Part shown: piece after piece, positions 1 through 64,000 of the stretch | Position numbering within the stretch: position 1 is the stretch's first letter | Layout of the letters: each line of letters begins with the position of its first letter | NCBI RefSeq assembly: GCF_000152805.1 | Contig: NZ_CH902578.1 | Location: 3,397,906-3,461,905 of the forward strand | Direction of reading: 5' to 3' | Source: Maritimibacter alkaliphilus HTCC2654 | Lineage (GTDB): Bacteria > Pseudomonadota > Alphaproteobacteria > Rhodobacterales > Rhodobacteraceae | Length of the DNA: 64,000 nt | Position numbers and translations under genes: made by a program | The notes under the pieces: generated by a model | Databases searched by the model: none | Told to the model about the DNA's origin: nothing | The model's input: only the letters and a program-made list of their open reading frames with translations

Positions 1-821
1 AACCGGCGGTGGCTGACAGCCTCACTGGGCCGGATTCGAACCGCTACGTGTTCAAGACCTCGCGCAACTCGTCGATGGACATGCAGGCGCAGGCGCTCGC
101 GCTGAAGCCGGACGAAAACCTCTATGTCGCCACGCTGGCCGAGGACTACGCCTTCGGTCGTGACGGGATCGCCGCGTTCAAATCGGCGCTCGAAGGCACT
201 GGCGCCACGGTCGTGACCGAGGAATACGTGCCGCAGGGAACCACCGACTACACCGCCGTGGGCGAGCGCATGTTCAACGCGCTCAAGGATCAAGAGGGTC
301 GCAAGGTCATCCTGATCTACGTGGCCGGGTCGGGCGACGCGCCGGGCAAGCTTCAGGCGATGGACCCCTCGCGCTTCGGGATCGAACTGTCGTTCGGCGG
401 GAACATCCTGCCCGCGATGGTCGGCTACAAGGCCTACCCGGGCATGGAGGGCGCGGTGTATTACTACTACGAAGCCTTCGATAACCCGATCAACGACTGG
501 CTCGTGGAAGAGCATCAGGCGCGCTTCGACGGTCCGCCCGACTTCTTCACCGCAGGTGGCATGGCCGCCGCGCTTGCCGTGGTCAAGGCGCTGAACACCG
601 CCGAAACGCTCGACACCGAAGGGCTGATCGCCGCGATGGAAGGCATGTCCTGGGACACGCCGAAGGGTGAAATGACCTTCCGCCCCGAAGATCATCAGGC
701 GCTGCAATCCATGCTGCACTTCAAGATCCGGGTCGATGACGACGTGGCTTGGGCGATCCCCGAGAAGGTCGAGATCATCACGCCCGACATGATGGACATT
801 CCGATCGGTCGCGAAAACTGA
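1..821 (+). CDS. ABC transporter substrate-binding protein, branched-chain amino acid type (5' truncated)
   Basis: The window opens inside this gene. The frame is already open at base 3, so the start and signal peptide lie outside; about 272 C-terminal residues are visible. The content fits a periplasmic binding protein of the Peripla_BP_6/LivK type, for example the segment YVATLAEDYAFGRDG and the late FFTAGGMAAALAVVKAL helix. The family captures branched-chain amino acids, amides or related small carboxylates in the periplasm and hands them to LivH/LivM-type permeases. The transporter's other four subunits follow directly downstream on the same strand. The ligand cannot be told from the sequence. 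Confidence 0.88.
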   Translation, partial: PAVADSLTGPDSNRYVFKTSRNSSMDMQAQALALKPDENLYVATLAEDYAFGRDGIAAFKSALEGTGATVVTEEYVPQGTTDYTAVGERMFNALKDQEGRKVILIYVAGSGDAPGKLQAMDPSRFGIELSFGGNILPAMVGYKAYPGMEGAVYYYYEAFDNPINDWLVEEHQARFDGPPDFFTAGGMAAALAVVKALNTAETLDTEGLIAAMEGMSWDTPKGEMTFRPEDHQALQSMLHFKIRVDDDVAWAIPEKVEIITPDMMDIPIGREN

Positions 822-886
822 TCGTCCCGTCCCGGCCGGCCCTGCATCCCCGGCCGGGACACACCCCTGAAAAGACCCTTTCCGAC

Positions 887-1651
887 ATGACCCAAGCTTC
901 GCTTTCCACCCGGGATCTCACGATCCGGTTCGGCGGCCATACGGCTGTGAACGCCGTCACCTGCGACTTTCGCCCCGGCGAGTTGACGGTGATCGTGGGC
1001 CCGAACGGCGCCGGCAAGACGACCTATTTCAACATGATATCCGGGCAGTTGACGCCCTCCGAGGGGACCGTGACGAAGGACGGGATCGACCTGACCCGGA
1101 TGCCCGCCTCGACCCGCGCCCGCCACGGTGTCGGCCGCGCGTTCCAGCTGACCAACCTGTTTCCCCGCCTGAGCGTGATCGAGAACATCCGGTTGGCCGT
1201 TCAGGCCCAGTCGGGCGATGGTCGCCGGTTTTTCTCACCGGTTTCCAAACTCACCGAACTCACCTCGCGCGCCGAACGCTATCTCGCCGCTGCGAAGCTT
1301 GAAAACAAGGCCGATCTGCCCGCCGCCGCGCTGCCCCATGGGGATCAGCGCAAGCTGGAAGTGGCGCTCCTGATGGCGATGGAACCGGACATCTACATGT
1401 TCGACGAACCCACCGCGGGCATGAGCCTCGACCATACGCCGGACGTGCTCGACCTCATCGCCGAGATCAAGCACGACCACACGAAAACCGTGCTCCTCGT
1501 CGAGCACAAGATGGACGTGGTGCGCGCGCTCGCGGACCGGATCATCGTGCTTCACAACGGCGAGCTGATCGCCGACGGCGACCCGACCGAGGTGATGTCC
1601 TCGCAGGTGGTGCGCGACGTTTATCTCGGCAATGCGGGGGAGATGGCATGA
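887..1651 (+). CDS. livG: ABC transporter ATP-binding protein, LivG type
   Basis: This is the first cytoplasmic ATPase of the branched-chain amino acid type transporter, 254 residues. Walker A is GPNGAGKT, the signature region is the atypical LPHGDQRKLEVAL (usually LSYGxQR), and Walker B ends in MFDEPTAGMS, followed by the switch histidine in LLVEHKMDVV. I chose the ATG at 887 because the protein then begins a few residues before the family's first beta strand; the longer open frame upstream reads through the tail of the binding-protein gene in another frame. It overlaps the next ATPase gene by ATGA. The symbol reflects the family only; the substrate is unknown. Confidence 0.9.
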   Translation: MTQASLSTRDLTIRFGGHTAVNAVTCDFRPGELTVIVGPNGAGKTTYFNMISGQLTPSEGTVTKDGIDLTRMPASTRARHGVGRAFQLTNLFPRLSVIENIRLAVQAQSGDGRRFFSPVSKLTELTSRAERYLAAAKLENKADLPAAALPHGDQRKLEVALLMAMEPDIYMFDEPTAGMSLDHTPDVLDLIAEIKHDHTKTVLLVEHKMDVVRALADRIIVLHNGELIADGDPTEVMSSQVVRDVYLGNAGEMA

Positions 1652-2361
1652 GCCTGCTTTCCATTCAGAATATGGACGTCTCGATCGGGCAGTATTCCGT
1701 GCTGCACGGCGTGACCTTCGACGTGCCCGAAGGCGGCGTTTTCGTCCTTCTGGGCCGCAACGGCGCGGGCAAGACCACGACCCTGCGCGCGATCATGGGA
1801 CTGTGGCAGCCCTCGCCGGGATCGGTGAGCTTCCGCGGCGAGCAGATCGCCGGGATGCACACCTCGGACATCGCGAAGAAAGGCATCGCCTTTGTCCCTG
1901 AAAACATGGGGATTTTCGGCGGGCTGACCGTGGCCGAGAACATGGTGCTCGCGACCGCCAACGGCAAATTCGACCAGACCCGCCTGAAGCGCGTCTATGA
2001 ACTGTTCCCGGCGCTGGAGCAGTTCTGGGACAAGCAAGCCTGGAGCCTGTCGGGCGGGCAGAAACAGATGCTCGCCGTGGCCCGCGCCATCATCGAGCCG
2101 CGCGACCTGATCCTGATCGACGAGCCGACCAAGGGGCTGGCCCCGTCGATCATCGCCGCGATGGGCGAGGCGTTTCGCGAGATTTCGGCCCAGACCACGA
2201 TCCTGCTGGTCGAACAGAATTTCGCCTTCGCCAAGTCGCTGGGCCGGGACATGGCGGTGATCGATGACGGGCGGGTGGTTCATACCGGGACCATGGCCGA
2301 TTTCGTGGCGGACACCGAACTTCAGAACCGGCTTCTGAGCCTTTCGATGGAGGCGGGGTGA
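1648..2361 (+). CDS. livF: ABC transporter ATP-binding protein, LivF type
   Basis: This is the second ATPase of the transporter, 237 residues, the usual LivF length. Walker A is GRNGAGKT, the signature is LSGGQKQML, Walker B is LILIDEPTKGLAP and the H-loop region reads LLVEQNFAFA, with Gln-Asn where LivG has His, as is usual for LivF. Its ATG overlaps the livG stop codon by four bases, indicating translational coupling. LivF and LivG are expected to form the heterodimeric motor under the LivH/LivM permeases. Confidence 0.92.
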   Translation: MSLLSIQNMDVSIGQYSVLHGVTFDVPEGGVFVLLGRNGAGKTTTLRAIMGLWQPSPGSVSFRGEQIAGMHTSDIAKKGIAFVPENMGIFGGLTVAENMVLATANGKFDQTRLKRVYELFPALEQFWDKQAWSLSGGQKQMLAVARAIIEPRDLILIDEPTKGLAPSIIAAMGEAFREISAQTTILLVEQNFAFAKSLGRDMAVIDDGRVVHTGTMADFVADTELQNRLLSLSMEAG

Positions 2362-2596
2362 TGGTCTTGGTCCGATGTGGAAACAGAGCGGGAGCGCCGG
2401 ACCGGGGGCTGGCGCACCGACAGCCGAACAAGGCGCTTTATAGTGCCATGTCCGAAAAACATCTGAGCGAAGCGTCTACAGAACCCAAGCGCCAGACCGC
2501 GGGACGGTCCGGCACTCGCGCGGCGGCCTGCGGCCTTGATTCCGCGCGTTCGGGCGATCGAGCCTTCGCTTACATTCATCCGAGGAGGCTCGCCTG
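2362..2596. other. 235-base gap inside the liv-type operon
   Basis: This stretch separates livF from livH although every other junction in the operon is tight. I see no convincing coding frame: a short open frame across it has no family resemblance. I also see no clear hairpin-plus-T terminator. A good ribosome binding site, GAGGAGGCT, sits at the right end just before livH. It may hold an internal promoter or a degraded gene, but nothing definite can be shown. Confidence 0.4.
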
Positions 2597-3583
2597 ATGG
2601 GTATGCTCGACCGTTTCGGGGGTGTCTTCTGGCTCCCCGTCATCCTCGCCATCATCGCCTTCGTCTTGATCGGCGCGCCGTCTTCGTGGCTGACGCTGAC
2701 CGTGGCCGGGCTGTCGATGGGTCTGATGATCTTTCTCATGGCCTCGGGTCTGAGCCTCGTCTTCGGCCTGATGGACGTGCTGAACTTCGGCCACTCGGCT
2801 TTCGTGAGCTTCGGGGCCTTCGTCGCGGCGAGCGTGCTGGCCTATTTCGGCGGCTGGCTCGGCTCCGACAGCATCCTTCTGAACAGCCTCGCGCTGGTCT
2901 TCGCCATCGCTGCCGCCGTCGTCTTCGGCGCGGCGCTGGGCTGGTTTTTCGAGCGGGTCATCGTCAAGCCGGTCTATTCCGACCACTTGCGTCAGATCCT
3001 CATCACCATGGGCGCGTTGATCGTGGCCGAGCAACTGATCCTCGCGACATGGGGCGGCTCGCCCGTGAACGTGCCGCGCCCGCATTTCCTTGAGGGCGCG
3101 ATCATCGTCGGCAACTCGTCGCTGGAGGTCTATCGCCTGTTCGCCTTCTGCCTAGGCGCTCTCGTCTATGGCGGGCTTTTCGTGCTGCTCAACCGCACCC
3201 GCATGGGCCTGCTGATCCGGGCGGGCGTCGAAAACCGCGAGATGGTCGAGGCGCTGGGCTTCAAGATCGACCGCCTGTTCATCGGGGTCTTCATGCTGGG
3301 GTCGGCGCTGGCCGCGATGGGAGGGGCCATGTGGGCGGGGTATGAGACGATCATCACCCCCGCGCTCGGCGCCGAGATGATGGTGATCGTCTTCATCGTC
3401 GTCATCATCGGCGGGCTCGGGTCCATTCAGGGCACGCTGCTGGGGGCGATCGTGGTCGCGCTGATGCAGAACTACGTGGGCTTCCTCGCCCCCAAACTCG
3501 CGCTCGCATCCAACATGATCCTGATGATGGTCATTCTGCTGTGGCGGCCCTACGGCCTTGCCCCGGCGGTGAAGATCAAGTGA
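2597..3583 (+). CDS. livH: Branched-chain amino acid type ABC transporter permease, LivH
   Basis: This is an inner-membrane permease of 328 residues with multiple hydrophobic helices. The family hallmark GLSLVFGLMDVLNFGHSAF lies near residues 50-70, and the conserved cytoplasmic loop MGLLIRAGVENREMVEALG lies near residue 205. The ATG at 2597 is preceded by a strong GAGGAGG ribosome binding site. It pairs with LivM downstream, 11 bases away, to form the translocation pore. The GGLGSIQGTLLGA motif near residue 275 is also typical of LivH. Confidence 0.93.
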   Translation: MGMLDRFGGVFWLPVILAIIAFVLIGAPSSWLTLTVAGLSMGLMIFLMASGLSLVFGLMDVLNFGHSAFVSFGAFVAASVLAYFGGWLGSDSILLNSLALVFAIAAAVVFGAALGWFFERVIVKPVYSDHLRQILITMGALIVAEQLILATWGGSPVNVPRPHFLEGAIIVGNSSLEVYRLFAFCLGALVYGGLFVLLNRTRMGLLIRAGVENREMVEALGFKIDRLFIGVFMLGSALAAMGGAMWAGYETIITPALGAEMMVIVFIVVIIGGLGSIQGTLLGAIVVALMQNYVGFLAPKLALASNMILMMVILLWRPYGLAPAVKIK

Positions 3584-3594
3584 GGGAGGGGACC

Positions 3595-4653
3595 ATGAAC
3601 GGCAAAATCACCGTCAAGATCATTGCGCTCAGCATCTGGGGGCTGCTCCTGTTCTCGCCCTTCCTGTTTCAGGACGTGCGCCAGATCGAGGTCGCCGCGC
3701 GGATCGCCGTCTTCATCGTGCTGGTGGCGAGCTATGACCTCCTGATCGGCTACACCGGAATCGTGAGTTTCGCGCATACCATGTTCTTCGGCTTCGGGGC
3801 CTACGGGGTCGCCATCGCCATGAAGCAGGGCGACAGCACGTGGGGCTACTGGATGGTCGGGGTGCTGGCGGGTGTGCTGGTCTCGGCCATCGTCGCGGTG
3901 CTGATCGGGCTTTTGTCCCTGCGCGTGAAGGCGATCTTCTTCGCCATGATCACGCTTGCCGCCGCCAGCGTGGCACTTGTGCTCGCCTCGCAACTGTCGA
4001 GTTTCACGGGCGGCGAGGACGGGATCACCTATTCCGTCCAGTCGATCTTCAAGCCCGCGACCAAGCTTTTGACGGATGACGAGGGTAAGGTGCTTCGCAT
4101 CATGGACGTGCGCATGAACGGCAAGATCGCGGCCTATTACTTCGTCTTCATCTCCTGCGCGGTTCTGTTCTGGGCGATGCTGCGAATCGTGGCCAGCCCC
4201 CTGGGCACCGTGCTTCAGGCGATCCGCGAGAACGAGGCGCGGGCCGAAGGCATCGGCTACCGCGTCGTCGCCTATCGCACCGCCGTGTTCGTCATCGCGG
4301 CGACCGCCGCCGCGCTCGCGGGGGCGGTCTATGCGACATGGCTCAAATACACCGGGCCGGACACCACGCTGAGTTTCGCGATCATGATCGACATCCTTCT
4401 GATGGTCGTGATCGGCGGCATGGGCACCATGTGGGGCGCGGTGATCGGTGCGACGCTGATGGTCATGGCGCAATACTACCTGCGTGACCTGATGGAGGTC
4501 GCCGCGAACGCGACCGAGGCGCTGCCGCTTCTGCCCGACCTTCTCAGTCCCGACCGCTGGCTTCTGTGGCTCGGCATCATCTTCATTCTTCTGGTCTATT
4601 TCTTTCCGGCCGGGATCGCGGGCACGATCATCCAGCGGCGGGCGGTGAAATGA
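3595..4653 (+). CDS. livM: Branched-chain amino acid type ABC transporter permease, LivM
   Basis: This is the second permease subunit, 352 residues, strongly hydrophobic. It shows the family segments SYDLLIGYTGIVSFAHTMFF near residue 45 and LQAIRENEARAEGIGY near residue 206, the latter being the EAA-like coupling loop. The start at 3595 has GGGAGGGG just upstream; the frame extends further left but only over the livH tail. Its stop codon overlaps the ATG of the hydrolase gene by ATGA, so the two are translationally coupled. Confidence 0.93.
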   Translation: MNGKITVKIIALSIWGLLLFSPFLFQDVRQIEVAARIAVFIVLVASYDLLIGYTGIVSFAHTMFFGFGAYGVAIAMKQGDSTWGYWMVGVLAGVLVSAIVAVLIGLLSLRVKAIFFAMITLAAASVALVLASQLSSFTGGEDGITYSVQSIFKPATKLLTDDEGKVLRIMDVRMNGKIAAYYFVFISCAVLFWAMLRIVASPLGTVLQAIRENEARAEGIGYRVVAYRTAVFVIAATAAALAGAVYATWLKYTGPDTTLSFAIMIDILLMVVIGGMGTMWGAVIGATLMVMAQYYLRDLMEVAANATEALPLLPDLLSPDRWLLWLGIIFILLVYFFPAGIAGTIIQRRAVK

Positions 4654-5513
4654 CCCCGCGTTCAGTCTACCTCCCGCTTCTCGGCCATGAACTGCACGTC
4701 ATGGAATGGGGCGATGCGACCAAGCCGCTCTTGGTGATGTGGCACGGGCTGGCCCGCAACGGGCGCGACTTCGACGAGCTCGCGATGGCGCTGACGGATC
4801 GCTGGTTCGTGGTTTGCCCAGACACCATCGGGCGCGGCAATTCCACGTGGTCCGACCGGCCCGAGACTGATTACGTGCTGCCCAACTACGCGCGCATGGC
4901 GGTGGCGATGTTCGACCATTACGGCGCCGAGCGCGCGGCGTGGATCGGCACGTCGATGGGCGGACAGATCGGCATGACCGTGGCGGGCGATGTGGCACCG
5001 CACCGGATCTCGGCCCTCGTCATCAACGACATCGGGCCGGAGGTGCCGGATGCGGCGCTGGACCGGATCGTGACCTATTCCGCCGACCTGCCGACCTTCG
5101 AAACCCTGACTCAGGCCGAGGCCTGGCTGCGTGAGGTCTATCTGCCGTTCGGGCCGGCGAGCGATGCGTTCTGGCGGCGCATGGCCGAGGCGAGCGTGCG
5201 GCGTAGGGCCGACGGGCGGCTGACGCTGCATTACGACCCTCGGATCATCGCGGTGCTGGACGGGGATCGCGCCTCGACCAACCTGTGGGAGGTGTTCGAC
5301 CGCATCACCGCGCCGACCCATGTGGTGCGCGGCGGCCAATCGGACCTGCTGACCGCCGAGATCGCGGAGGCGATGAAGGCGCGCGGACCCAAACCCGGTG
5401 TGACGGTCTATGACGACTGCGGCCACGCGCCGACGCTGACGCGCCCGGCCGATACCGAATGGATCGCCGGGCTCTTGGAGACCCTGGTCGAAACCAGCGC
5501 CGCCGACACCTGA
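4650..5513 (+). CDS. Alpha/beta hydrolase coupled to the ABC transporter
   Basis: This is a 287-residue alpha/beta-hydrolase-fold enzyme, probably cytoplasmic. The oxyanion region is MWHGLARNGRDF, the nucleophile elbow is GTSMGG, and the catalytic histidine lies in YDDCGHAPTL near residue 250. The acid is likely one of the aspartates around GGQSDLLT. It overlaps livM by ATGA, so it is probably made together with the transporter. This suggests, as inference, that the imported compound is an ester, amide or lactone that is hydrolysed on entry. The substrate cannot be read from the sequence. Confidence 0.88.
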   Translation: MTPRSVYLPLLGHELHVMEWGDATKPLLVMWHGLARNGRDFDELAMALTDRWFVVCPDTIGRGNSTWSDRPETDYVLPNYARMAVAMFDHYGAERAAWIGTSMGGQIGMTVAGDVAPHRISALVINDIGPEVPDAALDRIVTYSADLPTFETLTQAEAWLREVYLPFGPASDAFWRRMAEASVRRRADGRLTLHYDPRIIAVLDGDRASTNLWEVFDRITAPTHVVRGGQSDLLTAEIAEAMKARGPKPGVTVYDDCGHAPTLTRPADTEWIAGLLETLVETSAADT

Positions 5514-5578
5514 CCGCACGTCATGTGAGCGACACATAGACCTGTTATCTCAGTTGGAAATTGAGCGCAGGTTCGAAA

Positions 5579-6739
5579 ATGACAACTCTCCCCCCGCTGA
5601 GGTTCACGGGCGCCGAGGTGCTGCGTGACGGCGCCTTGTCGCGCGGATCGGTGGCCCTGAAGGACGGGCGGATTGCGCAAGGCGATGCGCCGCAGGTTGA
5701 CCTGTCGGGCTATCTGGTCCTGCCGGGGATCGTCGATCTGAACATGGGGCCGCTGGGCCGGGCGGGCGCGCTGACCAACGGGGCCGCCTTTGCCGCCTTG
5801 GACCGCGAGGCGGCGGCGCATGGCATCACGACGGGCTGGATCGCGCAGGGCTGGTCGTGGAAGGGCGGTGCCGGCAGCCCCGAGGCCGCGATGGATACGC
5901 TGGCGGCGCTGGCCATGGCGCGGCGCCGGGCGCTTTGCGATCTCAGGCTGCAACTGCGGGTCGAGACGCATATGCCGGAAACGCGCGAGGCGCTGATCGC
6001 CGCCGTGACCGCGCATGAGGTGGATCAGGTGGTCTTCACCGACGGGCTGCCCGAAGCGATCGCGATGTCGCACCGAGCGTCGCACAAGCTGGTCGCATGG
6101 GCCGAGGCCGAGGGGCGCAGGCCGGAGGAGTTCATCCGCCGCCTGCGCATGGCCAAGGATGCCGCGCCGGATGTGCCGCGTCACCTGCTGGCGCTGGCCG
6201 AGGCCTTCGACCGGCTGGGCGTGATATACGGCAGCCATGACGACCCGGACGGCGAGACGCGCGAACGGATGGGAACGCTGGGCGCGCGGCTGGCCGAGTT
6301 TCCGCTGCGCGCAGGGGCGGCGGCGGTGGCGCGGTGCAACCGAAACCCCATCGTGTTCTGCGCCGCCGATGTCCTCGGGGCCGGGCCGCGTGCGGGCGGC
6401 GTGTCGACCATGGCGCTTTTGTCCAAGGGGATGGGGGAGGCGCTGGCCTCGCGCGATCACCCTGCGGCTCTGGTCGAGGCGGTTTTTGCGCTGGTCGATA
6501 GCGGCACGCGTGGATTCGCCGAGGCCTGGGCGATGATTTCCACCGGGCCCGCGCGGATCATGCGGCTTGAGGACCGGGGTCGGATCGAGACGGGGCTTCG
6601 TGCGGACCTGACCATCCTGAACGCCGCGACCCGGGCGGTTGAGGGGACGATCTGCGGGGGCCGGATCGCCTATCTGTCCGGCGCACTCGCCCTGCGGCTC
6701 ATCGCGGCGCGCGCGGATTTCGCCCTCGCTGCCGAGTGA
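5579..6739 (+). CDS. PhnM-like amidohydrolase-superfamily protein with degenerate metal site
   Basis: This 386-residue protein resembles PhnM (alpha-D-ribose 1-methylphosphonate 5-triphosphate diphosphatase) along its length. It has an N-terminal beta-sandwich strand set, LPGIVDL near residue 45, GSHDDPDGETRERMG in the middle, and a C-terminal RIETGLRADLTIL, as amidohydrolases usually end. However, the metal-binding PGLIELHTD of PhnM reads PGIVDLNMG here, the MDHSPGQ motif reads TDGLPEA, and the late HSGN motif reads RAGG. Only SHDD is kept. I infer a non-canonical or non-hydrolytic paralogue. No other phn gene is visible nearby. The ATG at 5579 is the first ATG in the frame. Confidence 0.72.
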   Translation: MTTLPPLRFTGAEVLRDGALSRGSVALKDGRIAQGDAPQVDLSGYLVLPGIVDLNMGPLGRAGALTNGAAFAALDREAAAHGITTGWIAQGWSWKGGAGSPEAAMDTLAALAMARRRALCDLRLQLRVETHMPETREALIAAVTAHEVDQVVFTDGLPEAIAMSHRASHKLVAWAEAEGRRPEEFIRRLRMAKDAAPDVPRHLLALAEAFDRLGVIYGSHDDPDGETRERMGTLGARLAEFPLRAGAAAVARCNRNPIVFCAADVLGAGPRAGGVSTMALLSKGMGEALASRDHPAALVEAVFALVDSGTRGFAEAWAMISTGPARIMRLEDRGRIETGLRADLTILNAATRAVEGTICGGRIAYLSGALALRLIAARADFALAAE

Positions 6740-6775
6740 CTTGCGCAGAACCCGCGACGGCGGCAGTGTCGTTAC

Positions 6776-7393
6776 ATGACCGAGATCAGCGAAACCGACC
6801 TTGCCGACCTTCTGCGCCGAACTTCCGTCGGGCGTTCCCGCGTGCTCGTCGCCGTGGTGGGTGCGCCGGGGTCCGGCAAATCGACACTGGCCGAGACGCT
6901 TGCGGGCGCCTTGCCGCAGGCCCAGTGGATTCCGATGGACGGTTTCCACATGGACAACGCGACGCTCGCCGCGCAAGGCACGCTCGAACGCAAGGGGGCG
7001 CCCGAAACCTTCGACGCGGCAGGGTTCGTGCGCTTCGTGCGTGCGCTGGCGAGCGGCCAGCAGGCGCATTACCCGACCTTCGACCGGGTCGCCGATGCGG
7101 TGGTCCCGCAAGGGGGGCGGATCGCGCCGGATACCCATATCTTCGTGGTCGAAGGCAACTACCTTTTGCTCGACGACGACCCGTGGCGCGAGCTTGCGCG
7201 CCTGTGGGACGTGACCGTGACGCTCGAGGTCGACGAGGATGAGCTTGAACGCCGTCTGGTGGAGCGGTGGACGCGGCATGGCCATCCGCCCGAAGACGCG
7301 CTCTTTCGCGCCCATAACAACGATCTGGTCAATGCCCGCGTGGTGCGCGACCGATCCCGCAAGGCCGACTACGTGATCCGGTTCAAAGCGTGA
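6776..7393 (+). CDS. P-loop nucleoside/sugar kinase family protein (FrcK/uridine-kinase-like)
   Basis: This is a 205-residue P-loop kinase. Walker A is GAPGSGKST near residue 30, an acceptor-site motif PMDGFHMDN follows, then VVEGNYLLL (Walker B region) and a lid-like ERRLVERWTRHG. The pattern is that of the uridine kinase/pantothenate kinase/FrcK group, which phosphorylates small sugars, nucleosides or pantothenate. The true substrate is unknown. It follows the PhnM-like gene by 36 bases on the same strand and may belong to the same transcript. Its last 11 bases overlap the convergent putR gene. Confidence 0.82.
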   Translation: MTEISETDLADLLRRTSVGRSRVLVAVVGAPGSGKSTLAETLAGALPQAQWIPMDGFHMDNATLAAQGTLERKGAPETFDAAGFVRFVRALASGQQAHYPTFDRVADAVVPQGGRIAPDTHIFVVEGNYLLLDDDPWRELARLWDVTVTLEVDEDELERRLVERWTRHGHPPEDALFRAHNNDLVNARVVRDRSRKADYVIRFKA

Positions 7394-7889
7394 CGTAGCT
7401 TTGTTCGACCACCGCCTCCATCGCGATGTAGGTGGAGGAGGACGAGACATGAGGCAGCGAAGAAATGGTCTCGCCCAGCACGCGGCGATAATCCACGATG
7501 TCGCGCGAGCGGACCTTGAGCAGATAATCGAACCCGCCCGCGATCATGTAGCATTCTTCGATTTCCGGCACCCGTCGCGCGGCGTCGTTGAATTCCTGAA
7601 GCGCGGCCTGCCGGGTGTCGAGCAGCCGCACCTCGACATAGGCCACATGGGCCAGACCCAGCTTTTCGGGTGACAGGATCGCGCGGTAGCCAAGGATGAT
7701 CCCGCGATCCTCCAACGCCTTCACCCGCGCGGCCACCGGCGTTTTCGACAGACCGACGCGCCGGGCGAGTTCCACGATGGACAGGCGCGCGTTTTCGGTG
7801 AGGGCCGACAGGATTCGCCTGTCTATCGGGTCCAACGTATTCTGATCGTCCAAAATTATCCTCAACTTCGGTGCTTTCGCCTGCAACAT
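7383..7889 (-). CDS. putR: Lrp/AsnC-family regulator of proline catabolism (PutR)
   Basis: This is a 168-residue Lrp/AsnC regulator. The N-terminal winged helix-turn-helix (LDPIDRRILSALTENARLS then LARRVGLSKTPVAARVKAL) covers roughly residues 18-65, and the rest is the RAM/Lrp ligand-binding domain with IEECYMIAGGFDYLLKVR. Its divergent position 61 bases from putA matches the arrangement in Rhodobacter and related bacteria, where the Lrp-type PutR activates putA in response to proline. That role is inferred from family and context. Its C-terminal codons overlap the end of the kinase gene. Confidence 0.87.
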   Translation of the reverse strand: MLQAKAPKLRIILDDQNTLDPIDRRILSALTENARLSIVELARRVGLSKTPVAARVKALEDRGIILGYRAILSPEKLGLAHVAYVEVRLLDTRQAALQEFNDAARRVPEIEECYMIAGGFDYLLKVRSRDIVDYRRVLGETISSLPHVSSSSTYIAMEAVVEQSYVTL

Positions 7890-7950
7890 CGCGAAACAAG
7901 GGCGATAAGTCCAGCGTTGAGAGGGTATCCTGCCGCCAAAGGAGCCCTAG

Positions 7951-10900
7951 ATGCGCGATACGCTGATGACCCCGTTTGACGACACCGCCAAATTCGCCCC
8001 CGAAGCCGACCTGATCCCCGACCTGATCGTGGATGCCCGCCTGTCCACAAAGGACCGTGCGGCGATCCACTCGCGGGCGGTCGCGCTGGTCCGCCAGATT
8101 CGCGAGGGCGAAAAACCGGGGATCATGGAGCAGTTTCTGGGCGAATACGGCCTGTCGACGGAAGAAGGCGTCGCGCTCATGTGTCTGGCCGAGGCGCTGC
8201 TCCGCGTGCCGGACCCGGACACCATCGACGCGCTGATCGAAGACAAGATCGCACCGTCCGACTGGGGCCGGCACATGGGGCAGGCGGCGTCGCCGCTGGT
8301 CAATGCCTCGACCTGGGCGCTGATGCTGACGGGCCGGGTGCTGGACGATCATCAGCCGGGCATTGCGGGCACGCTCAGGGGCATGGTGCGCCGTCTGGGC
8401 GAGCCGGTGATCCGGGTCGCGGTCGGCCAAGCGATGCGCGAGATGGGGCGCCAGTTCGTGCTGGGCGAGACCATCGAAGACGCGATCAAGCGGGCGAAGA
8501 AGCAGGAGGACAAGGGCTACACCTATTCCTACGACATGCTGGGCGAGGCGGCGCGCACCGCCCGCGATGCGCGGCGCTATCACGAAGCCTATTCCCATGC
8601 CATCGAGCGCATGGGGCATGTGGCCCGCGACAAGCCGGTGGCAGAAAGCCCCGGCATTTCGATCAAGCTCTCGGCGCTGCATCCCCGCTACGAGGTGGCG
8701 CAGGAAGACCGCGTGATGCGGGAGCTTGTGCCGATCGTCACCGATCTTGCCCGCCAGGCCGCCGAAGCCAACATCGGCTTGAACATCGACGCCGAGGAAC
8801 AGGATCGGCTGGCGCTGTCGCTCAAGGTGATCGCGGCGGTTCTGAGCAATCCCGCCTTGCACGGCTGGAACGGTTTCGGCGTCGTCGTGCAGGCCTATGG
8901 CAAACGCGCGGGGGCGGTGATCGACTGGCTTCACGCCACCGCCGAGGCGCTGGACCGCAAGATCATGGTGCGGCTGGTCAAGGGGGCCTACTGGGACACC
9001 GAGATGAAGCACGCGCAGGTCGAGGGACATCCGGGCTTTCCGCTGTTCACGACCAAGCCCGCGACCGATGTGAGCTATCTGGCCAATGCCCGCAAGCTGA
9101 TCGGATATGCCGACCGGCTCTATCCGCAGTTCGCCACGCACAACGCCCATACCGTCGCCGCGATCCTGCACATGGCCGAGGGGGTGGATTACGAATTCCA
9201 GCGCCTGCACGGGATGGGCGAGGGGCTGCATGACATCGTGATGCGCGAAAACGGCACGCGCTGCCGCATCTATGCACCCGTGGGGGCGCACCGCGATCTG
9301 CTCGCTTACCTCGTCCGGCGGCTTCTGGAGAACGGCGCGAATTCCAGCTTCGTGAATCAGATCGTGGACGAGGACGTGCCACCGGAAACCATCGCCGCCG
9401 ATCCGATCACGCAGGTGAGCGAGGTGAAGCGGGCCGAAGTTCTGGCGAAACCGTCCGCGATTTTCGGGGCCGGGCGGCTGAATTCGCAAGGCTACGACCT
9501 GTCCGACGCGGCGACGCTCGCGCGCATCTACGAGGTGCGCGAGATCGAGATGCCGGGGGCCAAGCCGATCCTGTCGGACCGTCTGGGAACGGGCACGGAC
9601 CGGCAGATCGTCAACCCGGCGACGGGAGAGGGCATTGCGACCGTGACCGATGCGGACGCCGACAGCGTCGAACGGGCGCTCGCCGGGGCTGCACCGTGGG
9701 AGGCGACCGCCGCCGAACGCGCGGCGATCCTGCGCCGGGCGGCCGATCTCTATGAGGATGCGCTTGGCCCGCTTTTCGCCGCGCTTCACCGGGAGGCGGG
9801 CAAGACGATCCCCGATGCGGTGGGGGAATTGCGCGAGGCGGTCGATTTCCTGCGCTATTACGCGAACGAGGGCGAAAAGCTGACGGCAGGCCCGCGCGGC
9901 GTCATCGCGGCGATCAGCCCGTGGAACTTCCCGCTCGCGATCTTCACCGGGCAGATCGCCGCCGCTCTGGCCGCAGGCAACGCGGTCATCGCCAAACCCG
10001 CCGAGCAGACGCCGCTCGTCGCCGCGATGGCCGTGCGTTTGATGCACGAGGCGGGGGTGCCGCGCAGCGCGCTGCAATATGTGCCGGGCGACGGGGCCAC
10101 GGTGGGGGCGACACTCACCTCGGATGCGCGGGTAGATGGCGTGGTGTTCACGGGGTCCACCGAAACGGCGCGGGTCATTCAGGGCGCGATGGCCGAACAC
10201 CTCGCCCCCGGTGCGCCGCTGATCGCGGAAACCGGCGGGCTGAATGCGATGATCGTGGATTCCACCGCTCTGCCCGAACAGGCGGTGCGCGACATCGTCG
10301 CCTCGTCCTTCCAGTCGGCGGGGCAACGCTGTTCGGCGCTCAGGTGTCTTTACGTGCAGGAGGACGTGGCGCCGACGCTGATCGAAATGCTCAAGGGCGC
10401 GATGGACGAGCTGGCGCTGGGCGATCCGTGGCATCTGTCGACGGACGTGGGGCCGGTGATCGACGCCGACGCCAAGGCGGGGATCGAAGCCTATGTCGAG
10501 GCACACACGGCGCGGGTGCTGCATCGGGTGGCGGCGCCCGAGACGGGCACCTTCGTCGCGCCGACGCTGATCGAGGTGGGCGGTATCGCGGATCTGGAGC
10601 GCGAGGTGTTCGGCCCCGTGCTGCATGTGGCGACGTTCCGGGCCGAGGATATCGACCGGGTGATCGACGACATCAACGCGCGGGGGTTCGGCCTGACCTT
10701 CGGCCTGCACACCCGCATCGACGGGCGGGTCGAAAACCTGTCGCGCCGTATTCGTGTCGGGAACGCCTATGTGAACCGCAACCAGATCGGCGCAATTGTC
10801 GGCAGTCAGCCGTTCGGCGGCGAGGGGCTGTCTGGCACGGGTCCGAAGGCGGGCGGGCCGAATTATGTCGCTCGCTTCACCGCGTCGCCCACCCCGATGG

Positions 10901-11367
10901 CCGATCAGACGTGGGAGATCATTGCCGAGACGCCCGCGGTGAAACGCGCCCTGTCCGATCACAGGGACCAGGTGGTGTCGGAGGAGTTGCTGCCCGGCCC
11001 GACCGGGGAGTTGAACCGCCTGACGCACTGGACGCGTCCGCCGATCCTGTGCCTTGGGCCCGGCACCCGCGCCGCCGAGGCGCAGGCGCAGGCGGTGCGC
11101 GCCCTTGGCGGCGAAGCCGTCGTGCCGGAGGGGGAGCTGACGCCGGAAGCTCTGGTCACGCTCGACGGTTTCTCGGGCGCGATCTGGTGGGGCGAGGCCG
11201 ACACGGCGCGCATCTATGCCAAGGCGCTGGCGGCGCGTAAGGGCGCGATCGTGCCGCTGATCACCGGCCATCCCGACCGCGCGCATGTCTGCCACGAGCG
11301 GCACCTGTGCGTGGATACCACAGCCGCGGGCGGTAACGCCGATTTGCTTGCGAAGTCTGCCGGGTAG
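7951..11367 (+). CDS. putA: Bifunctional proline dehydrogenase / L-glutamate gamma-semialdehyde dehydrogenase
   Basis: This is a 1138-residue enzyme that oxidises proline to glutamate in two steps. The proline dehydrogenase barrel occupies about residues 80-460, with SIKLSALHPRY, RLVKGAYWDTE and QRLHGMGEGLHD. The aldehyde dehydrogenase part follows, with SPWNFPLAIFTGQ, ETGGLNAMIVD (general base region) and the catalytic cysteine in SAGQRCSALR. A C-terminal extension of about 150 residues beyond the ALDH core matches the longer type B PutA proteins. There is no N-terminal ribbon-helix-helix domain, so it should not regulate its own gene; PutR next door is the likely regulator. Confidence 0.95.
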   Translation: MRDTLMTPFDDTAKFAPEADLIPDLIVDARLSTKDRAAIHSRAVALVRQIREGEKPGIMEQFLGEYGLSTEEGVALMCLAEALLRVPDPDTIDALIEDKIAPSDWGRHMGQAASPLVNASTWALMLTGRVLDDHQPGIAGTLRGMVRRLGEPVIRVAVGQAMREMGRQFVLGETIEDAIKRAKKQEDKGYTYSYDMLGEAARTARDARRYHEAYSHAIERMGHVARDKPVAESPGISIKLSALHPRYEVAQEDRVMRELVPIVTDLARQAAEANIGLNIDAEEQDRLALSLKVIAAVLSNPALHGWNGFGVVVQAYGKRAGAVIDWLHATAEALDRKIMVRLVKGAYWDTEMKHAQVEGHPGFPLFTTKPATDVSYLANARKLIGYADRLYPQFATHNAHTVAAILHMAEGVDYEFQRLHGMGEGLHDIVMRENGTRCRIYAPVGAHRDLLAYLVRRLLENGANSSFVNQIVDEDVPPETIAADPITQVSEVKRAEVLAKPSAIFGAGRLNSQGYDLSDAATLARIYEVREIEMPGAKPILSDRLGTGTDRQIVNPATGEGIATVTDADADSVERALAGAAPWEATAAERAAILRRAADLYEDALGPLFAALHREAGKTIPDAVGELREAVDFLRYYANEGEKLTAGPRGVIAAISPWNFPLAIFTGQIAAALAAGNAVIAKPAEQTPLVAAMAVRLMHEAGVPRSALQYVPGDGATVGATLTSDARVDGVVFTGSTETARVIQGAMAEHLAPGAPLIAETGGLNAMIVDSTALPEQAVRDIVASSFQSAGQRCSALRCLYVQEDVAPTLIEMLKGAMDELALGDPWHLSTDVGPVIDADAKAGIEAYVEAHTARVLHRVAAPETGTFVAPTLIEVGGIADLEREVFGPVLHVATFRAEDIDRVIDDINARGFGLTFGLHTRIDGRVENLSRRIRVGNAYVNRNQIGAIVGSQPFGGEGLSGTGPKAGGPNYVARFTASPTPMADQTWEIIAETPAVKRALSDHRDQVVSEELLPGPTGELNRLTHWTRPPILCLGPGTRAAEAQAQAVRALGGEAVVPEGELTPEALVTLDGFSGAIWWGEADTARIYAKALAARKGAIVPLITGHPDRAHVCHERHLCVDTTAAGGNADLLAKSAG

Positions 11368-11403
11368 AGGGAACCAATCCCGGGGCGCGCCGTTAGGTCA
11401 CCG

Positions 11404-12363
11404 ATGTCGACAGAGCGTGCCCCGAGTATGTTAAAGCGAACCAACGAACCACAGTTGATGAACACCCATGTGGTGATCAACGCCCGCTCGGGGCGCCGTG
11501 AAGGCACGGCCATCACCGATGCGCTCGAGGCCTGCGTCGCCAAACATGGCGGTCGGGTGACCTTTCACGTCGACGAACGGGGCGGCTCGGTCGAGAAGCT
11601 GACCCGCCGCGCCCTGAACGCCGGGGCATCTGCCGTGATCGCGGCGGGGGGCGACGGCACCATCTGCGGCGTGGCGAACCGGATGGTCGGCTCGGGCGTG
11701 CCGCTGGGCGTGATCCCGATGGGGACGTTCAACTATTTCGCGCGCTCGCTCGGTATCCCGGAAACGGCCGAGGATGCCGTCGCCGCAATCTGCGACGGCG
11801 AGGTGCGCCCGGCGGCCATCGGTCGGGTGAACGACAAGGTGTTCCTGAACAACACCTCGATCGGGGTCTATTCCGCGATCCTTCAGCAGCGTGAAGACAC
11901 CTATAAGCAATTCGGGCGTTCGCGCATCGCCGCCTATTGGTCGGTCCTGCGGGCGCTGGTGAAGTTCTACGACCCCATGACCATGAAGATCGAAGTGGAT
12001 GGCGAGCGGATGTCGGTGAGATCCCCGCTCGCCTTCGTCTGCAATTCGGCCTTCCAGCTTGAACGCTTCGCCCTGCAAGGCGCCGACGAGGTGCGCGAGG
12101 GCAAGCTGGCGCTGTTCCTTGCCGATGACGTCGGGCGCTGGGGGCTGGTCAAACACGCCGCCAAACTCGCCGCGCGCCGGATGCAGGAGGGGCGCGACTT
12201 CCGCCTCGTCACCGGGCGCGAGATCGTGATCGATCCGGGCAAGCACAAGCGGCTCGTCGTGCGCGACGGCGAGAAGGAACCGATGCGCGGGCCCTATCGC
12301 ATACGGCTGGACCAGCGTGGGCTGGACGTCATCCGCCCGAAGGCCGGTTCGCGTCCGGCATGA
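11404..12363 (+). CDS. Diacylglycerol kinase catalytic-domain lipid kinase family protein
   Basis: This is a 319-residue protein of the DAGK_cat/YegS-like family. The nucleotide-binding motif AAGGDGTICGVANRM is near residues 78-93, followed by GVIPMGTFNYFARSLG. The family phosphorylates diacylglycerol, sphingoid bases or related lipids. In-frame starts at 11428 and 11458 are also possible; the domain begins at VVINARSG, only three residues after the ATG at 11458, so the true protein may be 18 residues shorter. Its stop overlaps the metallophosphoesterase ATG by four bases, so a joint role in lipid or envelope metabolism is possible. Confidence 0.83.
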   Translation: MSTERAPSMLKRTNEPQLMNTHVVINARSGRREGTAITDALEACVAKHGGRVTFHVDERGGSVEKLTRRALNAGASAVIAAGGDGTICGVANRMVGSGVPLGVIPMGTFNYFARSLGIPETAEDAVAAICDGEVRPAAIGRVNDKVFLNNTSIGVYSAILQQREDTYKQFGRSRIAAYWSVLRALVKFYDPMTMKIEVDGERMSVRSPLAFVCNSAFQLERFALQGADEVREGKLALFLADDVGRWGLVKHAAKLAARRMQEGRDFRLVTGREIVIDPGKHKRLVVRDGEKEPMRGPYRIRLDQRGLDVIRPKAGSRPA

Positions 12364-13196
12364 GCCGTCTCGTCCACCTGTCCGACCTTCACTTCGGGCG
12401 CGCGCGCCCCGAATTGCTCGCACCGCTGTCCGATGCGATCAACGCCGCGCACCCGGATCTGGTCGTGGTGTCGGGCGATCTGACACAACGCGCCCGGTCG
12501 CGGGAGTTCGCGGCGGCGCGGGAGTTTCTTGACGGTCTCGGTGCGCGCTGGCTGGCGGTGCCGGGCAATCACGACATTCCGCTTTATCAACCGTGGGATA
12601 GGTTTCTGAAGCCGTTCCGAAAATATCGCGAGAACATCGCGCTGGATCTGGAGCCCTGCCACGAGGGCGAGGATTACCTTGTCGCGGGTCTGAACACGGT
12701 GGATCGGTTCGCCGGGCAGCGGGGCCGGGCGCGGGCGGGCGCGATCCGGCGGGTCTGTTCCCTTTTCGACGGTGGGCCGGACGACCGGTTCAACATCCTG
12801 ATGGCCCATCACCCGTTCGAGCAGGATCATGCGAGCCACAAGACGCCGATGAAACGGGCCGAGCCGATGCTGGAGCGGCTCAAGGCCTGCGGCACCCATG
12901 TGGTGCTGTCGGGGCATCTGCATATGTGGCACACCGGCCCGTTCTTGACGCGCCCCGGCCATGTCGGCCCGATTCAGGTCCATGCCGGCACGAGCCTGTC
13001 GAGCCGCCTGCGTGGCGAGGTGAACGATTTCGCCCTGCTCGACATGACCGGCGACCGGCTGACCGTCACGCGCATGGCGGTCGAGGCCGACGGCACCGAT
13101 TTCACCGAGCGCACGCAGGCGCGGTTCAAGCGTCGGGGGACCGGGCTGGTGCCGCTGGACGGGTCAGAAATCGACGGTGACGCCGGGCAGCTTTAG
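12360..13196 (+). CDS. Calcineurin-like metallophosphoesterase
   Basis: This is a 278-residue metallophosphoesterase with all five metal motifs: SDLHFGR near the start, [25 protein letters not shown] and [10 protein letters not shown]. The family cleaves cyclic nucleotides, phospholipid head groups or nucleotide-lipid pyrophosphates; the substrate here is unknown. It is coupled by ATGA to the lipid-kinase-like gene. The last 33 bases overlap the end of convergent mipZ, an unusually long tail-to-tail overlap. Confidence 0.9.
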
Positions 13197-13976
13197 CTCT
13201 TTCATCAGGTCGCGCAGTTCCTGACGCGCGGCCACGTTCGAGATGTTCATCTGACCGACGACGCCCACGTCGCGCAGGTCGAGAAGCGTCAGGCCGCGCG
13301 GGAACAATTCGCGAAAGATCACCCGCTCGTTGAAGCCGGGCGCGGTGCGGAACCCGATCCGGCGCGACAGGTTCTTGAGCGCGTCGCCCATCTTTTTCTT
13401 GTTGATCATCGCCTGCGCCCCCAGCCGGTTGCGCACCACGATCCAGTCGATCGGCTTAAGACCCGCCTGCGCGCGAAGCTGGCGCGCGTTCCACACCATC
13501 TCCGCATAGACCGAAGGGCCGAGCACCTTGTTCGAGTCGCTGTCGATATGGGCGAGCAGGTCGAAATCGACAAAGCTGTCATTGAGCGGGGTGATGAGCG
13601 TATCGGCCAGCGTATGCGCCACCTGACTTAGCCGGGTGTGGGAGCCGGGGCAGTCGATCAGGATGAAATCGCAGGTCGGCTCGATCTCGGCCACGGCTTG
13701 CGAGAGCCTGCGGTCATAAGGGTTTTCGCCGGGCTTGAGGCTCGCCTGATCTATCTCGGGCAGTTCGTGGTAGACGGGCGAGGGCAGGTCCACGCCTTCC
13801 TTGGCGATGGTCGCGGCGCGGTTCGCCATGTAGCGGCCGAAGGTCCGTTGACGCAGGTCGAGGTCAAGAACGCCGACCTTGAAGCCCAGACGGGCCAGCG
13901 CGGTCGCCACGTGCATGGAAACGGTCGACTTGCCAGCCCCGCCCTTTTCGTTCCCCACAACGATGATATGCGCCAC
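13164..13976 (-). CDS. mipZ: Division-plane positioning ATPase MipZ
   Basis: This is a ParA-superfamily ATPase of 270 residues, close to the Caulobacter MipZ length. The deviant Walker A is [11 protein letters not shown], followed by [16 protein letters not shown] and [15 protein letters not shown]. MipZ forms a gradient from chromosome origins through ParB and blocks FtsZ assembly away from mid-cell. I place the start at the GTG of [13 protein letters not shown], since the residues upstream in the frame have no family match and a candidate promoter lies 46 bases ahead. ParB is not in this window. The 3' end overlaps the metallophosphoesterase gene. Confidence 0.9.
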
Positions 13977-14296
13977 GCCCGGCCCCCGAAACTGTCCCGA
14001 TGATGCGCCTGTGCCGACGCTTTGCCACACTATATGGTGGGAGGTCGGGATTTGGAAGCGGAACCGCCCTTGCCCTGACGCGACGAAGGCCATCCGCATC
14101 CGGCGGCGGAGCACCCGGCGAAGCGCATCGGTGCGTGATGGTGCGGGGGCGGGCAGGACGGGTCCGCACAGTCTGTTTCCAAATCGCTCATAGGGAAATG
14201 TGGCAGGAATAAGGTAAGAACAAGGCGGGTTTGGGGGCAGATAATGGCGGTTACGTCGCATTGCGACGGAATTCTTGTCTGCGGACCGGGGGACCC
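13977..14296. other. Divergent intergenic region between mipZ and the RTX glycosidase
   Basis: These 320 bases separate two divergently transcribed genes. No open frame here looks real. A candidate sigma-70 promoter for mipZ is at 14029-14057. A purine-rich stretch around 14195-14235 and the GGGGGA ribosome binding site at 14288-14293 precede the glycosidase start. I could not identify a clear promoter for the glycosidase. Confidence 0.5.
14029..14057 (-). promoter_or_regulatory. Candidate sigma-70 promoter of mipZ
   Basis: On the minus strand a -10 box TATAGT (14029-14034) and a weaker -35 box TTCCAA (14052-14057) are separated by 17 bases. The implied leader to the GTG start is about 46 bases. 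The -35 box is poor, so this is a prediction only. Confidence 0.35.
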
Positions 14297-16429
14297 ATGA
14301 AGCTCGAACTCACCCATCAGCCTGCGACGGGCCTGACGGTGCGGCCAGAGCTGTTCGGCGGCAACACGCTTTATTCGCTCAACTCGCTCGACCCGGACGG
14401 CAGCTTCGTGCAGGCGGTCGATCAGCTAGGCGTCACCGGCCTGCGCTATCCCGGCGGGACGATGACGGAGGAGTGGGGGGCCGCGTTCTATGACGATCCC
14501 AACACGCTGCCCGCCCATGTGACCGATGCCTACAGCTTCATCGGGCTGGACGCCTTTCTCGACTGGACCACCGCGCAGGGCCGGGCGGCGACCATCGTGC
14601 TGCCGACGAGCCACCTGTTCGTGGGCGACCCCGTGGGGCAGGCGCCGCGCAGGCTCGACATGGCGGCGGTGGCCGAGATCGGGGAGTTCGTCGCGGACCT
14701 CGTCGCGCGTCACCCCGAGGCGGTGATCGACGGGTTCGAGATCGGGAACGAATACTGGGGCGCCGTGGATCGGATGACCTCGCAGGAATACGGCATCCTC
14801 GCGAATGCCGTGGCGATTGCAGCGCAGGCCGGACTGGACAGGGTTCTGGGGGCGGGGGCCGATCAACCCGCAATCCTCGTCCAGTCCGGCCAACAATGGG
14901 GCCGCGATTTCAAGCTGGGCGGGGTCTATTACGGCAACGGGATGGACTGGCCCGCGAAGGTCACGCAGGCCAACATCGACGTGCTGGCCGAACTCACCGA
15001 CGCGGCGAAGGTGGCGATCGACGGGTTGATCGAGCACTATTATTTCGTCGAGACGACCGATCCCCTGAACATCGGGGACACCGCGCCGGAAAAGGCCAAC
15101 CGTTACTTCCGCGAAATGCAGTGGGACATCCGTCAGTGGAGCGCGGCCTTCGATCCGGCGCGCCACGGCGTGCTGGACATCGCAGTGACGGAATGGGGCG
15201 TTGCGTGGGAAGCGCGCGAGCAATGGGGGCTGAAATCGGCGGGCGTCGTGCTGGAGATGTTCGAAGGGCTGGTGCGGATGGGGGCCAGCAGCGCGAATGT
15301 CTGGCCCATCGAACTGGACGGCTCGGTCGATTTCGCGGGCAGCCACACCGACCGCGACGGGGCCGATAGCGACAAGCTGACCGCGCGCGGGCAGGCGTTC
15401 CGGCTGATGGCGGAATACACAATTGGGCTGGAGGTGCTGGATAACGGGTTCAGCGCGGCGGATGCGGCGGTCCAGACGGTCGAGGTGAACAGCTACGGCA
15501 GCGCCGACCGCTTCGTCGTCTTCATCTCGTCGCGCGACGCGGCGACACAGGATGTCGAGTTGGATGTGTCGGCCTATGTGCCGGGGTTTTCGTCGATGTC
15601 CGGCCAGCGCATATCGCTCATCAACGACGCGGCCCACTGGAACGAGGCGCGGTGGTTTGCCGAAACCGACCCGCTGTCGGCGGGCGATCTGGGCAATTCC
15701 GCCGTCATCGACGTGACCCTGAAACCGTTCGAGGTGGTCATGGTCGAATACGTGCTGAACGGCGCCGCCGACCGCTTCGCCGCACCGGAATATATCTCGG
15801 GCGCGATGACCGCCGACCGGATTTACGGCACCGACGGCAGCGATGAGATCTGGGGCCGGGCCGGGCACGATTTCATCAACGCGGGCGGCGGCGACGACTG
15901 GGTGCAGGGCAACAAGGGCCGCGACAAGATTCTGACCGGGACCGGGGACGACTTCACCAAAGGGCGCAAAGGGCCGGACACGATCCTTGGCGGGCCGGGG
16001 GACGACGACCTGCGCGGCAATCGCGGGCATGACCAGATCTTCGGCGAGGCGGGCCACGATACCCTCAAGGGCGGGCGGGGCAACGACTGGCTTTACGGCG
16101 GGAGCGGGGATGACGTCATCATTGCGGGGCGCGGTGACGACGTTCTGGTCGGCGGTCCGGGACACGACATTCTGAGCGGAAAGCAGGGTGCGGACCGCTT
16201 CGTGTTCAAGGGCGCGGGGTCGAACCTGGTCACGGATTACGACGCGGGCGAGGATACGCTCGACCTGTCCGAAACGGGTGCGCGCTATTCCGACCTTACC
16301 ATCATGAACACGACGGCACGGATCGACGGCGAGACCACCACGGGCGCTCTCATCGACTACGGCGAAGGGACAGCGTTCCTCGTCGCAATCGACGCGCGCG
16401 ACCTTGGGGCCGACGATTTCGTGTTCTGA
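14297..16429 (+). CDS. Glycoside hydrolase-like protein with C-terminal RTX calcium-binding repeats
   Basis: This is a 710-residue protein in two parts. Residues 1-490 look like a clan-A TIM-barrel glycosidase followed by a beta-sandwich. The likely acid/base glutamate is E152 in [10 protein letters not shown] and the likely nucleophile is E299 in AVTEWGVAW, each at a strand end as in GH39/GH44/GH79-type enzymes. Residues about 510-640 hold about ten nonapeptide RTX repeats of GGxGxDxxx type. There is no N-terminal signal peptide, so a type I secretion route through the C-terminus is expected; no secretion genes are in the window. The ATG at 14297 follows GGGGGA. The polysaccharide substrate is unknown. 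Confidence 0.8.
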
Positions 16430-16585
16430 GGATCACCGGGGCCTCTCTTCGTCCAGCCGGGCGGGGGCCACGGTGCGCGCAGGTCGGCGGGTGCGGCCGG
16501 CCTGCGCAATCACGCATCACCACCCTTGCCGCGCATGGCAAAAGGCCGGACAGTGGGTCGCGATTGCCCCAGACTGCGTTTCGCG

Positions 16586-17242
16586 ATGCCGATTGACCTG
16601 AACTTCACCCTCGACGTCATCACATGGGAAGCCGTCTCGGCGCTTTCGGGCCTGATGATCGCGGGGGTCGGTTTCGTCATCAGCCGCAACCTCAGACGCC
16701 ACGACCGGCACACGCAACGCTATGCGCTGTTGGGCGAATACCGGCGCGAGGTGACGGCGTTTTCCAAGGAATACTTCGAAATCGTCGCCGATGTGCTTGC
16801 GGTGCGCGACAGTGTGGAAGACCCGGCACAGGTGCGCGCCGAACTCGAACGCCTTGCCACCCGGCTGTCGGGCATGGTGGATGCGGGCCGGTTTCTGTTT
16901 CCCAACGACACGAGCGGCGAAAACGCCTTCGGCTTTGAAAAAGGCGATGCTTTCGCGGGCCGGCGACGCCCGGCGCTGAACGCGATCCTCGCCGCCTATC
17001 ACGCGGTGAAGGCGATGAAGACCGAGGGCGACTATCGGCAGGAGAAGCTTGCCGAAGCCCTGGCCCAACTGAGGAAAACAGGCGAGCCGCTGTCCGAACC
17101 GATCCGGGAGAACGATCCGGTCTACCTGCTGATCCAGTCGCGCCGCTGCTACCTGAACGCCGTGGTGCCCGAGACGCAGCCGGACGAATGGCGGCGCATG
17201 TTCTCGGACATTCTGGCCCCTGTGCCGCGGGCGACGAAATAG
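16586..17242 (+). CDS. Membrane-anchored protein of unknown function
   Basis: I do not recognise this 218-residue protein. One hydrophobic segment near residues 13-35 (ITWEAVSALSGLMIAGVGFV) is followed by a basic stop-transfer RNLRRHDRH and a long, charged, mostly helical cytoplasmic domain. The start at 16586 places the membrane segment near the N-terminus. It stands alone between the RTX glycosidase and the convergent rpmE, and a bidirectional hairpin at 17251-17279 closes it. Confidence 0.6.
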   Translation: MPIDLNFTLDVITWEAVSALSGLMIAGVGFVISRNLRRHDRHTQRYALLGEYRREVTAFSKEYFEIVADVLAVRDSVEDPAQVRAELERLATRLSGMVDAGRFLFPNDTSGENAFGFEKGDAFAGRRRPALNAILAAYHAVKAMKTEGDYRQEKLAEALAQLRKTGEPLSEPIRENDPVYLLIQSRRCYLNAVVPETQPDEWRRMFSDILAPVPRATK

Positions 17243-17250
17243 CCCAACGA

Positions 17251-17279
17251 AAAACGCCGCCCGTTTGGGGCGGCGTTTC
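17251..17279 (-). terminator. Rho-independent terminator, shared by rpmE and the convergent gene
   Basis: A GC-rich stem AAACGCCGCCC pairs with GGGCGGCGTTT around a short loop. On the minus strand it is followed by TTTTTCGTT, which ends the rplS-rpmE transcript. The shorter T run on the other side may also stop the plus-strand gene. Confidence 0.8.
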
Positions 17280-17300
17280 CGATACGTCTTGCGGGCTGGC

Positions 17301-17522
17301 TCAGAAGCCGAGACCGGCGTACTTGTTCTTGAACTTCGACACGCGGCCGCCGGTGTCCATCAGGCGGGACGAGCCGCCGGTCCAGGCCGGGTGAACGGTG
17401 GGGTCGATGTCGAGCGACAGCGTGTCGCCCTCGGCGCCCCAGGTCGATTTCATCTGCACCACGGTGCCATCGGTCATCTTGACGTCGATGATGTGGTAGT
17501 CCGGATGGGTTTCCTTTTTCAT
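17301..17522 (-). CDS. rpmE: 50S ribosomal protein L31
   Basis: This is bL31, 73 residues, starting [19 protein letters not shown] and containing [13 protein letters not shown] near the middle and [11 protein letters not shown] at the end. It has no CxxC zinc pair, so it is the zinc-independent form. It lies 11 bases after rplS and ends before a strong terminator. Confidence 0.96.
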
Positions 17523-17533
17523 CTCGTCTCTCC

Positions 17534-17914
17534 TCAGGCTTTCGCTTTGAGCGGCTTGTAGGTGGTGTCTTCCGCGATACGGGCCGATTTGCCGCGACGC
17601 GAACGGAGGTAGTAGAGCTTGGCGCGGCGGACTTTACCGCGACGCACCACTTCGATCGACTCGATGTTGGTCGAGTAGAGCGGGAACACGCGTTCCACGC
17701 CTTCGCCGAAGGAAATCTTGCGAACGGTGAACGAACCGGCAATGCCCGCGCCGTTCTTGCGCGAAATGCAGACGCCTTCGTAGGCCTGCACGCGGGTGCG
17801 CGTGCCTTCGGTCACCTTGTAGCCGACGCGGATGGTGTCACCCGCTTTGAAATCCGGAATGTCTTTCCCGAGCTCGGCAATCTGCTCGGCTTCCAGTTGT
17901 GCGATCAGGTCCAT
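17534..17914 (-). CDS. rplS: 50S ribosomal protein L19
   Basis: This is bL19, 126 residues, with the typical [18 protein letters not shown] start and [20 protein letters not shown] near residues 80-100. I used the ATG at 17914 because [12 protein letters not shown] matches the family N-terminus; the long open extension upstream does not. A promoter about 220 bases upstream suggests transcription apart from trmD. The long leader could carry regulation, but I recognise no known leader motif. Confidence 0.96.
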
Positions 17915-18136
17915 CGGACCACTCCTATGCTGCTCACGGTTGACCCGCGAAGTTTGACGCGCCTCAGAGCTCCGTGTCTTCGACTGGGTCCGCTTGTCGC
18001 TTGCGCGTGCGCCCACCGGAGGGTTCAGGTCACTGTTCCTTTGGTCTCGTCGTCCGGCCGACCTGCCCACCGAAGAAGCGGGTGCCCTGGCATTGGACAA
18101 CGGCCCGGATGCCCCGCGAGGGGCCCGGACGGGCAG

Positions 18137-18165
18137 CGTATAAGAGCAGAATCACTTTGGATCAA
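18137..18165 (-). promoter_or_regulatory. Candidate sigma-70 promoter of rplS-rpmE
   Basis: The minus strand carries TTGATC (18160-18165), a 17-base spacer and TATACG (18137-18142). Both boxes are close to consensus and the spacing is ideal. The resulting leader before rplS would be about 215 bases. This would separate rplS-rpmE from the upstream iron-sulfur and GNAT genes. Confidence 0.6.
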
Positions 18166-18189
18166 GGCTTTTGAACGCCTCGAATCCCT

Positions 18190-18474
18190 TTATTGCATGA
18201 CGTCCGACCACTCCGGGTGGCGGGCGTATTGCGCTTTCACGAACGGGCAGAGCGGGATGATGCGATAGCCGTTCTCGCGCGCGTCGGCAATCAGGGCCTC
18301 GACCAGCGCCTGACCCACGCCTTGCCCCTTAAGCGCGTCGGGAACCCCGGTGTGATCGGCGATGATGAGGGTGGCGCTGGTGCGCGAATAGGTCAGTTCC
18401 GCCTCGTGCCCGTCGACCACGGCGACGAAGCGCCCCTTGGTCTCGCCCTGTTCCTTGGTGACGTCGATACTCAT
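18190..18474 (-). CDS. Small GNAT-like N-acetyltransferase (YjdJ/NATD1 type)
   Basis: This is a 94-residue single-domain acetyltransferase-like protein. ALKGQGVGQALVEALIADA holds the acetyl-CoA loop, and IIPLCPFVKAQYARHPEW is the typical ending of the YjdJ/NATD1 group. Its ATG overlaps the stop of the iron-sulfur gene (ATGA). In E. coli the related yjdJ sits next to yjdI, which encodes the same iron-sulfur domain found in the neighbour here, so the pairing is conserved. The acceptor substrate is unknown. Confidence 0.82.
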   Translation of the reverse strand: MSIDVTKEQGETKGRFVAVVDGHEAELTYSRTSATLIIADHTGVPDALKGQGVGQALVEALIADARENGYRIIPLCPFVKAQYARHPEWSDVMQ

Positions 18475-19094
18475 TCGGTCGTAAACCCCGCGCGTGTGTG
18501 GCTGCCGTCGCAGAACGGCTTGTTGGCCGATTGTCCGCAGCGGCACAGAAACATCTTTTCGCCGACCGCGACCTGACGGCCCGAGGCCGCGATGACCTCC
18601 ACATGCCCCTCGATCTTCACCGGGCCATTGGGCAGCGGCGTGACGGTCAGATCGCCGCCGATCTCGGTTTCCTGTGCGTCCTGCGTTTCGGGTTCGCTGG
18701 TTGCGGTGAATCCGGCGGCGACGTGGGAATTGTCGCAGAAGGGTTTGTTCTTGGACTGACCGCAGCGACACAGGAGCATCCGGGTCGTCGGCGCCTCGTC
18801 GATCCACAGGTCGCCGCGCAACTCGTTCGGCCCGTTCTCCCACAGGCGCACCGTATTCACGGGCGGGACCTGTTCGCCCATGCCGCCGTCGTGGCGCGTG
18901 TAGCTGAGCGCACCGGAGGGGCAGGCGTCGATCACGCGCGCGATCTCGGCGGCGCGGGCGTTCTCGGGAAACAGCCAACCGCCCGGCGTGCCGGGTTTGA
19001 ACACGGCGGGTAGGCCCAGCACGCAGCGGCGCGCGTGGATGCACTTCGATCCGTCGAACTGGATGGTGATCTCGTCGCTCTTGGCGCGGGACAT
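18471..19094 (-). CDS. Iron-sulfur protein: YjdI-type domain plus two CDGSH domains
   Basis: This 207-residue protein is a fusion. Residues 1-75 form a Fer4_19/YjdI domain, with CIHARRCVLG and later DACPSGALSY supplying cysteines. It is followed by two CDGSH zinc-finger-type [2Fe-2S] domains, CRCGQSKNKPFCDNSH and CRCGQSANKPFCDGSH, each with the 3Cys-1His ligand set. It probably works in electron transfer or iron-sulfur storage; the exact role is unknown. The ATG at 19094 precedes MSRAKSDEITIQFDG. It is coupled to the YjdJ-like GNAT by ATGA. Confidence 0.85.
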   Translation of the reverse strand: MSRAKSDEITIQFDGSKCIHARRCVLGLPAVFKPGTPGGWLFPENARAAEIARVIDACPSGALSYTRHDGGMGEQVPPVNTVRLWENGPNELRGDLWIDEAPTTRMLLCRCGQSKNKPFCDNSHVAAGFTATSEPETQDAQETEIGGDLTVTPLPNGPVKIEGHVEVIAASGRQVAVGEKMFLCRCGQSANKPFCDGSHTRAGFTTE

Positions 19095-19164
19095 GGGCGC
19101 TCCTGCCTGTGCGGTCGGGTCGAGCCTAGCCGGGCAAGGGGGGTGGCGACAAGCGTGCGCTTGG

Positions 19165-19974
19165 TCAGTCGTCGCGGTAGCGCGCCCAAAGGTCGGGGCG
19201 ACGGTCACGGGTCAGGGCCTCGGACTGTGCGCGGCGCCATTTTTCGATCTCGGCGTGGTTGCCGGAAAGCAGGACCGGGGGAATCGCCCGCCCGCGCCAT
19301 TCGGCGGGCCGGGTGTATTGCGGATGCTCCAGAAGGCCCGAGGAATGGCTTTCCTCTTCGGTCGATGCGGCGTTGCCCAGCACACCGGGCAAAAGCCGCA
19401 CGGTCGTGTCGATCATCGCCTGCGCCGCGATTTCGCCCCCGGTCAGAACGAAGTCGCCCAAGCTCACCTCTTCGATCGCGTATTCTTCGAGCACACGCTC
19501 GTCCACGCCTTCGAACCGACCGCAGAGCAGGGTGATCCCGTCGCCCGCGGCCCAGCGGCGCGCGGTGGCCTGATCGAACAGTCGCCCGCGCGGGGACAGG
19601 TAGACGATGGGCCAGCGGGCGCGGTCCATCGGGGTGCCTTCGCGCGCCCGGTCGAGCGCCTGTGACACCACATCCGCCCGCAGCACCATCCCGGCGCCGC
19701 CGCCCGCCGGTGTGTCATCCACGTTGCGGTGCTTGCCCTCGCCGAACTCGCGCAGCGCGATGGTCTCCAGCCCCCACTTGCGCTCGGCCAGCGCGCGGCC
19801 CGTCAGACTTTCGCCCAGCACGCCGGGGAAGGCCTCGGGAAACAGCGTGATGACCCGCGCGCGCCAGTTGCCCACGAGGTCGGGGTTGTCCTCCATCAGC
19901 GAACGGGGGCGCAGGGTGGGGCGCACGGCCAGCCGACCGTGGGATTTGGGCGGGTTTGTCATGGCCGCGCTCAT
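19165..19974 (-). CDS. trmD: tRNA (guanine(37)-N1)-methyltransferase
   Basis: This is TrmD, which methylates G37 of tRNAs reading CNN codons and so prevents frameshifting. It has 269 residues, with the knot motifs [40 protein letters not shown] and YVLTGGE-like FVLTGGE. An N-terminal tail of about 35 residues precedes [13 protein letters not shown], longer than in E. coli. A second in-frame ATG at 19962 is an alternative start. The usual rimM-trmD-rplS order is kept, but other genes lie between them. Confidence 0.94.
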
Positions 19975-20118
19975 AGCGCGGGGCGCACGGCTTGGGAAGC
20001 CGCCAGCGTGAAGGGTCCGTCGATGGCGCGTGGCTGAAATCAGGGCCGTGGTCGGAAGCGCCCGGCACTACGGCGCACCGATGGCGTCGGTCAGAGGGTC
20101 TTGCGACGCATCTGCCGC

Positions 20119-20973
20119 TCAGGCGGATATCCGGTCGCGTCGCTGCCGGGCGATCTCGTCATAGCCTTCGCCCGGAAACTCCGCGTTCAGTTCGTCCAGC
20201 CAGACCGGATCGGGAAGCTGCGCGTTCGGCGCGCCCTCGTCGATGAGTGTGGCGAGAAGGCTGCGCGCCTCGGAGCGGACGCCGGGATCGCTGGCGTTCA
20301 GCATCAGCATCGGGGCGATGCCGCCTTCGCCGCGTTCGACCAGCCTACGCCGGATATAGGGGCTGGCCACGAACCGCAGGAGGCCGAGATCGACGCGGCG
20401 ATCCTCGACCCCGTCGACCATGCCCGCCGCGTCGTAGAACGGATCGAATCCGGCGACGTCGGTCTGCTGTTCGAGATCCTGAACGATGGAGTCGATCATC
20501 GCGACGTTGGCATTGGCGGGAAGGCCCCTGAGCGCCGCGACCGTTTTATCGACGGCGGCCTGAACGTCCGGCGACGATTCGGGGTGAACCTCGGCCCAGT
20601 CCGCTGCCCGCCCATCCTTCATAGCTTCTAGCTCTTCGATGGCGCTGTCGAGAAAGACGTTCATTTCGGCGTTTTCGGAATACCGCAAGGCCCCGACAAC
20701 GGCGGCGAGGGCGGTCATCACGATGGGCAGCCACAGCGGGGCGGCGAGCGGACCTGCGAACCGCGCGACGAGCGCCCCGCCCCCGAAGCAGACGGCGACC
20801 AGCACGAACTGCACTGCCGCCATGATCGCAAGGCCCGCGATCCCGGCGGGGTCGCTCAGGTCAGGGCGGCGGCTTGCGGCGATGAAAAGCAGGAAGGCGA
20901 GGGCGAAGACGGGCAGGGTGGCCAGCGGATGCCCGGCCCAGCCCGACAGGATCGGACCCGCGTAAAGCGGCAC
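20119..20973 (-). CDS. Hypothetical membrane protein between rimM and trmD
   Basis: I do not recognise this 284-residue protein. Three hydrophobic helices lie within residues 1-95, followed by a long acidic soluble part with IDSIVQDLEQQTDVAGFDP and a charged end. The only plausible start codon is a GTG at 20973, with no clear ribosome binding site. The hydrophobic character continues in frame about ten codons upstream without an ATG, so the start is uncertain. It lies in the trmD cluster between the sulfotransferase gene and trmD. Confidence 0.6.
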   Translation of the reverse strand: MPLYAGPILSGWAGHPLATLPVFALAFLLFIAASRRPDLSDPAGIAGLAIMAAVQFVLVAVCFGGGALVARFAGPLAAPLWLPIVMTALAAVVGALRYSENAEMNVFLDSAIEELEAMKDGRAADWAEVHPESSPDVQAAVDKTVAALRGLPANANVAMIDSIVQDLEQQTDVAGFDPFYDAAGMVDGVEDRRVDLGLLRFVASPYIRRRLVERGEGGIAPMLMLNASDPGVRSEARSLLATLIDEGAPNAQLPDPVWLDELNAEFPGEGYDEIARQRRDRISA

Positions 20974-21101
20974 GAAGACGAGGGCGAGGCCCGCGCGACT
21001 GTATGGCCCGAACGACAGTTGCCTCTCTCCCTCGTGTCTGGACCGTATTACTTATCCGCCGAAGCCGACGGGCGCATGGCATACGGTGCGGGTCGCGTTT
21101 G

Positions 21102-21908
21102 TCAGTTGCCGGAGCGCCCGGCGTCGATCAGCGCCGCCTTGGCCTCTCTCAATGCGGATTTGGACATCGCCTGCCGGTTGAGGTCAAGGAAGGCGGCCTG
21201 AATTTCGGGCGTTTGTCCTTCGTTCGCGCGTGCGACCGGGGTCAGGCGGGCGCGCAGGTCGCCCGGCACGCGCGCGAGATCGAGAAGGGCGCCCGCTGGG
21301 CCTTCGGCGGTGTGGCCCCAGTCCTCCAACGCGGCGATGGCGACGGGGATCGGGGCGAGCGCGCCCGCCATGCGCTGCGCCTCTTCGGCGGGCGAGGCGA
21401 GGGCGGGGAAATGGCCACGGAAAGTCTCGAAATCCTCGGTCAACCGGATCGAGCGGAGCAGGTGGCCGTAGACCGACCTGATCCACGCCTCACGCGCGCG
21501 GGTGGTGTAGAAAAACGTGATCTCGACGCTCTCGCCGAAGCGGCGGCGCAATTCGGCGATGATCGCATGGGCGAGTTTCAGCGACGGCCCGAAATAGGAT
21601 GTCATCAGGGCACCGCCGACCTGATGGTGGCCCGGCATTCCGCCCGAGAACGTCTCGCGCGAGAGCACGATCAACTCGTGATCCGGTATGGATTTCAGGA
21701 ACTTGCGCAGCGACCGCCGAAACCGGGCAAGCCGCCACGGATAGGGGCGCTGGGCATAGATGCGGGCGTCGGCCCCGGCGCCGAGGAACTCCATCTTGCC
21801 GTAATAGGCCAGCACGGGGGCGAGCGTTTCGCGGTTTGCCGCCATGAAATCCTGCAAGCTCGTCGTGCCGGTCTTGTGATACCCGGCATGGACGATGACG
21901 CGCGTCAT
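21102..21908 (-). CDS. Sulfotransferase family protein
   Basis: This is a 268-residue P-loop protein of the sulfotransferase type. The 5'-phosphosulfate-binding loop [13 protein letters not shown] is near residue 10, and [12 protein letters not shown] near residue 80 fits the 3'-phosphate-binding strand. Such enzymes move sulfate from PAPS to a sugar, lipid or small molecule. The acceptor is unknown. Its ATG overlaps the rimM stop by ATGA, so it is translated from the ribosome-maturation operon, an odd place for this activity. Confidence 0.8.
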
Positions 21909-22417
21909 TCCGGGAACGTCCCCTCCGGCGGGTCGATCACGATGCGGCCTGCCGTCAGGTCCACGGTCGGCACGTTGGCGCGGGTGAAGGGCACCAATGC
22001 CGGTGTCTTGAGCCCCGGTCCCGCGACTTCGATCAGGTCGCCCGCGCCGTGGTTGTGCACCGCGCTGACGCGCCCGACCTCGGCCCCGCCGGTATCGAGC
22101 ACGGTCAGGCCGATCAGGTCGGCATGGTAGAATTCGTCATCCGGCAACGACGGCAACGCGTCACGGTCGGCATAGAGCCGCACGCCTTTCAGCGCATCGG
22201 CCTGTTCCTTGGTGGTGATCCCGTCGACATCCGCCGCGAAGCCGGTCTTGACCGCGCGGGTCAGGGACAGGGTAAAACTGCGCGTCCCGTCCTCGGTCCA
22301 GAGGGTCCCGTAGGTTTCGATATCCTCGGGCTCGGCGCAGAAAGACTTCACGCGCACCTCGCCACCGACCCCGAAAGATCCGGCGAACGCGCCGACGCAG
22401 ATGCGATCCTCGCTCAC
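21905..22417 (-). CDS. rimM: 16S rRNA processing protein RimM
   Basis: This is RimM, a 30S maturation factor that binds S19 and helps process 16S rRNA. It has 170 residues, with [19 protein letters not shown] at the N-terminus and the PRC-barrel segment [19 protein letters not shown] near residue 105. The start is a GTG at 22417. It follows rpsP after an 81-base gap holding a terminator-like hairpin, and is coupled to the sulfotransferase gene. Confidence 0.94.
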
Positions 22418-22439
22418 GGTCCAAGGCTCCCTTGCTCAC

Positions 22440-22472
22440 GAAAAAGGCGCGGGGCCATGTAACCCCGCGCCC
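22440..22472 (-). terminator. Rho-independent terminator or attenuator between rpsP and rimM
   Basis: On the minus strand GGCGCGGGG pairs with CCCCGCGCC around a short loop and is followed by TTTTT. It lies inside the rpsP-rimM-trmD cluster, so it probably lowers read-through from the abundant S16 message into rimM. The 5' part of rimM overlaps nothing else. Confidence 0.75.
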
Positions 22473-22498
22473 TGATATGTTCCAAGCGAAACCGGAGG

Positions 22499-22897
22499 TT
22501 ACTCCGCGGTTTCCTCAGCAGCGGCCTCTTCGGCCGGCTCTTCGGCGGGCGCAGCGGCAGCGGCGGCCTTTTCGGCCTTCTCTTCAGCGCGTTCCTGAGC
22601 TTTCTTGCCCGGCACGGCCTTGTTCGGGTTGTTGCGTTCTTTCTTCTCGAGCACGCCGGCGGCTTCGAGCATACGGGCCACGCGGTCGGTCGGCTGGGCG
22701 CCCTTGTCGAGCCAGGCTTTGACGGCGTCGAGGTCCATCTTCACGCGCTCTTCCGAATCCTTCGGCAGGAGCGGGTTGTAGGTGCCCAGTTTTTCGATGA
22801 AGCGGCCGTCACGCGCCATGCGCGAGTCGGCGGCGACGATGCGGTAGAAGGGGCGTTTCTTGGTGCCGCCACGGGCGAGGCGAATTTTCATAGCCAT
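22499..22897 (-). CDS. rpsP: 30S ribosomal protein S16
   Basis: This is bS16, 132 residues. The core [20 protein letters not shown] to [17 protein letters not shown] covers residues 1-87. The rest is a low-complexity Ala/Glu/Lys tail, as is common in alphaproteobacterial S16. It lies 35 bases after the chorismate mutase gene and before a strong hairpin. Confidence 0.96.
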
Positions 22898-22932
22898 GAT
22901 GAGTGTCTCCTGAGATTAGCTATGGAAGGGGC

Positions 22933-23262
22933 TCAAGCCCCTGATTCCTGATGTTTTTCGTGGTGGTGAATGACTTCCTGAATGATGAAGTTCAGAAAAG
23001 CCTTGGCGAATTCAGGGTCGAGGTCGGCCTGAACCGCCAGATCTTCGAGACGCGCGATCTGGGTCGCTTCGCGCGACGGATCGGACGGGGGAAGGTCGTG
23101 CCGGGCCTTGAGTTTCCCCACGGCCTGCGTGTGTTTGAACCGCTCGCCCAGCGTGTAGACGAGGATCGCGTCGAGACGGTCGATCGAGGCGCGGTGTTCT
23201 TTCAGAACCTCGGCGGCGCGGGCGGTGACGTCTGTGGTCATGTCGGTCTCCAACTGGCTCAT
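22933..23262 (-). CDS. Chorismate mutase (AroQ class)
   Basis: This is a 109-residue all-helical chorismate mutase, making prephenate for Phe and Tyr synthesis. The pattern LKEHRASIDRLDAILVYTL, then VGKLKARHDLPPSDPSRE near residue 55, fits AroQ, with the arginine and lysine active-site ligands present. The ATG at 23262 overlaps the upstream GNAT stop by ATGA, which favours it over the in-frame ATG at 23241. Its place between ffh and rpsP is recurrent in Rhodobacterales as I recall. Confidence 0.88.
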   Translation of the reverse strand: MSQLETDMTTDVTARAAEVLKEHRASIDRLDAILVYTLGERFKHTQAVGKLKARHDLPPSDPSREATQIARLEDLAVQADLDPEFAKAFLNFIIQEVIHHHEKHQESGA

Positions 23263-23867
23263 GCGTAAGCCTCCATCCCGCCGTCGCCGCCCATCGGCGC
23301 GTGGCGATAGACGCGGCAGTCGTCGTTGACAGCGGCCTCGGCCACAGCATCGCGGAAGGCTCCGAGCTTTTCGGCCAGTCGGGCCGAGCGGTCGTTGCCA
23401 TGCGCGACGTAGGAGACGAGGCGCTCCAGCCCCAAGGCCCCCAGCGCATGGTCGCGCGCGGCCTGCGCCGCCTCGGTCGCAAAGCCGTTGCCCTCGGCCT
23501 CGGAGGTCAGGAAAAAGCCAAGCTCCGGCTCCTGATCGCCCGGCTCCATGTTCACCAGAACGAAGCCGGCTACGGCGCCCGTGTCCTTGCGGATCACGGT
23601 CCAGAGGCCGTGGCCGCGCAGCAGCCAGCCGGCCACGGTGCAGGTGAAATCGAGGTACGCGTCTTCGCGGCTCATCGGTCCGTGCATGTGCACGGCGCGC
23701 TTGGACCCCATGATCGCGGCATAGGTCGCGAAATCGTCGAGCATCGGCGCGCGCAGGGTCAGGCGCGGGGTGTCGAGCACGGGCAGCATCGCTTGAAGCC
23801 GGTCCGCGAAAATCGCGGCCGGGCCAGAGGCGGGCAGTTCCCAAGGCTGACACATGCCGTCCGTCAT
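23259..23867 (-). CDS. GNAT N-acetyltransferase, RimJ/RimL type
   Basis: This is a 202-residue acetyltransferase. LDTPRLTLRAPMLDDF near residue 31 is the standard RimJ/RimL opening, ELGFFLTSEAEGNGFATEAA near residue 115 carries the acetyl-CoA loop, and YVAHGNDRSARLAEKLGA follows. The substrate is unknown. Its ATG overlaps the end of a 33-codon ORF and its stop overlaps the chorismate mutase ATG, both by ATGA, so it is embedded in the ffh operon. Confidence 0.87.
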   Translation of the reverse strand: MTDGMCQPWELPASGPAAIFADRLQAMLPVLDTPRLTLRAPMLDDFATYAAIMGSKRAVHMHGPMSREDAYLDFTCTVAGWLLRGHGLWTVIRKDTGAVAGFVLVNMEPGDQEPELGFFLTSEAEGNGFATEAAQAARDHALGALGLERLVSYVAHGNDRSARLAEKLGAFRDAVAEAAVNDDCRVYRHAPMGGDGGMEAYA

Positions 23868-23965
23868 CCGCGCACGGCTCCGACAGACCGCGCACGCACC
23901 GGGCGCGGCGCAGACACGCCGCCCGCCGTCAGCGCGAACACGATATGCTGGATGAAGCTGGTCAT
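23864..23965 (-). CDS. Small 33-residue ORF between ffh and GNAT
   Basis: An ATG lies one base after the ffh stop codon and opens a 33-codon frame whose TGA overlaps the ATG of the GNAT gene as ATGA. The product begins MTSFIQHIVFALTAGGV, a short hydrophobic segment, and ends in an Arg-rich tail. Both junctions fit a translated gene that passes ribosomes from ffh to the GNAT. I recognise no family. It could be a small membrane-associated peptide or only a coupling device. Confidence 0.45.
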   Translation of the reverse strand: MTSFIQHIVFALTAGGVSAPRPVRARSVGAVRG

Positions 23966-23966
23966 C

Positions 23967-25472
23967 TTATTTCTTCTTTCCAAAACCGGACAGGTCCGAC
24001 GGCATCTGCATGCCGCCCATGTTCCCCATGCCGGGAAAACCACCCGCCGCGCCCTTCTGGGCGAGCATCTTGGCGGCTTCGTCGAGTTTCTTGGGATCCT
24101 GGAACTCCGTCGGGTCCACGTCCTTGCCGAACATGGATTTCATCGCGTTCTTCAGCATCCCGCCTTTGCCCATCTTGCCGAGCTTCTTCATCATGTCGGC
24201 CATCTGGCGGTGCATCTTGAGCAGTTTGTTGAGGTCCGCGACCTCCATCCCCGCGCCCGCAGCGATCCGCTTTTTGCGGCTGGCCTGAAGGATCTGGGGA
24301 TTGCGGCGCTCGTGCTTGGTCATCGAGTTGATGAGCGCGATGTGACGGCGCAGCATCTTGTCGTCGAGCCCGGCCTGCGTCAGGCCCTTGGCGGCTTTGC
24401 CCATGCCGGGGAGCATCCCCATCACGTTTTCCATGCCGCCCATCTTGATCATCTGCTCGAACTGGCTTTTCAGGTCGTTCATCGAGAACTGACCCTTGGC
24501 CATCCGGCGCATCATTTTCTCGGCCTGCTCGGCCTCGATGGTTTCCTGAGCCTTCTCGACCAGCGCGACGATGTCGCCCATGCCGAGGATGCGGCCTGCG
24601 ATCCGGTCGGGCTCAAACGTTTCGAGCGCGTCGAGTTTCTCACCCACACCGACGAAGCGAATGGGTTTGCCGGTCACCGCGCGCATCGACAGCGCGGCAC
24701 CGCCGCGCCCGTCACCGTCCATCCGGGTCAGGACCACGCCGGAGATGCCGACCTTGGCGTCGAACTCTTCGGCGACTTCCACGGCGACCTGACCGGTCAG
24801 GCCATCGACGACGAGAAGCGTTTCACGCGGGTTCACCGCCTTGGACACGTCCTCGACTTCCTGCATGAGAACTTCGTCGATCTGAAGGCGACCGGCGGTG
24901 TCGAGGAGGTAGACGTCATAGCCACCCATCGTGGCCTGCTGCTTGGCACGCTTGGCGATGTCGACGGGCTTCTGTCCCTCGACGATCGGCAGCACGTCGA
25001 CGCCGATCTGGCCCCCCAGCACTTCGAGCTGATGCATGGCCGCCGGACGGTAGACGTCGAGCGAGGCCATGAGAACGCGCTTGTTCTCGCGCTCCTTGAG
25101 GCGTTTGGCGAGTTTACCGGTCGTGGTCGTCTTACCGCCACCCTGCAGACCGACCATGAGGATCGGTGCGGGCGCGTTGTCGATCTTGAGCTTGCCGGGG
25201 TCTTCCGCGCCGGTGAGCACGGCGACCAATTCGTCATGGACGATCTTGACGACCTGCTGACCGGGCGTAACCGACTTGGTCACGGCCTGACCGGTGGCCT
25301 TGTCCTGCACCGCACGCACGAAGTCGCGCGCCACGGGGAGCGACACGTCGGCCTCGAGCAGCGCCACCCGCACCTCGCGCAGGGCGGTCTTGACGTCATC
25401 TTCCGACAGCGCACCTTGTTTCGTCAGCCGGTCAAAGACACCGGACAGCCGATCTGAAAGGCTCTCAAACAT
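23967..25472 (-). CDS. ffh: Signal recognition particle protein Ffh
   Basis: This is the SRP54 GTPase that binds signal sequences and 4.5S RNA and targets membrane proteins to FtsY. It has 501 residues. The N domain covers about 1-90, the G domain has GLQGGGKTTT near residue 107, DTAGRLQIDE, and TRMDGDGRGG, and the methionine-rich M domain ends in a Gly/Met tail. The ATG at 25472 begins MFESLSDRLSGVFDRL, the standard start. A promoter candidate lies just upstream. Confidence 0.96.
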   Translation of the reverse strand: MFESLSDRLSGVFDRLTKQGALSEDDVKTALREVRVALLEADVSLPVARDFVRAVQDKATGQAVTKSVTPGQQVVKIVHDELVAVLTGAEDPGKLKIDNAPAPILMVGLQGGGKTTTTGKLAKRLKERENKRVLMASLDVYRPAAMHQLEVLGGQIGVDVLPIVEGQKPVDIAKRAKQQATMGGYDVYLLDTAGRLQIDEVLMQEVEDVSKAVNPRETLLVVDGLTGQVAVEVAEEFDAKVGISGVVLTRMDGDGRGGAALSMRAVTGKPIRFVGVGEKLDALETFEPDRIAGRILGMGDIVALVEKAQETIEAEQAEKMMRRMAKGQFSMNDLKSQFEQMIKMGGMENVMGMLPGMGKAAKGLTQAGLDDKMLRRHIALINSMTKHERRNPQILQASRKKRIAAGAGMEVADLNKLLKMHRQMADMMKKLGKMGKGGMLKNAMKSMFGKDVDPTEFQDPKKLDEAAKMLAQKGAAGGFPGMGNMGGMQMPSDLSGFGKKK

Positions 25473-25505
25473 TGCGGCTCCTTTCGCCGTATTCCGTTTG
25501 CACCC

Positions 25506-25534
25506 CAGATAGGGGCAGGTGCGCGTGAACTCAA
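25506..25534 (-). promoter_or_regulatory. Candidate sigma-70 promoter of ffh
   Basis: The minus strand shows TTGAGT (25529-25534), a 17-base spacer and TATCTG (25506-25511), about 30 bases before the ffh ATG. Spacing is ideal and both boxes are moderate matches. Confidence 0.45.
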
Positions 25535-25716
25535 ACCAGTAGCGCCCCCGTGGGCGCAACGCGCTGACGGAGGGCGATCCCGGCATAAGCCATGGGACCG
25601 GAAGCTTGCGACTTCCGGGAGTTGATGCGGGCTTTAAGCGCCTCTTTGCCCCGAGTCAAGTCCGCGTCCCCATCGCACGACCGGGTGGCATACCCGACCT
25701 GCGCACCTGCGTCCCC

Positions 25717-25798
25717 TTCTCTGTTTTCAAAAACCTCGGGGAGGTCTGGAGGGGCTGGCCCCTCCAGCGGGTCGGGCCGGGCGCAGGCTCGGCCCGAA
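25717..25798 (+). repeat. Intergenic GC-rich palindromic repeat, copy 1
   Basis: The left edge carries a TTCTCTGTTTTCAAAAA block followed by CCTCGGGG. The same block, with one base shifted in each homopolymer, occurs in opposite orientation at 51253-51277. It is followed here by two perfect hairpins, GGAGGGGC/GCCCCTCC and GGGCCGGG/CTCGGCCC. The unit looks like part of a dispersed modular element. Confidence 0.6.
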
Positions 25799-25852
25799 AC
25801 CAGACGGCCCTTTGGGCTTGCGCTGGCACGAGCCTCATGCGCTCATCCGGGC

Positions 25853-26623
25853 ATGGACAGGGGCGTCATCTACGTGGCCACAGGGGCCGACTACCGCGAT
25901 CTCGCGGTTGCGTCCGCGCGGTCCCTGCGTGTGGTCGAACCCGATCTGGCGGTGGACCTGTTCACCGATGCGCCCGAGGCGGTGCCGGGGGGGCTGTTCG
26001 ACGCCGTGCACCTGATCGCGGATCCCCACGACCGCTCGAAGCTCGACTGCATGGCCCTGACCCGGTTCGCTCGCACGCTGTTTCTGGACTGCGACACGCT
26101 GGTGGTGAACCCGCTGGGCGATCTGTGGGACATTCTGGACCGTTTCGATCTGGCGCTGGCGCATGACGTGCGGCGCAGGTCGGACCTGATCCGCGCCGGG
26201 CATTCGGTGACGACCCCCTATGCCTTTCCGCAGCTCAATTCCGGCGTCATGCTCTATCGCCGGTCCGAGGCGATGCGCGCCTTTCTGGCCGAGTGGGTGC
26301 GGCGCTACGTGGCGGCGGGCACCTATCGCGATCAGCCGGTGCTGAAAGACCTGCTGTGGGAGTCGGACCTGCGGTTCTACATTCTGCCGCCGGAGTTCAA
26401 CCTGCGCCGCGTGACCCTGCTCGACGCGTGGGAGCCGCTGGATGCGCGCCCCACGATCCTCCATTCGCATCGGTTCATGGATCACATGCGCCACGGCGGT
26501 GACCGGATTTCCGACGTGGTGGCGCTGATGGATGCCGAGCGTGCGGCGCTCGAGGCCGAATGGGACGCAGCGGGCGGGCGCGACGATCACCCGGTCCGGC
26601 GGTTCGACCCAAAAGGCGACTAG
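25853..26623 (+). CDS. Glycosyltransferase, GT-A fold (GT8-like)
   Basis: This is a 256-residue nucleotide-sugar transferase-like protein. The metal-binding DxD motif is in LFLDCDTLVVNPLGDLW near residue 80, and FPQLNSGVMLYRRSEAM follows near residue 127, as in GT8-type enzymes. The histidine in ILHSHRFMDH may complete the site. The donor and acceptor are unknown. I chose the ATG at 25853 because VIYVATGADYRDLA is the first strand of the fold. It shares a CTAG stop palindrome with the convergent paralogue array. Confidence 0.78.
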   Translation: MDRGVIYVATGADYRDLAVASARSLRVVEPDLAVDLFTDAPEAVPGGLFDAVHLIADPHDRSKLDCMALTRFARTLFLDCDTLVVNPLGDLWDILDRFDLALAHDVRRRSDLIRAGHSVTTPYAFPQLNSGVMLYRRSEAMRAFLAEWVRRYVAAGTYRDQPVLKDLLWESDLRFYILPPEFNLRRVTLLDAWEPLDARPTILHSHRFMDHMRHGGDRISDVVALMDAERAALEAEWDAAGGRDDHPVRRFDPKGD

Positions 26624-27078
26624 CGCTCACCGAGCCAGTCGTTGATCGTCTCCGCGACGGCCTTCTTGTCGCCCGAGGAATAGATCTGGCTGATCGGGTG
26701 ACGACCCGCCGACTGTCCTTCGTCGATGACGAGCGTGACGCGGGCGGTGTCGGACAATTCTTCGACGATGGCGCGGGACACCTCCGACAGGTCATGGCGC
26801 ACGCGCTTGGTGCCGAAGATGGACTTGTTGCGCAATTCGACCCAACCTTCGGGGCGGTGGAACACGGCCTGCGCGCGACGCACGAAGGCGCCGAAGCCGA
26901 TGCCGCCACAGACCACGCCGAGCAGGATCACGGTGACCCCCTTGAGCGTGTCGCCTTCCGACAGGATCGCGATGCCGAAGACGAGGAACCCCAGGATGAA
27001 GGCGATCAGGCCAAGACTCATCCACACGGGTCGGTAATCGACGATGAGCAGATCGGGGGTGTTCTCGGTCACTTTCAT
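26620..27078 (-). CDS. Tandem membrane protein paralogue D (PH-like domain)
   Basis: This is the last of four tandem paralogues, 152 residues. It begins MKVTENTPDLLIVDYRP, has two membrane helices within residues 19-65, then the shared core VFHRPEGWVELRNKS, VRHDLSEVSRAIVE, TLVIDEGQSAGRHPI and the closing INDWLGER. The soluble part reads like a bacterial PH-type beta domain, in which a strand pair, a helix-capping DLSEV and a terminal helix recur. No function is known to me. It overlaps its upstream neighbour by four bases. Confidence 0.75.
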   Translation of the reverse strand: MKVTENTPDLLIVDYRPVWMSLGLIAFILGFLVFGIAILSEGDTLKGVTVILLGVVCGGIGFGAFVRRAQAVFHRPEGWVELRNKSIFGTKRVRHDLSEVSRAIVEELSDTARVTLVIDEGQSAGRHPISQIYSSGDKKAVAETINDWLGER

Positions 27079-27533
27079 CGGGCCAGCCAGTCGTTGATCG
27101 CCCGCGCGACGCGGTCCGGTGTCGGGCCGGACAGGAAGGCGCGGGTGAGTTGGTGGTGCCGGTCGCCCACGACCAGCGCCGTGCGCCGGATCGCGGGACC
27201 GTCGTGGGAGCGGATGGTGTCGACCACCGCCCGCTCGATCCCGTGCAGAGGCAGGGTCCGGCGCGAGAGGCCCGCGTCGTCGCACCAGAGGATGTCGGCC
27301 ATGCCCGTGGTCCGGTCCAGCGTCACCGTCGTGTGGGCGAGAAAATCGTAATGGACGAGAAGTGCGAGGACGAGGGCGAGCGCAAGGGGCACCGCCGCCC
27401 AGAGTGACCCGTGCCATGCAAGGTCCACGCCGACCGCAAGCGCCACGCCCGCGAGGGCCGCGAGCATCATCATCAGGCTGCGCGGGCGGTGTTCGATCAC
27501 CAGCCGGTCCGGTCGGTTCACCGCAATTCTCAT
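27075..27533 (-). CDS. Tandem membrane protein paralogue C (divergent member)
   Basis: This is the third gene of the array, also 152 residues, and the most diverged. It keeps the frame of the family (MRIAVNRPDRLVIEHRP, two helices, a soluble beta part, INDWLAR at the end). The central RPEGW motif is replaced by TLDRTTGMADILW, and the SAGxHPI loop is lost. Both ends overlap neighbours by ATGA. Faster divergence suggests a changed role within the set. Confidence 0.72.
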   Translation of the reverse strand: MRIAVNRPDRLVIEHRPRSLMMMLAALAGVALAVGVDLAWHGSLWAAVPLALALVLALLVHYDFLAHTTVTLDRTTGMADILWCDDAGLSRRTLPLHGIERAVVDTIRSHDGPAIRRTALVVGDRHHQLTRAFLSGPTPDRVARAINDWLAR

Positions 27534-28003
27534 TCCACCCCCAGCCAAGCGTTGATCGCGTCCTTGCACCGCTGGTGCCCGGGTCCGTTGGAATAGGCAA
27601 GGGTGATCGGGTGGTGTCCCGCGCTTTCGCCCTCGGGGATCACGAGAACCACGCGCCACGTGTTCGACGTGCCGGCACCACGCAGAATGTCGAGTTCGGC
27701 GTGGGACACCTCGGACAGGCCGTGGCGCACCGTTTCGGTCGAAAAGACGGATTTGCGGCGCAGTTCGATCCAGCCCTCGGGGCGGTGGAACACCACCTGA
27801 ACCCGCCGCACGAACAGGGCGTATCCGATCAAGCCGAGCCCGCCGCCGAAGCCACCGAAGATCAGCCCCGCCCAGATCCCTTCGGAGACGAGGAAAAAGC
27901 CGACGGCGACGAAAGCGAGGATGAACAGGATCAGCATGATCGCGAAGACCAGCGGCCGGTCGTCGATGACGAGCAGATCAGGGGTGTTCACCGTGACCTT
28001 CAC
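27530..28003 (-). CDS. Tandem membrane protein paralogue B (PH-like domain)
   Basis: This is the second gene of the array, 157 residues. I placed the start at the GTG at 28003, since VKVTVNTPDLLVIDDRP aligns with the N-termini of the sister proteins and the GTG overlaps the upstream stop as GTGA. It has two helices, then VVFHRPEGWIELRRKSVF, VRHGLSEVSHAELD, LVIPEGESAGHHPITLAYS and INAWLG. The function is unknown. Confidence 0.75.
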   Translation of the reverse strand: MKVTVNTPDLLVIDDRPLVFAIMLILFILAFVAVGFFLVSEGIWAGLIFGGFGGGLGLIGYALFVRRVQVVFHRPEGWIELRRKSVFSTETVRHGLSEVSHAELDILRGAGTSNTWRVVLVIPEGESAGHHPITLAYSNGPGHQRCKDAINAWLGVE

Positions 28004-28473
28004 CGCTCCCCCAGCCACTCGTTGATCGCGCGGGCCGTCCGTTCGTGGCCCGAGCCCGAGGAATAGGCGAAGGTGATCGGATGAAGGCCTGCGCTTTCAC
28101 CGGCGTCGAACACCAGCGTCACGCGGTAGGTCGTGCCACCCTCGGACGACCGATTGCGCTCCACGATGGCGCGGGCGACATCGCGCAGGTCGTGGCGGAC
28201 CTTGAGTGCGCGAAAGACGTTCTTGCGGCGAAACTCGACGTAGCGGTCCGGGCGGTGGAACACCACCTGAACCCGCCGCACGAAAATCGCGAAGAAGAGC
28301 AGCCCCATGCCGCCGCCCAGGCCCGCGAAGACCAGCCCCCACCATTCGCCCGCAGCGAGGATACCCAGACCCGCACCGAGAAAGACCAGCGTAAAGACGA
28401 TCAGCATGATCGCGATGAACACGGGCCGGTCTTCGACGATCAGGAGGTCCGGGGTGTGGGTGATGACTTTCAT
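28000..28473 (-). CDS. Tandem membrane protein paralogue A (PH-like domain)
   Basis: This is the first gene of the four-member array, 157 residues, so any promoter lies upstream of 28473. It begins MKVITHTPDLLIVEDRP and has two glycine-rich helices within residues 18-65. It continues with VVFHRPDRYVEFRRKNVF, VRHDLRDVARAIVERN, VTLVFDAGESAGLHPITFAY and INEWLGER. The match to paralogues B and D is plain by eye over the full length. The function is unknown. Confidence 0.75.
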   Translation of the reverse strand: MKVITHTPDLLIVEDRPVFIAIMLIVFTLVFLGAGLGILAAGEWWGLVFAGLGGGMGLLFFAIFVRRVQVVFHRPDRYVEFRRKNVFRALKVRHDLRDVARAIVERNRSSEGGTTYRVTLVFDAGESAGLHPITFAYSSGSGHERTARAINEWLGER

Positions 28474-28650
28474 GGGCTCTGCGTGGCTGACATGCGAAAG
28501 CTACCGCCTTGGCGCGAAGGGGGGAAGGGCGACGTCCTCGGTGGGTCGTGATGGGTCCGGCAATGGACTGCCGCGAAAACCCGACCTTGCCTCTCTCCAC
28601 ATCCCGTGCTTCCTTCTGCCACAAGTGTTCACATGCGCACAGGAGGCGAC

Positions 28651-29517
28651 ATGCAGGATTGGGACGGGCTGCGCACCGCCTTCGAAGTCGTGCGGCACGG
28701 GACGGTTTCGGGTGCCGCGCAGGCGCTGGGCGTGCATCATGCGACGGTGATCCGCCACATCGACGCGCTCGAGGCGCGGTTGGGGGTGAAGCTGTTTCAG
28801 CGTCACGCGCGGGGTTACACGCCGACCGAGGCGGGCGAGGATCTGGCGCGGGTCGCGCAGGCCACGGACGATCAGTTCGCCCAGCTTTCGGCGCGGCTGT
28901 CGGGGCAGGGCAGCGCGGTGCAGGGCGAGCTGGTGGTGACCACGCTCGCCTCGTTCACCCGGCGGCTGATGCCGGTTCTGGCCGAGTTTCAGGCCCAGCA
29001 CCCGAGTGTGACGCTGGTCTATCGCACCGGCCCCCGGATTTTCCGTCTGGAATACGGCGAGGCCCACGTTGCGATCCGGGCCGGCAGCCCGCCCAAGGAA
29101 CTCGACAATGTGGTGCAGGAACTGGCGACGCTGAAAACCGCGCTTTACGCCGCGCCGTCCTATGTCGAACGGCGGGGGATGCCGACCGAGGCGGACCTCG
29201 TCACCCATGATTTCGTGGGCGCCGATGACGAACAGACCCGCGCGCCGGGGCTGCGCTGGATGTCGGCCAACATCCCGCGTGACCGAGTCGTGTTCCGGGC
29301 CATCGACGATCTGTCGCTTTACGAAGCCCTGCGTGCGGGTGTCGGCCTGGGGTTCTCGCCCGTGGCCGAGGCCGGGCCGGACCTTGTGCAGGTGTTGCCG
29401 CCGCGCGACGAATGGTCGGCGAAGCTGTGGCTTGTCACCCATGTGGATCTGCACCGCACGGCCAAAGTTCAGGCGCTGACGCAGCATCTCAAGGCCAGTC
29501 TCAAGGATTGCGAATGA
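28651..29517 (+). CDS. LysR-family transcriptional regulator
   Basis: This is a 288-residue LysR regulator. The N-terminal helix-turn-helix is typical: MQDWDGLRTAFEVVRHGTVS, AAQALGVHHATVIRHIDALE, LFQRHARGYTPTEAG. An effector-binding domain follows. The ATG at 28651 has a perfect AGGAGG eight bases upstream. It is coupled by ATGA to an EamA-type exporter, so the exporter or its substrate may be its target. The effector is unknown. Confidence 0.9.
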   Translation: MQDWDGLRTAFEVVRHGTVSGAAQALGVHHATVIRHIDALEARLGVKLFQRHARGYTPTEAGEDLARVAQATDDQFAQLSARLSGQGSAVQGELVVTTLASFTRRLMPVLAEFQAQHPSVTLVYRTGPRIFRLEYGEAHVAIRAGSPPKELDNVVQELATLKTALYAAPSYVERRGMPTEADLVTHDFVGADDEQTRAPGLRWMSANIPRDRVVFRAIDDLSLYEALRAGVGLGFSPVAEAGPDLVQVLPPRDEWSAKLWLVTHVDLHRTAKVQALTQHLKASLKDCE

Positions 29518-30413
29518 GCGAGCGGTTCGGCGGGGCCGAGGCGGTCAAGGGCCATGGGGCCATGCTTGCCTTTTCGATGCTGGTGGGCGGGTCTTTCACG
29601 CTTGGCTCGCTTACGGCGAACCTTATCGACCCGGTGGCCTACATGGCGCTGCGCTTCGCGATCGCGGCGGTGATCCTTGGCGTTATCGGGGTTGCGACCG
29701 GGGCGATCCGGCTGCGCGATGCACGGGCGCCGTGGCGCTGGCTGGTGCTGGGCGCCGTGTTCGGCAGCTATTTCGCACTGATGTTCGAGGGGCTCAAGAC
29801 GGCGATGCCGGTGTCGGCCTCGGCGGTGTTCACGCTGGTTCCCGTGATGACGGCGGCGTTTTCGTGGCTGCTCTTGCGGCAGGTCACCACACGCCGGATC
29901 GCTCTGGCCCTGACCGTGGGCGCGGTGGGGGCGCTCTGGGTCATCTTCCGGGGCGACCCGGCGCGGCTGGCCGCGTTCCAGATCGGGCGGGGCGAGGTGA
30001 TCTATTTCATCGGCTGTATTTCCCATGCGCTCTACGTGCCGCTGATGCGCAAGCTCAGCCGGGGGGAGAGCGCGATTGCCGCGTCGTTCTGGGTGCTGTC
30101 GGCCGGGTTTCTCGTGCTCGCGGGATACAGTGCGCGCGACCTTGTCAGCGTCGATTTCGGGGCGATGCCGCCGATCTTCTGGGTCGCGCTCGCCTATCTG
30201 GCGATCGGGGCGTCGGCGATGACCTTCGTGCTTCTGAACTTCGCGACCATGCGCCTGCCCGGCGCCAAGGTCATGGCCTATACCTATCTCACCCCCGGCT
30301 GGGTGATCCTGTGGGAGTTGGCGTTCGGGCACGGGTTGCCGGACCTCTGGACGCTGCTTGGCCTGCTCATCACCGCCGTCGCGATCCTGATGCTTCTCAA
30401 ACACGAAGCCTGA
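29514..30413 (+). CDS. EamA/DMT-family membrane transporter
   Basis: This is a 299-residue protein with about ten membrane helices in two EamA repeats. The first repeat includes PVAYMALRFAIAAVILG and MPVSASAVFTLVPVMTA, and the second ends in LPGAKVMAYTYLTPGWVIL. The family exports amino acids, metabolites or drugs. Its ATG overlaps the LysR stop codon. It ends three bases before the convergent CrtC-like gene. Confidence 0.88.
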   Translation: MSERFGGAEAVKGHGAMLAFSMLVGGSFTLGSLTANLIDPVAYMALRFAIAAVILGVIGVATGAIRLRDARAPWRWLVLGAVFGSYFALMFEGLKTAMPVSASAVFTLVPVMTAAFSWLLLRQVTTRRIALALTVGAVGALWVIFRGDPARLAAFQIGRGEVIYFIGCISHALYVPLMRKLSRGESAIAASFWVLSAGFLVLAGYSARDLVSVDFGAMPPIFWVALAYLAIGASAMTFVLLNFATMRLPGAKVMAYTYLTPGWVILWELAFGHGLPDLWTLLGLLITAVAILMLLKHEA

Positions 30414-30416
30414 CGG

Positions 30417-31571
30417 TCAGCGCCGCCGCCATCGGTCGCGAATCGACAGGACGGCGGCGTAACCGGCGAGTTCCAGCCGCGCGGGCCCTTCGATCATGTG
30501 GCCGTCCAGCGTGCCCTCGAACCCGGCCGCGCCTTCCCAGACCGTCAGGCCTCCGGGCAGGGGGATTTCCTGATCGTCGGTCAGGGGCGTCACGAAGGTC
30601 TCGAAACCGAGATCGGGCACCTGCACCGACCATTGGACCGGGTAGTCGGCCCCCGTGGCCGGGCTGCGCCAGAACCGGACCGGAACGGCATCGTGGCCCT
30701 GCGGCAGGGCGATGGGCTGACCCCGGTCGAAGAGCACGGTCGAGGCGGCCCGGGTCGTGCCCGTGGGGCGGTCGTGATGGCGACTGAGCATCAGGTGCCA
30801 GTCGGGCCCCAGCGAAAGCGCGAACCAGTCCCAGCCCAACAGCGCCTTGCCGCGCGGGGCATCGGCCAGCATCCAGCCCTCCAGCGCACCCCATTGCCGG
30901 TCGAACCACAGGCTTCCCGTGACGCTTTCATGCCCGATCCGGCCTGAAAGCGGGAGCGCGGGGGCGCATTGGTAGTGAAAGCCCGCGGCGTGACCCGCCG
31001 AGAGGCCCGCCGCATCTTCGTGCATCACCGCGTCGGGCATCGGCACCTGCGCCTCGAGACCGCTCCCCGCTCCGGTCGGCAGGGTCAGGCGCAGGAGGCC
31101 GCGCATCGGATCATGTGCGAGGAGGAGGCCGCCGCCGCTTGCCGCAAAGGGATCGGTGCCGAAGCGGACGCCCTTGGGATCGACCGTGAGCGCCGGGTGG
31201 CGGAGCGTGAGGGCCGCGTTGTCCTTGCGGTGACGCCAGAGGGCGAGTTGCATGAGGCCGGGCACCCAGTTCGGCACGCAGGATTTCGCGACCTCGGCCG
31301 CGATCCGGTCTTCGATGGCGAGGATGCCGGGCGTCACGCGGGCCTGGGCTTGGGTCTTGCCCGTCACCTCGTCCAGCACATGCGTCAGGACGACCGAGCC
31401 TTCGGTGCCGCCGATCTCGGCGCGAAACAGGGCGAACATGAACCGCAGACGAGTGGTTTCGCCCGTGACATGGCCCTGACCGAACCACCATTCCAGCTCG
31501 GCCCCGGCAACCGGGGCGAGCCGGAGGGGGCCCGTGCGCAGCGGCGCGCCGGTCTGGGTCGGTCCATCCAT
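30417..31571 (-). CDS. CrtC/AttH lipocalin-like domain protein
   Basis: This 384-residue protein resembles the CrtC/AttH group (carotenoid 1,2-hydratase-like, two linked lipocalin-type barrels). AELEWWFGQGHV near residue 24 is the family opening, and SLWFDRQWGAL near residue 215 with GWDWFALSL is the second hallmark. Related proteins outside carotenoid clusters are often exported and of unknown role. No other carotenoid gene is visible here. The ATG at 31571 begins MDGPTQTGAP. I see no signal peptide. A lipid or terpenoid substrate is only a guess. Confidence 0.72.
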   Translation of the reverse strand: MDGPTQTGAPLRTGPLRLAPVAGAELEWWFGQGHVTGETTRLRFMFALFRAEIGGTEGSVVLTHVLDEVTGKTQAQARVTPGILAIEDRIAAEVAKSCVPNWVPGLMQLALWRHRKDNAALTLRHPALTVDPKGVRFGTDPFAASGGGLLLAHDPMRGLLRLTLPTGAGSGLEAQVPMPDAVMHEDAAGLSAGHAAGFHYQCAPALPLSGRIGHESVTGSLWFDRQWGALEGWMLADAPRGKALLGWDWFALSLGPDWHLMLSRHHDRPTGTTRAASTVLFDRGQPIALPQGHDAVPVRFWRSPATGADYPVQWSVQVPDLGFETFVTPLTDDQEIPLPGGLTVWEGAAGFEGTLDGHMIEGPARLELAGYAAVLSIRDRWRRR

Positions 31572-31612
31572 ATTCGGATATTTCCCCGCCAACCCGTCGC
31601 GTGCAAGCGCGT

Positions 31613-32677
31613 TCAGCGGAAGCGGGCGGGGTCGCAAGCGCGGACGATGTCGGGCGGCACCTCGGGCGCGGTGCCTGTGACGAGCGCGGCGAGCAGGCGA
31701 CCGGCGGCCGGGGCGGTCTGAAAGCCGTAGCCGCCTTGCCCGGCCATCCAGTAGAAATCGGGCGCCGCCGGATCGGCCCCGATCACAAGCTGGCGGTCGG
31801 GCGAGAAGGTACGCAGCCCGGCCCAGTTGGCGAGCATTCGCGTGACCTCGCCCGTGATATGCTCTTCGAAGTGCATCAGCCCTTCTGCCAGCACCATGTC
31901 GTCGGCCCATGCGTCCATCGGGTCGCTCGGATCCTCCTCGGACGGTGAGACGATCAGGGCGCCCGCGTCGGGCTTGGCATACCAATCCTCGTTGGCGCCG
32001 ATCAGCATTGGCCAGTCGCGGGCGTCGGCGCCGCCGGGCACGTCGATGCGCGCCATGGAGCGGCGCAGCGGCCTGATCCCGATGGGGGCGAGGCCCGCCT
32101 GTTCCGCGACCCGGTCGGCCCAGGGTCCGGCGGCATTGACCAGTGTGCGGGCGCGGTAGGTGACCTCGCCCGCCTCGACCTCCCACCCGTCGCCCCTGCG
32201 GATCGCCGTCACAGGGGCGCGGGTCACGACCTGACCGTTCGCGCGCACCCGTTTGGCATAGAGTTGCAGGAGCGCATCCGTGTCGATGTCCCAAGCCTCT
32301 TCCCGGTGAGCGGCGCAGGTGACGACCGCCGGGTCGAGGATCGGCACGAAGGACAGGGCGTCGGCGACCGGGATCGGCGAGAGCGACAGGTCGGCGGCGA
32401 CATGGGCGAGCTTTTCCTCTTCCCCCGCGCGCCCGACGGCCATGACGCCGCGCGGGCTGGTCAGGCCGGTGTCGTGCAGGTCGCGGGCCGAGGCGAGGCT
32501 CAGGGCCTTGACCCAGGGTGCGCCGTAGGTCGGGATGAAGATCGCCGCCGAGCGCGACGAAGCGTGGTAGCCCAGCACATCCTCGGCCTCGAGTAGGGTG
32601 ACGGTGCCGTGCGCGGCGAGGTGGGCGCCTGCGGTGAGGCCGGCGATACCGCCGCCGATGATGAGAAAGTCGTCCAT
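31613..32677 (-). CDS. FAD-dependent oxidoreductase, DAO/glycine oxidase type
   Basis: This is a 354-residue flavoenzyme. The dinucleotide-binding FLIIGGGIAGLTAGAHLA starts at residue 4, the second FAD motif VNAAGPWADRVAEQAGL is near residue 182, and DFYWMAGQGGYGFQTAPAAG closes the fold. The group oxidises amines, amino acids or 2-hydroxy acids. The substrate is unknown. It lies 41 bases before the CrtC-like gene on the same strand, so the two may be co-transcribed. Confidence 0.86.
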   Translation of the reverse strand: MDDFLIIGGGIAGLTAGAHLAAHGTVTLLEAEDVLGYHASSRSAAIFIPTYGAPWVKALSLASARDLHDTGLTSPRGVMAVGRAGEEEKLAHVAADLSLSPIPVADALSFVPILDPAVVTCAAHREEAWDIDTDALLQLYAKRVRANGQVVTRAPVTAIRRGDGWEVEAGEVTYRARTLVNAAGPWADRVAEQAGLAPIGIRPLRRSMARIDVPGGADARDWPMLIGANEDWYAKPDAGALIVSPSEEDPSDPMDAWADDMVLAEGLMHFEEHITGEVTRMLANWAGLRTFSPDRQLVIGADPAAPDFYWMAGQGGYGFQTAPAAGRLLAALVTGTAPEVPPDIVRACDPARFR

Positions 32678-32708
32678 GGCGCGACGCTGACATGGCGGGT
32701 TGCCAATG

Positions 32709-32738
32709 AAAAGGCCCCGCAGGTTTCCCTGCGGGGCC
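32709..32738 (-). terminator. Rho-independent terminator downstream of the EF-hand gene
   Basis: On the minus strand GGCCCCGCAG pairs with CTGCGGGGCC around a short loop and is followed by TTTT. It lies 30 bases after the EF-hand stop and before the FAD oxidoreductase start, so it separates these two units. Confidence 0.8.
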
Positions 32739-32767
32739 GGGCCGGTGCTCTGACAGGGACGCGAGGG

Positions 32768-33319
32768 TCAGAAGCGCGGGCCGAAGTCGTCAGCGGTGAT
32801 CGCGCCGTCGCCGGAGCGGTCGCGGCGCTGGAACCAGTCGGCGGTGGCATCGGTGAATTCGGCAAGCGACAAAAGGCCGTCGCCGTCCGCGTCCATGGCG
32901 GCGTGATCCTGCGGCTGCTGGCCGTGACCCATCCGGCCCTGACCGCCATGCTGGCCCATCATCTTGCCCTGACGCTGACCCATGCCGTCATGCTGGCCCA
33001 TGCCTTCATGCTGGCCCATGCGCGGACCCATCCCCTGACGGCCTTCGGCGTGCTGCCCGGCCAGCATCGTCCGGCGCATCCCGTCGCTGGCGGTGTCCAT
33101 CGCGGCCAGTTCGCCCGTGTCGAGCGTGCCGCTTTCATCGGCGTCGAAGGTCGCGAAGGTCTCGGCAAGGTGCTGGATCGCCTCGGCCAGCGTGACGCGA
33201 CCGTCGCCGTTCGCATCCCATTGGTCGAGGAAGCCCTGACCGCGGGCATCCGCAAGGGCGGGGAGGGCGAGCGCGGTTGCGATCGCGGTGGTGAGAAGTG
33301 TGGTGCGAAGCGTTGTCAT
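32768..33319 (-). CDS. Exported EF-hand protein with Met/His/Gln/Gly-rich insert
   Basis: This is a 183-residue protein with a signal peptide ending near residue 23 (ALPALADA). It has four EF-hand-like calcium loops: DANGDGRVTLAE, DADESGTLDTGE, DADGDGLLSLAE and DRSGDGAITADD. Between the second and third lies an insert of about 55 residues built from repeats of GMGQH, rich in Met, His, Gln and Gly. Calcium binding is well supported. The insert may bind copper or another soft metal, which is inference. It stands as a single-gene unit with its own terminator. Confidence 0.82.
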   Translation of the reverse strand: MTTLRTTLLTTAIATALALPALADARGQGFLDQWDANGDGRVTLAEAIQHLAETFATFDADESGTLDTGELAAMDTASDGMRRTMLAGQHAEGRQGMGPRMGQHEGMGQHDGMGQRQGKMMGQHGGQGRMGHGQQPQDHAAMDADGDGLLSLAEFTDATADWFQRRDRSGDGAITADDFGPRF

Positions 33320-33415
33320 GTCTGTCTCCTATGCGTTCGATCTGAGACATATACGGTTAGGCGAATGTGTTCCGTCGGACCTGCGACCGCCTGCCGCAGA
33401 AGGGACCCCGCATCG

Positions 33416-33448
33416 CAAAAGAAAAGGCCCCGCCGAAGCAGGGCCTTT
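33416..33448 (-). terminator. Rho-independent terminator of the purine operon
   Basis: On the minus strand a stem AAGGCCCTGC / GCGGGGCCTT with a TTCG tetraloop and one G-T pair is followed by TTCTTTT. It lies 22 bases after the stop of the BMP-family gene, the last gene of the long minus-strand operon. Confidence 0.82.
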
Positions 33449-33469
33449 CCGGTCGGACTGTCGTCCGGA

Positions 33470-34555
33470 TCAGTTCGGGATTTCGCCTTCGATGCCTTCG
33501 ACGTAGAAGTTCATGCCCGCGAGCGTGCCGTCATCGGCGGTTTCGCCCTCGCCCAGCCATGCCGAACCGTCCTGCTTGTTGAGCGGGCCGGTGAACGGGT
33601 GGTATTCGCCCGCGCCGATGGCGTCGCGCAGGGCTTCGGCTTCGGCTTTCACCTCGGCCGGAACCGCGTCGGTGATTTCACCGATGCCGACCATGCCCGG
33701 TCCGATCCCGTCCCAGGTGTTCGTCGATTCCCACGTGCCGTCCATGACCGCCTTCACGCGCTCGATGTAATAGGGCGCCCAGTTGTCGATGATCGACGAG
33801 ACGCGCGGCATCGGGGCGTATTCGGACATGTCCGAGGCCTGACCGAAGGTATAGACGTTGCCCGCCTCCTGTGCGGCGGCCTGCGGGGCCGTCGAGTCGG
33901 TGTGCTGAAGGATCACGTCGGCGCCCTGTTCGATCAGCGCCTTGGCGGCGTCGGCCTCTTTCGCCGGGTCGAACCAGGTGTAGGCCCAGACGATCTTGAA
34001 CTGGACGTCCGGGTTCACCTTCTTGGCGTGGATGTAGGCCGAGTTGATGCCACGGATAACCTCGGGGATCGGGAAGGAACCGATGTAGCCGATGATGTTA
34101 CTCTCGGTCAGGTTGCCCGCGATGTGGCCCTGAACCGCGCGGCCTTCGTAAAAGCGGGCCGAGTAGACCGACACGTTGTCGGCGGTCTTGTAGCCGGTGG
34201 CGTGCTCGAACTTCACATCCGGAAACTTCTCGGCCACCGCGATGGTCGGGTCCATGTAGCCGAAGGAGGTGGTGAAGATGATGTCGGCGCCCGACAGGGC
34301 CATCTGGGTGATCGCGCGTTCGGCGTCGGCCCCTTCCGGCACGTTTTCCTGATACACGGTTTCGACCATGTCGCCGAACTCTTCTTCGACCGCGAGACGG
34401 CCCTGATCGTGTTCGTAAGTCCAGCCGCCGTCGCCGACGGGGCCGACGTAGATGAAGCCGGCCTTGACCGGTTCGCCATGGCTTTCGGCTTGTGCCATGC
34501 CCGCCAGTCCGACCGCGAGCGCGGCTCCGGCGAGTAGTTTGGTGACAGTTTTCAT
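33470..34555 (-). CDS. BMP-family ABC transporter substrate-binding protein
   Basis: This is a 361-residue periplasmic binding protein of the BMP/PnrA type, which bind nucleosides or purines. A signal peptide covers residues 1-23 with no lipobox cysteine. KAGFIYVGPVGDGGWTYEHD opens the first lobe, and FTTSFGYMDPTIAVAEKFP and IIGYIGSFPIPEVIRGIN follow. It starts one base after the K+ channel stop with AGGGAG upstream, so the two genes are tightly linked. Together with two permeases, an ATPase and xdhABC it points to purine uptake. Confidence 0.92.
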   Translation of the reverse strand: MKTVTKLLAGAALAVGLAGMAQAESHGEPVKAGFIYVGPVGDGGWTYEHDQGRLAVEEEFGDMVETVYQENVPEGADAERAITQMALSGADIIFTTSFGYMDPTIAVAEKFPDVKFEHATGYKTADNVSVYSARFYEGRAVQGHIAGNLTESNIIGYIGSFPIPEVIRGINSAYIHAKKVNPDVQFKIVWAYTWFDPAKEADAAKALIEQGADVILQHTDSTAPQAAAQEAGNVYTFGQASDMSEYAPMPRVSSIIDNWAPYYIERVKAVMDGTWESTNTWDGIGPGMVGIGEITDAVPAEVKAEAEALRDAIGAGEYHPFTGPLNKQDGSAWLGEGETADDGTLAGMNFYVEGIEGEIPN

Positions 34556-34556
34556 G

Positions 34557-35309
34557 TCAGTCTCCCTTGTTGGATTCCTGTTGGTTCGGGTCAGGATCGC
34601 GCGGGTCGAGCTTGGTTTCCGCCTCGAGCAGCGCGGTCGTTACGATGGCCGCCGGGACCGCGAAGATCCCGAGACCGATGAAGAGCATTATGGTGGTCAT
34701 GATCCGGCCACCCCCCGTTATGGGGAACATATCGCCGTAGCCCACGGTGGTGAAGCTGACCACGGACCACCAGAGGGCAGCCGGGATCGACGAAAAAACC
34801 TCGGGCTGGACCGGGTTTTCGAACACGTAGATGCCGACCGCCGAGATGTAGAGCAAGAGCGTCGAGACGACGCCCCAGACGACGAGTTCGGATTTCACCT
34901 GACTGAAGGCGCGAAGCAGCCGGTTCAGCGCAGGGGCGGTGTTGAACAGCTTGATGAGCCGCAGAAGCCGGATGAGCCGCAACACGCGGATCGCCTGAAA
35001 CGCGGGGATGAACATGAGGTGGGCCGGAAGCCATGCCAGAAGGTCGATGACACCCCAGAAGCTGAACACGTAGCGTGACGGTCTGGTGGCGGCGTAAAGG
35101 CGCAGGAAATACTCGGCCGCGAAGACGAGGACGATGAACACCTCGAACGAGATGAGCAGCCTGCGCGTGCCCGGTGCGAGCCCCGGCAGGGTTTCGACCG
35201 CGATGGCGATGGCCGACAGAACGACAAGCACGTCCATCGCAAGCGCGACCCGCCGCCCGATCCGCACATGCGTCCCGTCCAGAATTTCCAAGATCTCGGT
35301 GCGTGACAC
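34557..35309 (-). CDS. Voltage-gated-type potassium channel
   Basis: This is a 250-residue six-helix channel subunit. A classic voltage-sensor helix carries R108, R111, R114, R117 and K120, every third residue. The pore loop has the selectivity filter TVGYGD at residues 188-193, followed by the inner helix IMLFIGLGIFAVPAAIV. It should form a K+-selective tetramer in the inner membrane. It sits between a permease and the binding-protein gene of a purine-type ABC transporter, with one base to the latter. Confidence 0.9.
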   Translation of the reverse strand: MSRTEILEILDGTHVRIGRRVALAMDVLVVLSAIAIAVETLPGLAPGTRRLLISFEVFIVLVFAAEYFLRLYAATRPSRYVFSFWGVIDLLAWLPAHLMFIPAFQAIRVLRLIRLLRLIKLFNTAPALNRLLRAFSQVKSELVVWGVVSTLLLYISAVGIYVFENPVQPEVFSSIPAALWWSVVSFTTVGYGDMFPITGGGRIMTTIMLFIGLGIFAVPAAIVTTALLEAETKLDPRDPDPNQQESNKGD

Positions 35310-35349
35310 TCATCCCTCAGACCGTTGGGCCTCGCCTTCGCCGGGGCCG

Positions 35350-36273
35350 TCAATGCGACGCATGGAACACCCGACCGAGTGAGCCCGGAGCCCCGTGATT
35401 GCCCCGGACGGAGATTATGACCAGCACGAGAATGGTCACAAGGTAGGGGCTCATCGACAGGTACTCGACGGGAATGGTCGAACCGGCTGCCTGCAAATTG
35501 AGCTGTAGCACGGTGATGCCGCCGAACAAATAGGCGCCAAGCAGAATGCGCCACGGCCGCCACGAGGCGAAAACGACGATGGCAAGCGCGATCCAGCCTG
35601 CGCCCGATGTCATGCCTTCGACCCATTGCGGGACGCGCACGAGGGAGACGTAAGCGCCGCCAAGACCCGCCATCGCGCCCCCGAAGGCGATGGCCATGAA
35701 ACGCACGCGCACGACCTTGTAGCCGAGGGCGTGCGCAGCGGAGTGGTTCTCGCCCACCGCGCGCAGGACGAGGCCCGCGCGGGTGTAGGTGAGCAGATAC
35801 CAGACGGCGGCGACGAGAAGGAGCGAGACGTAGACCATCGGGTCGTGGCGAAAGAGGATCGGGCCCAGGACCGGGATGTCCGACAGGATCGGGATGTCGA
35901 GCTTGGAGAAGCCCGGCGCCTTGATCCCGACATAGGGTTTGCCGATGAGCGACGAGAGCCCGAGGCCGAAGAGGGTCAGGCCGAGGCCGGTCGCGACCTG
36001 ATTGGACAGAAGCACCTGCGTGATGACCGCGAAGATCATCGACAGCGCCGCGCCCGCGACCGCGGCGGTCGCGAAGCCCGCCCAGCTGGAACCGGTGTTG
36101 ACCCCGATAGCGAAGCCGACGACCGCGCCGGTAATCATCATGCCCTCGACGCCCAGGTTCAGGACGCCCGCCTTTTCGACGACCATCTCGCCCAGTGCGG
36201 CGAGCAGGATCGGGGTCGAGGCCACCATGAGTGAGGCGATGAGAAGGATCGGGTTGATCGAGCCGAAATCCAT
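35350..36273 (-). CDS. BMP-type ABC transporter permease (second permease)
   Basis: This is a 307-residue inner-membrane permease of the BPD_transp_2 family. GEMVVEKAGVLNLGVEGMM near residue 28 is the hallmark, and RAVGENHSAAHALGYKV near residue 190 is the coupling loop. It pairs with the permease upstream, as YufP/YufQ and NupP/NupQ do in nucleoside transporters. A 119-base gap with GC-rich hairpins separates it from that gene. Confidence 0.92.
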   Translation of the reverse strand: MDFGSINPILLIASLMVASTPILLAALGEMVVEKAGVLNLGVEGMMITGAVVGFAIGVNTGSSWAGFATAAVAGAALSMIFAVITQVLLSNQVATGLGLTLFGLGLSSLIGKPYVGIKAPGFSKLDIPILSDIPVLGPILFRHDPMVYVSLLLVAAVWYLLTYTRAGLVLRAVGENHSAAHALGYKVVRVRFMAIAFGGAMAGLGGAYVSLVRVPQWVEGMTSGAGWIALAIVVFASWRPWRILLGAYLFGGITVLQLNLQAAGSTIPVEYLSMSPYLVTILVLVIISVRGNHGAPGSLGRVFHASH

Positions 36274-36294
36274 ATGCGCCTCCTAGCAAGCGGT

Positions 36295-36361
36295 GCGGGC
36301 TTGCGCCCGCGCTGTGGGAGCCGCGCCTTTGGGCGCGGCGGATTCCGGGGCGCTGCCCCGG
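36295..36361 (+). repeat. Intergenic GC-rich palindromic repeat, copy 2
   Basis: Three consecutive hairpins lie here: GCGGGC/GCCCGC, CCGCGCC/GGCGCGG and CCGGGGC/GCCCCGG. The first 28 bases match 51150-51177 at 24 positions by hand alignment, and the GGGGCGCTGCCCC core is identical to the one at 51208-51220. It interrupts the permease pair of the purine operon. Confidence 0.65.
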
Positions 36362-36392
36362 ACCCCGGGATATTTCGAGACCGGAAAGACCG

Positions 36393-37490
36393 TCATTTCG
36401 CGACCTCCGGCGTGCCGATGCGTATGCGGTAGTTGGCGAAGACGTCCATCGCGAGCAGGAAGAAGAGCAGCATCCCTTGGAAGAGCTGGATCGCGGCGGC
36501 GGGCATGCCGAGCATGAGTTGGGCGAGTTCCCCGCCGATATAGGTGAGCGCCATGAGAAGGCCCGCGAGCAGGATGCCGATTGGATTGAGGCGACCCAAG
36601 AAGGCCACGATGATCGCGGTGAAGCCGTAGCCCGAGTTGAAGTCGATCGAGATCTGGCCTGCGGGGCCGGTGACTTCGAAAAGGCCCGCGAGGCCCGCGA
36701 GCGCGCCCGCTGTGCCCAAGCAGAAGATGATGAGGCGGGTGGGCGAGACGCCTGCGAAGCGCGCCGCGCGGGGGGCTTCGCCGGCGAGCCGGATCGCGAA
36801 GCCCATTTTGTGGCGCGACATGAGGACATAGGCGAGGATCACCGCGATGAAGGCGGCGACGACGCCCCAGTGCATGCCCGTGTTCTCGATGATTTCGGTG
36901 TTGGAGGCGGCCGGAAAGTCGCGGCGGAAGTTGCGCGAGCCGGGAAAGCCCATGCCGTCCGGGTTTCTGAGGAGGCCCGATGAGACGGAGGCCAGGATGT
37001 TTTCGGCCACGTAGACCAGCATCAGCGAGACGAGAATCTCGTTGGTGCCGAAGCGGGTTTTGAGAATGGCCGGGATCATCGCCCAGGCCCAGCCGCCGAG
37101 GGCGCCGGCGAGCACCATCAGGGGGAAGAGCAGGGGGCTTTCGGACGGGTAGAGGGCGAGGCCCGCGCCCGCGCCGACCACCGCGCCCATGATGTATTGC
37201 CCTTCCGCGCCGATGTTCCAGATGCCCGCCCGGAACCCCAGCGCGAGGCCGGTGGCGATCAGGATCAGGGGGCCTGCTTTCACCAGAAGCTGGGGCCGGG
37301 AATAGGGGCCAAATTGCGGATCGAAGAGCGGGTCCCAGAAGATCGTTCGGATCGCCTCCAGCGGGTTCGCGCCCAATATGGCGAACATGATACCGCCCGC
37401 GATCATCGTCGCCACCACCGCCATGAGCGGCGTCAGGGCGGAGAAGAGCCGGGACGGGGCGGGGCGTTTTTCGAGGCGGATCAGGCTCAT
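36393..37490 (-). CDS. BMP-type ABC transporter permease (first permease)
   Basis: This is a 365-residue inner-membrane permease. GLALGFRAGIWNIGAEGQY near residue 82 is the family hallmark, and RLAGEAPRAARFAGVSPTR near residue 238 is the coupling segment. Its ATG overlaps the ATPase stop codon by ATGA. It should form the pore with the second permease and import nucleosides or purine bases, judged by the neighbours. Confidence 0.92.
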   Translation of the reverse strand: MSLIRLEKRPAPSRLFSALTPLMAVVATMIAGGIMFAILGANPLEAIRTIFWDPLFDPQFGPYSRPQLLVKAGPLILIATGLALGFRAGIWNIGAEGQYIMGAVVGAGAGLALYPSESPLLFPLMVLAGALGGWAWAMIPAILKTRFGTNEILVSLMLVYVAENILASVSSGLLRNPDGMGFPGSRNFRRDFPAASNTEIIENTGMHWGVVAAFIAVILAYVLMSRHKMGFAIRLAGEAPRAARFAGVSPTRLIIFCLGTAGALAGLAGLFEVTGPAGQISIDFNSGYGFTAIIVAFLGRLNPIGILLAGLLMALTYIGGELAQLMLGMPAAAIQLFQGMLLFFLLAMDVFANYRIRIGTPEVAK

Positions 37491-39019
37491 ACGTGGGCCT
37501 CCTCGGGGTGGGCTTCTTCCATGTCATGCGCGCCGCCCATCATAAGGCCGATGGCGTCGATGGTGATGCCTTTCGCGGGGCGCGGCGGGGCGAGGCGGCC
37601 TTCGGTGATCGCGGTGATGCGGTCGGAGACTTCCATGAGTTCGTCGAGATCCTGAGAAATGCAGATGACGCCCGCACCCTTGGCGGCGAGGTCGAGGATC
37701 GCCTGCCGGATCGCGGCGGCGGCGGCGGCATCGACGCCCCATGTGGGCTGGTTCACGACGAGCACGGTGGGCCGTTGCAGGATTTCGCGCCCGATCACGA
37801 ATTTCTGGAGATTGCCGCCGGAGAGGGCACCTGCGGCGGTTTCCGTCCCCGGCGTGCGCACGTCGAAGGCCTTGATGACGCTGGCAGCGAAGTCACGGGC
37901 TTTGCCCCATGCCACGAAGCCGTTCTTCGTGAGGTTTTCGCGGATGTCGCCGGTAAGCAGCGCGTTTTCCGTCAGGCTCATTTCGGGTGCTGCGGCGTGT
38001 CCCAGCCGTTCTTCGGGCGCGGCGAGAAGGCCCACGGCGCGGCGGGCGTTGGGGCCCATGCGGCCCACCGGGGCGCCTTCGAGCGTGATGGTCTTCGGCG
38101 CGGTGGTCCGTTCGCCCGAGAGGGCGGCGAGGAGTTCGTCCTGACCGTTGCCCGCGACGCCCGCGATGCCGAGGACTTCGCCCGCCTTCAACTCGAACGA
38201 GATGTCGCGCAGGCGGGTGCCGAATTCGTCGGCGGGGGCGAGGTTGAGGTTCTCGACCTTGAGCAGCACCTCGCCTGGTTCGGCATAGTCGCGTGAGGGC
38301 GTGTGGAGGGTCTGGCCCACCATCATCTCGGCCAGTTCGCGGGCGGATTTCTCGCGCGGATTGCACTCGCCCACCACCTTGCCGAGGCGCAGCACCGTGG
38401 CGTGGTCGCAGAGCGCGCGGATCTCTTCGAGCTTGTGGGAAATGTAGAGGATCGCGGTGCCTTCCGCCGAGAGCTTGTTCAGCGTCTTGAACAGGATCTC
38501 GACCTCCTGCGGAGTCAGGACCGACGTCGGCTCGTCCATGATGAGGAGCTTGGGGTTTTGCAGAAGGCAGCGAATGATTTCAACACGTTGACGCTCGCCG
38601 GCCGACAGGTTGCCGACCCGGCGCGTGGGGTCGAGCGGCAGGCCGTAGGCCTCGGACACGTCGGTGATCTTCTTGGCGAGTTCGCGCATGGGCGGCGGAT
38701 TGTCCATGCCGAGCGCGATGTTCTCGGCCACGTCCAGCGCGTCGAAGAGGGAAAAGTGCTGGAACACCATCGCGACCCCTGCGGCGCGGGCGGCATGGGG
38801 GTTCGCGGGTTCGAACGGGGTGCCGTTCACCTTCATCTGGCCGCTGTCGGGTTTGACGAGGCCATAGATCATCTTGACCAGCGTGGACTTGCCCGCGCCG
38901 TTTTCGCCCAGAAGCGCATGGACCTGACCGGGAGCGATGGCGAACGACACGCCATCGTTGGCGACCACGCCCGGATAGGCCTTGGTCAGCCCGTCAATCG
39001 CCAGATAGGCGTCTGTCAT
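37487..39019 (-). CDS. BMP-type ABC transporter ATP-binding protein (double ATPase)
   Basis: This is a 510-residue protein with two fused ABC domains. The first has Walker A GENGAGKST near residue 38 and signature LSAGERQRVEI. The second has a degenerate Walker A in GIAGVAGNGQDELLAAL and signature LSGGNLQKFVIG, as in sugar and nucleoside importers. The ATG at 39019 begins MTDAYLAIDGLTKAYPG. It overlaps the end of xdhC by 26 bases on the same strand, which joins the transporter to the xdh genes. Confidence 0.93.
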   Translation of the reverse strand: MTDAYLAIDGLTKAYPGVVANDGVSFAIAPGQVHALLGENGAGKSTLVKMIYGLVKPDSGQMKVNGTPFEPANPHAARAAGVAMVFQHFSLFDALDVAENIALGMDNPPPMRELAKKITDVSEAYGLPLDPTRRVGNLSAGERQRVEIIRCLLQNPKLLIMDEPTSVLTPQEVEILFKTLNKLSAEGTAILYISHKLEEIRALCDHATVLRLGKVVGECNPREKSARELAEMMVGQTLHTPSRDYAEPGEVLLKVENLNLAPADEFGTRLRDISFELKAGEVLGIAGVAGNGQDELLAALSGERTTAPKTITLEGAPVGRMGPNARRAVGLLAAPEERLGHAAAPEMSLTENALLTGDIRENLTKNGFVAWGKARDFAASVIKAFDVRTPGTETAAGALSGGNLQKFVIGREILQRPTVLVVNQPTWGVDAAAAAAIRQAILDLAAKGAGVICISQDLDELMEVSDRITAITEGRLAPPRPAKGITIDAIGLMMGGAHDMEEAHPEEAHV

Positions 39020-39965
39020 TCCCTGTCCCCTTGTCCCCCAGCGCGCCATCCCCTGCGCGCGCGACGTCCCTCACGATATCGGCGGCCACGCCGAGCGCAA
39101 TCGCGGCGGGGTGTTTGCCGAGCACCTTGTCCCCGATGGGGCAGCGAATGCGGTCAATTTCGGCAAACGGGTGGCCCGATTGCTGCAAGCGTTTGCGAAA
39201 GCGCGCCCATTTGGTGTCCGAGCCGATGAGGCCCGCGCTGGCGAAACCGCGGGTGAGCAGACCGTCGCAGATCGCCTGATCGAGCGCGTGGCTGTAGGTC
39301 ATCACGATGTGATGCGCGTTCGTCGGCGCAAAGCGGGTCGCCTCGGCGATGTTCGGGGCGGGGAGGGCGGTGACGCCCTCGGGTATCGTGCCGGGGAAAC
39401 GGTCGGGGCCGGTATCCACCCAGGTGATCGCGAGACCGGGCAGCGCGGTCAGGGTGGCGACAAGCGCACGACCCACGTGGCCCGCGCCCCAGATCCAGAC
39501 CGGGGCGGGCGTGGTGGTGATCGGTTCGATCATCCAGCCGTCGACGAGGGCGGGGGAAGGGGCGTCGCCTTGATTGCGGGCACGGTTTTGAATTTGCTGG
39601 ACTTTCAGCGTGGCGGGGGCGCCCGCGATCGGGCGGCAGAAGGTGTCGCCTTCGGGCAGCGATGTCTCGGTGAACCGTTCCCAGAGCAGGCGCACGCGGC
39701 CGCCGCAGCATTGGCCCATATCGGGGCCGAGGGCGACGGTGCGGGTGGCGATGTCGCGGCCTTGGGTGAGCATGGCGCGGGCGGTGGCCACCGCTTTGTA
39801 TTCCAGCGTGCCGCCGCCGATGGTGCCGTCCTGCCCCTCCGGCCAGACGGTGACGGATGCGCCGACCTCGCGCGGGGTGGAGCCTGCCACCTGCGCCACG
39901 ACGACGCGCACCACGGGGCCGTGGTCGGCGATCAGGGTGGCGAGGTGGGCGCGGTCGAATGTCAT
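38994..39965 (-). CDS. xdhC: Xanthine dehydrogenase accessory protein XdhC
   Basis: This is a 323-residue protein that binds molybdenum cofactor, supports its sulfuration and inserts it into XdhB. STPREVGASVTVW and DGTIGGGTLEYKAV in the N-terminal half, GPDMGQCCGGRVRL with adjacent cysteines, and the Rossmann-like VWIWGAGHVGRALVATL in the C-terminal half match the family. Its ATG overlaps the stop of the unknown gene upstream by ATGA. Its 3' end overlaps the ABC ATPase gene. Confidence 0.92.
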   Translation of the reverse strand: MTFDRAHLATLIADHGPVVRVVVAQVAGSTPREVGASVTVWPEGQDGTIGGGTLEYKAVATARAMLTQGRDIATRTVALGPDMGQCCGGRVRLLWERFTETSLPEGDTFCRPIAGAPATLKVQQIQNRARNQGDAPSPALVDGWMIEPITTTPAPVWIWGAGHVGRALVATLTALPGLAITWVDTGPDRFPGTIPEGVTALPAPNIAEATRFAPTNAHHIVMTYSHALDQAICDGLLTRGFASAGLIGSDTKWARFRKRLQQSGHPFAEIDRIRCPIGDKVLGKHPAAIALGVAADIVRDVARAGDGALGDKGTGNDRRLSGD

Positions 39966-40501
39966 GCCGGATACTCGGGAAGTATTCGACCTGCTTCGCT
40001 GTGGCCAATCTGCCGCATGAATGGCGAGAGCGCAGGAGAACCGATTTCGCGGTCCCCGCAGAATATGGCGGTCATCCACTCGTGGTGAGGTAACACTCTG
40101 CGCGGCCTTGTTGCCGGGGATGCCCAACATGCCGCACGACGCGGGTATGTTTCGGCCTGACCGGGGCTCAAGGCCTCACCGTCGCGCTTCATCTCGATGT
40201 GAATGCCGAGCCTTCGACCGCCGCTGTTCTCCAAAAAGATCATCATGTCGGTTTCAATCGCCCGACTGCCTTCGACTTTACAGGCGCAGCGGGTGTCTTT
40301 GCCGCACCAATAGTTCTCATAGAAAGGGGATTTCGTTCCAGGGCGAATTGCTGCTTGTAACTCGTGAAGCGAAATTGCGTCGCGGTAGGCTGTCTCAAAT
40401 CGTGTCCCTTGGATCAGCCAGTTTCGGACGGAAGCGTCGGAGAATGCTGCGGTCGCAATTGCCGTCATGTAAGGCCGGGCTTTCCATGAATACGATGGCA
40501 T
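39962..40501 (-). CDS. Unknown protein with PD-(D/E)XK nuclease-like motif, inserted between xdhB and xdhC
   Basis: I do not recognise this 179-residue protein. It shows E83-T-D85, then E103-M-K105 in GIHIEMKRDG, and Q115 a little later, a spacing like the PD-(D/E)XK nuclease core. A Cys-rich stretch YWCGKDTRCACK lies at residues 64-75. Both ends are stitched into the operon: its ATG overlaps the xdhB stop as TAATG and its stop overlaps the xdhC ATG as ATGA. A hand count of 40141-40500 gives 200 of 360 G+C (56%), well below its neighbours, which suggests transfer. The nuclease reading is inference. Confidence 0.62.
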   Translation of the reverse strand: MPSYSWKARPYMTAIATAAFSDASVRNWLIQGTRFETAYRDAISLHELQAAIRPGTKSPFYENYWCGKDTRCACKVEGSRAIETDMMIFLENSGGRRLGIHIEMKRDGEALSPGQAETYPRRAACWASPATRPRRVLPHHEWMTAIFCGDREIGSPALSPFMRQIGHSEAGRILPEYPA

Positions 40502-42780
40502 TAGCGTTTCGCCCCCACCTTCTTAGCCGCCATGTAGACCCGTTCCGGTGTCGCGGGGGCGCTCAGGTTCGGATAGGCCTCGCCACAGGCGCCGACCGCG
40601 TCGGAGAGCGCCATGAGGGCCGAGATGCCGAGCATCAGGGGCGGTTCGCCCACCGCCTTGGAGCGGTAGATGGTCGGCACGTGGTTCTCGCCGTTCCAGA
40701 GGGCGACGTTGAACACGTCGGGGCGGTCTGAGCAGGCCGGGATCTTGTAGGTGGAGGGGGCGTGCGTGCGCAACACGCCCTTGTCGTCCCACACCAGTTC
40801 CTCGGTCGTGAGCCAGCCTGCGCCCTGCACGAAGCCGCCTTCGATCTGGCCCACGTCCACGGCGGGGTTAAGCGACTGGCCGACGTCGTGGAGGATGTCG
40901 ACGCGCAGGATTTTGTTTTCGCCGGTGAGCGTGTCGATCACCACCTCGGTGATCGCCGCGCCGTGGGCGAAGTAGTAGAACGGATGGCCCTTGCCGATGG
41001 TGCGGTCCCACGAAATGTCCGGCGTGGCGTAGAACCCGGTGGCCGACAGGCTGATCCGGTTCTCATGCGCCATCTTGGCGGCTTCCTCGAAGCTGAGCAC
41101 GGTGTTGCCCGCCGTCACCTTGCCGTCGGCGAAGAGGACATCCTTGGGTTTCACCCCGTCGACCGCGAGGAAGCGCGCGATCCGGTCCTTGATCTGATCC
41201 ACGGCATTCTTGACCGCCATGCCGTTCAGGTCGGACCCGGACGAGGCGGCGGTGGCCGATGTGTTGGGCACCTTGCCGGTATCGGTCGCGGTGATCCTGA
41301 CCCGGCCCATGTCGATGCCGAATTCGCCCGCCGCCACCTGCGCCACCTTCTGGAACAGGCCCTGCCCCATCTCGGTGCCGCCGTGATTGATGGTGACCGA
41401 CCCGTCGGCGTAGACGTTCACCAGCGCCCCCGCCTGATTGAGGTGGGTGAGGGTGAAGCTGATCCCGAATTTCACGGGGGTCAGCGCGATGCCCTTCTTC
41501 AGGATCGGGCTTTTCTCGTTCCACGTCCTGATCGCGTCGCGCCGGGTCTTGTAATTCGCGGTGTCGGCCAGTTGCCGGACCAGATCGGGCAGGATGAAGC
41601 CCTTGACCGGCTGGCCATAAGGCGTCTCCTGCGGCTTGGATTTCTTGTAGAAATTGGCCTGCCGGAACTCCAGCGGGTCCATCCCCAGCCGGTGGGCCAT
41701 GTGATCCATGACCCGCTCGATCCCCACCATGCCCTGCGGGCCGCCGAAGCCGCGAAAGGCGGTGGCGGAGCAGGTGTTGGTCTTCATCCGGTGCGAGGTG
41801 ATGCGGATGTTCGGGATGAAATAGGCATTGTCGGCGTGGAGCATGGCGCGGTCGGCCACGGGAAGCGACAGATCCTGCGACCAGCCGCAGCGCACATATT
41901 GGTCGAACTCGACCGCGACCAGCTTGCCCTTGGCGTCCACCCCCGCCTTGTAGGCGATGCGGAAGTCGTGGCGCTTGCCGGTGATGATCATGTCGTCATC
42001 ACGGTCGTAACGCATCTTGCACGGCTTGCCGGTCAGATGCGCGGCCACGGCGCAGGCGATGGCCAATGCGTTGCCCTGGCTTTCCTTGCCGCCGAAGCCG
42101 CCGCCCATGCGCCGGGTTTCGACCCGGACGGCATGGAAGGGGGTGCCCAATGCCTCGGCCACCTTGTGCTGGATCTCGGTCGGGTGCTGGGTCGAGGTCG
42201 CCAGCACCATGTCGCCGTTGTCCTGTGGCGAGGCGAGGCTGATCTGGCCCTCGAGATAGAAATGCTCCTGCCCGCCGATCTCGATCTTGCCTTCGATGAT
42301 CGTGTCGGCCTTGGCCATGGCCGGGTCCACGTCGCCGCGTTTCCACGTCAGCGGTCCGCCCTCGAAATAGCTGCGCACGGCGACTGCATCGTCGATGGTC
42401 AGGATCGCGGGCTTGGGGTCGATGACCACCTCGGCCTTTGCGGCGGCCTCGCGCGCCAGACGATGCGAGGTGGCGACGACGAGAAAGATCGGCTGGCCGT
42501 GGTAATGCACCTCGCCGGGGGCGAGGAGCGGTTCGTCATGGGCCGCCGACGAGATGTCGTTGACGCCCGGCAGATCGGCGGCGGTGATGACTCGGACCAC
42601 CCCCGGCGCGGTGCGCACGGCGGTCAGGTCCATGGACGAGATCACGCCGCGCGCGACGTGGCTGAGACCGAAGGCGAGGTGCAGGCAATCGGCGGGCACG
42701 GGGATGTCGTCGATATAGCGCGCAGCCCCCGTGACGTGCATCGGTGCGGAGTCGTGGGGAAGGGGTTTGCCCATGCTCAT
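40501..42780 (-). CDS. xdhB: Xanthine dehydrogenase molybdopterin-binding subunit
   Basis: This is a 759-residue molybdenum-cofactor subunit that oxidises hypoxanthine and xanthine to urate. RRMGGGFGGKESQGN near residue 230, SATAFRGFGGPQG near residue 340 and TEMGQGLFQKVAQ are the cofactor and channel motifs, and the catalytic glutamate lies in AVGEPPLMLG near the end. I chose the ATG at 42780, which overlaps the xdhA stop by ATGA; the longer frame upstream only shadows xdhA. Confidence 0.95.
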   Translation of the reverse strand: MSMGKPLPHDSAPMHVTGAARYIDDIPVPADCLHLAFGLSHVARGVISSMDLTAVRTAPGVVRVITAADLPGVNDISSAAHDEPLLAPGEVHYHGQPIFLVVATSHRLAREAAAKAEVVIDPKPAILTIDDAVAVRSYFEGGPLTWKRGDVDPAMAKADTIIEGKIEIGGQEHFYLEGQISLASPQDNGDMVLATSTQHPTEIQHKVAEALGTPFHAVRVETRRMGGGFGGKESQGNALAIACAVAAHLTGKPCKMRYDRDDDMIITGKRHDFRIAYKAGVDAKGKLVAVEFDQYVRCGWSQDLSLPVADRAMLHADNAYFIPNIRITSHRMKTNTCSATAFRGFGGPQGMVGIERVMDHMAHRLGMDPLEFRQANFYKKSKPQETPYGQPVKGFILPDLVRQLADTANYKTRRDAIRTWNEKSPILKKGIALTPVKFGISFTLTHLNQAGALVNVYADGSVTINHGGTEMGQGLFQKVAQVAAGEFGIDMGRVRITATDTGKVPNTSATAASSGSDLNGMAVKNAVDQIKDRIARFLAVDGVKPKDVLFADGKVTAGNTVLSFEEAAKMAHENRISLSATGFYATPDISWDRTIGKGHPFYYFAHGAAITEVVIDTLTGENKILRVDILHDVGQSLNPAVDVGQIEGGFVQGAGWLTTEELVWDDKGVLRTHAPSTYKIPACSDRPDVFNVALWNGENHVPTIYRSKAVGEPPLMLGISALMALSDAVGACGEAYPNLSAPATPERVYMAAKKVGAKR

Positions 42781-44153
42781 GGCGCGACCTCCCGCACGTC
42801 GGTGGGTTGCCCCTGATCCTCGCGCCAGACCCGTTCCAGCATGTTGGCCGCCGTTTCCAGCCGGTAATTCGCCGAGGCCCGCATGTCGTTCATCGGGCGG
42901 AAATCTTCGGCGAAGGACCACTTGGCGTTGCGGACCGTCTCGATGGTCCACGGCTTGCCGACCAGCGCCTTTTCGACCGCCTTCGCGCGCATCGGCGTGC
43001 CCGCCATGCCCCCGAAAGCGATGCGGGCGGATGAGACGATTCCGTCTTTCAGGCGGATATTGAAGGCGCCGAGCACCGCGGAAATGTCCTGATCGAACCT
43101 TTTCGACAGTTTGTAGACCTTGAGCCGGTCCTCGCCCTCTTCGCGCGGGATCACCACCGCCTCGACGAATTCGCCGGGTTCGAGATCCTGTTTGCCGTAT
43201 TCGAGGAAGAAGTCCTCGAGCGGCATCTCGCGCGTGTCGTCGCCGTGCCTGAGTTGCAGCATCGCGCCCAGTGCCATGAGCGGCGGGGGCGTGTCGCCGA
43301 TGGGCGAGCCGTTGGCGATGTTGCCGCCGACCGTCGCGGCCGAGCGCACCTGATGCGAGGCGAAGCGGTCGAGCATGGCCGAGAAGGAAGGGTAGCGTTT
43401 GGCGATGGCGAGGCGGAAGGCCTCGACGCTGGCCGCCGCGCCGATGCGGATCATGTAGGGCGCGGTTTCGATGCGCCGCATTTCCTCGATCTGGCTGACG
43501 AAGATGACGGTGCCCAGATCGCGCAGGCTCTTGTTGACCCACAGGCCCACGTCCGTCGCCCCCGCGATGAGCGTGGCGTGGGGGTGGGCGCGCAGAAGCT
43601 CTGCCAGCGCCGCCGTGGTCGTCGGCTGGAAATCGTTGACATAGCCGCGGAGCGCCGGGCCCGCCGGAATGTCGCGCAGCCAGCCGGGCACAGGGCGGCG
43701 CGCCGCGTTGGTGGCCGCGCGCACGATGGGCGCATAGCCTGTGCAGCGGCACAGGTTGCCCGCCAATTGCAGGTCGTGATCCGTTTCGCCGTTGATCTGG
43801 CCTACGGCCATCGAGACCACGAAGCCGGGGGTGCAGAAGCCGCATTGACTGCCGTGGTGTTCCACCATCGCCTGTTGCACCGGGTGCATTTCGCCATCCG
43901 GTGCTGCCAGCCCCTCGACCGTCGTCAGGGTCTTGCCGTTGATCTGCGGCAAGAACAGGATGCAGCCGTTCAGCGCCCGCGTTCCCGCCTCGTCCGTCAC
44001 CATGACGGTGCAGGCCCCGCAGTCGCCCTCGTTACATCCTTCTTTCGTGCCGGTGAGTCCGCGCGTCTCGCGCAGCCAGTCGAGCACCGTCGTGGTCGGA
44101 GACACGCCGGTCAACTCCACGGTCTCTCCGTTCAGAAGAAACGCGATGTCCAT
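42777..44153 (-). CDS. xdhA: Xanthine dehydrogenase small subunit (2Fe-2S and FAD domains)
   Basis: This is a 458-residue electron-transfer subunit. The first [2Fe-2S] cluster is bound by CNEGDCGACT and a later Cys, the second by CGFCTPGF and CRCTGY. The FAD domain follows, with LIAGATDVGLW and ATVGGNIANGSPIGD. I used the ATG at 44153 because MDIAFLLNGETVELTG matches the usual start. It is the first gene of the minus-strand purine operon, so the control region should lie in the 295 bases upstream. Confidence 0.94.
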   Translation of the reverse strand: MDIAFLLNGETVELTGVSPTTTVLDWLRETRGLTGTKEGCNEGDCGACTVMVTDEAGTRALNGCILFLPQINGKTLTTVEGLAAPDGEMHPVQQAMVEHHGSQCGFCTPGFVVSMAVGQINGETDHDLQLAGNLCRCTGYAPIVRAATNAARRPVPGWLRDIPAGPALRGYVNDFQPTTTAALAELLRAHPHATLIAGATDVGLWVNKSLRDLGTVIFVSQIEEMRRIETAPYMIRIGAAASVEAFRLAIAKRYPSFSAMLDRFASHQVRSAATVGGNIANGSPIGDTPPPLMALGAMLQLRHGDDTREMPLEDFFLEYGKQDLEPGEFVEAVVIPREEGEDRLKVYKLSKRFDQDISAVLGAFNIRLKDGIVSSARIAFGGMAGTPMRAKAVEKALVGKPWTIETVRNAKWSFAEDFRPMNDMRASANYRLETAANMLERVWREDQGQPTDVREVAP

Positions 44154-44448
44154 GCCCTGTCTGTCCCGCCGCTTTACCGTTGTCACCCCATTCACGTCCT
44201 TCGATGCGGCGTAGAAGGACCGGGTTATCCAAAGCAGGAAAGCGCAGAAAATGGGCGCTGTCTACCCGCGTGCCGGTCACGGAAGCGGCGTAAAGCGTTG
44301 GAATTGCCCTTGAACCAAGCGGTTCATCGGCGAATTGCCCGAAATAGCGGCAGGGCGCGGGCCCGCCGGGGGCGGCCCGTCGGCTTGATCCTGCGCAAGG
44401 ACGGGGGCGTCAGGGGCCGTATGATCGGGGCTTTGGCGGGAGGTCGCG
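44154..44448. other. Divergent intergenic region upstream of xdhA
   Basis: These 295 bases separate xdhA from a divergent gene. The promoter of the purine operon must lie here, but I found no pair of boxes with good spacing. No coding frame or RNA structure is recognisable. A good ribosome binding site (GGGAGG) precedes the right-hand gene. Confidence 0.45.
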
Positions 44449-45273
44449 ATGAAGATCGTTCTGTGGATCCTTGGGCTGGCGCTGCTGGCGGCGATTGTGG
44501 CGACGGCGGCACAGGCCCTTTTCGTGAGCCGGACCGTCGCGGCGCGCGAGGCGCGTCTGGCCGTGACGAAGGGCGGCACGCTGCGCGACGACCTGCCCGA
44601 GGTGGTGCGCGCCTTTGCCGAGCGCGGGTTGGCGGGGGCGCCGCCGGGCAGGGTCGTGCGCCTGCGCCAGAGCGTCGAGATGGTGCTGAAGCCGGGGGCC
44701 GGGTGGCAGCCGATGCGGGCGCGGCAGGTCATCGGGATCGATACTGCGGGCTTTGTCTGGGTGGCGGCGATGAAGGTGGGACCGATCGCGCTGGTCAAGG
44801 CCATCGACGCGTTCGGCGAGGGGCACGGGGTGCTCGACATTCGTGTGCTCGGCGCGTGGCGGATGGGTGTGTCGAAGGGGCCGGACGCGGACCGGGCCGA
44901 GGCCGCGCGATACCTTGCCGAACTGCCGTGGTCGCCCGACGCGATCCTGCTGAACCGCGATCTGATCTGGAGCGAAACGGCGGACGGGGTCGAGGTCGCG
45001 CTGGACACGGCAGGGGGCGAGGCGCGGGTCGCGTTCTACTTCGACGCGGCGGGCGACATCGTGCGCATGACCGCGAAGGACAGGGCCGCGACGCAGCCGG
45101 ACGGAAGCGTCCGGCTGCTCGACTGGGCCGGTCACTTTTCGGACTACGGCATGGTCGGCGGGCGCCGCATCCCGCGCCGGGGGGAAGTGGGCTATATCTA
45201 TCCCACCGGCTACGAGGCCTACTGGCGCGGGACGATCACCGATTACAGGGTCGAGGCGAGGTCGCCCAACTGA
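44449..45273 (+). CDS. Membrane-anchored protein, DUF6920-like
   Basis: This is a 274-residue protein with one N-terminal membrane helix (residues 2-23) and a soluble remainder. RVVRLRQSVEMVLKPGAGWQ, RMGVSKGPDADRAEAARYLA and the late GRRIPRRGEVGYIYP look like the DUF6920 group of unknown role, though I am not certain. The ATG at 44449 has GGGAGG just upstream. Its last 31 bases overlap the convergent SRPBCC gene. Confidence 0.65.
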   Translation: MKIVLWILGLALLAAIVATAAQALFVSRTVAAREARLAVTKGGTLRDDLPEVVRAFAERGLAGAPPGRVVRLRQSVEMVLKPGAGWQPMRARQVIGIDTAGFVWVAAMKVGPIALVKAIDAFGEGHGVLDIRVLGAWRMGVSKGPDADRAEAARYLAELPWSPDAILLNRDLIWSETADGVEVALDTAGGEARVAFYFDAAGDIVRMTAKDRAATQPDGSVRLLDWAGHFSDYGMVGGRRIPRRGEVGYIYPTGYEAYWRGTITDYRVEARSPN

Positions 45274-45734
45274 TCGATGGCCGTGCCCCAGCCGTCGAAA
45301 AAGCCCATGCTTTCGTGGCTGTCGCGCGTCGCGCCGTCCGCGTGAAGCGCACGGGCGGTGACCTTGGTCCCGGCCTCGGTCGCTTCCAGCATGTAGACGC
45401 CCGTCAGGAAAGCGCTGCCCTTGGGGTGAAAGCCCGGCGTCATCGCGTCGGTGAAGGCAAATGTCCGGCCCTCGTCCGCGATCAGGACGCAGCCGGGACC
45501 GGCGTCCTGCGTTTCCCCGTTCGGGCCGAACATCGGCGTATGGAAGATGCCGCCCGGTCGCGGGTCGATCACCGCGCCGCGCACCTGCCAAGGCTTCGGG
45601 CAGAACCATTGGGCGAGCAGGTCCGGGTCGGTCAGGCAGCGCCACAGGGTCGCGGGCGTGGCGGAAACGGTGCGGGTCAGTTCGAGGTCGGTGTCGGGGT
45701 TGAAAGCGAAAGGGTCCATCGGGTGTCCTGTCAT
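45243..45734 (-). CDS. SRPBCC/AHSA1 domain protein
   Basis: This is a 163-residue START-like fold protein of the AHSA1 group. ATPATLWRCLTDPDLLAQWF and PGGIFHTPMFGPNGE are typical, and HESMGFFDGWGTAIDQLGD is the C-terminal helix. The fold binds hydrophobic ligands in a cavity; no ligand is known here. Its ATG at 45734 overlaps the upstream gene by ATGA. It is the last gene of the ArsR-AHSA1 operon. Confidence 0.85.
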   Translation of the reverse strand: MTGHPMDPFAFNPDTDLELTRTVSATPATLWRCLTDPDLLAQWFCPKPWQVRGAVIDPRPGGIFHTPMFGPNGETQDAGPGCVLIADEGRTFAFTDAMTPGFHPKGSAFLTGVYMLEATEAGTKVTARALHADGATRDSHESMGFFDGWGTAIDQLGDLASTL

Positions 45735-46183
45735 TTGAACGTGGCGACGAGCGCGTCGATCAGGGCTTCCATGCCGCCCTGTCGCATTTCGGCCCCGTCC
45801 GAACCTTCGAAGAAGACGCCCGCTTCGGTGTAGTCGAGCCGGGTGCCCGCTTCGGTCGAGGTAAGCTCGACCGTCGCCAGCGAGGTGGAGTGGACGCGAC
45901 CATCCCACGACATCGAATAGGCATAGACGATGCGTTCGTCCGGCTTGATGTCGAAATAGGTCGTCGCGTTTTCGTGGATGCCCGTGGCCGGACCCTCGGT
46001 CATGGTGAATCGCCCGCGCTCGCCCCCGCCGACCCGGAAATCCAGTGCGTAGTCGGAGGCCGACAGGTGCGGGTTCAGGAACCACGCGCGTTTCAGGTCT
46101 TCGTCCGCGAAGGCGCGGAAGACGCTGGCGGGGCTGGCCGCGATGGTGCGGGAAACAGAAAAATTGCCGTGTTCGATGGTCAT
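45731..46183 (-). CDS. SRPBCC/AHSA1 domain protein
   Basis: This is a 150-residue protein of the same fold. FSVSRTIAASPASVFRAFAD opens it, and RLDYTEAGVFFEG with GGMEALIDALVATF closes it, as in many ArsR-linked AHSA1 proteins. It overlaps the genes on both sides by four bases. No catalytic role is evident. Confidence 0.86.
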   Translation of the reverse strand: MTIEHGNFSVSRTIAASPASVFRAFADEDLKRAWFLNPHLSASDYALDFRVGGGERGRFTMTEGPATGIHENATTYFDIKPDERIVYAYSMSWDGRVHSTSLATVELTSTEAGTRLDYTEAGVFFEGSDGAEMRQGGMEALIDALVATFK

Positions 46184-46635
46184 GATGCGTTCTCGATATG
46201 GTGGATCAGATTGGCGATTGAGGTCGTCCAGCCGCCCTTGGTTCCGGCGAGCATTCCGTCGCCGACGAAGGATGTTGTGTAGACGTCGAGGGTCAGGCGT
46301 GTGCCGGCCTCGGTCGCGGCGAAGACGACGCTGACTTGCGAGGCGGCGAGGGGCGTGTCGCCCTTGCGCACGATTTCCGTGAAACTGACCGCGGCGGGTT
46401 CGTCGAGTTTGTGATAGCGCGTCTCGACTATGTAGGTCGGGTCCGACTTCGGGCCGCAGCGATGCAGCCCGGTGCCGCCGTCGCGCGGGTCGTGTTCCAA
46501 GACCTCGAACACCTCGTCAGGCGAGGGCGGCGACCAGATCGCGCGCGCTTTCGGGTCGAAAAAGGCGGCCCAGACGGCGGCGGGCAGGGCCGCAATCCCG
46601 CGCTCCAGCGTGAAGCGATCGTTGCCGAGGCTCAT
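46180..46635 (-). CDS. SRPBCC/AHSA1 domain protein
   Basis: This is a 151-residue protein, the first AHSA1-type gene after the regulator. FTLERGIAALPAAVWAAFFD starts the fold and GTKGGWTTSIANLIHHIE is the C-terminal helix. I chose the ATG at 46635 because MSLGNDRFTLERG fits the fold start and the ATG overlaps the ArsR stop by ATGA. Confidence 0.85.
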   Translation of the reverse strand: MSLGNDRFTLERGIAALPAAVWAAFFDPKARAIWSPPSPDEVFEVLEHDPRDGGTGLHRCGPKSDPTYIVETRYHKLDEPAAVSFTEIVRKGDTPLAASQVSVVFAATEAGTRLTLDVYTTSFVGDGMLAGTKGGWTTSIANLIHHIENAS

Positions 46636-46982
46636 GTCTCGTCCTTCGGAAAGGGGTTGGTTTCCGCTTCGATCCGTTTCGCGACCGCTTCGAGCCGGTC
46701 GAGGCGGCCCTCCCACACCCGTTTCTGTCTGTCGATCCAGGTTTCGGCAGGGCCGAACGCCTCGGGCGTGAGGGCGACGATGCGCTGGCGGCCGACCTTG
46801 CGGCTGGTCACGACGCCCGCGTCCTCAAGCCGGTCGATGTGCTTGAGGAAAGAGGGCAGCGCCATGTCGTGCGGGGCCGCCAGTTCCTTGATCGGCGCTT
46901 CGCCATGGGTCAGCCGTTCCACCACGTCGCGGCGGGTCTGATCGGCGAGCGCCAGAAACAGGATATCCATTTGGTTAGCCAT
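46632..46982 (-). CDS. ArsR-family transcriptional regulator
   Basis: This is a 116-residue winged-helix repressor. MDILFLALADQTRRDVVERL, LPSFLKHIDRLEDAGVVTSR and VGRQRIVALTPEAF match the ArsR class usually found with AHSA1 proteins. It has no metal-binding cysteines, so it is unlikely to sense arsenic. It leads an operon of three AHSA1 genes and probably controls it. Confidence 0.9.
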   Translation of the reverse strand: MANQMDILFLALADQTRRDVVERLTHGEAPIKELAAPHDMALPSFLKHIDRLEDAGVVTSRKVGRQRIVALTPEAFGPAETWIDRQKRVWEGRLDRLEAVAKRIEAETNPFPKDET

Positions 46983-47037
46983 GAAGCTAACTATTCACGC
47001 GACGCGATTCGGAGCAAGGGAAAAGTTACCCCGCAGG

Positions 47038-47499
47038 CTAACTGTTTTCGGATATGTCGGCGGACAGGCCGTCGAGCTTGGCGATGCCGTCGTCCCAACT
47101 GGCAAGGGCGCTGGGTTCGGACCCTTCGGCCTGCATCAACGCCGCTTCAAGCCGCGTGCCCGAGGCGATCTCGTGCAGGTCGATGACCAGCGTCGCCGGA
47201 TTGGCGGCCCCGGTCGGGCGATACTCGGCCCCGAGCGCGGTGGTAATGACCAGCCGGGTGGGGGCCTGCGCGTCGATCACACAGGCTGAAATGGTCTCGA
47301 GCTTCGCACCGGCGCGCGCCAGCGTGAGGTCGAAGCGCCCCCCGCGATGCGGCTCGACGATTGCACCGGCAAGATCCTCGCCGAACGGTTTGAACCACTC
47401 GACGAGCAGCCGACCGTCGGTCAGCGCGCGATAGACCCCTTGGGGTCTGGATTTCAGATACCGGGTCGTGCGGACTTCCTGATTGGGTCCGGGAATCAT
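47038..47499 (-). CDS. SRPBCC/AHSA1 domain protein (separate unit)
   Basis: This is a 153-residue protein, a fourth AHSA1-type member, placed upstream of the ArsR gene on the same strand. TTRYLKSRPQGVYRALTDGR opens the fold, and SALASWDDGIAKLDGL is the C-terminal helix. The ATG at 47499 begins MIPGPNQEVR. A 55-base gap separates it from arsR, so co-transcription is likely but unproven. Confidence 0.83.
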   Translation of the reverse strand: MIPGPNQEVRTTRYLKSRPQGVYRALTDGRLLVEWFKPFGEDLAGAIVEPHRGGRFDLTLARAGAKLETISACVIDAQAPTRLVITTALGAEYRPTGAANPATLVIDLHEIASGTRLEAALMQAEGSEPSALASWDDGIAKLDGLSADISENS

Positions 47500-47619
47500 G
47501 TCTGCCTCATGTCTCGTTTTGCGCGATCTTGAGGGTCTGCACGCGAGACCGTCCATCACATTTGCGACCCGCACACGATCCCGGCTTGCTCCCGCCGACC
47601 GGGGGCCTAGTCTGGGCGT

Positions 47620-50600
47620 ATGGCTGCCACTCCCCGATTCATTCACCTTCGCGTCCACACGGAATATTCGCTTCTCGAAGGCGCGGTTCCGGTCAAGAAA
47701 CTCGCCGGTCTGTGCGAGAGCATGGACATGCCCGCCGTCGCCGTGACCGACACGAACAACATGTTCTGCGCGCTGGAGTTTTCCGTGACGGCGAGCGGGG
47801 CGGGCGTGCAGCCGATCATCGGGTGTCAGGTAACGGTCGCCTTCGATACGCCGGAGCCGGGCGAGCAGCCCAGACCGGGCGCGCCCGTGGTTCTGCTGGC
47901 CCAGAACGAGGGCGGCTACGAGAACCTGATGAAGCTGAATTCCTGCCTATACCTCGACAAGCACGGGGCGCTGCCGGAGGTCACTCTGGCGGAGTTGGAG
48001 CAATATTCGGCGGGTCTTATCTGTCTGACCGGCGGGGCCGAGGGGCCTGTGGGTCACTGGCTTCAGCAGGGCAACCGCGCAAAGGCGCAGGAGCTGATGA
48101 CGTGGTTCCACCGCGTGTTCGCGGATCGGCTGTATGTCGAATTGCAACGCCATCCCGGCGAAGGCGGGCAGCTGACCGAACCAGAGCAGAAGACCGAGCG
48201 CGGGTTCGTGGAAATGGCATATGCCATGGGCATTCCGCTGGTCGCAACGAACGACGTCTATTTCCCCAAGACCCAGCTATACGAGGCGCATGACGCGCTG
48301 ATCTGTATCGCCGAAGGGGCCTATGTCGACCAGCAGGAGCCGCGCCGCCACCTGACGCCGCAGCATTATTTCAAATCGCCGCAGGAAATGGCGACGCTGT
48401 TCGCCGACCTGCCGGAAGCGATCGAGAACACCGTCGAAATCGCGCGCCGCTGCGCCTTCATGGCTTACCGCCGCGACCCGATCCTGCCCAAGTTCGCCGA
48501 CGACGAGGTGGACGAATTGCGCCGTCAGGCGAAAGAGGGGCTGGAGGCGCGGCTCGCGGTGATCCCGCATGCCGCCCCGGTCGAGGAATACGAGGCGCGG
48601 CTCGAGTTCGAGCTGGGCATCATCGAAGGCATGGGGTTTCCCGGCTACTTCCTGATCGTTGCCGACTTCATCAAGTGGTCCAAGGACAACGGCATTCCCA
48701 TCGGGCCGGGGCGGGGGTCGGGTGCAGGCTCGCTCGTGGCTTACGCGCTGACCATCACCGACCTCGATCCGCTGCGCTATTCGCTGCTGTTCGAACGCTT
48801 CCTGAACCCGGAACGTGTGTCGATGCCCGACTTCGACATCGACTTCTGCATGGACCGGCGGGAGGAGACGATCCGCTACGTGCAGGAGAAATACGGGCGC
48901 GACAAGGTGGGCCAGATCATCACCTTCGGTGCGCTTCTGTCCAAGGCCGCCGTGCGCGATGTGGGCCGGGTGCTGCAAATGCCCTATGGGCAGGTGGACC
49001 GGCTGTCCAAGCTGATCCCGGTCGAGGGCGTGAAGCCCGTGTCGATCACGCAAGCCCTGAAGGACGAGCCGCGGCTGCGCGAAGAGGCGCGAGCGGAGGA
49101 GGTCGTGGAACGGCTGCTGCGCTACGCCGAACAGGTGGAGGGGCTTTTGCGGAATGCCTCGACCCACGCGGCGGGGGTTGTGATCGGGGACCGGCCGCTC
49201 GATGCGCTGGTGCCGCTCTATCAGGATCCGCGCTCGGACATGCCCGCGACGCAATTCAACATGAAATGGGTCGAGCAGGCGGGGCTGGTGAAGTTCGACT
49301 TTCTGGGCCTCAAGACGCTCACGGTCATTCAGAACGCCATCGACCTGATCCACGGGCAGGGGCGCGACCTGCATATCGGGCCCGACGGGGCCGAGATCTA
49401 CACCCCTGCCGAGGGCGGGGAGAACCAGATCAACCTGATCCCTCTGGATGACGAAAAGACCTATCGGCTTTATGCCAGCGCCAAGACGGTCGCCGTGTTC
49501 CAGGTGGAATCCACGGGCATGATGGACGCGCTCAGGCGCATGAAACCGACCTGCATCGAAGACATCGTGGCGCTCGTGGCGCTCTACCGTCCCGGCCCGA
49601 TGGAGAACATCCCGACCTATTGCGAGGTCAAGAACGGGCAGCGCGAGATCGAGTCGGTGCATCCGCTGATCGACCATATCCTCGAAGAGACGCAGGGCAT
49701 CATCGTCTATCAGGAACAGGTGATGCAGATCGCGCAGGAGATGGCGGGCTACAGCCTCGGCGGCGCCGACCTGCTGCGTCGCGCGATGGGTAAGAAGATC
49801 AAGGAGGCGATGGACGCCGAGCGCCCGAAATTCGAAAAGGGCGCAGCGGAAAAGGGCGTGGACAAGAAGAAGGCGAGCGAGGTCTTCGACCTTCTCGAAA
49901 AGTTCGCCAACTACGGCTTCAACAAGTCCCACGCGGCGGCCTATGCCGTTGTCAGCTACCAGACTGCATGGCTCAAGGCGAACCACCCGGTCGAGTTCAT
50001 GGCGGGCGTCATGAACTGCGATATTCACCTGACCGACAAGCTGGGCGTCTATGCCGAAGAAGTCCGCCGGGGGCTGGATATCGAGATCGTGCCGCCTTGC
50101 GTGAACAGGTCCGAGGCGATGTTCTGCGTGTCGGAAGGCCGGGTTGTCTATGGTATCGGCGCGCTGAAGAACGTGGGTGTCGAGGCGATGAAGCTGATCG
50201 TCGAGGCACGCAAGGTCGAGGGCCGCGAAAAGCCCTTCGTGAACCTTTACGACGTGGCGCGGCGGGTGGACCTGAAGCGCGTCGGAAAGCGCCCGATGGA
50301 AATGCTGGCGCGGGCCGGGGCCTTCGACGAGTTGGACGCGAACCGGCGGCGGGTGTTCGAAAGCCTCGACGCGCTGGTGAGCTATTCGGCGGCGATCCAC
50401 GAACAGCGCGACAGCGCGCAGGTCAGCCTGTTCGGCGAAGCGGGGGACGACCTGCCGGAGCCGCGCCTATCGAATGCGCCGGACTGGCTGCCCAACGAAC
50501 GGCTGGCCGAAGAGCACAAGGCGATCGGGTTCTATCTGTCCGGGCATCCGCTGGACGACTACATGGCCGCGCTCAAGCGCAAGGGCGTGGTGACGCTGGA

Positions 50601-51135
50601 AGAACTGACCAAGAAGGTCGAGCGCGCGCCCTGCGTCGCCAAGATCGCGGGCGCGGTGTCGGCCAAGCAGGAGCGCAAGTCGGCCAAGGGCAATCGCTTT
50701 GCCTTCGTCGCCATGACCGACCCGACCGGGGCCTGCGAGATCACGGTGTTCTCGGAAACGCTGGAGCAGAACCGGCAGTTTCTGGAAACCGGCATGAACG
50801 TCGTGGTGACGGTCGAGGCGACCTATGAAAGCGAACAGTTGAAACTGCTCGCCCGGTCGGCCGCCCCGGTGGATACGGTGGTGCAGGACGCGGGCGGCAT
50901 GGCGCTGAGAGTCTATGTCGACAGCCCCGGCGTGGTCGCCACGGTCGCGGGGCTGCTCGAGTCGGCGCGCGAACAGGCCAAGGGCGCGCGGCCTGGTGCG
51001 GTCAGTTTCTGCCTGATGGACCCGACCCTGCCCGGCGAGGTGGAAATGGACATCGGTGCCGAATTCCCGCTGAACCCCCAGATCAAGGGTGCGCTGAAGT
51101 CGTTGTCCGGCGTCGTCGACGTCGAGGAAGTCTGA
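47620..51135 (+). CDS. dnaE: DNA polymerase III alpha subunit
   Basis: This is the replicative polymerase, 1171 residues, the DnaE1 type. The N-terminal PHP domain starts with FIHLRVHTEYSLLEGA. The polymerase core includes GPGRGSGAGSLVAYAL and the catalytic MPDFDIDFC at residues 402-410, followed by NASTHAAGVVIGDRP and FNKSHAAAYAVVSYQTAWLK. The C-terminal part holds a helix-hairpin-helix region and an OB-fold (VAKIAGAVSAKQERKSAKG). The ATG at 47620 matches the family start. Confidence 0.97.
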   Translation: MAATPRFIHLRVHTEYSLLEGAVPVKKLAGLCESMDMPAVAVTDTNNMFCALEFSVTASGAGVQPIIGCQVTVAFDTPEPGEQPRPGAPVVLLAQNEGGYENLMKLNSCLYLDKHGALPEVTLAELEQYSAGLICLTGGAEGPVGHWLQQGNRAKAQELMTWFHRVFADRLYVELQRHPGEGGQLTEPEQKTERGFVEMAYAMGIPLVATNDVYFPKTQLYEAHDALICIAEGAYVDQQEPRRHLTPQHYFKSPQEMATLFADLPEAIENTVEIARRCAFMAYRRDPILPKFADDEVDELRRQAKEGLEARLAVIPHAAPVEEYEARLEFELGIIEGMGFPGYFLIVADFIKWSKDNGIPIGPGRGSGAGSLVAYALTITDLDPLRYSLLFERFLNPERVSMPDFDIDFCMDRREETIRYVQEKYGRDKVGQIITFGALLSKAAVRDVGRVLQMPYGQVDRLSKLIPVEGVKPVSITQALKDEPRLREEARAEEVVERLLRYAEQVEGLLRNASTHAAGVVIGDRPLDALVPLYQDPRSDMPATQFNMKWVEQAGLVKFDFLGLKTLTVIQNAIDLIHGQGRDLHIGPDGAEIYTPAEGGENQINLIPLDDEKTYRLYASAKTVAVFQVESTGMMDALRRMKPTCIEDIVALVALYRPGPMENIPTYCEVKNGQREIESVHPLIDHILEETQGIIVYQEQVMQIAQEMAGYSLGGADLLRRAMGKKIKEAMDAERPKFEKGAAEKGVDKKKASEVFDLLEKFANYGFNKSHAAAYAVVSYQTAWLKANHPVEFMAGVMNCDIHLTDKLGVYAEEVRRGLDIEIVPPCVNRSEAMFCVSEGRVVYGIGALKNVGVEAMKLIVEARKVEGREKPFVNLYDVARRVDLKRVGKRPMEMLARAGAFDELDANRRRVFESLDALVSYSAAIHEQRDSAQVSLFGEAGDDLPEPRLSNAPDWLPNERLAEEHKAIGFYLSGHPLDDYMAALKRKGVVTLEELTKKVERAPCVAKIAGAVSAKQERKSAKGNRFAFVAMTDPTGACEITVFSETLEQNRQFLETGMNVVVTVEATYESEQLKLLARSAAPVDTVVQDAGGMALRVYVDSPGVVATVAGLLESAREQAKGARPGAVSFCLMDPTLPGEVEMDIGAEFPLNPQIKGALKSLSGVVDVEEV

Positions 51136-51370
51136 CGTTTCCGAAAGGAGCGGGCTGAAGCCCGCGCTTTGGGAGCCTGATCCGCCAAGGGCGGCTCAGG
51201 CGATCAGGGGGCGCTGCCCCCGCTCGCATTTGCAGGCAAATGAGAGCCCCCCCGAGGTTTTTTGAAACAGAGAAGAGGCAGGCTCGCCCACTTTGGGGGC
51301 CGTCGTGTTCGGCTGTGACTGAACCTTTCCGGCCTTTGTGCCGTTATCAGTCGGACACGAGGACCGTTAC
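51136..51370. other. Intergenic region after dnaE
   Basis: These 235 bases contain the third copy of the GC-rich palindromic repeat (51150-51277). The hairpin at 51150-51165 followed by GCTTT may also terminate dnaE. The last 90 bases before the transporter gene show no clear promoter boxes to me. Confidence 0.5.
51150..51277 (+). repeat. Intergenic GC-rich palindromic repeat, copy 3
   Basis: This block starts with the GCGGGC/GCCCGC hairpin and the GCTTTGGGAGCC tail shared with 36295-36322, continues with CCGCC/GGCGG and the GGGGCGCTGCCCC core shared with 36347-36359, and ends with a CCCCGAGG-TTTTTTG-AAACAGAGAA module. That last module is the reverse complement of the one at 25717-25742, with two one-base indels. 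Confidence 0.65.
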
Positions 51371-52231
51371 ATGCACGACCATTCCCCCGACCGCGACAGC
51401 CCCGCGCCCGATCCCGCACTCGAGGAAGAAGAGCAGCAGGAAGAGATCAAGGAGGCGTCCAAGCTGTCGCCGACCACCATTTACGAGGTGATCCGGCTGG
51501 ATGGCGAGGAAGAGCTACGGCGCAACAAACTGTCGCTCATGTGGTCGGGCATCTCGGCCGGGATCGTCATCAGTCTTTCGGTCCTTGGCGAAGCGATCTT
51601 CCGCGCGCACCTGCCCGATACGCCGGCGCGTTACCTGATCGAGAACCTGGGCTATTCGCTGGGTTTCCTGATGGTGATCGTGGGGCGGATGCAGTTGTTC
51701 ACCGAGAACACGATGACCACAGTGCTGCCCTTGCTCGACAAGCCCGGCTGGGGTGTTCTGGGGCGCACGGCAGTGCTTTGGGCGATCGTCCTGATCGCCA
51801 ACGTGATCGGCGCCTTCGTCGTGGCGCTGTTTTATGCCTATGGCGGCGCGCTGGGCGACGACCTTATGGCCGCCATGTTCGAACTGTCGCTGCATGCGGT
51901 CGGTTTCGAGCCGGGCGAGGCCTTTGCGCGCGGCATTCCCGCCGGTGTCCTGATCGCCGCGATCGTCTGGATGCTGCCGCAGGTCAAGGATGCAGCGGTC
52001 GCGATCATCGTGATCTTCACTTGGCTCATCGCGGCAGGCGATTTTACGCATATCGTCGCCGGATCGGTCGAAATGGCGCTGTTGATGGTGGTGGGCGACC
52101 TGAGCCTTACGGACGGCGTGTTCGACTTTTTCCTGCCGGTGCTCGCGGGCAATGTGATCGGCGGCACGGCGATTTTCACCATGTTGATCTATGGCCAGAC
52201 CCGGCGGGACCGGGAACGGCGTCTGGGTTAA
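51371..52231 (+). CDS. Formate/nitrite transporter (FNT) family protein, YfdC-like
   Basis: This is a 286-residue channel-like membrane protein. The first 60 residues are an acidic, charged cytoplasmic tail; six membrane segments follow. LSLMWSGISAGIVISLSVLG, LGFLMVIVGRMQLFTEN and ARGIPAGVLIAAIVWMLPQ resemble the YfdC branch of the FNT family, which moves small monovalent anions. The ATG at 51371 is the first in a clean position. The stop overlaps the convergent gene by four bases. Confidence 0.83.
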   Translation: MHDHSPDRDSPAPDPALEEEEQQEEIKEASKLSPTTIYEVIRLDGEEELRRNKLSLMWSGISAGIVISLSVLGEAIFRAHLPDTPARYLIENLGYSLGFLMVIVGRMQLFTENTMTTVLPLLDKPGWGVLGRTAVLWAIVLIANVIGAFVVALFYAYGGALGDDLMAAMFELSLHAVGFEPGEAFARGIPAGVLIAAIVWMLPQVKDAAVAIIVIFTWLIAAGDFTHIVAGSVEMALLMVVGDLSLTDGVFDFFLPVLAGNVIGGTAIFTMLIYGQTRRDRERRLG

Positions 52232-52848
52232 CGGCGCAGTTCCACGATGCGGCGCGCGACGCCTTCGCCCCCGTTCAGGGTGCCGACGGTGATGCCGTAG
52301 ATCAGACGTTCGGACAGGACGACGAAGTAGAGGTCGAAGTCCACCTCGCCCTCGGGCCCCGTGTAGCTGCCGCCGCCCTGAAGCTGGGGCAGGGTGCCGA
52401 TGTCGCACCCGGCTTCGGCTGAGATCTGGTCGTTCTGGGCCACATCCTCGGGGTCGAGCGGGCTGCCCTCGGGGAGATCGAAGTTGAGGCCGTCGCGCCA
52501 GGCCCGCAGTTCGACCTCGCCCTCGAACACCGGGCCGCCGCTGATGAAGAGTGCGTCGTTCGCCATCGACAGGGTTGTCGGTTCCGCCGTGCCCTGATCG
52601 GGGAGGGGCACGGTGCGGCCCGACATCGTGGCCACGCCTACGCCCATGAAGGTCTGGTAGGTTCCGAGGATATCGGGCGCGTCGCCCGCCAGGATCGCGT
52701 CGGCGGTAAGCGTGCAGCCGATGCTGGGCGAGGCGTCCGGCGCGGGCATATCCGTGGCCTCGACCCCGTCCGAGGTGTCCTGTGCCAGCGCGATGGACGC
52801 GGCGAGGCAGAGAGCGGCGGCGGCGGGGGCGAGTGTGTATCGGGACAT
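52228..52848 (-). CDS. Exported protein of unknown function
   Basis: I do not recognise this 206-residue protein. A clear signal peptide covers about residues 1-22 (ending IALAQD). The mature part has three cysteines, including IGCTLTADAIL and EAGCDIGTLPQ, and is acidic. The ATG at 52848 is preceded by AGGAG. It is a single-gene unit convergent with the FNT transporter. Confidence 0.68.
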   Translation of the reverse strand: MSRYTLAPAAAALCLAASIALAQDTSDGVEATDMPAPDASPSIGCTLTADAILAGDAPDILGTYQTFMGVGVATMSGRTVPLPDQGTAEPTTLSMANDALFISGGPVFEGEVELRAWRDGLNFDLPEGSPLDPEDVAQNDQISAEAGCDIGTLPQLQGGGSYTGPEGEVDFDLYFVVLSERLIYGITVGTLNGGEGVARRIVELRR

Positions 52849-52908
52849 GAAATCTCCTGTCTGAACCACAGAAAACCTAGACGCCCCGCGCCCGCAGGTG
52901 AAGCCGCG

Positions 52909-53556
52909 TCAGGCCGCGAGCCCGCTTTTCTCGGGCGTGGCGAGCCCGTCGGCGCGAAGTGCGCGCTGGACCGCCGGGCGGGCGATCATGCGCTGGTGGT
53001 GGTCGCGGATGTTGTCCGGCATCTCGATCCCGTGTTGGTGACACCAGCGGGTCATGTAGAAAAGCGCTCCCTCGGCCACGGTGAAATCGCCCAGAAGCCA
53101 GTCCTTGTCGCCCAGCGTCTCGGACAGGTTGTCGAGGCCGATCTTCACCTGATCGCGGCCATGCGCCCGAAGCGCCTCCTGCGCGGACGGGTCGTCCGGG
53201 TGGAACTTCATCGGCGCGAAAATGAAGGTGAAGCCACGCATGTGGATCGACGACACCATGTAATCCATGATCTCGATCACGCGAAGCTGGCCCTCGAAAT
53301 CGGCGGGCAGCATCCGGGCCTCGGGGTAGGTGTGGCCGATCCAGAGCGCGATGGCCGGAAACTCGGTCACGAGCGAGCCGTCTTCGCGCAGGATCGCGGG
53401 GACTTTGCCCTTGGGGTTCGCCGCGCGGTAGTCGGGCGAGAACTGTTCGCGGTTGGCAAGGTCGATGATCCGGTTTTCGAAGTCAGCCCCCGCCTCTTCG
53501 AGCAGGACATGGATGCCGATGGAACAGGCGCCGATGCCGTTGAAGAACGTAATCAT
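52909..53556 (-). CDS. Glutathione S-transferase
   Basis: This is a 215-residue GST. The thioredoxin-fold N-terminal domain has GACSIGIHVLLEEAG near residue 8, the position of the beta-class active-site cysteine, and NPKGKVPAILREDG with the cis-proline near residue 53. The helical C-terminal domain includes DWLLGDFTVAEGALFYMTRW. It conjugates or reduces substrates with glutathione; the target is unknown. Confidence 0.88.
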   Translation of the reverse strand: MITFFNGIGACSIGIHVLLEEAGADFENRIIDLANREQFSPDYRAANPKGKVPAILREDGSLVTEFPAIALWIGHTYPEARMLPADFEGQLRVIEIMDYMVSSIHMRGFTFIFAPMKFHPDDPSAQEALRAHGRDQVKIGLDNLSETLGDKDWLLGDFTVAEGALFYMTRWCHQHGIEMPDNIRDHHQRMIARPAVQRALRADGLATPEKSGLAA

Positions 53557-53670
53557 GGTATCCTCCCTGAGACTGGCGCGAGCCTAGGGCAGGATACCTG
53601 TGTGTGACAGTCGGATTTTCGCGTCTTTGCGTTTCGCGGCGACGATGGACGGCGCTGGGTCGAGCCCGCC

Positions 53671-53877
53671 CTACCAGTGCGGCGGTTTCTGGTCGGCCAG
53701 CGGGACGCTTCCGCCCGCCTCAAGCTCCTGCTCCGCCGCGCGTTCCATCAGCATGTGCAGACGGCGGGTGAGCGTGTCGAGCAGCTTGTCCTGCCGCGCG
53801 ATCACCTCGGACAGCTCGTCCACGGTGCGGGTGAGGTAGGCCACCTGTTCTTCGAGATCGGTAATGCGGTCGGTCAT
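53671..53877 (-). CDS. slyX: SlyX family protein
   Basis: This is a 68-residue coiled-coil protein. DRITDLEEQVAYLTRTVDEL and EVIARQDKLLDTLTRRLHML carry the heptads, and the end SVPLADQKPPHW matches the proline-rich PPHY/PPHW terminus of SlyX. The function of SlyX is not settled. I chose the ATG at 53877, where the family begins. Confidence 0.88.
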   Translation of the reverse strand: MTDRITDLEEQVAYLTRTVDELSEVIARQDKLLDTLTRRLHMLMERAAEQELEAGGSVPLADQKPPHW

Positions 53878-53956
53878 GTCCGTCTCCTTTTGATCGGTGT
53901 CATAGCGGGGGTGCCCGCCAAGCGCGACACTTACCTTCGTGAAATGGGAGGTAAGA

Positions 53957-54274
53957 ATGAAACGGATCTTCGCAACCTTGGCCGCCCTGCTGATCGCCAG
54001 CACGGCGCAGGCCTATGACGGCGAGCTTTACGTGACCTGTCACCTCGACCCGGCAGGCGACAACTGGGTCGCGTTGAAGGCCGCGCCGAACATCAATTCG
54101 CAGCGGCTGATGAAGCTGGGGCCCGAGACGTTCCTCGTCACCACCGATCCCTATCCGCAGGGCAAGTGGCGGCAGGTGATCGTGCAGCGGTCGATGCAAA
54201 GCTGGGATTATTCCGGCCCCGTCGGCTGGGTCTATACCGACTACATCTGTTACGTGGACCTGAGCGGGGGCTGA
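53957..54274 (+). CDS. Secreted SH3-like domain protein
   Basis: This is a 105-residue protein with a signal peptide (residues 1-20, ending AQA) and a small beta domain. NWVALKAAPNINSQRLMKLG and VGWVYTDYICYVDL resemble a bacterial SH3 fold of the kind that binds cell-wall or protein partners. Two cysteines may form a disulfide in the periplasm. The ATG at 53957 has GGGAGGT nine bases upstream. Confidence 0.78.
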   Translation: MKRIFATLAALLIASTAQAYDGELYVTCHLDPAGDNWVALKAAPNINSQRLMKLGPETFLVTTDPYPQGKWRQVIVQRSMQSWDYSGPVGWVYTDYICYVDLSGG

Positions 54275-54337
54275 GCGCCGCTTGCCCCGTGGCCGGAACC
54301 GGGATATTCCGCCCGCGAACGTTGGACGGGAGCCATC

Positions 54338-55891
54338 ATGGCCAAGCAAAAGAAACAGCCCCGGCCCAAGGCGGAAACGCCGAAGGGCTTTCGCGATTAC
54401 TTCGGCGCGGACGTGGAAGAGCGTCGGCAAATGCTGGACGCGATTGCGGGCGTGTATCATCGCTATGGCTTCGATGCGCTGGAGTCCTCGGGCGTCGAGA
54501 CGGTCGAGGCGCTGGGCAAGTTCCTGCCCGATGTGGACCGACCGAACGAGGGCGTTTTTGCCTGGCAGGACGAGGACGAGACGTGGATGGCGCTGCGTTA
54601 CGACCTGACCGCGCCGTTGGCCCGAGTCTATGCCCAGCACCGCAACGACCTGCCGACCCCCTATCGCCGCTATGCGATGGGGCCGGTCTGGCGCAACGAG
54701 AAGCCGGGGCCGGGGCGGTATCGGCAGTTCTATCAATGTGATGCGGATACGGTCGGCACGGCCAGCATGGCGGCGGATGCGGAAATCTGCGCGATGTTGT
54801 CGGATGCGCTGGAAGAGGTCGGCATTCCGCGCGGTGATTACGTGGTGCGGATCAACAACCGCAAGGTGCTGAACGGGGTTCTGACTTCTGTCACCTCCGG
54901 CGCGGAACGGAATGACATTGCAGGTATGTCTCCCTCGGAACTCCGAGAATACCGGGACTTTGAGATGCAGGGATTGCAGAATGATCCTGCTCTTGATGCT
55001 ATCATGCGTACACTCGACAAGTTTGACAAAGTCGGCGTCGAGGGTGTGAGAAATCTCCTGACGCATGGACGGAAAGACCAATCTGGCGCATTTATTGAGG
55101 GTGTCGGCCTTTCCAATTCAATGGCCGAAGGTTTCGTGGCGTTCTTGACCGCACGCGGCTCTACGAATGAAGCTACGCTTGCTCGCCTTCGTGAGGTTTT
55201 GAGTTTTTCGGCAATTGGCTTGGAAGGCGTCAATGAGCTCGAAGAAATTATTGCCCTATTGAAAGCCCAAGGCTATGGCCCCGACCGCATTGTTATCGAC
55301 CCTTCCGTCGTGCGCGGTCTTGGCTACTACACCGGCCCCGTGTTCGAGGCGGAGCTGACGTTCGAGATTCTCGACGACAAGGGCCGCCCGCGTCAGTTCG
55401 GATCGGTCGCGGGCGGGGGTCGCTACGACGACCTCGTGGCGCGGTTCACCGGGCAGACGGTGCCCGCCGTTGGCGTCTCCATCGGGGTCGACCGTCTACT
55501 GGCGGCACTCCGCGAAAAGGGCCGGGTGGGTGGCACCGCGCAAGGCCCCGTCGTGGTGACCGTCATGGATCGCGACCGCATGGCCGACTATCAGACGATG
55601 GTGGCGGACCTGCGCAACGCAGGCATCCGGGCCGAGGTCTATCTGGGCAACCCCAAGAATTTCGGCAACCAGATGAAATACGCCGACAAGCGCAACTCCC
55701 CCATCGCCATCATCGAAGGCGGGGACGAGAAGGAGCGGGGCGTGGTTCAGCTCAAGGATCTGATCCTCGGCGCGAAGATCGCCGAGAACGCGACGTTGGA
55801 AGAGTGGAAGGAACGCCCGTCCCAGATCGAAGTTTCGCGGGCTGATCTGGTGGCGGAAGTTCGAAAAATGCTGGACAGCCAGAATGCCTGA
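54338..55891 (+). CDS. hisS: Histidyl-tRNA synthetase
   Basis: This is a 517-residue class II synthetase that charges tRNA-His. Motif 2 is in [20 protein letters not shown] near residue 112, and the histidine-specific loop [14 protein letters not shown] is at residues 324-337, where E. coli has RGLDYYNRTVFE (from memory). Residues about 183-323, the insertion domain, are encoded by strikingly AT-richer DNA: a hand count of 54901-55260 gives 183 of 360 G+C (51%). The frame is intact throughout. It leads an operon with hisZ and hisG, overlapping hisZ by eight bases. Confidence 0.95.
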
Positions 55892-56978
55892 CACCCTCGC
55901 AAAGGCGCAGGTCCGGGCCGAGGCCGCGCGGCTTCTGGCCCTGTTCGAAGGGCAGGGCGCGCAGGTCGTGGAAACGCCGATCCTGCAACCGGCCGAGACG
56001 CTGCTCGACCTGTATGGCGAGGATATTCGCGCGCGCGCCTATGTCACCTCGGACCCGATGATGGGCGAGGCGATGCTGCGCCCCGACTTCACCGTGCCCG
56101 TGGTTCAGATGCACATGGCCGAAGGGGCCGAGCCTGCGCGCTATACCTATGCCGGCGAAGTGTTCCGCAAGCAGGAGGACGATCCGCACCGCGCGCCGGA
56201 ATACATGCAGGTCGGCTACGAGGTGTTCGACCGGGCCAATCCGGCGGCGTCCGACGCCGAGGTGTTCAGCGTGTTTTCCGACATCCTCGCGCCGCAGGGT
56301 CTGCGGGCGGCGACCGGCGATCTGGGTATCCTGCTGGCTGCGGTGCGCGGTCTGACCACCACCGAGCGGCGGCGCAACGCGCTGCTCAGGCACCTGTGGC
56401 GACCGCGCCGGTTCCGCGCCCTTCTCGACCGGTTTTCGGGGCGCGCGCAGAACCCCGAGGGGCGCAAGGCGCTGGCCGCGGGCGATCCGTTCGAGGGGAT
56501 GGACGCGCCGGTCATCGGCCTGCGGTCGCGCGACGAGATCGAGGAACGCATCGCGGCCTTGCGGGAGGATATGACGACCCCGCCGATCCCCGAGTCCGAG
56601 GTCGCGCTGCTCAACGACCTGCTGTCGATGCGCGAGACGATGACGAATGTGTGCGAGAACCTGCGCGATCTCGCGGTGGACATGCCGTCGATCATGGGCG
56701 CGGTCGAACGGTTCAGCGCGCGGTGCAAGGCGCTGGAGGCACGCGGTGTCGATGTCGAAAACCTCGACTTCGAGGGGTCGTTCGGGCGCACCACGCTGGA
56801 ATATTACGACGGCTTCGTTTTCGGTTTCTACGCCGCCAGCCGCCCGGACCTGCCGCCTGTCGCCACGGGCGGGCGTTACGATGCGCTGACGCGGGTGCTG
56901 GGGCGCGGGTCCGAGATTCCGGCGGTCGGCGGCGTGATCCGCCCCGAACTGCTCTTGGCGGCGGGAGGTGCGGCATGA
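55884..56978 (+). CDS. hisZ: ATP phosphoribosyltransferase regulatory subunit
   Basis: This is HisZ, a synthetase-like protein without charging activity that joins the short HisG and confers histidine feedback control. It has 364 residues. [14 protein letters not shown] and [18 protein letters not shown] match motif 2 of the class II fold, and [20 protein letters not shown] with [12 protein letters not shown] matches motif 3. It overlaps hisS by eight bases and hisG by ATGA. Confidence 0.93.
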
Positions 56979-57673
56979 CCATCAAGCTTGGCGTGCCCTC
57001 CAAGGGCCGGCTCATGGAAAAGACCTTCGACTGGTTCGCGGATCGCGGCGTGACGCTGGCGCGCACCGGGTCGGAGCGGGAATATGCGGGCGCGGTCACG
57101 GGGATCGACGGGATCGAGCTGGTCCTGCTCTCCGCCGGGGAAATCCCGCGCGAACTGGCGGCGGGCCGTATCCACCTTGGCGTCACCGGGTCGGACCTCG
57201 TGCGCGAAAAGCTGGGGCTGTGGGAAGAAAAGGTGGGCGAGCTTGCGCCGATGGGGTTCGGGCACGCCGACCTTATCATCGCCGTGCCGAAGGCTTGGGT
57301 CGATGTGACCACGCTTGACGATCTCGACGCGGTGGCGGCGGCGTTCCGGCGTCGTCACGGTTTCCGCCTGCGCATCGCGACCAAGTATCACCGCCTCATC
57401 CGCGACTATCTGCGCGACAACGGGGTGGCCGACTACCAGTTGGTCGACAGTCAGGGCGCGACCGAGGGCACGGTGAAGAACGAGACCGCCGAGGCGATTG
57501 CCGACATCACCTCGACCGGGGAAACCTTGCGCGCGAACCATCTCAAGGTGCTGTCCGGCGGCCCAGTCCACCGTTCGCAGGCGACGCTGTTCAAGAGCCG
57601 CATGGCCGAGTGGTCCAAGGACGACCGCCGCATCCTGACCGACCTCAAGGATCGTCTCGGGCTCGAAGACTGA
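56975..57673 (+). CDS. hisG: ATP phosphoribosyltransferase, short form
   Basis: This is the first enzyme of histidine synthesis, 232 residues, the short form that lacks the regulatory C-terminal domain and needs HisZ. KLGVPSKGRLMEKTFDWF opens it, and DLVDSQGATEGTVK-like QLVDSQGATEGTVKNETAE near residue 155 is the PRPP-binding region. The ATG at 56975 overlaps hisZ by ATGA. A frame open upstream only shadows hisZ. Confidence 0.94.
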   Translation: MTIKLGVPSKGRLMEKTFDWFADRGVTLARTGSEREYAGAVTGIDGIELVLLSAGEIPRELAAGRIHLGVTGSDLVREKLGLWEEKVGELAPMGFGHADLIIAVPKAWVDVTTLDDLDAVAAAFRRRHGFRLRIATKYHRLIRDYLRDNGVADYQLVDSQGATEGTVKNETAEAIADITSTGETLRANHLKVLSGGPVHRSQATLFKSRMAEWSKDDRRILTDLKDRLGLED

Positions 57674-57711
57674 CGCAGGTGCCGGAACCGCCGGACTGAG
57701 CCTGCGTTCTT
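57672..57711 (+). terminator. Weak hairpin downstream of hisG
   Basis: The arms ACGCAGG and CCTGCGT enclose a smaller CCGG/CCGG stem and are followed by TCTTCCCTT. The T run is poor, so it may only partly stop the hisSZG transcript before the penicillin-binding protein gene. Confidence 0.35.
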
Positions 57712-57732
57712 CCCTTGAACGAGGGAGAGCGC

Positions 57733-59916
57733 ATGTCCGATCACCATAACACCGCTGCGAACTGGGCCCGTGAACTTGGCCGGCGAACGGGGCGCGTCTT
57801 TCGCGGCGGACCCGGCCCCGCGACCGACGACGGCGACGAAAGGCGCGAACGGCCGGGGCGTCGCCCGTCGCGCAGGAAACGCATCGCAATCGGGGCGGGG
57901 ACGCTTGCGCTTTGCGCGCTGCTGGTCGGAGGCGCTTACGTCTTCACCCTGTCCGATCTCGACCGCTACGAGGTGAACACCGAGACCGTCCTTCAATTCG
58001 AGGATTCCAAAGGCGGCCCGCTCATGCTGCGCGGCGAGATTCCGTCGGCCTATGTCACGCTGGACGAGATGCCCGCGCATCTCGCCGAAGCTGTGGTCGC
58101 GATCGAGGATCGCCGGTTCTTCTCCCACGGTGGCATCGACCCCCGGTCGGTCGGTCGGGCGGTCATGGCCAATGCCTCGGCCGGTGAAATCGTCGAAGGG
58201 GGCAGCACGATCTCGCAACAGCTTATCAAGATCAGCTATCTCGAACCCGAGCGGACGTGGCGGCGCAAATTTCACGAGGCGCTGCTCACGCTGTCGCTGG
58301 AACGCCGCTATTCCAAGGAAGACATCCTCGAACGCTACATGAACGCGGTGTACCTTGGCAGCGGTGCGCGCGGGATGGGGGCCGCGTCGAAGGTCTATTT
58401 CGGCAAGCCCGTCTCCGAGCTGACCCTCGCCGAAAGCGCGGCCCTCGCCGCGACGATCCAGCTGCCCTCCGCCGTGAACCTTTATTCCGATCCCGAGGCG
58501 CTCAAATCCCGCGCGGTCCAGACCATCCGCAACATGCGCGCGGACGGCAAGATCGACGCGACCGAGGCGAATGCGGCGGTTGCGGAATTGACGGTCATGC
58601 AACCGACGCAAGCGAAAGGCAGCTACGGCGGGTGGTTCGCCGATGTCGTGGCCGCCCAGACCGAAACGCTGGCCGACCGGTTCGATCAGCCGGGCAGCGT
58701 GCGCACGACATTGGACCCGGACATGCAGGCGCAGGCCGAGGCCGCGGTGAACAAGGTGCTTGCCGGCACGCCGCATCAGGCCGCGCTCGTCGCGCTGGAC
58801 CCGGAGGGGCGCGTGGTCGCGATGGTCGGCGGGCGCGACTATGCCGACAGCCAGTTCAACCGGGCGACGCAGGCGCAGCGTCAGCCGGGATCGACCTTCA
58901 AGACCTTCGTTTACATGACGGCGCTGGCTGAGGGCATGTCGCCCGACGACGTGATCGAAGATGCGCCCGTCGAGATCGATGGCTACACGCCCGACAATTT
59001 CGATGGCCGCTTTCATGGCCGCGTCACGCTCACGACCGCTTTCGCGAATTCCTTCAACGCGGCGGCCGTGAACCTTGGTCAGGCCGTGGGGCTGGACAAC
59101 GTCGCCGCGACGGCGCGGGCGCTGGGTCTGGACGCCGAGGTCTCCGCCACGCCGTCGCTCGCGCTTGGGGCGTCCGAAGTCACCTTGCTCGACCTCACCG
59201 AAGCCTATGCCGGGATCGCCACCGGGCGTATGCCGTTCAAGTCGCATTTCGTCGAGGGCATCACCGCCGGGCAGACGGGCGAGTATTTTCCGTTCGACTG
59301 GCAAGACCCGGCGCCGAGCGCGATGAGCGAAAAGCTGGATCCGGTGCGCGAGCAGATCGCGGGCATGTTGCGCGCGACCGTGACGGACGGGACGGGCAAG
59401 GCCGTCGCGGGTGTGCCGGGGGCGGTGGGCAAGACCGGCACCAGCCAGAATTTCCGCGATGCGTGGTTCGTGGGCTGGGGCAACGGTCATGTGGTCGGCG
59501 TCTGGGTCGGCAATGACGACAACAGCCCGATGGAGGGCGTGACGGGCGGCAGCCTTCCGGCACAGATCTGGGCCGCGTTCCTCGAGGGTGCCGGGGGCGA
59601 CGCGCAGACGGGGACGGTGGCCCAAGACCCGGCCCCCGAAGTCGTCGCGCGCGAGGGCCAGCCGCAAGACGTGGCCCCGGCGGCGGATGCCGATGCGCTG
59701 CGCGACGTCATCGCCGGGATCACGCGGACGGGCGAGATCGACGGGCAGGCGCTGGAACGCGCGGTGCGGGGCCTGTTGAATCAGGGCGGCGCGGCGACCG
59801 CGCAGGCCGGATCGTGCAACGTCGCCTCGTGCGACCGCGCCTATCGCTCTTTCCGCGCCTCGGACTGCACCTATCAGCCCTATGGTGGCGGGCCGCGCAA
59901 GCTTTGCACTCGGTAA
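57733..59916 (+). CDS. Class A penicillin-binding protein with BA14K-like C-terminal tail
   Basis: This is a 727-residue bifunctional peptidoglycan synthase. A cytoplasmic Arg-rich N-terminus is followed by one membrane helix near residues 55-75. The glycosyltransferase domain has IEDRRFFSHGGID near residue 125 and GGSTISQQLIK. The transpeptidase has S387 in PGSTFK, S440-F-N and K567-T-G. The last 30 residues, with CDRAYRSF and LCTR, resemble a BA14K lectin-like motif. The ATG at 57733 follows GAGGGAG. Confidence 0.92.
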   Translation: MSDHHNTAANWARELGRRTGRVFRGGPGPATDDGDERRERPGRRPSRRKRIAIGAGTLALCALLVGGAYVFTLSDLDRYEVNTETVLQFEDSKGGPLMLRGEIPSAYVTLDEMPAHLAEAVVAIEDRRFFSHGGIDPRSVGRAVMANASAGEIVEGGSTISQQLIKISYLEPERTWRRKFHEALLTLSLERRYSKEDILERYMNAVYLGSGARGMGAASKVYFGKPVSELTLAESAALAATIQLPSAVNLYSDPEALKSRAVQTIRNMRADGKIDATEANAAVAELTVMQPTQAKGSYGGWFADVVAAQTETLADRFDQPGSVRTTLDPDMQAQAEAAVNKVLAGTPHQAALVALDPEGRVVAMVGGRDYADSQFNRATQAQRQPGSTFKTFVYMTALAEGMSPDDVIEDAPVEIDGYTPDNFDGRFHGRVTLTTAFANSFNAAAVNLGQAVGLDNVAATARALGLDAEVSATPSLALGASEVTLLDLTEAYAGIATGRMPFKSHFVEGITAGQTGEYFPFDWQDPAPSAMSEKLDPVREQIAGMLRATVTDGTGKAVAGVPGAVGKTGTSQNFRDAWFVGWGNGHVVGVWVGNDDNSPMEGVTGGSLPAQIWAAFLEGAGGDAQTGTVAQDPAPEVVAREGQPQDVAPAADADALRDVIAGITRTGEIDGQALERAVRGLLNQGGAATAQAGSCNVASCDRAYRSFRASDCTYQPYGGGPRKLCTR

Positions 59917-60013
59917 GCGGCGCGTGCGGCGCTTCGGGCGGGCGGGTTGTCCGATGCCACTGGCGAGCCCGCTGTCCAGCCCCTATGTTCTTGGAAACGA
60001 AAGGGGTTCGGCG

Positions 60014-61429
60014 TTGATTTTCAACGATATCGCGGATGGCATCGTCCGGCAGGTCGAGGCGGTGGGAAACGGCGTGAACGAGGCGCTGTTCGAACCCGTG
60101 ATCCGGCTGGGCGTCACCGGGTTGTCCCGTGCGGGCAAAACCGTGTTCATCACCTCGCTCGTCGCGAACTTGATGAACCGCGAGAGGATGCCGGGCTTTC
60201 TGCCGGCCGCCGAGGGGCGCGTCCTGACCGCCTTTCTCCAGCCGCAGCCGCATGACGACGTGCCGCGCTTCGACTATGAAAGCCACCTGTCGGCGATGAC
60301 CGGGCCGGACCCGCACTGGCCGCAATCGACCCGCGCGGTGAGCGAGTTGCGCTTGTCCTTCCGCGTGAAACCCGGCGGGCTTCTGTCCGGGCTGCGATCG
60401 CCACGCACCGTGCATCTGGACATCGTGGATTACCCCGGCGAATGGCTGCTCGATCTGGGGCTTCTCGACATGGACTATGCCACGTGGTCCGAGGACGCGC
60501 TGAAACGGGCCGAGCCGCGCAAGATGGGGGGCGATTTTCTTGCCGCTGCCCACGCCGCCGATCCGGCGGGCGAGTATGACGAGACGACGGCCAAGACCTT
60601 GTCGTCGGATTTCGCAGCCTACCTGCGTGACGCGCGCGAGGCCGGGTTTTCAGACTGCACGCCGGGGCGGTTCCTGCTGCCCGGCGAGATGGCCGGGTCG
60701 CCCGCGCTGACGTTCGCGCCGCTCCCGACGCCCACGCGCGCGCCGCGAGGGTCGCTCCACCGCGAGTTCGAGCGTCGGTTCGAGGCCTATAAATCCAAGG
60801 TGGTGAAGCCCTTCTTCCGCGATCATTTTTCCCGCATCGACCGTCAGATCGTGCTGGTCGACGTGCTGGGCGCGATCCATGCGGGGCCAGCCGCGCTGGA
60901 AGACCTGCGACGGGCGATGGCGGAAATTCTGTCGGCCTTCCGGCCTGGTCGCAACGCGTGGCTCACCTCGCTCCTCACTGGGCGGCGGGTCGAGAAGATC
61001 CTGTTCGCGGCGACCAAGGCCGACCATCTGCACCATACCCAGCACCCGCGCTTGACGGCCGTGATGTCGGCGCTGATGCGCGAGGCCAAGGATCGGGCCG
61101 ATTTCGCAGGCGCGACCACGGCGGCCATGTCCATCGCGGCGCTGCGGACCACGACCGAAGAGACGCTGGACCATCAGGGCCGCAAGCTCGACTGCGTGCG
61201 CGGCACGCTTCTGGACACCGGAAAACGCGCGGCGTTCTATCCCGGCGATCTGCCCGAAGACCCGGCACGGCTGCTCAAGCCCGCGCGCGACGGGGCCGAG
61301 GCGTGGCTCGACGACGATTACGGGATCATGCGGTTCGCGCCCGCCGAGATCACGCTGAAACCGGGCGAGGGTCCGCCGCACATCCGGCTCGACCGCGCCG
61401 CCGAATTCCTGCTGGGGGATCGGCTGTGA
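60014..61429 (+). CDS. ycjX: YcjX-family P-loop protein
   Basis: This is a 471-residue predicted NTPase. Walker A is GLSRAGKTVFITSLVANL near residue 40, and HLDIVDYPGEWLLDLGLL near residue 135 is the family hallmark, with a late DVLGAIHAG and FAATKADHLHHTQHPRL. In E. coli ycjX is a heat-shock gene of unclear role paired with ycjF. I start it at the TTG at 60014, with AAGGGG upstream, since IFNDIADGIVRQVE matches the family start. Its stop overlaps the GNAT gene. Confidence 0.87.
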   Translation: MIFNDIADGIVRQVEAVGNGVNEALFEPVIRLGVTGLSRAGKTVFITSLVANLMNRERMPGFLPAAEGRVLTAFLQPQPHDDVPRFDYESHLSAMTGPDPHWPQSTRAVSELRLSFRVKPGGLLSGLRSPRTVHLDIVDYPGEWLLDLGLLDMDYATWSEDALKRAEPRKMGGDFLAAAHAADPAGEYDETTAKTLSSDFAAYLRDAREAGFSDCTPGRFLLPGEMAGSPALTFAPLPTPTRAPRGSLHREFERRFEAYKSKVVKPFFRDHFSRIDRQIVLVDVLGAIHAGPAALEDLRRAMAEILSAFRPGRNAWLTSLLTGRRVEKILFAATKADHLHHTQHPRLTAVMSALMREAKDRADFAGATTAAMSIAALRTTTEETLDHQGRKLDCVRGTLLDTGKRAAFYPGDLPEDPARLLKPARDGAEAWLDDDYGIMRFAPAEITLKPGEGPPHIRLDRAAEFLLGDRL

Positions 61430-61866
61430 GGGCGGTGCGCGTCACCCGCGCCCGGCCATGGGAGACGACCGTGCTTGCGCGCATCCTGTGGGATTTCGGG
61501 GGCGAGGCCGCGTGGCTGCCCCGTGTGCGCACCCGGACCGAAGAGGCGCGGCTCATTCGCCGGATGGTGCGCCGGGGCTGGGTCCATGTCGCCCGCCGTG
61601 GCGCGCGCGTCGTCGGGTTCATCGCCGCGGGCGAGGGCGAGATTCACGCGCTTTACCTGCTGCCCGAGGCACGGGGGCAGGGGATCGGACAGGCGCTGAT
61701 CGCCCATGCGCAGGCACGTTCGCCCCGTCTGGGCCTATGGGCCCATGCCGCCAACCATCCCGCGCGCCGCTTCTACGCGGCCGCCGGGTTCCGCCCCGTC
61801 TCGGTGGGCGCGTCGAACGACGAGCGGCTCACGGAAATCCGATTCGAGTGGGAGGGTGCGGCATGA
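61426..61866 (+). CDS. GNAT N-acetyltransferase between ycjX and ycjF
   Basis: This is a 146-residue acetyltransferase. IHALYLLPEARGQGIGQALI carries the acetyl-CoA loop near residues 72-91, and HPARRFYAAAGFRPVSVG is the classic C-terminal motif. It starts with a GTG that overlaps the ycjX stop (GTGA) and ends in an ATGA overlap with the ycjF-like gene, so all three are translationally coupled. The substrate is unknown. Confidence 0.86.
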   Translation: MRAVRVTRARPWETTVLARILWDFGGEAAWLPRVRTRTEEARLIRRMVRRGWVHVARRGARVVGFIAAGEGEIHALYLLPEARGQGIGQALIAHAQARSPRLGLWAHAANHPARRFYAAAGFRPVSVGASNDERLTEIRFEWEGAA

Positions 61867-62864
61867 GCAAAGGCCCGGTTCTGATCGACCTCGACGACGA
61901 CGCGCCCGCCAAGGAAACGCCCGCCACCGCGCCGCCCGTGCCCGACCCGGAGCCGGACCTGCCGCAGCCCCGCGCGATGGAAATGGCGGCCCGGATCGCC
62001 ACGCGTAGACCTTCGCGGCTGTCGCGCTGGTTCTGGTCGTTGGCCCTGTCGCTTGTGGGGTTCGCCGCATCCGTCGCGGCTTGGGAATTCGTGACAACGC
62101 TGCTGGAACGCAACCCGGTGCTGGGCCTGATCGCTACCGTGCTGACGGTCGCCTTCGTCGTGGTCCTGCTTATCATCGCACTGAGGGAACTGGCGGCCTT
62201 CGCCCGACTGCGGCGCGTCGACGACATCCACGCGGCGGCGGATGCGGCACTGACCCATGCCAATCTGGCCGAGGCGAAGGGCGTCATCGAGCGGCTGCGC
62301 CGTCTCTTCCGTGGGCGCGAGGATCTGCGCTGGGGGCTGGATCGTCTGGCCGAACGTGAGGGCGACGTCTTCGACGCGGATGGGCTGATCCATCTGGCCG
62401 AGGCCGAGTTGCTTGGGCCATTGGACGAATTGGCCAAACGCGAGGTCGAGGCGGCGGCGCGGCAAGTCGCCACGGTGACGGCCATCGTCCCGCTCGCTCT
62501 GGCGGATGTGGTGACGGCGCTCACCTCGAACATCCGGATGATCCGCCGGATCGCGGAGATTTACGGCGGCCGCGCGGGTGCGCTTGGCGCTTGGCGGCTG
62601 ACCCGCGCGGTGATGACACATTTGGTTGCCACAGGGGCCGTCGCGGTGGGCGATGACCTGATCCAATCGGTCGCGGGCGGCACGGCGCTCTCGCGCATCT
62701 CCCGCCGCTTCGGCGAGGGCGTCGTGAACGGCGCGCTGACCGCGCGTGTGGGCGTGGCCGCGATGGAGGTGTGCAGGCCCCTGCCGTTTTCGCGCGAGAA
62801 GAAGCCCTCGGTCACGCGGTTGGTGCAACGGGCGCTGACGGGGCTGTTCGGCTCGAAAAGCTGA
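61863..62864 (+). CDS. ycjF: YcjF-family (TIGR01620) membrane protein
   Basis: This is a 333-residue inner-membrane protein. A Pro/Asp-rich cytoplasmic start is followed by two membrane helices between residues 58 and 105. The family segment MIRRIAEIYGGRAGALGAWRL near residue 222 and the Gly/Ala-rich stretch VAGGTALSRISRRFGEGVVN follow. It is the usual partner of YcjX. Its function is not established. It is the last gene of the three-gene unit. Confidence 0.86.
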   Translation: MSKGPVLIDLDDDAPAKETPATAPPVPDPEPDLPQPRAMEMAARIATRRPSRLSRWFWSLALSLVGFAASVAAWEFVTTLLERNPVLGLIATVLTVAFVVVLLIIALRELAAFARLRRVDDIHAAADAALTHANLAEAKGVIERLRRLFRGREDLRWGLDRLAEREGDVFDADGLIHLAEAELLGPLDELAKREVEAAARQVATVTAIVPLALADVVTALTSNIRMIRRIAEIYGGRAGALGAWRLTRAVMTHLVATGAVAVGDDLIQSVAGGTALSRISRRFGEGVVNGALTARVGVAAMEVCRPLPFSREKKPSVTRLVQRALTGLFGSKS

Positions 62865-62867
62865 CAG

Positions 62868-62897
62868 TTGCGGACCGTCGCCAAGGGGCGCTATACC
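62868..62897 (+). promoter_or_regulatory. Candidate sigma-70 promoter of ileS
   Basis: TTGCGG (62868-62873), an 18-base spacer and TATACC (62892-62897) lie just after the ycjF stop. The implied leader to ileS is about 130 bases. The match is fair only. Confidence 0.35.
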
Positions 62898-63034
62898 CCC
62901 GCCCATGATGCATACGGCGATCATCATTCGAATTAGCGGCCCGGCTCTCACCTGAGACGCCGGGACAAGGCGTATGGACCCCGCGCCGCCCTTCCCCTAC
63001 ACACACCGCGACCAGAATTCGAAGGACACACCCG

Positions 63035-64000
63035 ATGTGCGCCGACACGCCTGACTACAAAGATACCCTGAACCTGCCCGAGACGGATTTCCCGATGCGC
63101 GCGGGCCTGCCGAACCGTGAACCCGGCTGGCTGGACCGCTGGGAAAAGATCGGCGTTTACGACCGCCTGCGCGAGAAAGAGGGGCGCCCGCCCTTCACGC
63201 TGCACGATGGCCCGCCCTATGCGAACGGTCACCTGCATATCGGTCACGCGCTGAACAAGATCCTCAAGGACATGATCGTGCGCAGCCAGCAGATGCTGGG
63301 CCATGACGCGCGTTACGTGCCGGGCTGGGACTGTCACGGCCTGCCGATCGAATGGAAGATCGAAGAGCAGTATCGCAAGAAGGGCAAGAACAAGGACGAA
63401 GTGCCGGTCATCGACTTCCGTCAGGAATGCCGCCGCTTCGCCGAGGGCTGGATCGACATCCAGCGTGAGGAGTTCAAGCGTCTCGGCGTGACCGGCAACT
63501 GGGCCGATCCGTACCTGACGATGGATTACCACGCCGAGGCCGTGATCGCGGAAGAGTTCATGAAGTTTCTCATGAACGGCACGCTCTATCAGGGGTCGAA
63601 GCCCGTGATGTGGAGCCCGGTGGAGAAGACCGCGTTGGCCGAGGCCGAGGTCGAGTATCACGACAAGGAAAGCTTCACGATCTGGGTGAAATTCAAGGTC
63701 ACCGACTTCAATGTGAAGGACGAGGATCGCATGTCCGAGGAAGAGACCTCGGAAATGCGCGAGGCCGTGGCGCAGACGATCGCCGAGACGCGCGAGAAAT
63801 TCCTCGGCGCGAACGTTGTGATCTGGACGACGACGCCTTGGACCATCCCGTCGAACAAGGCGGTCGTGTTCGGGGCCGACTATCAATATGGCCTCTACGA
63901 AGTCACCGACACGCCCGACGAATGTTGGGCAAGGGTGGGCGAACGCTTCATCCTTGCCGACAAGCTGGCCGCGCAGACCTTTGCACGCGCTCGCCTGGAG
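63035..64000 (+). CDS. ileS: Isoleucyl-tRNA synthetase (3' truncated by window end)
   Basis: This is the N-terminal third (322 residues) of IleRS, which charges tRNA-Ile and edits valine; the family is about 950-1000 residues. The HIGH signature reads HLHIGH at residues 66-71, preceded by GPPYANG. Also visible are [15 protein letters not shown] and the start of the editing domain, [16 protein letters not shown], near residue 265. The ATG at 63035 has AAGGA upstream. The KMSKS part lies beyond the window. Confidence 0.96.

Follow-up and report, generated by a model that had tools for sequence, protein, structure and literature searches.

Four consecutive, overlapping genes, designated A to D in the order of their transcription, encode small membrane proteins of a family that is very probably homologous to the eukaryotic protein EROS/CYBC1 (cytochrome b-245 chaperone 1), as sequence profiles and predicted folds jointly indicate. 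EROS is a helper protein that is needed for making the white-cell oxidase NOX2. Judged by their sequences, the array proteins appear to represent a bacterial sister family of EROS that lies outside the Pfam family PF15169. The first-pass annotation had called their role undescribed, and this holds for the bacterial proteins within the literature searched: titles and abstract openings contained nothing on bacterial EROS relatives, the terms PF15169, DUF4564 and Cybc1_Eros led only to the 2017 discovery paper, and, among the titles listed, nothing relevant turned up on PH domains of bacteria that carry a two-helix membrane segment. The human relative now offers, by analogy, a concrete hypothesis for the role of the array proteins.

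The array of four paralogues and its predicted fold

The window, i.e., the whole stretch of 64,000 nucleotides that was analysed, carries the array on its minus strand (Table 1). The ORF map and a codon log-odds gene caller, for which 12 other window genes served as the training set, agreed with the four consecutive reading frames reported before, and the caller selected the same starts with scores of 49–74. The reported four-base overlaps were also found at all three junctions (GTGA at 28000-28003, ATGA at 27530-27533 and at 27075-27078), and the four genes are presumably co-translated. Overlaps of 4 nt are present at 16 of the 50 same-strand junctions between called genes of the window, the three array junctions counted in, and therefore the overlaps of the array are by themselves ordinary.

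Table 1. Coordinates of the array genes, of sites within gene A and of neighbouring features in the window
Feature	Position	Strand	Remarks
ffh (SRP54)	23967..25472	-	downstream of the array on the same strand, conserved neighbour; domain match
Glycosyltransferase-like gene	25853..26623	+	convergent, between array and ffh; named by reading of the sequence
Gene D	26620..27078	-	152 aa; grouped with G152_3 and G151_2 in the tree, support 100/99
Gene C	27075..27533	-	152 aa, diverged copy; grouped with G152_2 and G150_2 in the tree, support 99/100; full fold kept in the model
Gene B	27530..28003	-	157 aa, starts with GTG; grouped with G151_1 and G155_1 in the tree, support 100/97
Gene A	28000..28473	-	157 aa, first array gene; predicted EROS-like PH domain with inserted transmembrane hairpin
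Conserved loop GESAGLHP	28078..28101	-	gene A residues 125-132; alignment and conservation
Site inside gene A	28282..28422	-	hydropathy and predicted model
Intergenic region, gene A to divergent LysR gene	28474..28650	.	177 bp, presumed array promoter region; gene coordinates
LysR-family regulator	28651..29517	+	divergent, conserved neighbour; gene calls and domain match
EamA-family transporter	29514..30413	+	neighbour in part of the relatives; gene calls and domain match

The paralogy of the four genes is not due to chance. The pairwise identities are 53% for A-B, 54% for A-D and 56% for B-D, and they drop to 30% (A-C), 31% (B-C) and 26% (C-D) for all pairs with gene C, in line with the strong divergence noted for this copy. 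The motifs that had been described as common to the four proteins are a consensus across the copies. Two of them, VFHRPEGW and VRHxLSEV, are exact only in B and D, SAGxHPI is exact in A, B, and D, and INxWLGER in A and D; gene C has no exact copy of any of these motifs. The window harbors a second local array of paralogues at 45243-47499 on the minus strand, which comprises four AHSA1 (SRPBCC) paralogues (45243-45719, 45731-46183, 46180-46635, and 47038-47499) with an HTH_20 regulator among them (46632-46970).

In both models, that of A and that of C, a transmembrane hairpin separates strands 2 and 3 of a PH domain. The predicted fold is confident also for the diverged gene C; B and D would be expected to fold like A. 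The beta sandwich typical of PH and PTB domains, closed by a C-terminal helix, is present, and the PH-like soluble domain and the two-helix layout proposed in the first-pass annotation were thereby upheld for A and C, although it had overlooked that the entire layout corresponds to EROS. When the models of A and C were compared with known structures, both matched human EROS (8kei chain D) over the full length, with 13–20% identity in the structural alignments, and EROS was the only full-length match among the best 50 rows. Nearly all of ranks 2–50 were occupied by PH, PTB, and other PH-like domains. A viral envelope chain at rank 11 in the list for gene C aligned to the hairpin alone and was taken as a chance match. 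For EROS itself, residues 1-20 and 62-166 are described as forming one PH domain in an AlphaFold prediction, with two membrane helices inserted between strands 2 and 3 (PMC9767466). According to the same source, dated 2022, confirmation of membrane helices within a PH domain would establish a feature not observed in known structures.

Sequence homology to EROS

Searches with single sequences were uninformative. None of the four proteins had a significant match in Pfam, NCBIfam or the PDB sequences, and EROS was absent up to an E value of 10 when gene A was the lone query. Profiles of the family, which were built without any EROS sequence, did find it, the 55-member profile at an E value of 7.5e-6 and a wider 52-member profile at 2.1e-9 (40.4 bits, residues 4-162 of 164; next match 0.18). 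The sequence homology to EROS found with these profiles is thus collinear and spans the full length. As a control for the shared membrane plan, a profile was built from 30 DUF2244 sequences, 29 of which matched PF10003 and one of which (L071) was added by reading of its sequence; it gave six matches at E 10, and EROS was not among them.

The curated cut-off of PF15169 (27 bits) was not even approached by the array proteins: A scored 11.5 bits, and B to D were not among the matches listed. Five of the 55 members showed PF15169 at E ≤1 (best 0.0015), and the best relative, L166 from another genus of the taxonomic family, reached 24.8 bits. In scans for PF15169, neither the 147 relatives, with a single weak match (E 0.0097), nor the 398 genomes of the phylum had a match above the cut-off, but these negatives are weak, because no control genome matched in either scan and the genome of L166 was not reported in the latter.

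As read from the profile alignment, EROS residues 129-133, including the reported contacts with the NADPH-binding sub-domain of NOX2 (R129, A131, T132, G133), align with the beginning of the conserved GESAGxHP loop. The GESAG loop is three residues longer in the bacterial family than in EROS and is missing in gene C.

Distribution, evolution and genomic neighbourhood

The genome that contains the array encodes A to D as close members and a fifth, distant member elsewhere (L110:7735-8280, C4:324809-325279). The latter is 22% identical to A, adjoins a DUF808 gene and has an orthologue in G152 (L111:7600-8148). With the 55-member profile and an E value of 0.001, a family member was found in 33 of 149 sampled genomes of the taxonomic family, the own genome included. 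No member was found in the other 116, which argues that the family is not part of the core work of the signal recognition particle (SRP). At E 1e-4, at least 10 of 240 genomes of the class matched profile A4, two of them from the same taxonomic family, and at least 11 of 398 genomes of the phylum matched profile A3, eight of them from the same taxonomic family; judging from these matches, the family appears to be sparse beyond its taxonomic family. In another genus, three family ORFs stand in tandem (L164:576-2070); the first is a weak match (E 3.8e-4) and shares 4 nt with the second. In another family of the phylum, a member is fused to a DUF3592 domain (L165:814-1968, minus strand).

The phylogenetic tree placed B, C, and D in clades with genes from other genomes of the genus (Table 1), while the A-type genes grouped with the B-type genes but formed no resolved clade; long branches of unsure place were G151_3, L038_2, G145_1, G145_2, and G065_2. 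The gene order is kept within the genus, with A-C-D in G152, A-C in G150, and B-D plus a diverged third gene in G151. Further loci of the genus have a diverged gene followed by A (G149), A alone (G154), or B alone (G155). In G153, the contig ends inside a neighbouring gene, and therefore the absence of the array there says nothing. All four gene types are under purifying selection, with dN/dS values of 0.20–0.32 for A (four pairs), 0.22–0.34 for B (three pairs), 0.38–0.59 for C (three pairs), and 0.28–0.56 for D (three pairs); these are Nei-Gojobori values alone, which codon bias may shift. The first-pass annotation had argued that its interpretation would fall if relatives had a single gene and the remaining copies lacked selection. 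Single-gene relatives are indeed frequent, but orthologues of B, C, and D occur in the genus, and dN/dS is below 0.6 for all four types. Tandem members were found in 8 of the 33 carriers (G000, G044, G065, G074, G080, G119, G137, and G145), and four tandem carriers besides the window have 4-nt overlaps, showing that arrays recur in the taxonomic family.

The product of ffh is the SRP protein that delivers membrane proteins. In the neighbourhood survey, which covered all of the 33 carriers but G081, G096, G134, and G147, the family gene was found to precede ffh, with both on one strand, in 23 of the 33. The ffh match began 55–158 nt away in 15 of these 23 and 351 and 443 nt away in two, and other genes intervened in six, the window among them. 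The intervening gene in the window, for which no Pfam match was found at 1e-5, is convergent and overlaps the 3′ end of D with its own 3′ end by 4 nt, and thus co-transcription of the array with ffh is unlikely there. One ffh-linked carrier (G079) has a family gene that is broken by an in-frame TAA (L094:7564-7821). Of the 23 linked carriers, 21 have a LysR match and 14 have an EamA match, and beyond ffh the window and most of the long stretches contain chorismate mutase, rpsP, rimM, and trmD. In G139, the LysR and EamA side is present and the contig ends. The stretches fetched for G086, G074, G080, G119, and G044 did not contain ffh, those for G080, G119, and G044 being only 5–9 kb. In 15 genomes scored as having no family gene, no relative was detected at E 10 within 0.95–1.49 kb upstream of ffh; for G153, the array region itself lies beyond the contig. 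The linkage represents one inherited synteny and not many independent events, and therefore it is weak evidence of function.

A different setting was observed in G074 and G080, where a member pair lies among genes for secreted proteins, as judged from their N-termini, beside a two-component system, and in G074 also near a VWA protein. These surroundings hint at envelope work. The gene run L099:1527-9274 comprises a tandem member pair together with proteins that are likely secreted, by reading of their sequences, and a VWA protein, and this run adjoins a histidine kinase and a response regulator. L119 resembles L099 in the N-termini of the pair, in the secreted ORFs, and in the two-component genes.

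Possible roles and comparison with known systems

Each array protein would form one PH-type beta domain, from which the chain would exit after strand 2, cross the inner membrane, return as a tight helical hairpin, and then complete the PH domain in the cytoplasm, with the N and C termini both inside. As in EROS, the hairpin may pack against helices of an immature membrane protein, and the face of the PH domain may hold the cytoplasmic part of the same protein. An array protein would thereby act as a membrane chaperone or assembly partner, and the four paralogues could be specialised for different clients or for different surfaces of one client. By analogy with EROS, we give such a role of A to D about an even chance. 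A wider scenario is rather improbable: EROS-type proteins could be an old bacterial class of membrane-protein maturation factors, the ffh-linked arrays could be sets of several members that act on membrane proteins just handed over by SRP, and human EROS could be a eukaryotic branch that adopted NOX2.

As the first-pass annotation had suggested, A to D might instead form a lasting hetero-oligomeric complex in the membrane; in this case, translational coupling would set its stoichiometry. The overlapping genes, the order of which is kept in relatives, the existence of B, C, and D as distinct gene types with orthologues, and the recurrence of pairs with 4-nt overlaps in other genera (L099, L119, L121, and L123) would fit such a complex. 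Nevertheless, genomes of the genus retain only A (G154), only B (G155), A-C (G150), or A-C-D (G152), which indicates that no fixed set is needed, and 4-nt overlaps are common in the window, so that we regard a permanent complex as unlikely. A similarly low probability is assigned to the possibility that the proteins are membrane-anchored PH-like adaptors for a lipid or peptide, working in envelope sensing or scaffolding, and that their resemblance to EROS is due solely to a common origin of the fold. The many PH and PTB domains in the fold comparison and the pairs of G074 and G080 amid presumed secreted-protein genes are compatible with adaptors, but EROS alone matched over the full length among the best 50 rows and was the best sequence match as well.

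The homology to EROS would also be compatible with an assembly factor for a flavocytochrome of the NOX or ferric-reductase type, the client class of EROS. At E 1e-5, the own genome gave no PF01794 (Ferric_reduct) match, and among 149 genomes PF01794 was not associated with the family gene: 9 of 33 carriers lacked it, as did 17 of 116 non-carriers. Presumably, PF01794 also covers other heme membrane proteins, and therefore its presence says little and only its absence counts; a NOX-type client is judged very improbable. Equally remote is a recent local duplication with little function, which could account for the copy number of one to four across the genus and for the divergence of C, but was rejected in view of the tree and the dN/dS values, together with orthologues of B, C, and D in the genus, kept reading frames, and the confident fold of C.

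Loss of EROS leads to a form of chronic granulomatous disease, and the mechanism of EROS is described as still open (PMC13296129). With a bacterial relative that is amenable to deletion, tagging, and purification, the action of the fold without NOX2 would become testable, and four naturally occurring paralogues would reveal how client choice evolves.

Several other known proteins share features with the array proteins. TMEM249, an auxiliary subunit of CatSper (9ubw_J), gave a weak and partial profile match that was not significant (E 0.38, chain residues 11-84) and was absent among the best 50 rows of the fold comparison for the A and C models. The YqeB-like bacterial PH domain bPH_10 (PF23494) was seen in three of the 55 members at E ≤1 (best 5.4e-4), and A to D had no match to it at E 10. 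DUF2244 (PF10003), an alphaproteobacterial membrane protein also present in the own genome, has a similar size and, by reading, a similar plan. PF10003 was matched by one of the 55 members (E 4e-4), and membership was rejected, as A to D had no PF10003 match at E 10; the comparison of the two profiles was weak and confined to the C-terminal half (probability 63%), and the DUF2244 profile does not find EROS.

Ycf4 (PF02392) is an assembly factor of photosystem I, and the array proteins are likewise proposed to be assembly factors. A to D had no match to PF02392 at E 10, and it was absent from the best 25 of 58 Pfam families for the 55 members. EROS relatives are reported from vertebrates, sponges, and sea urchins together with a similarity to Ycf4, which Thomas et al. 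2017 called an ortholog of EROS (PMC5379978). PIGH, a subunit of the GPI-GlcNAc transferase of the eukaryotic GPI pathway, is described as predicted to share the PH organisation of EROS (PMC9767466).

EROS (PF15169) itself is the closest known system. The array proteins differ from it in being bacterial tandem paralogues below the Pfam cut-off that are only 13–20% identical to it in structural alignments, in the three additional residues of the GESAG loop, and in a genome in which no Ferric_reduct protein was found. EROS is reported to grip NOX2 via its two helices and strands, with R108, R129, A131, T132, and G133 located at the NADPH-binding sub-domain (PMC13296129).
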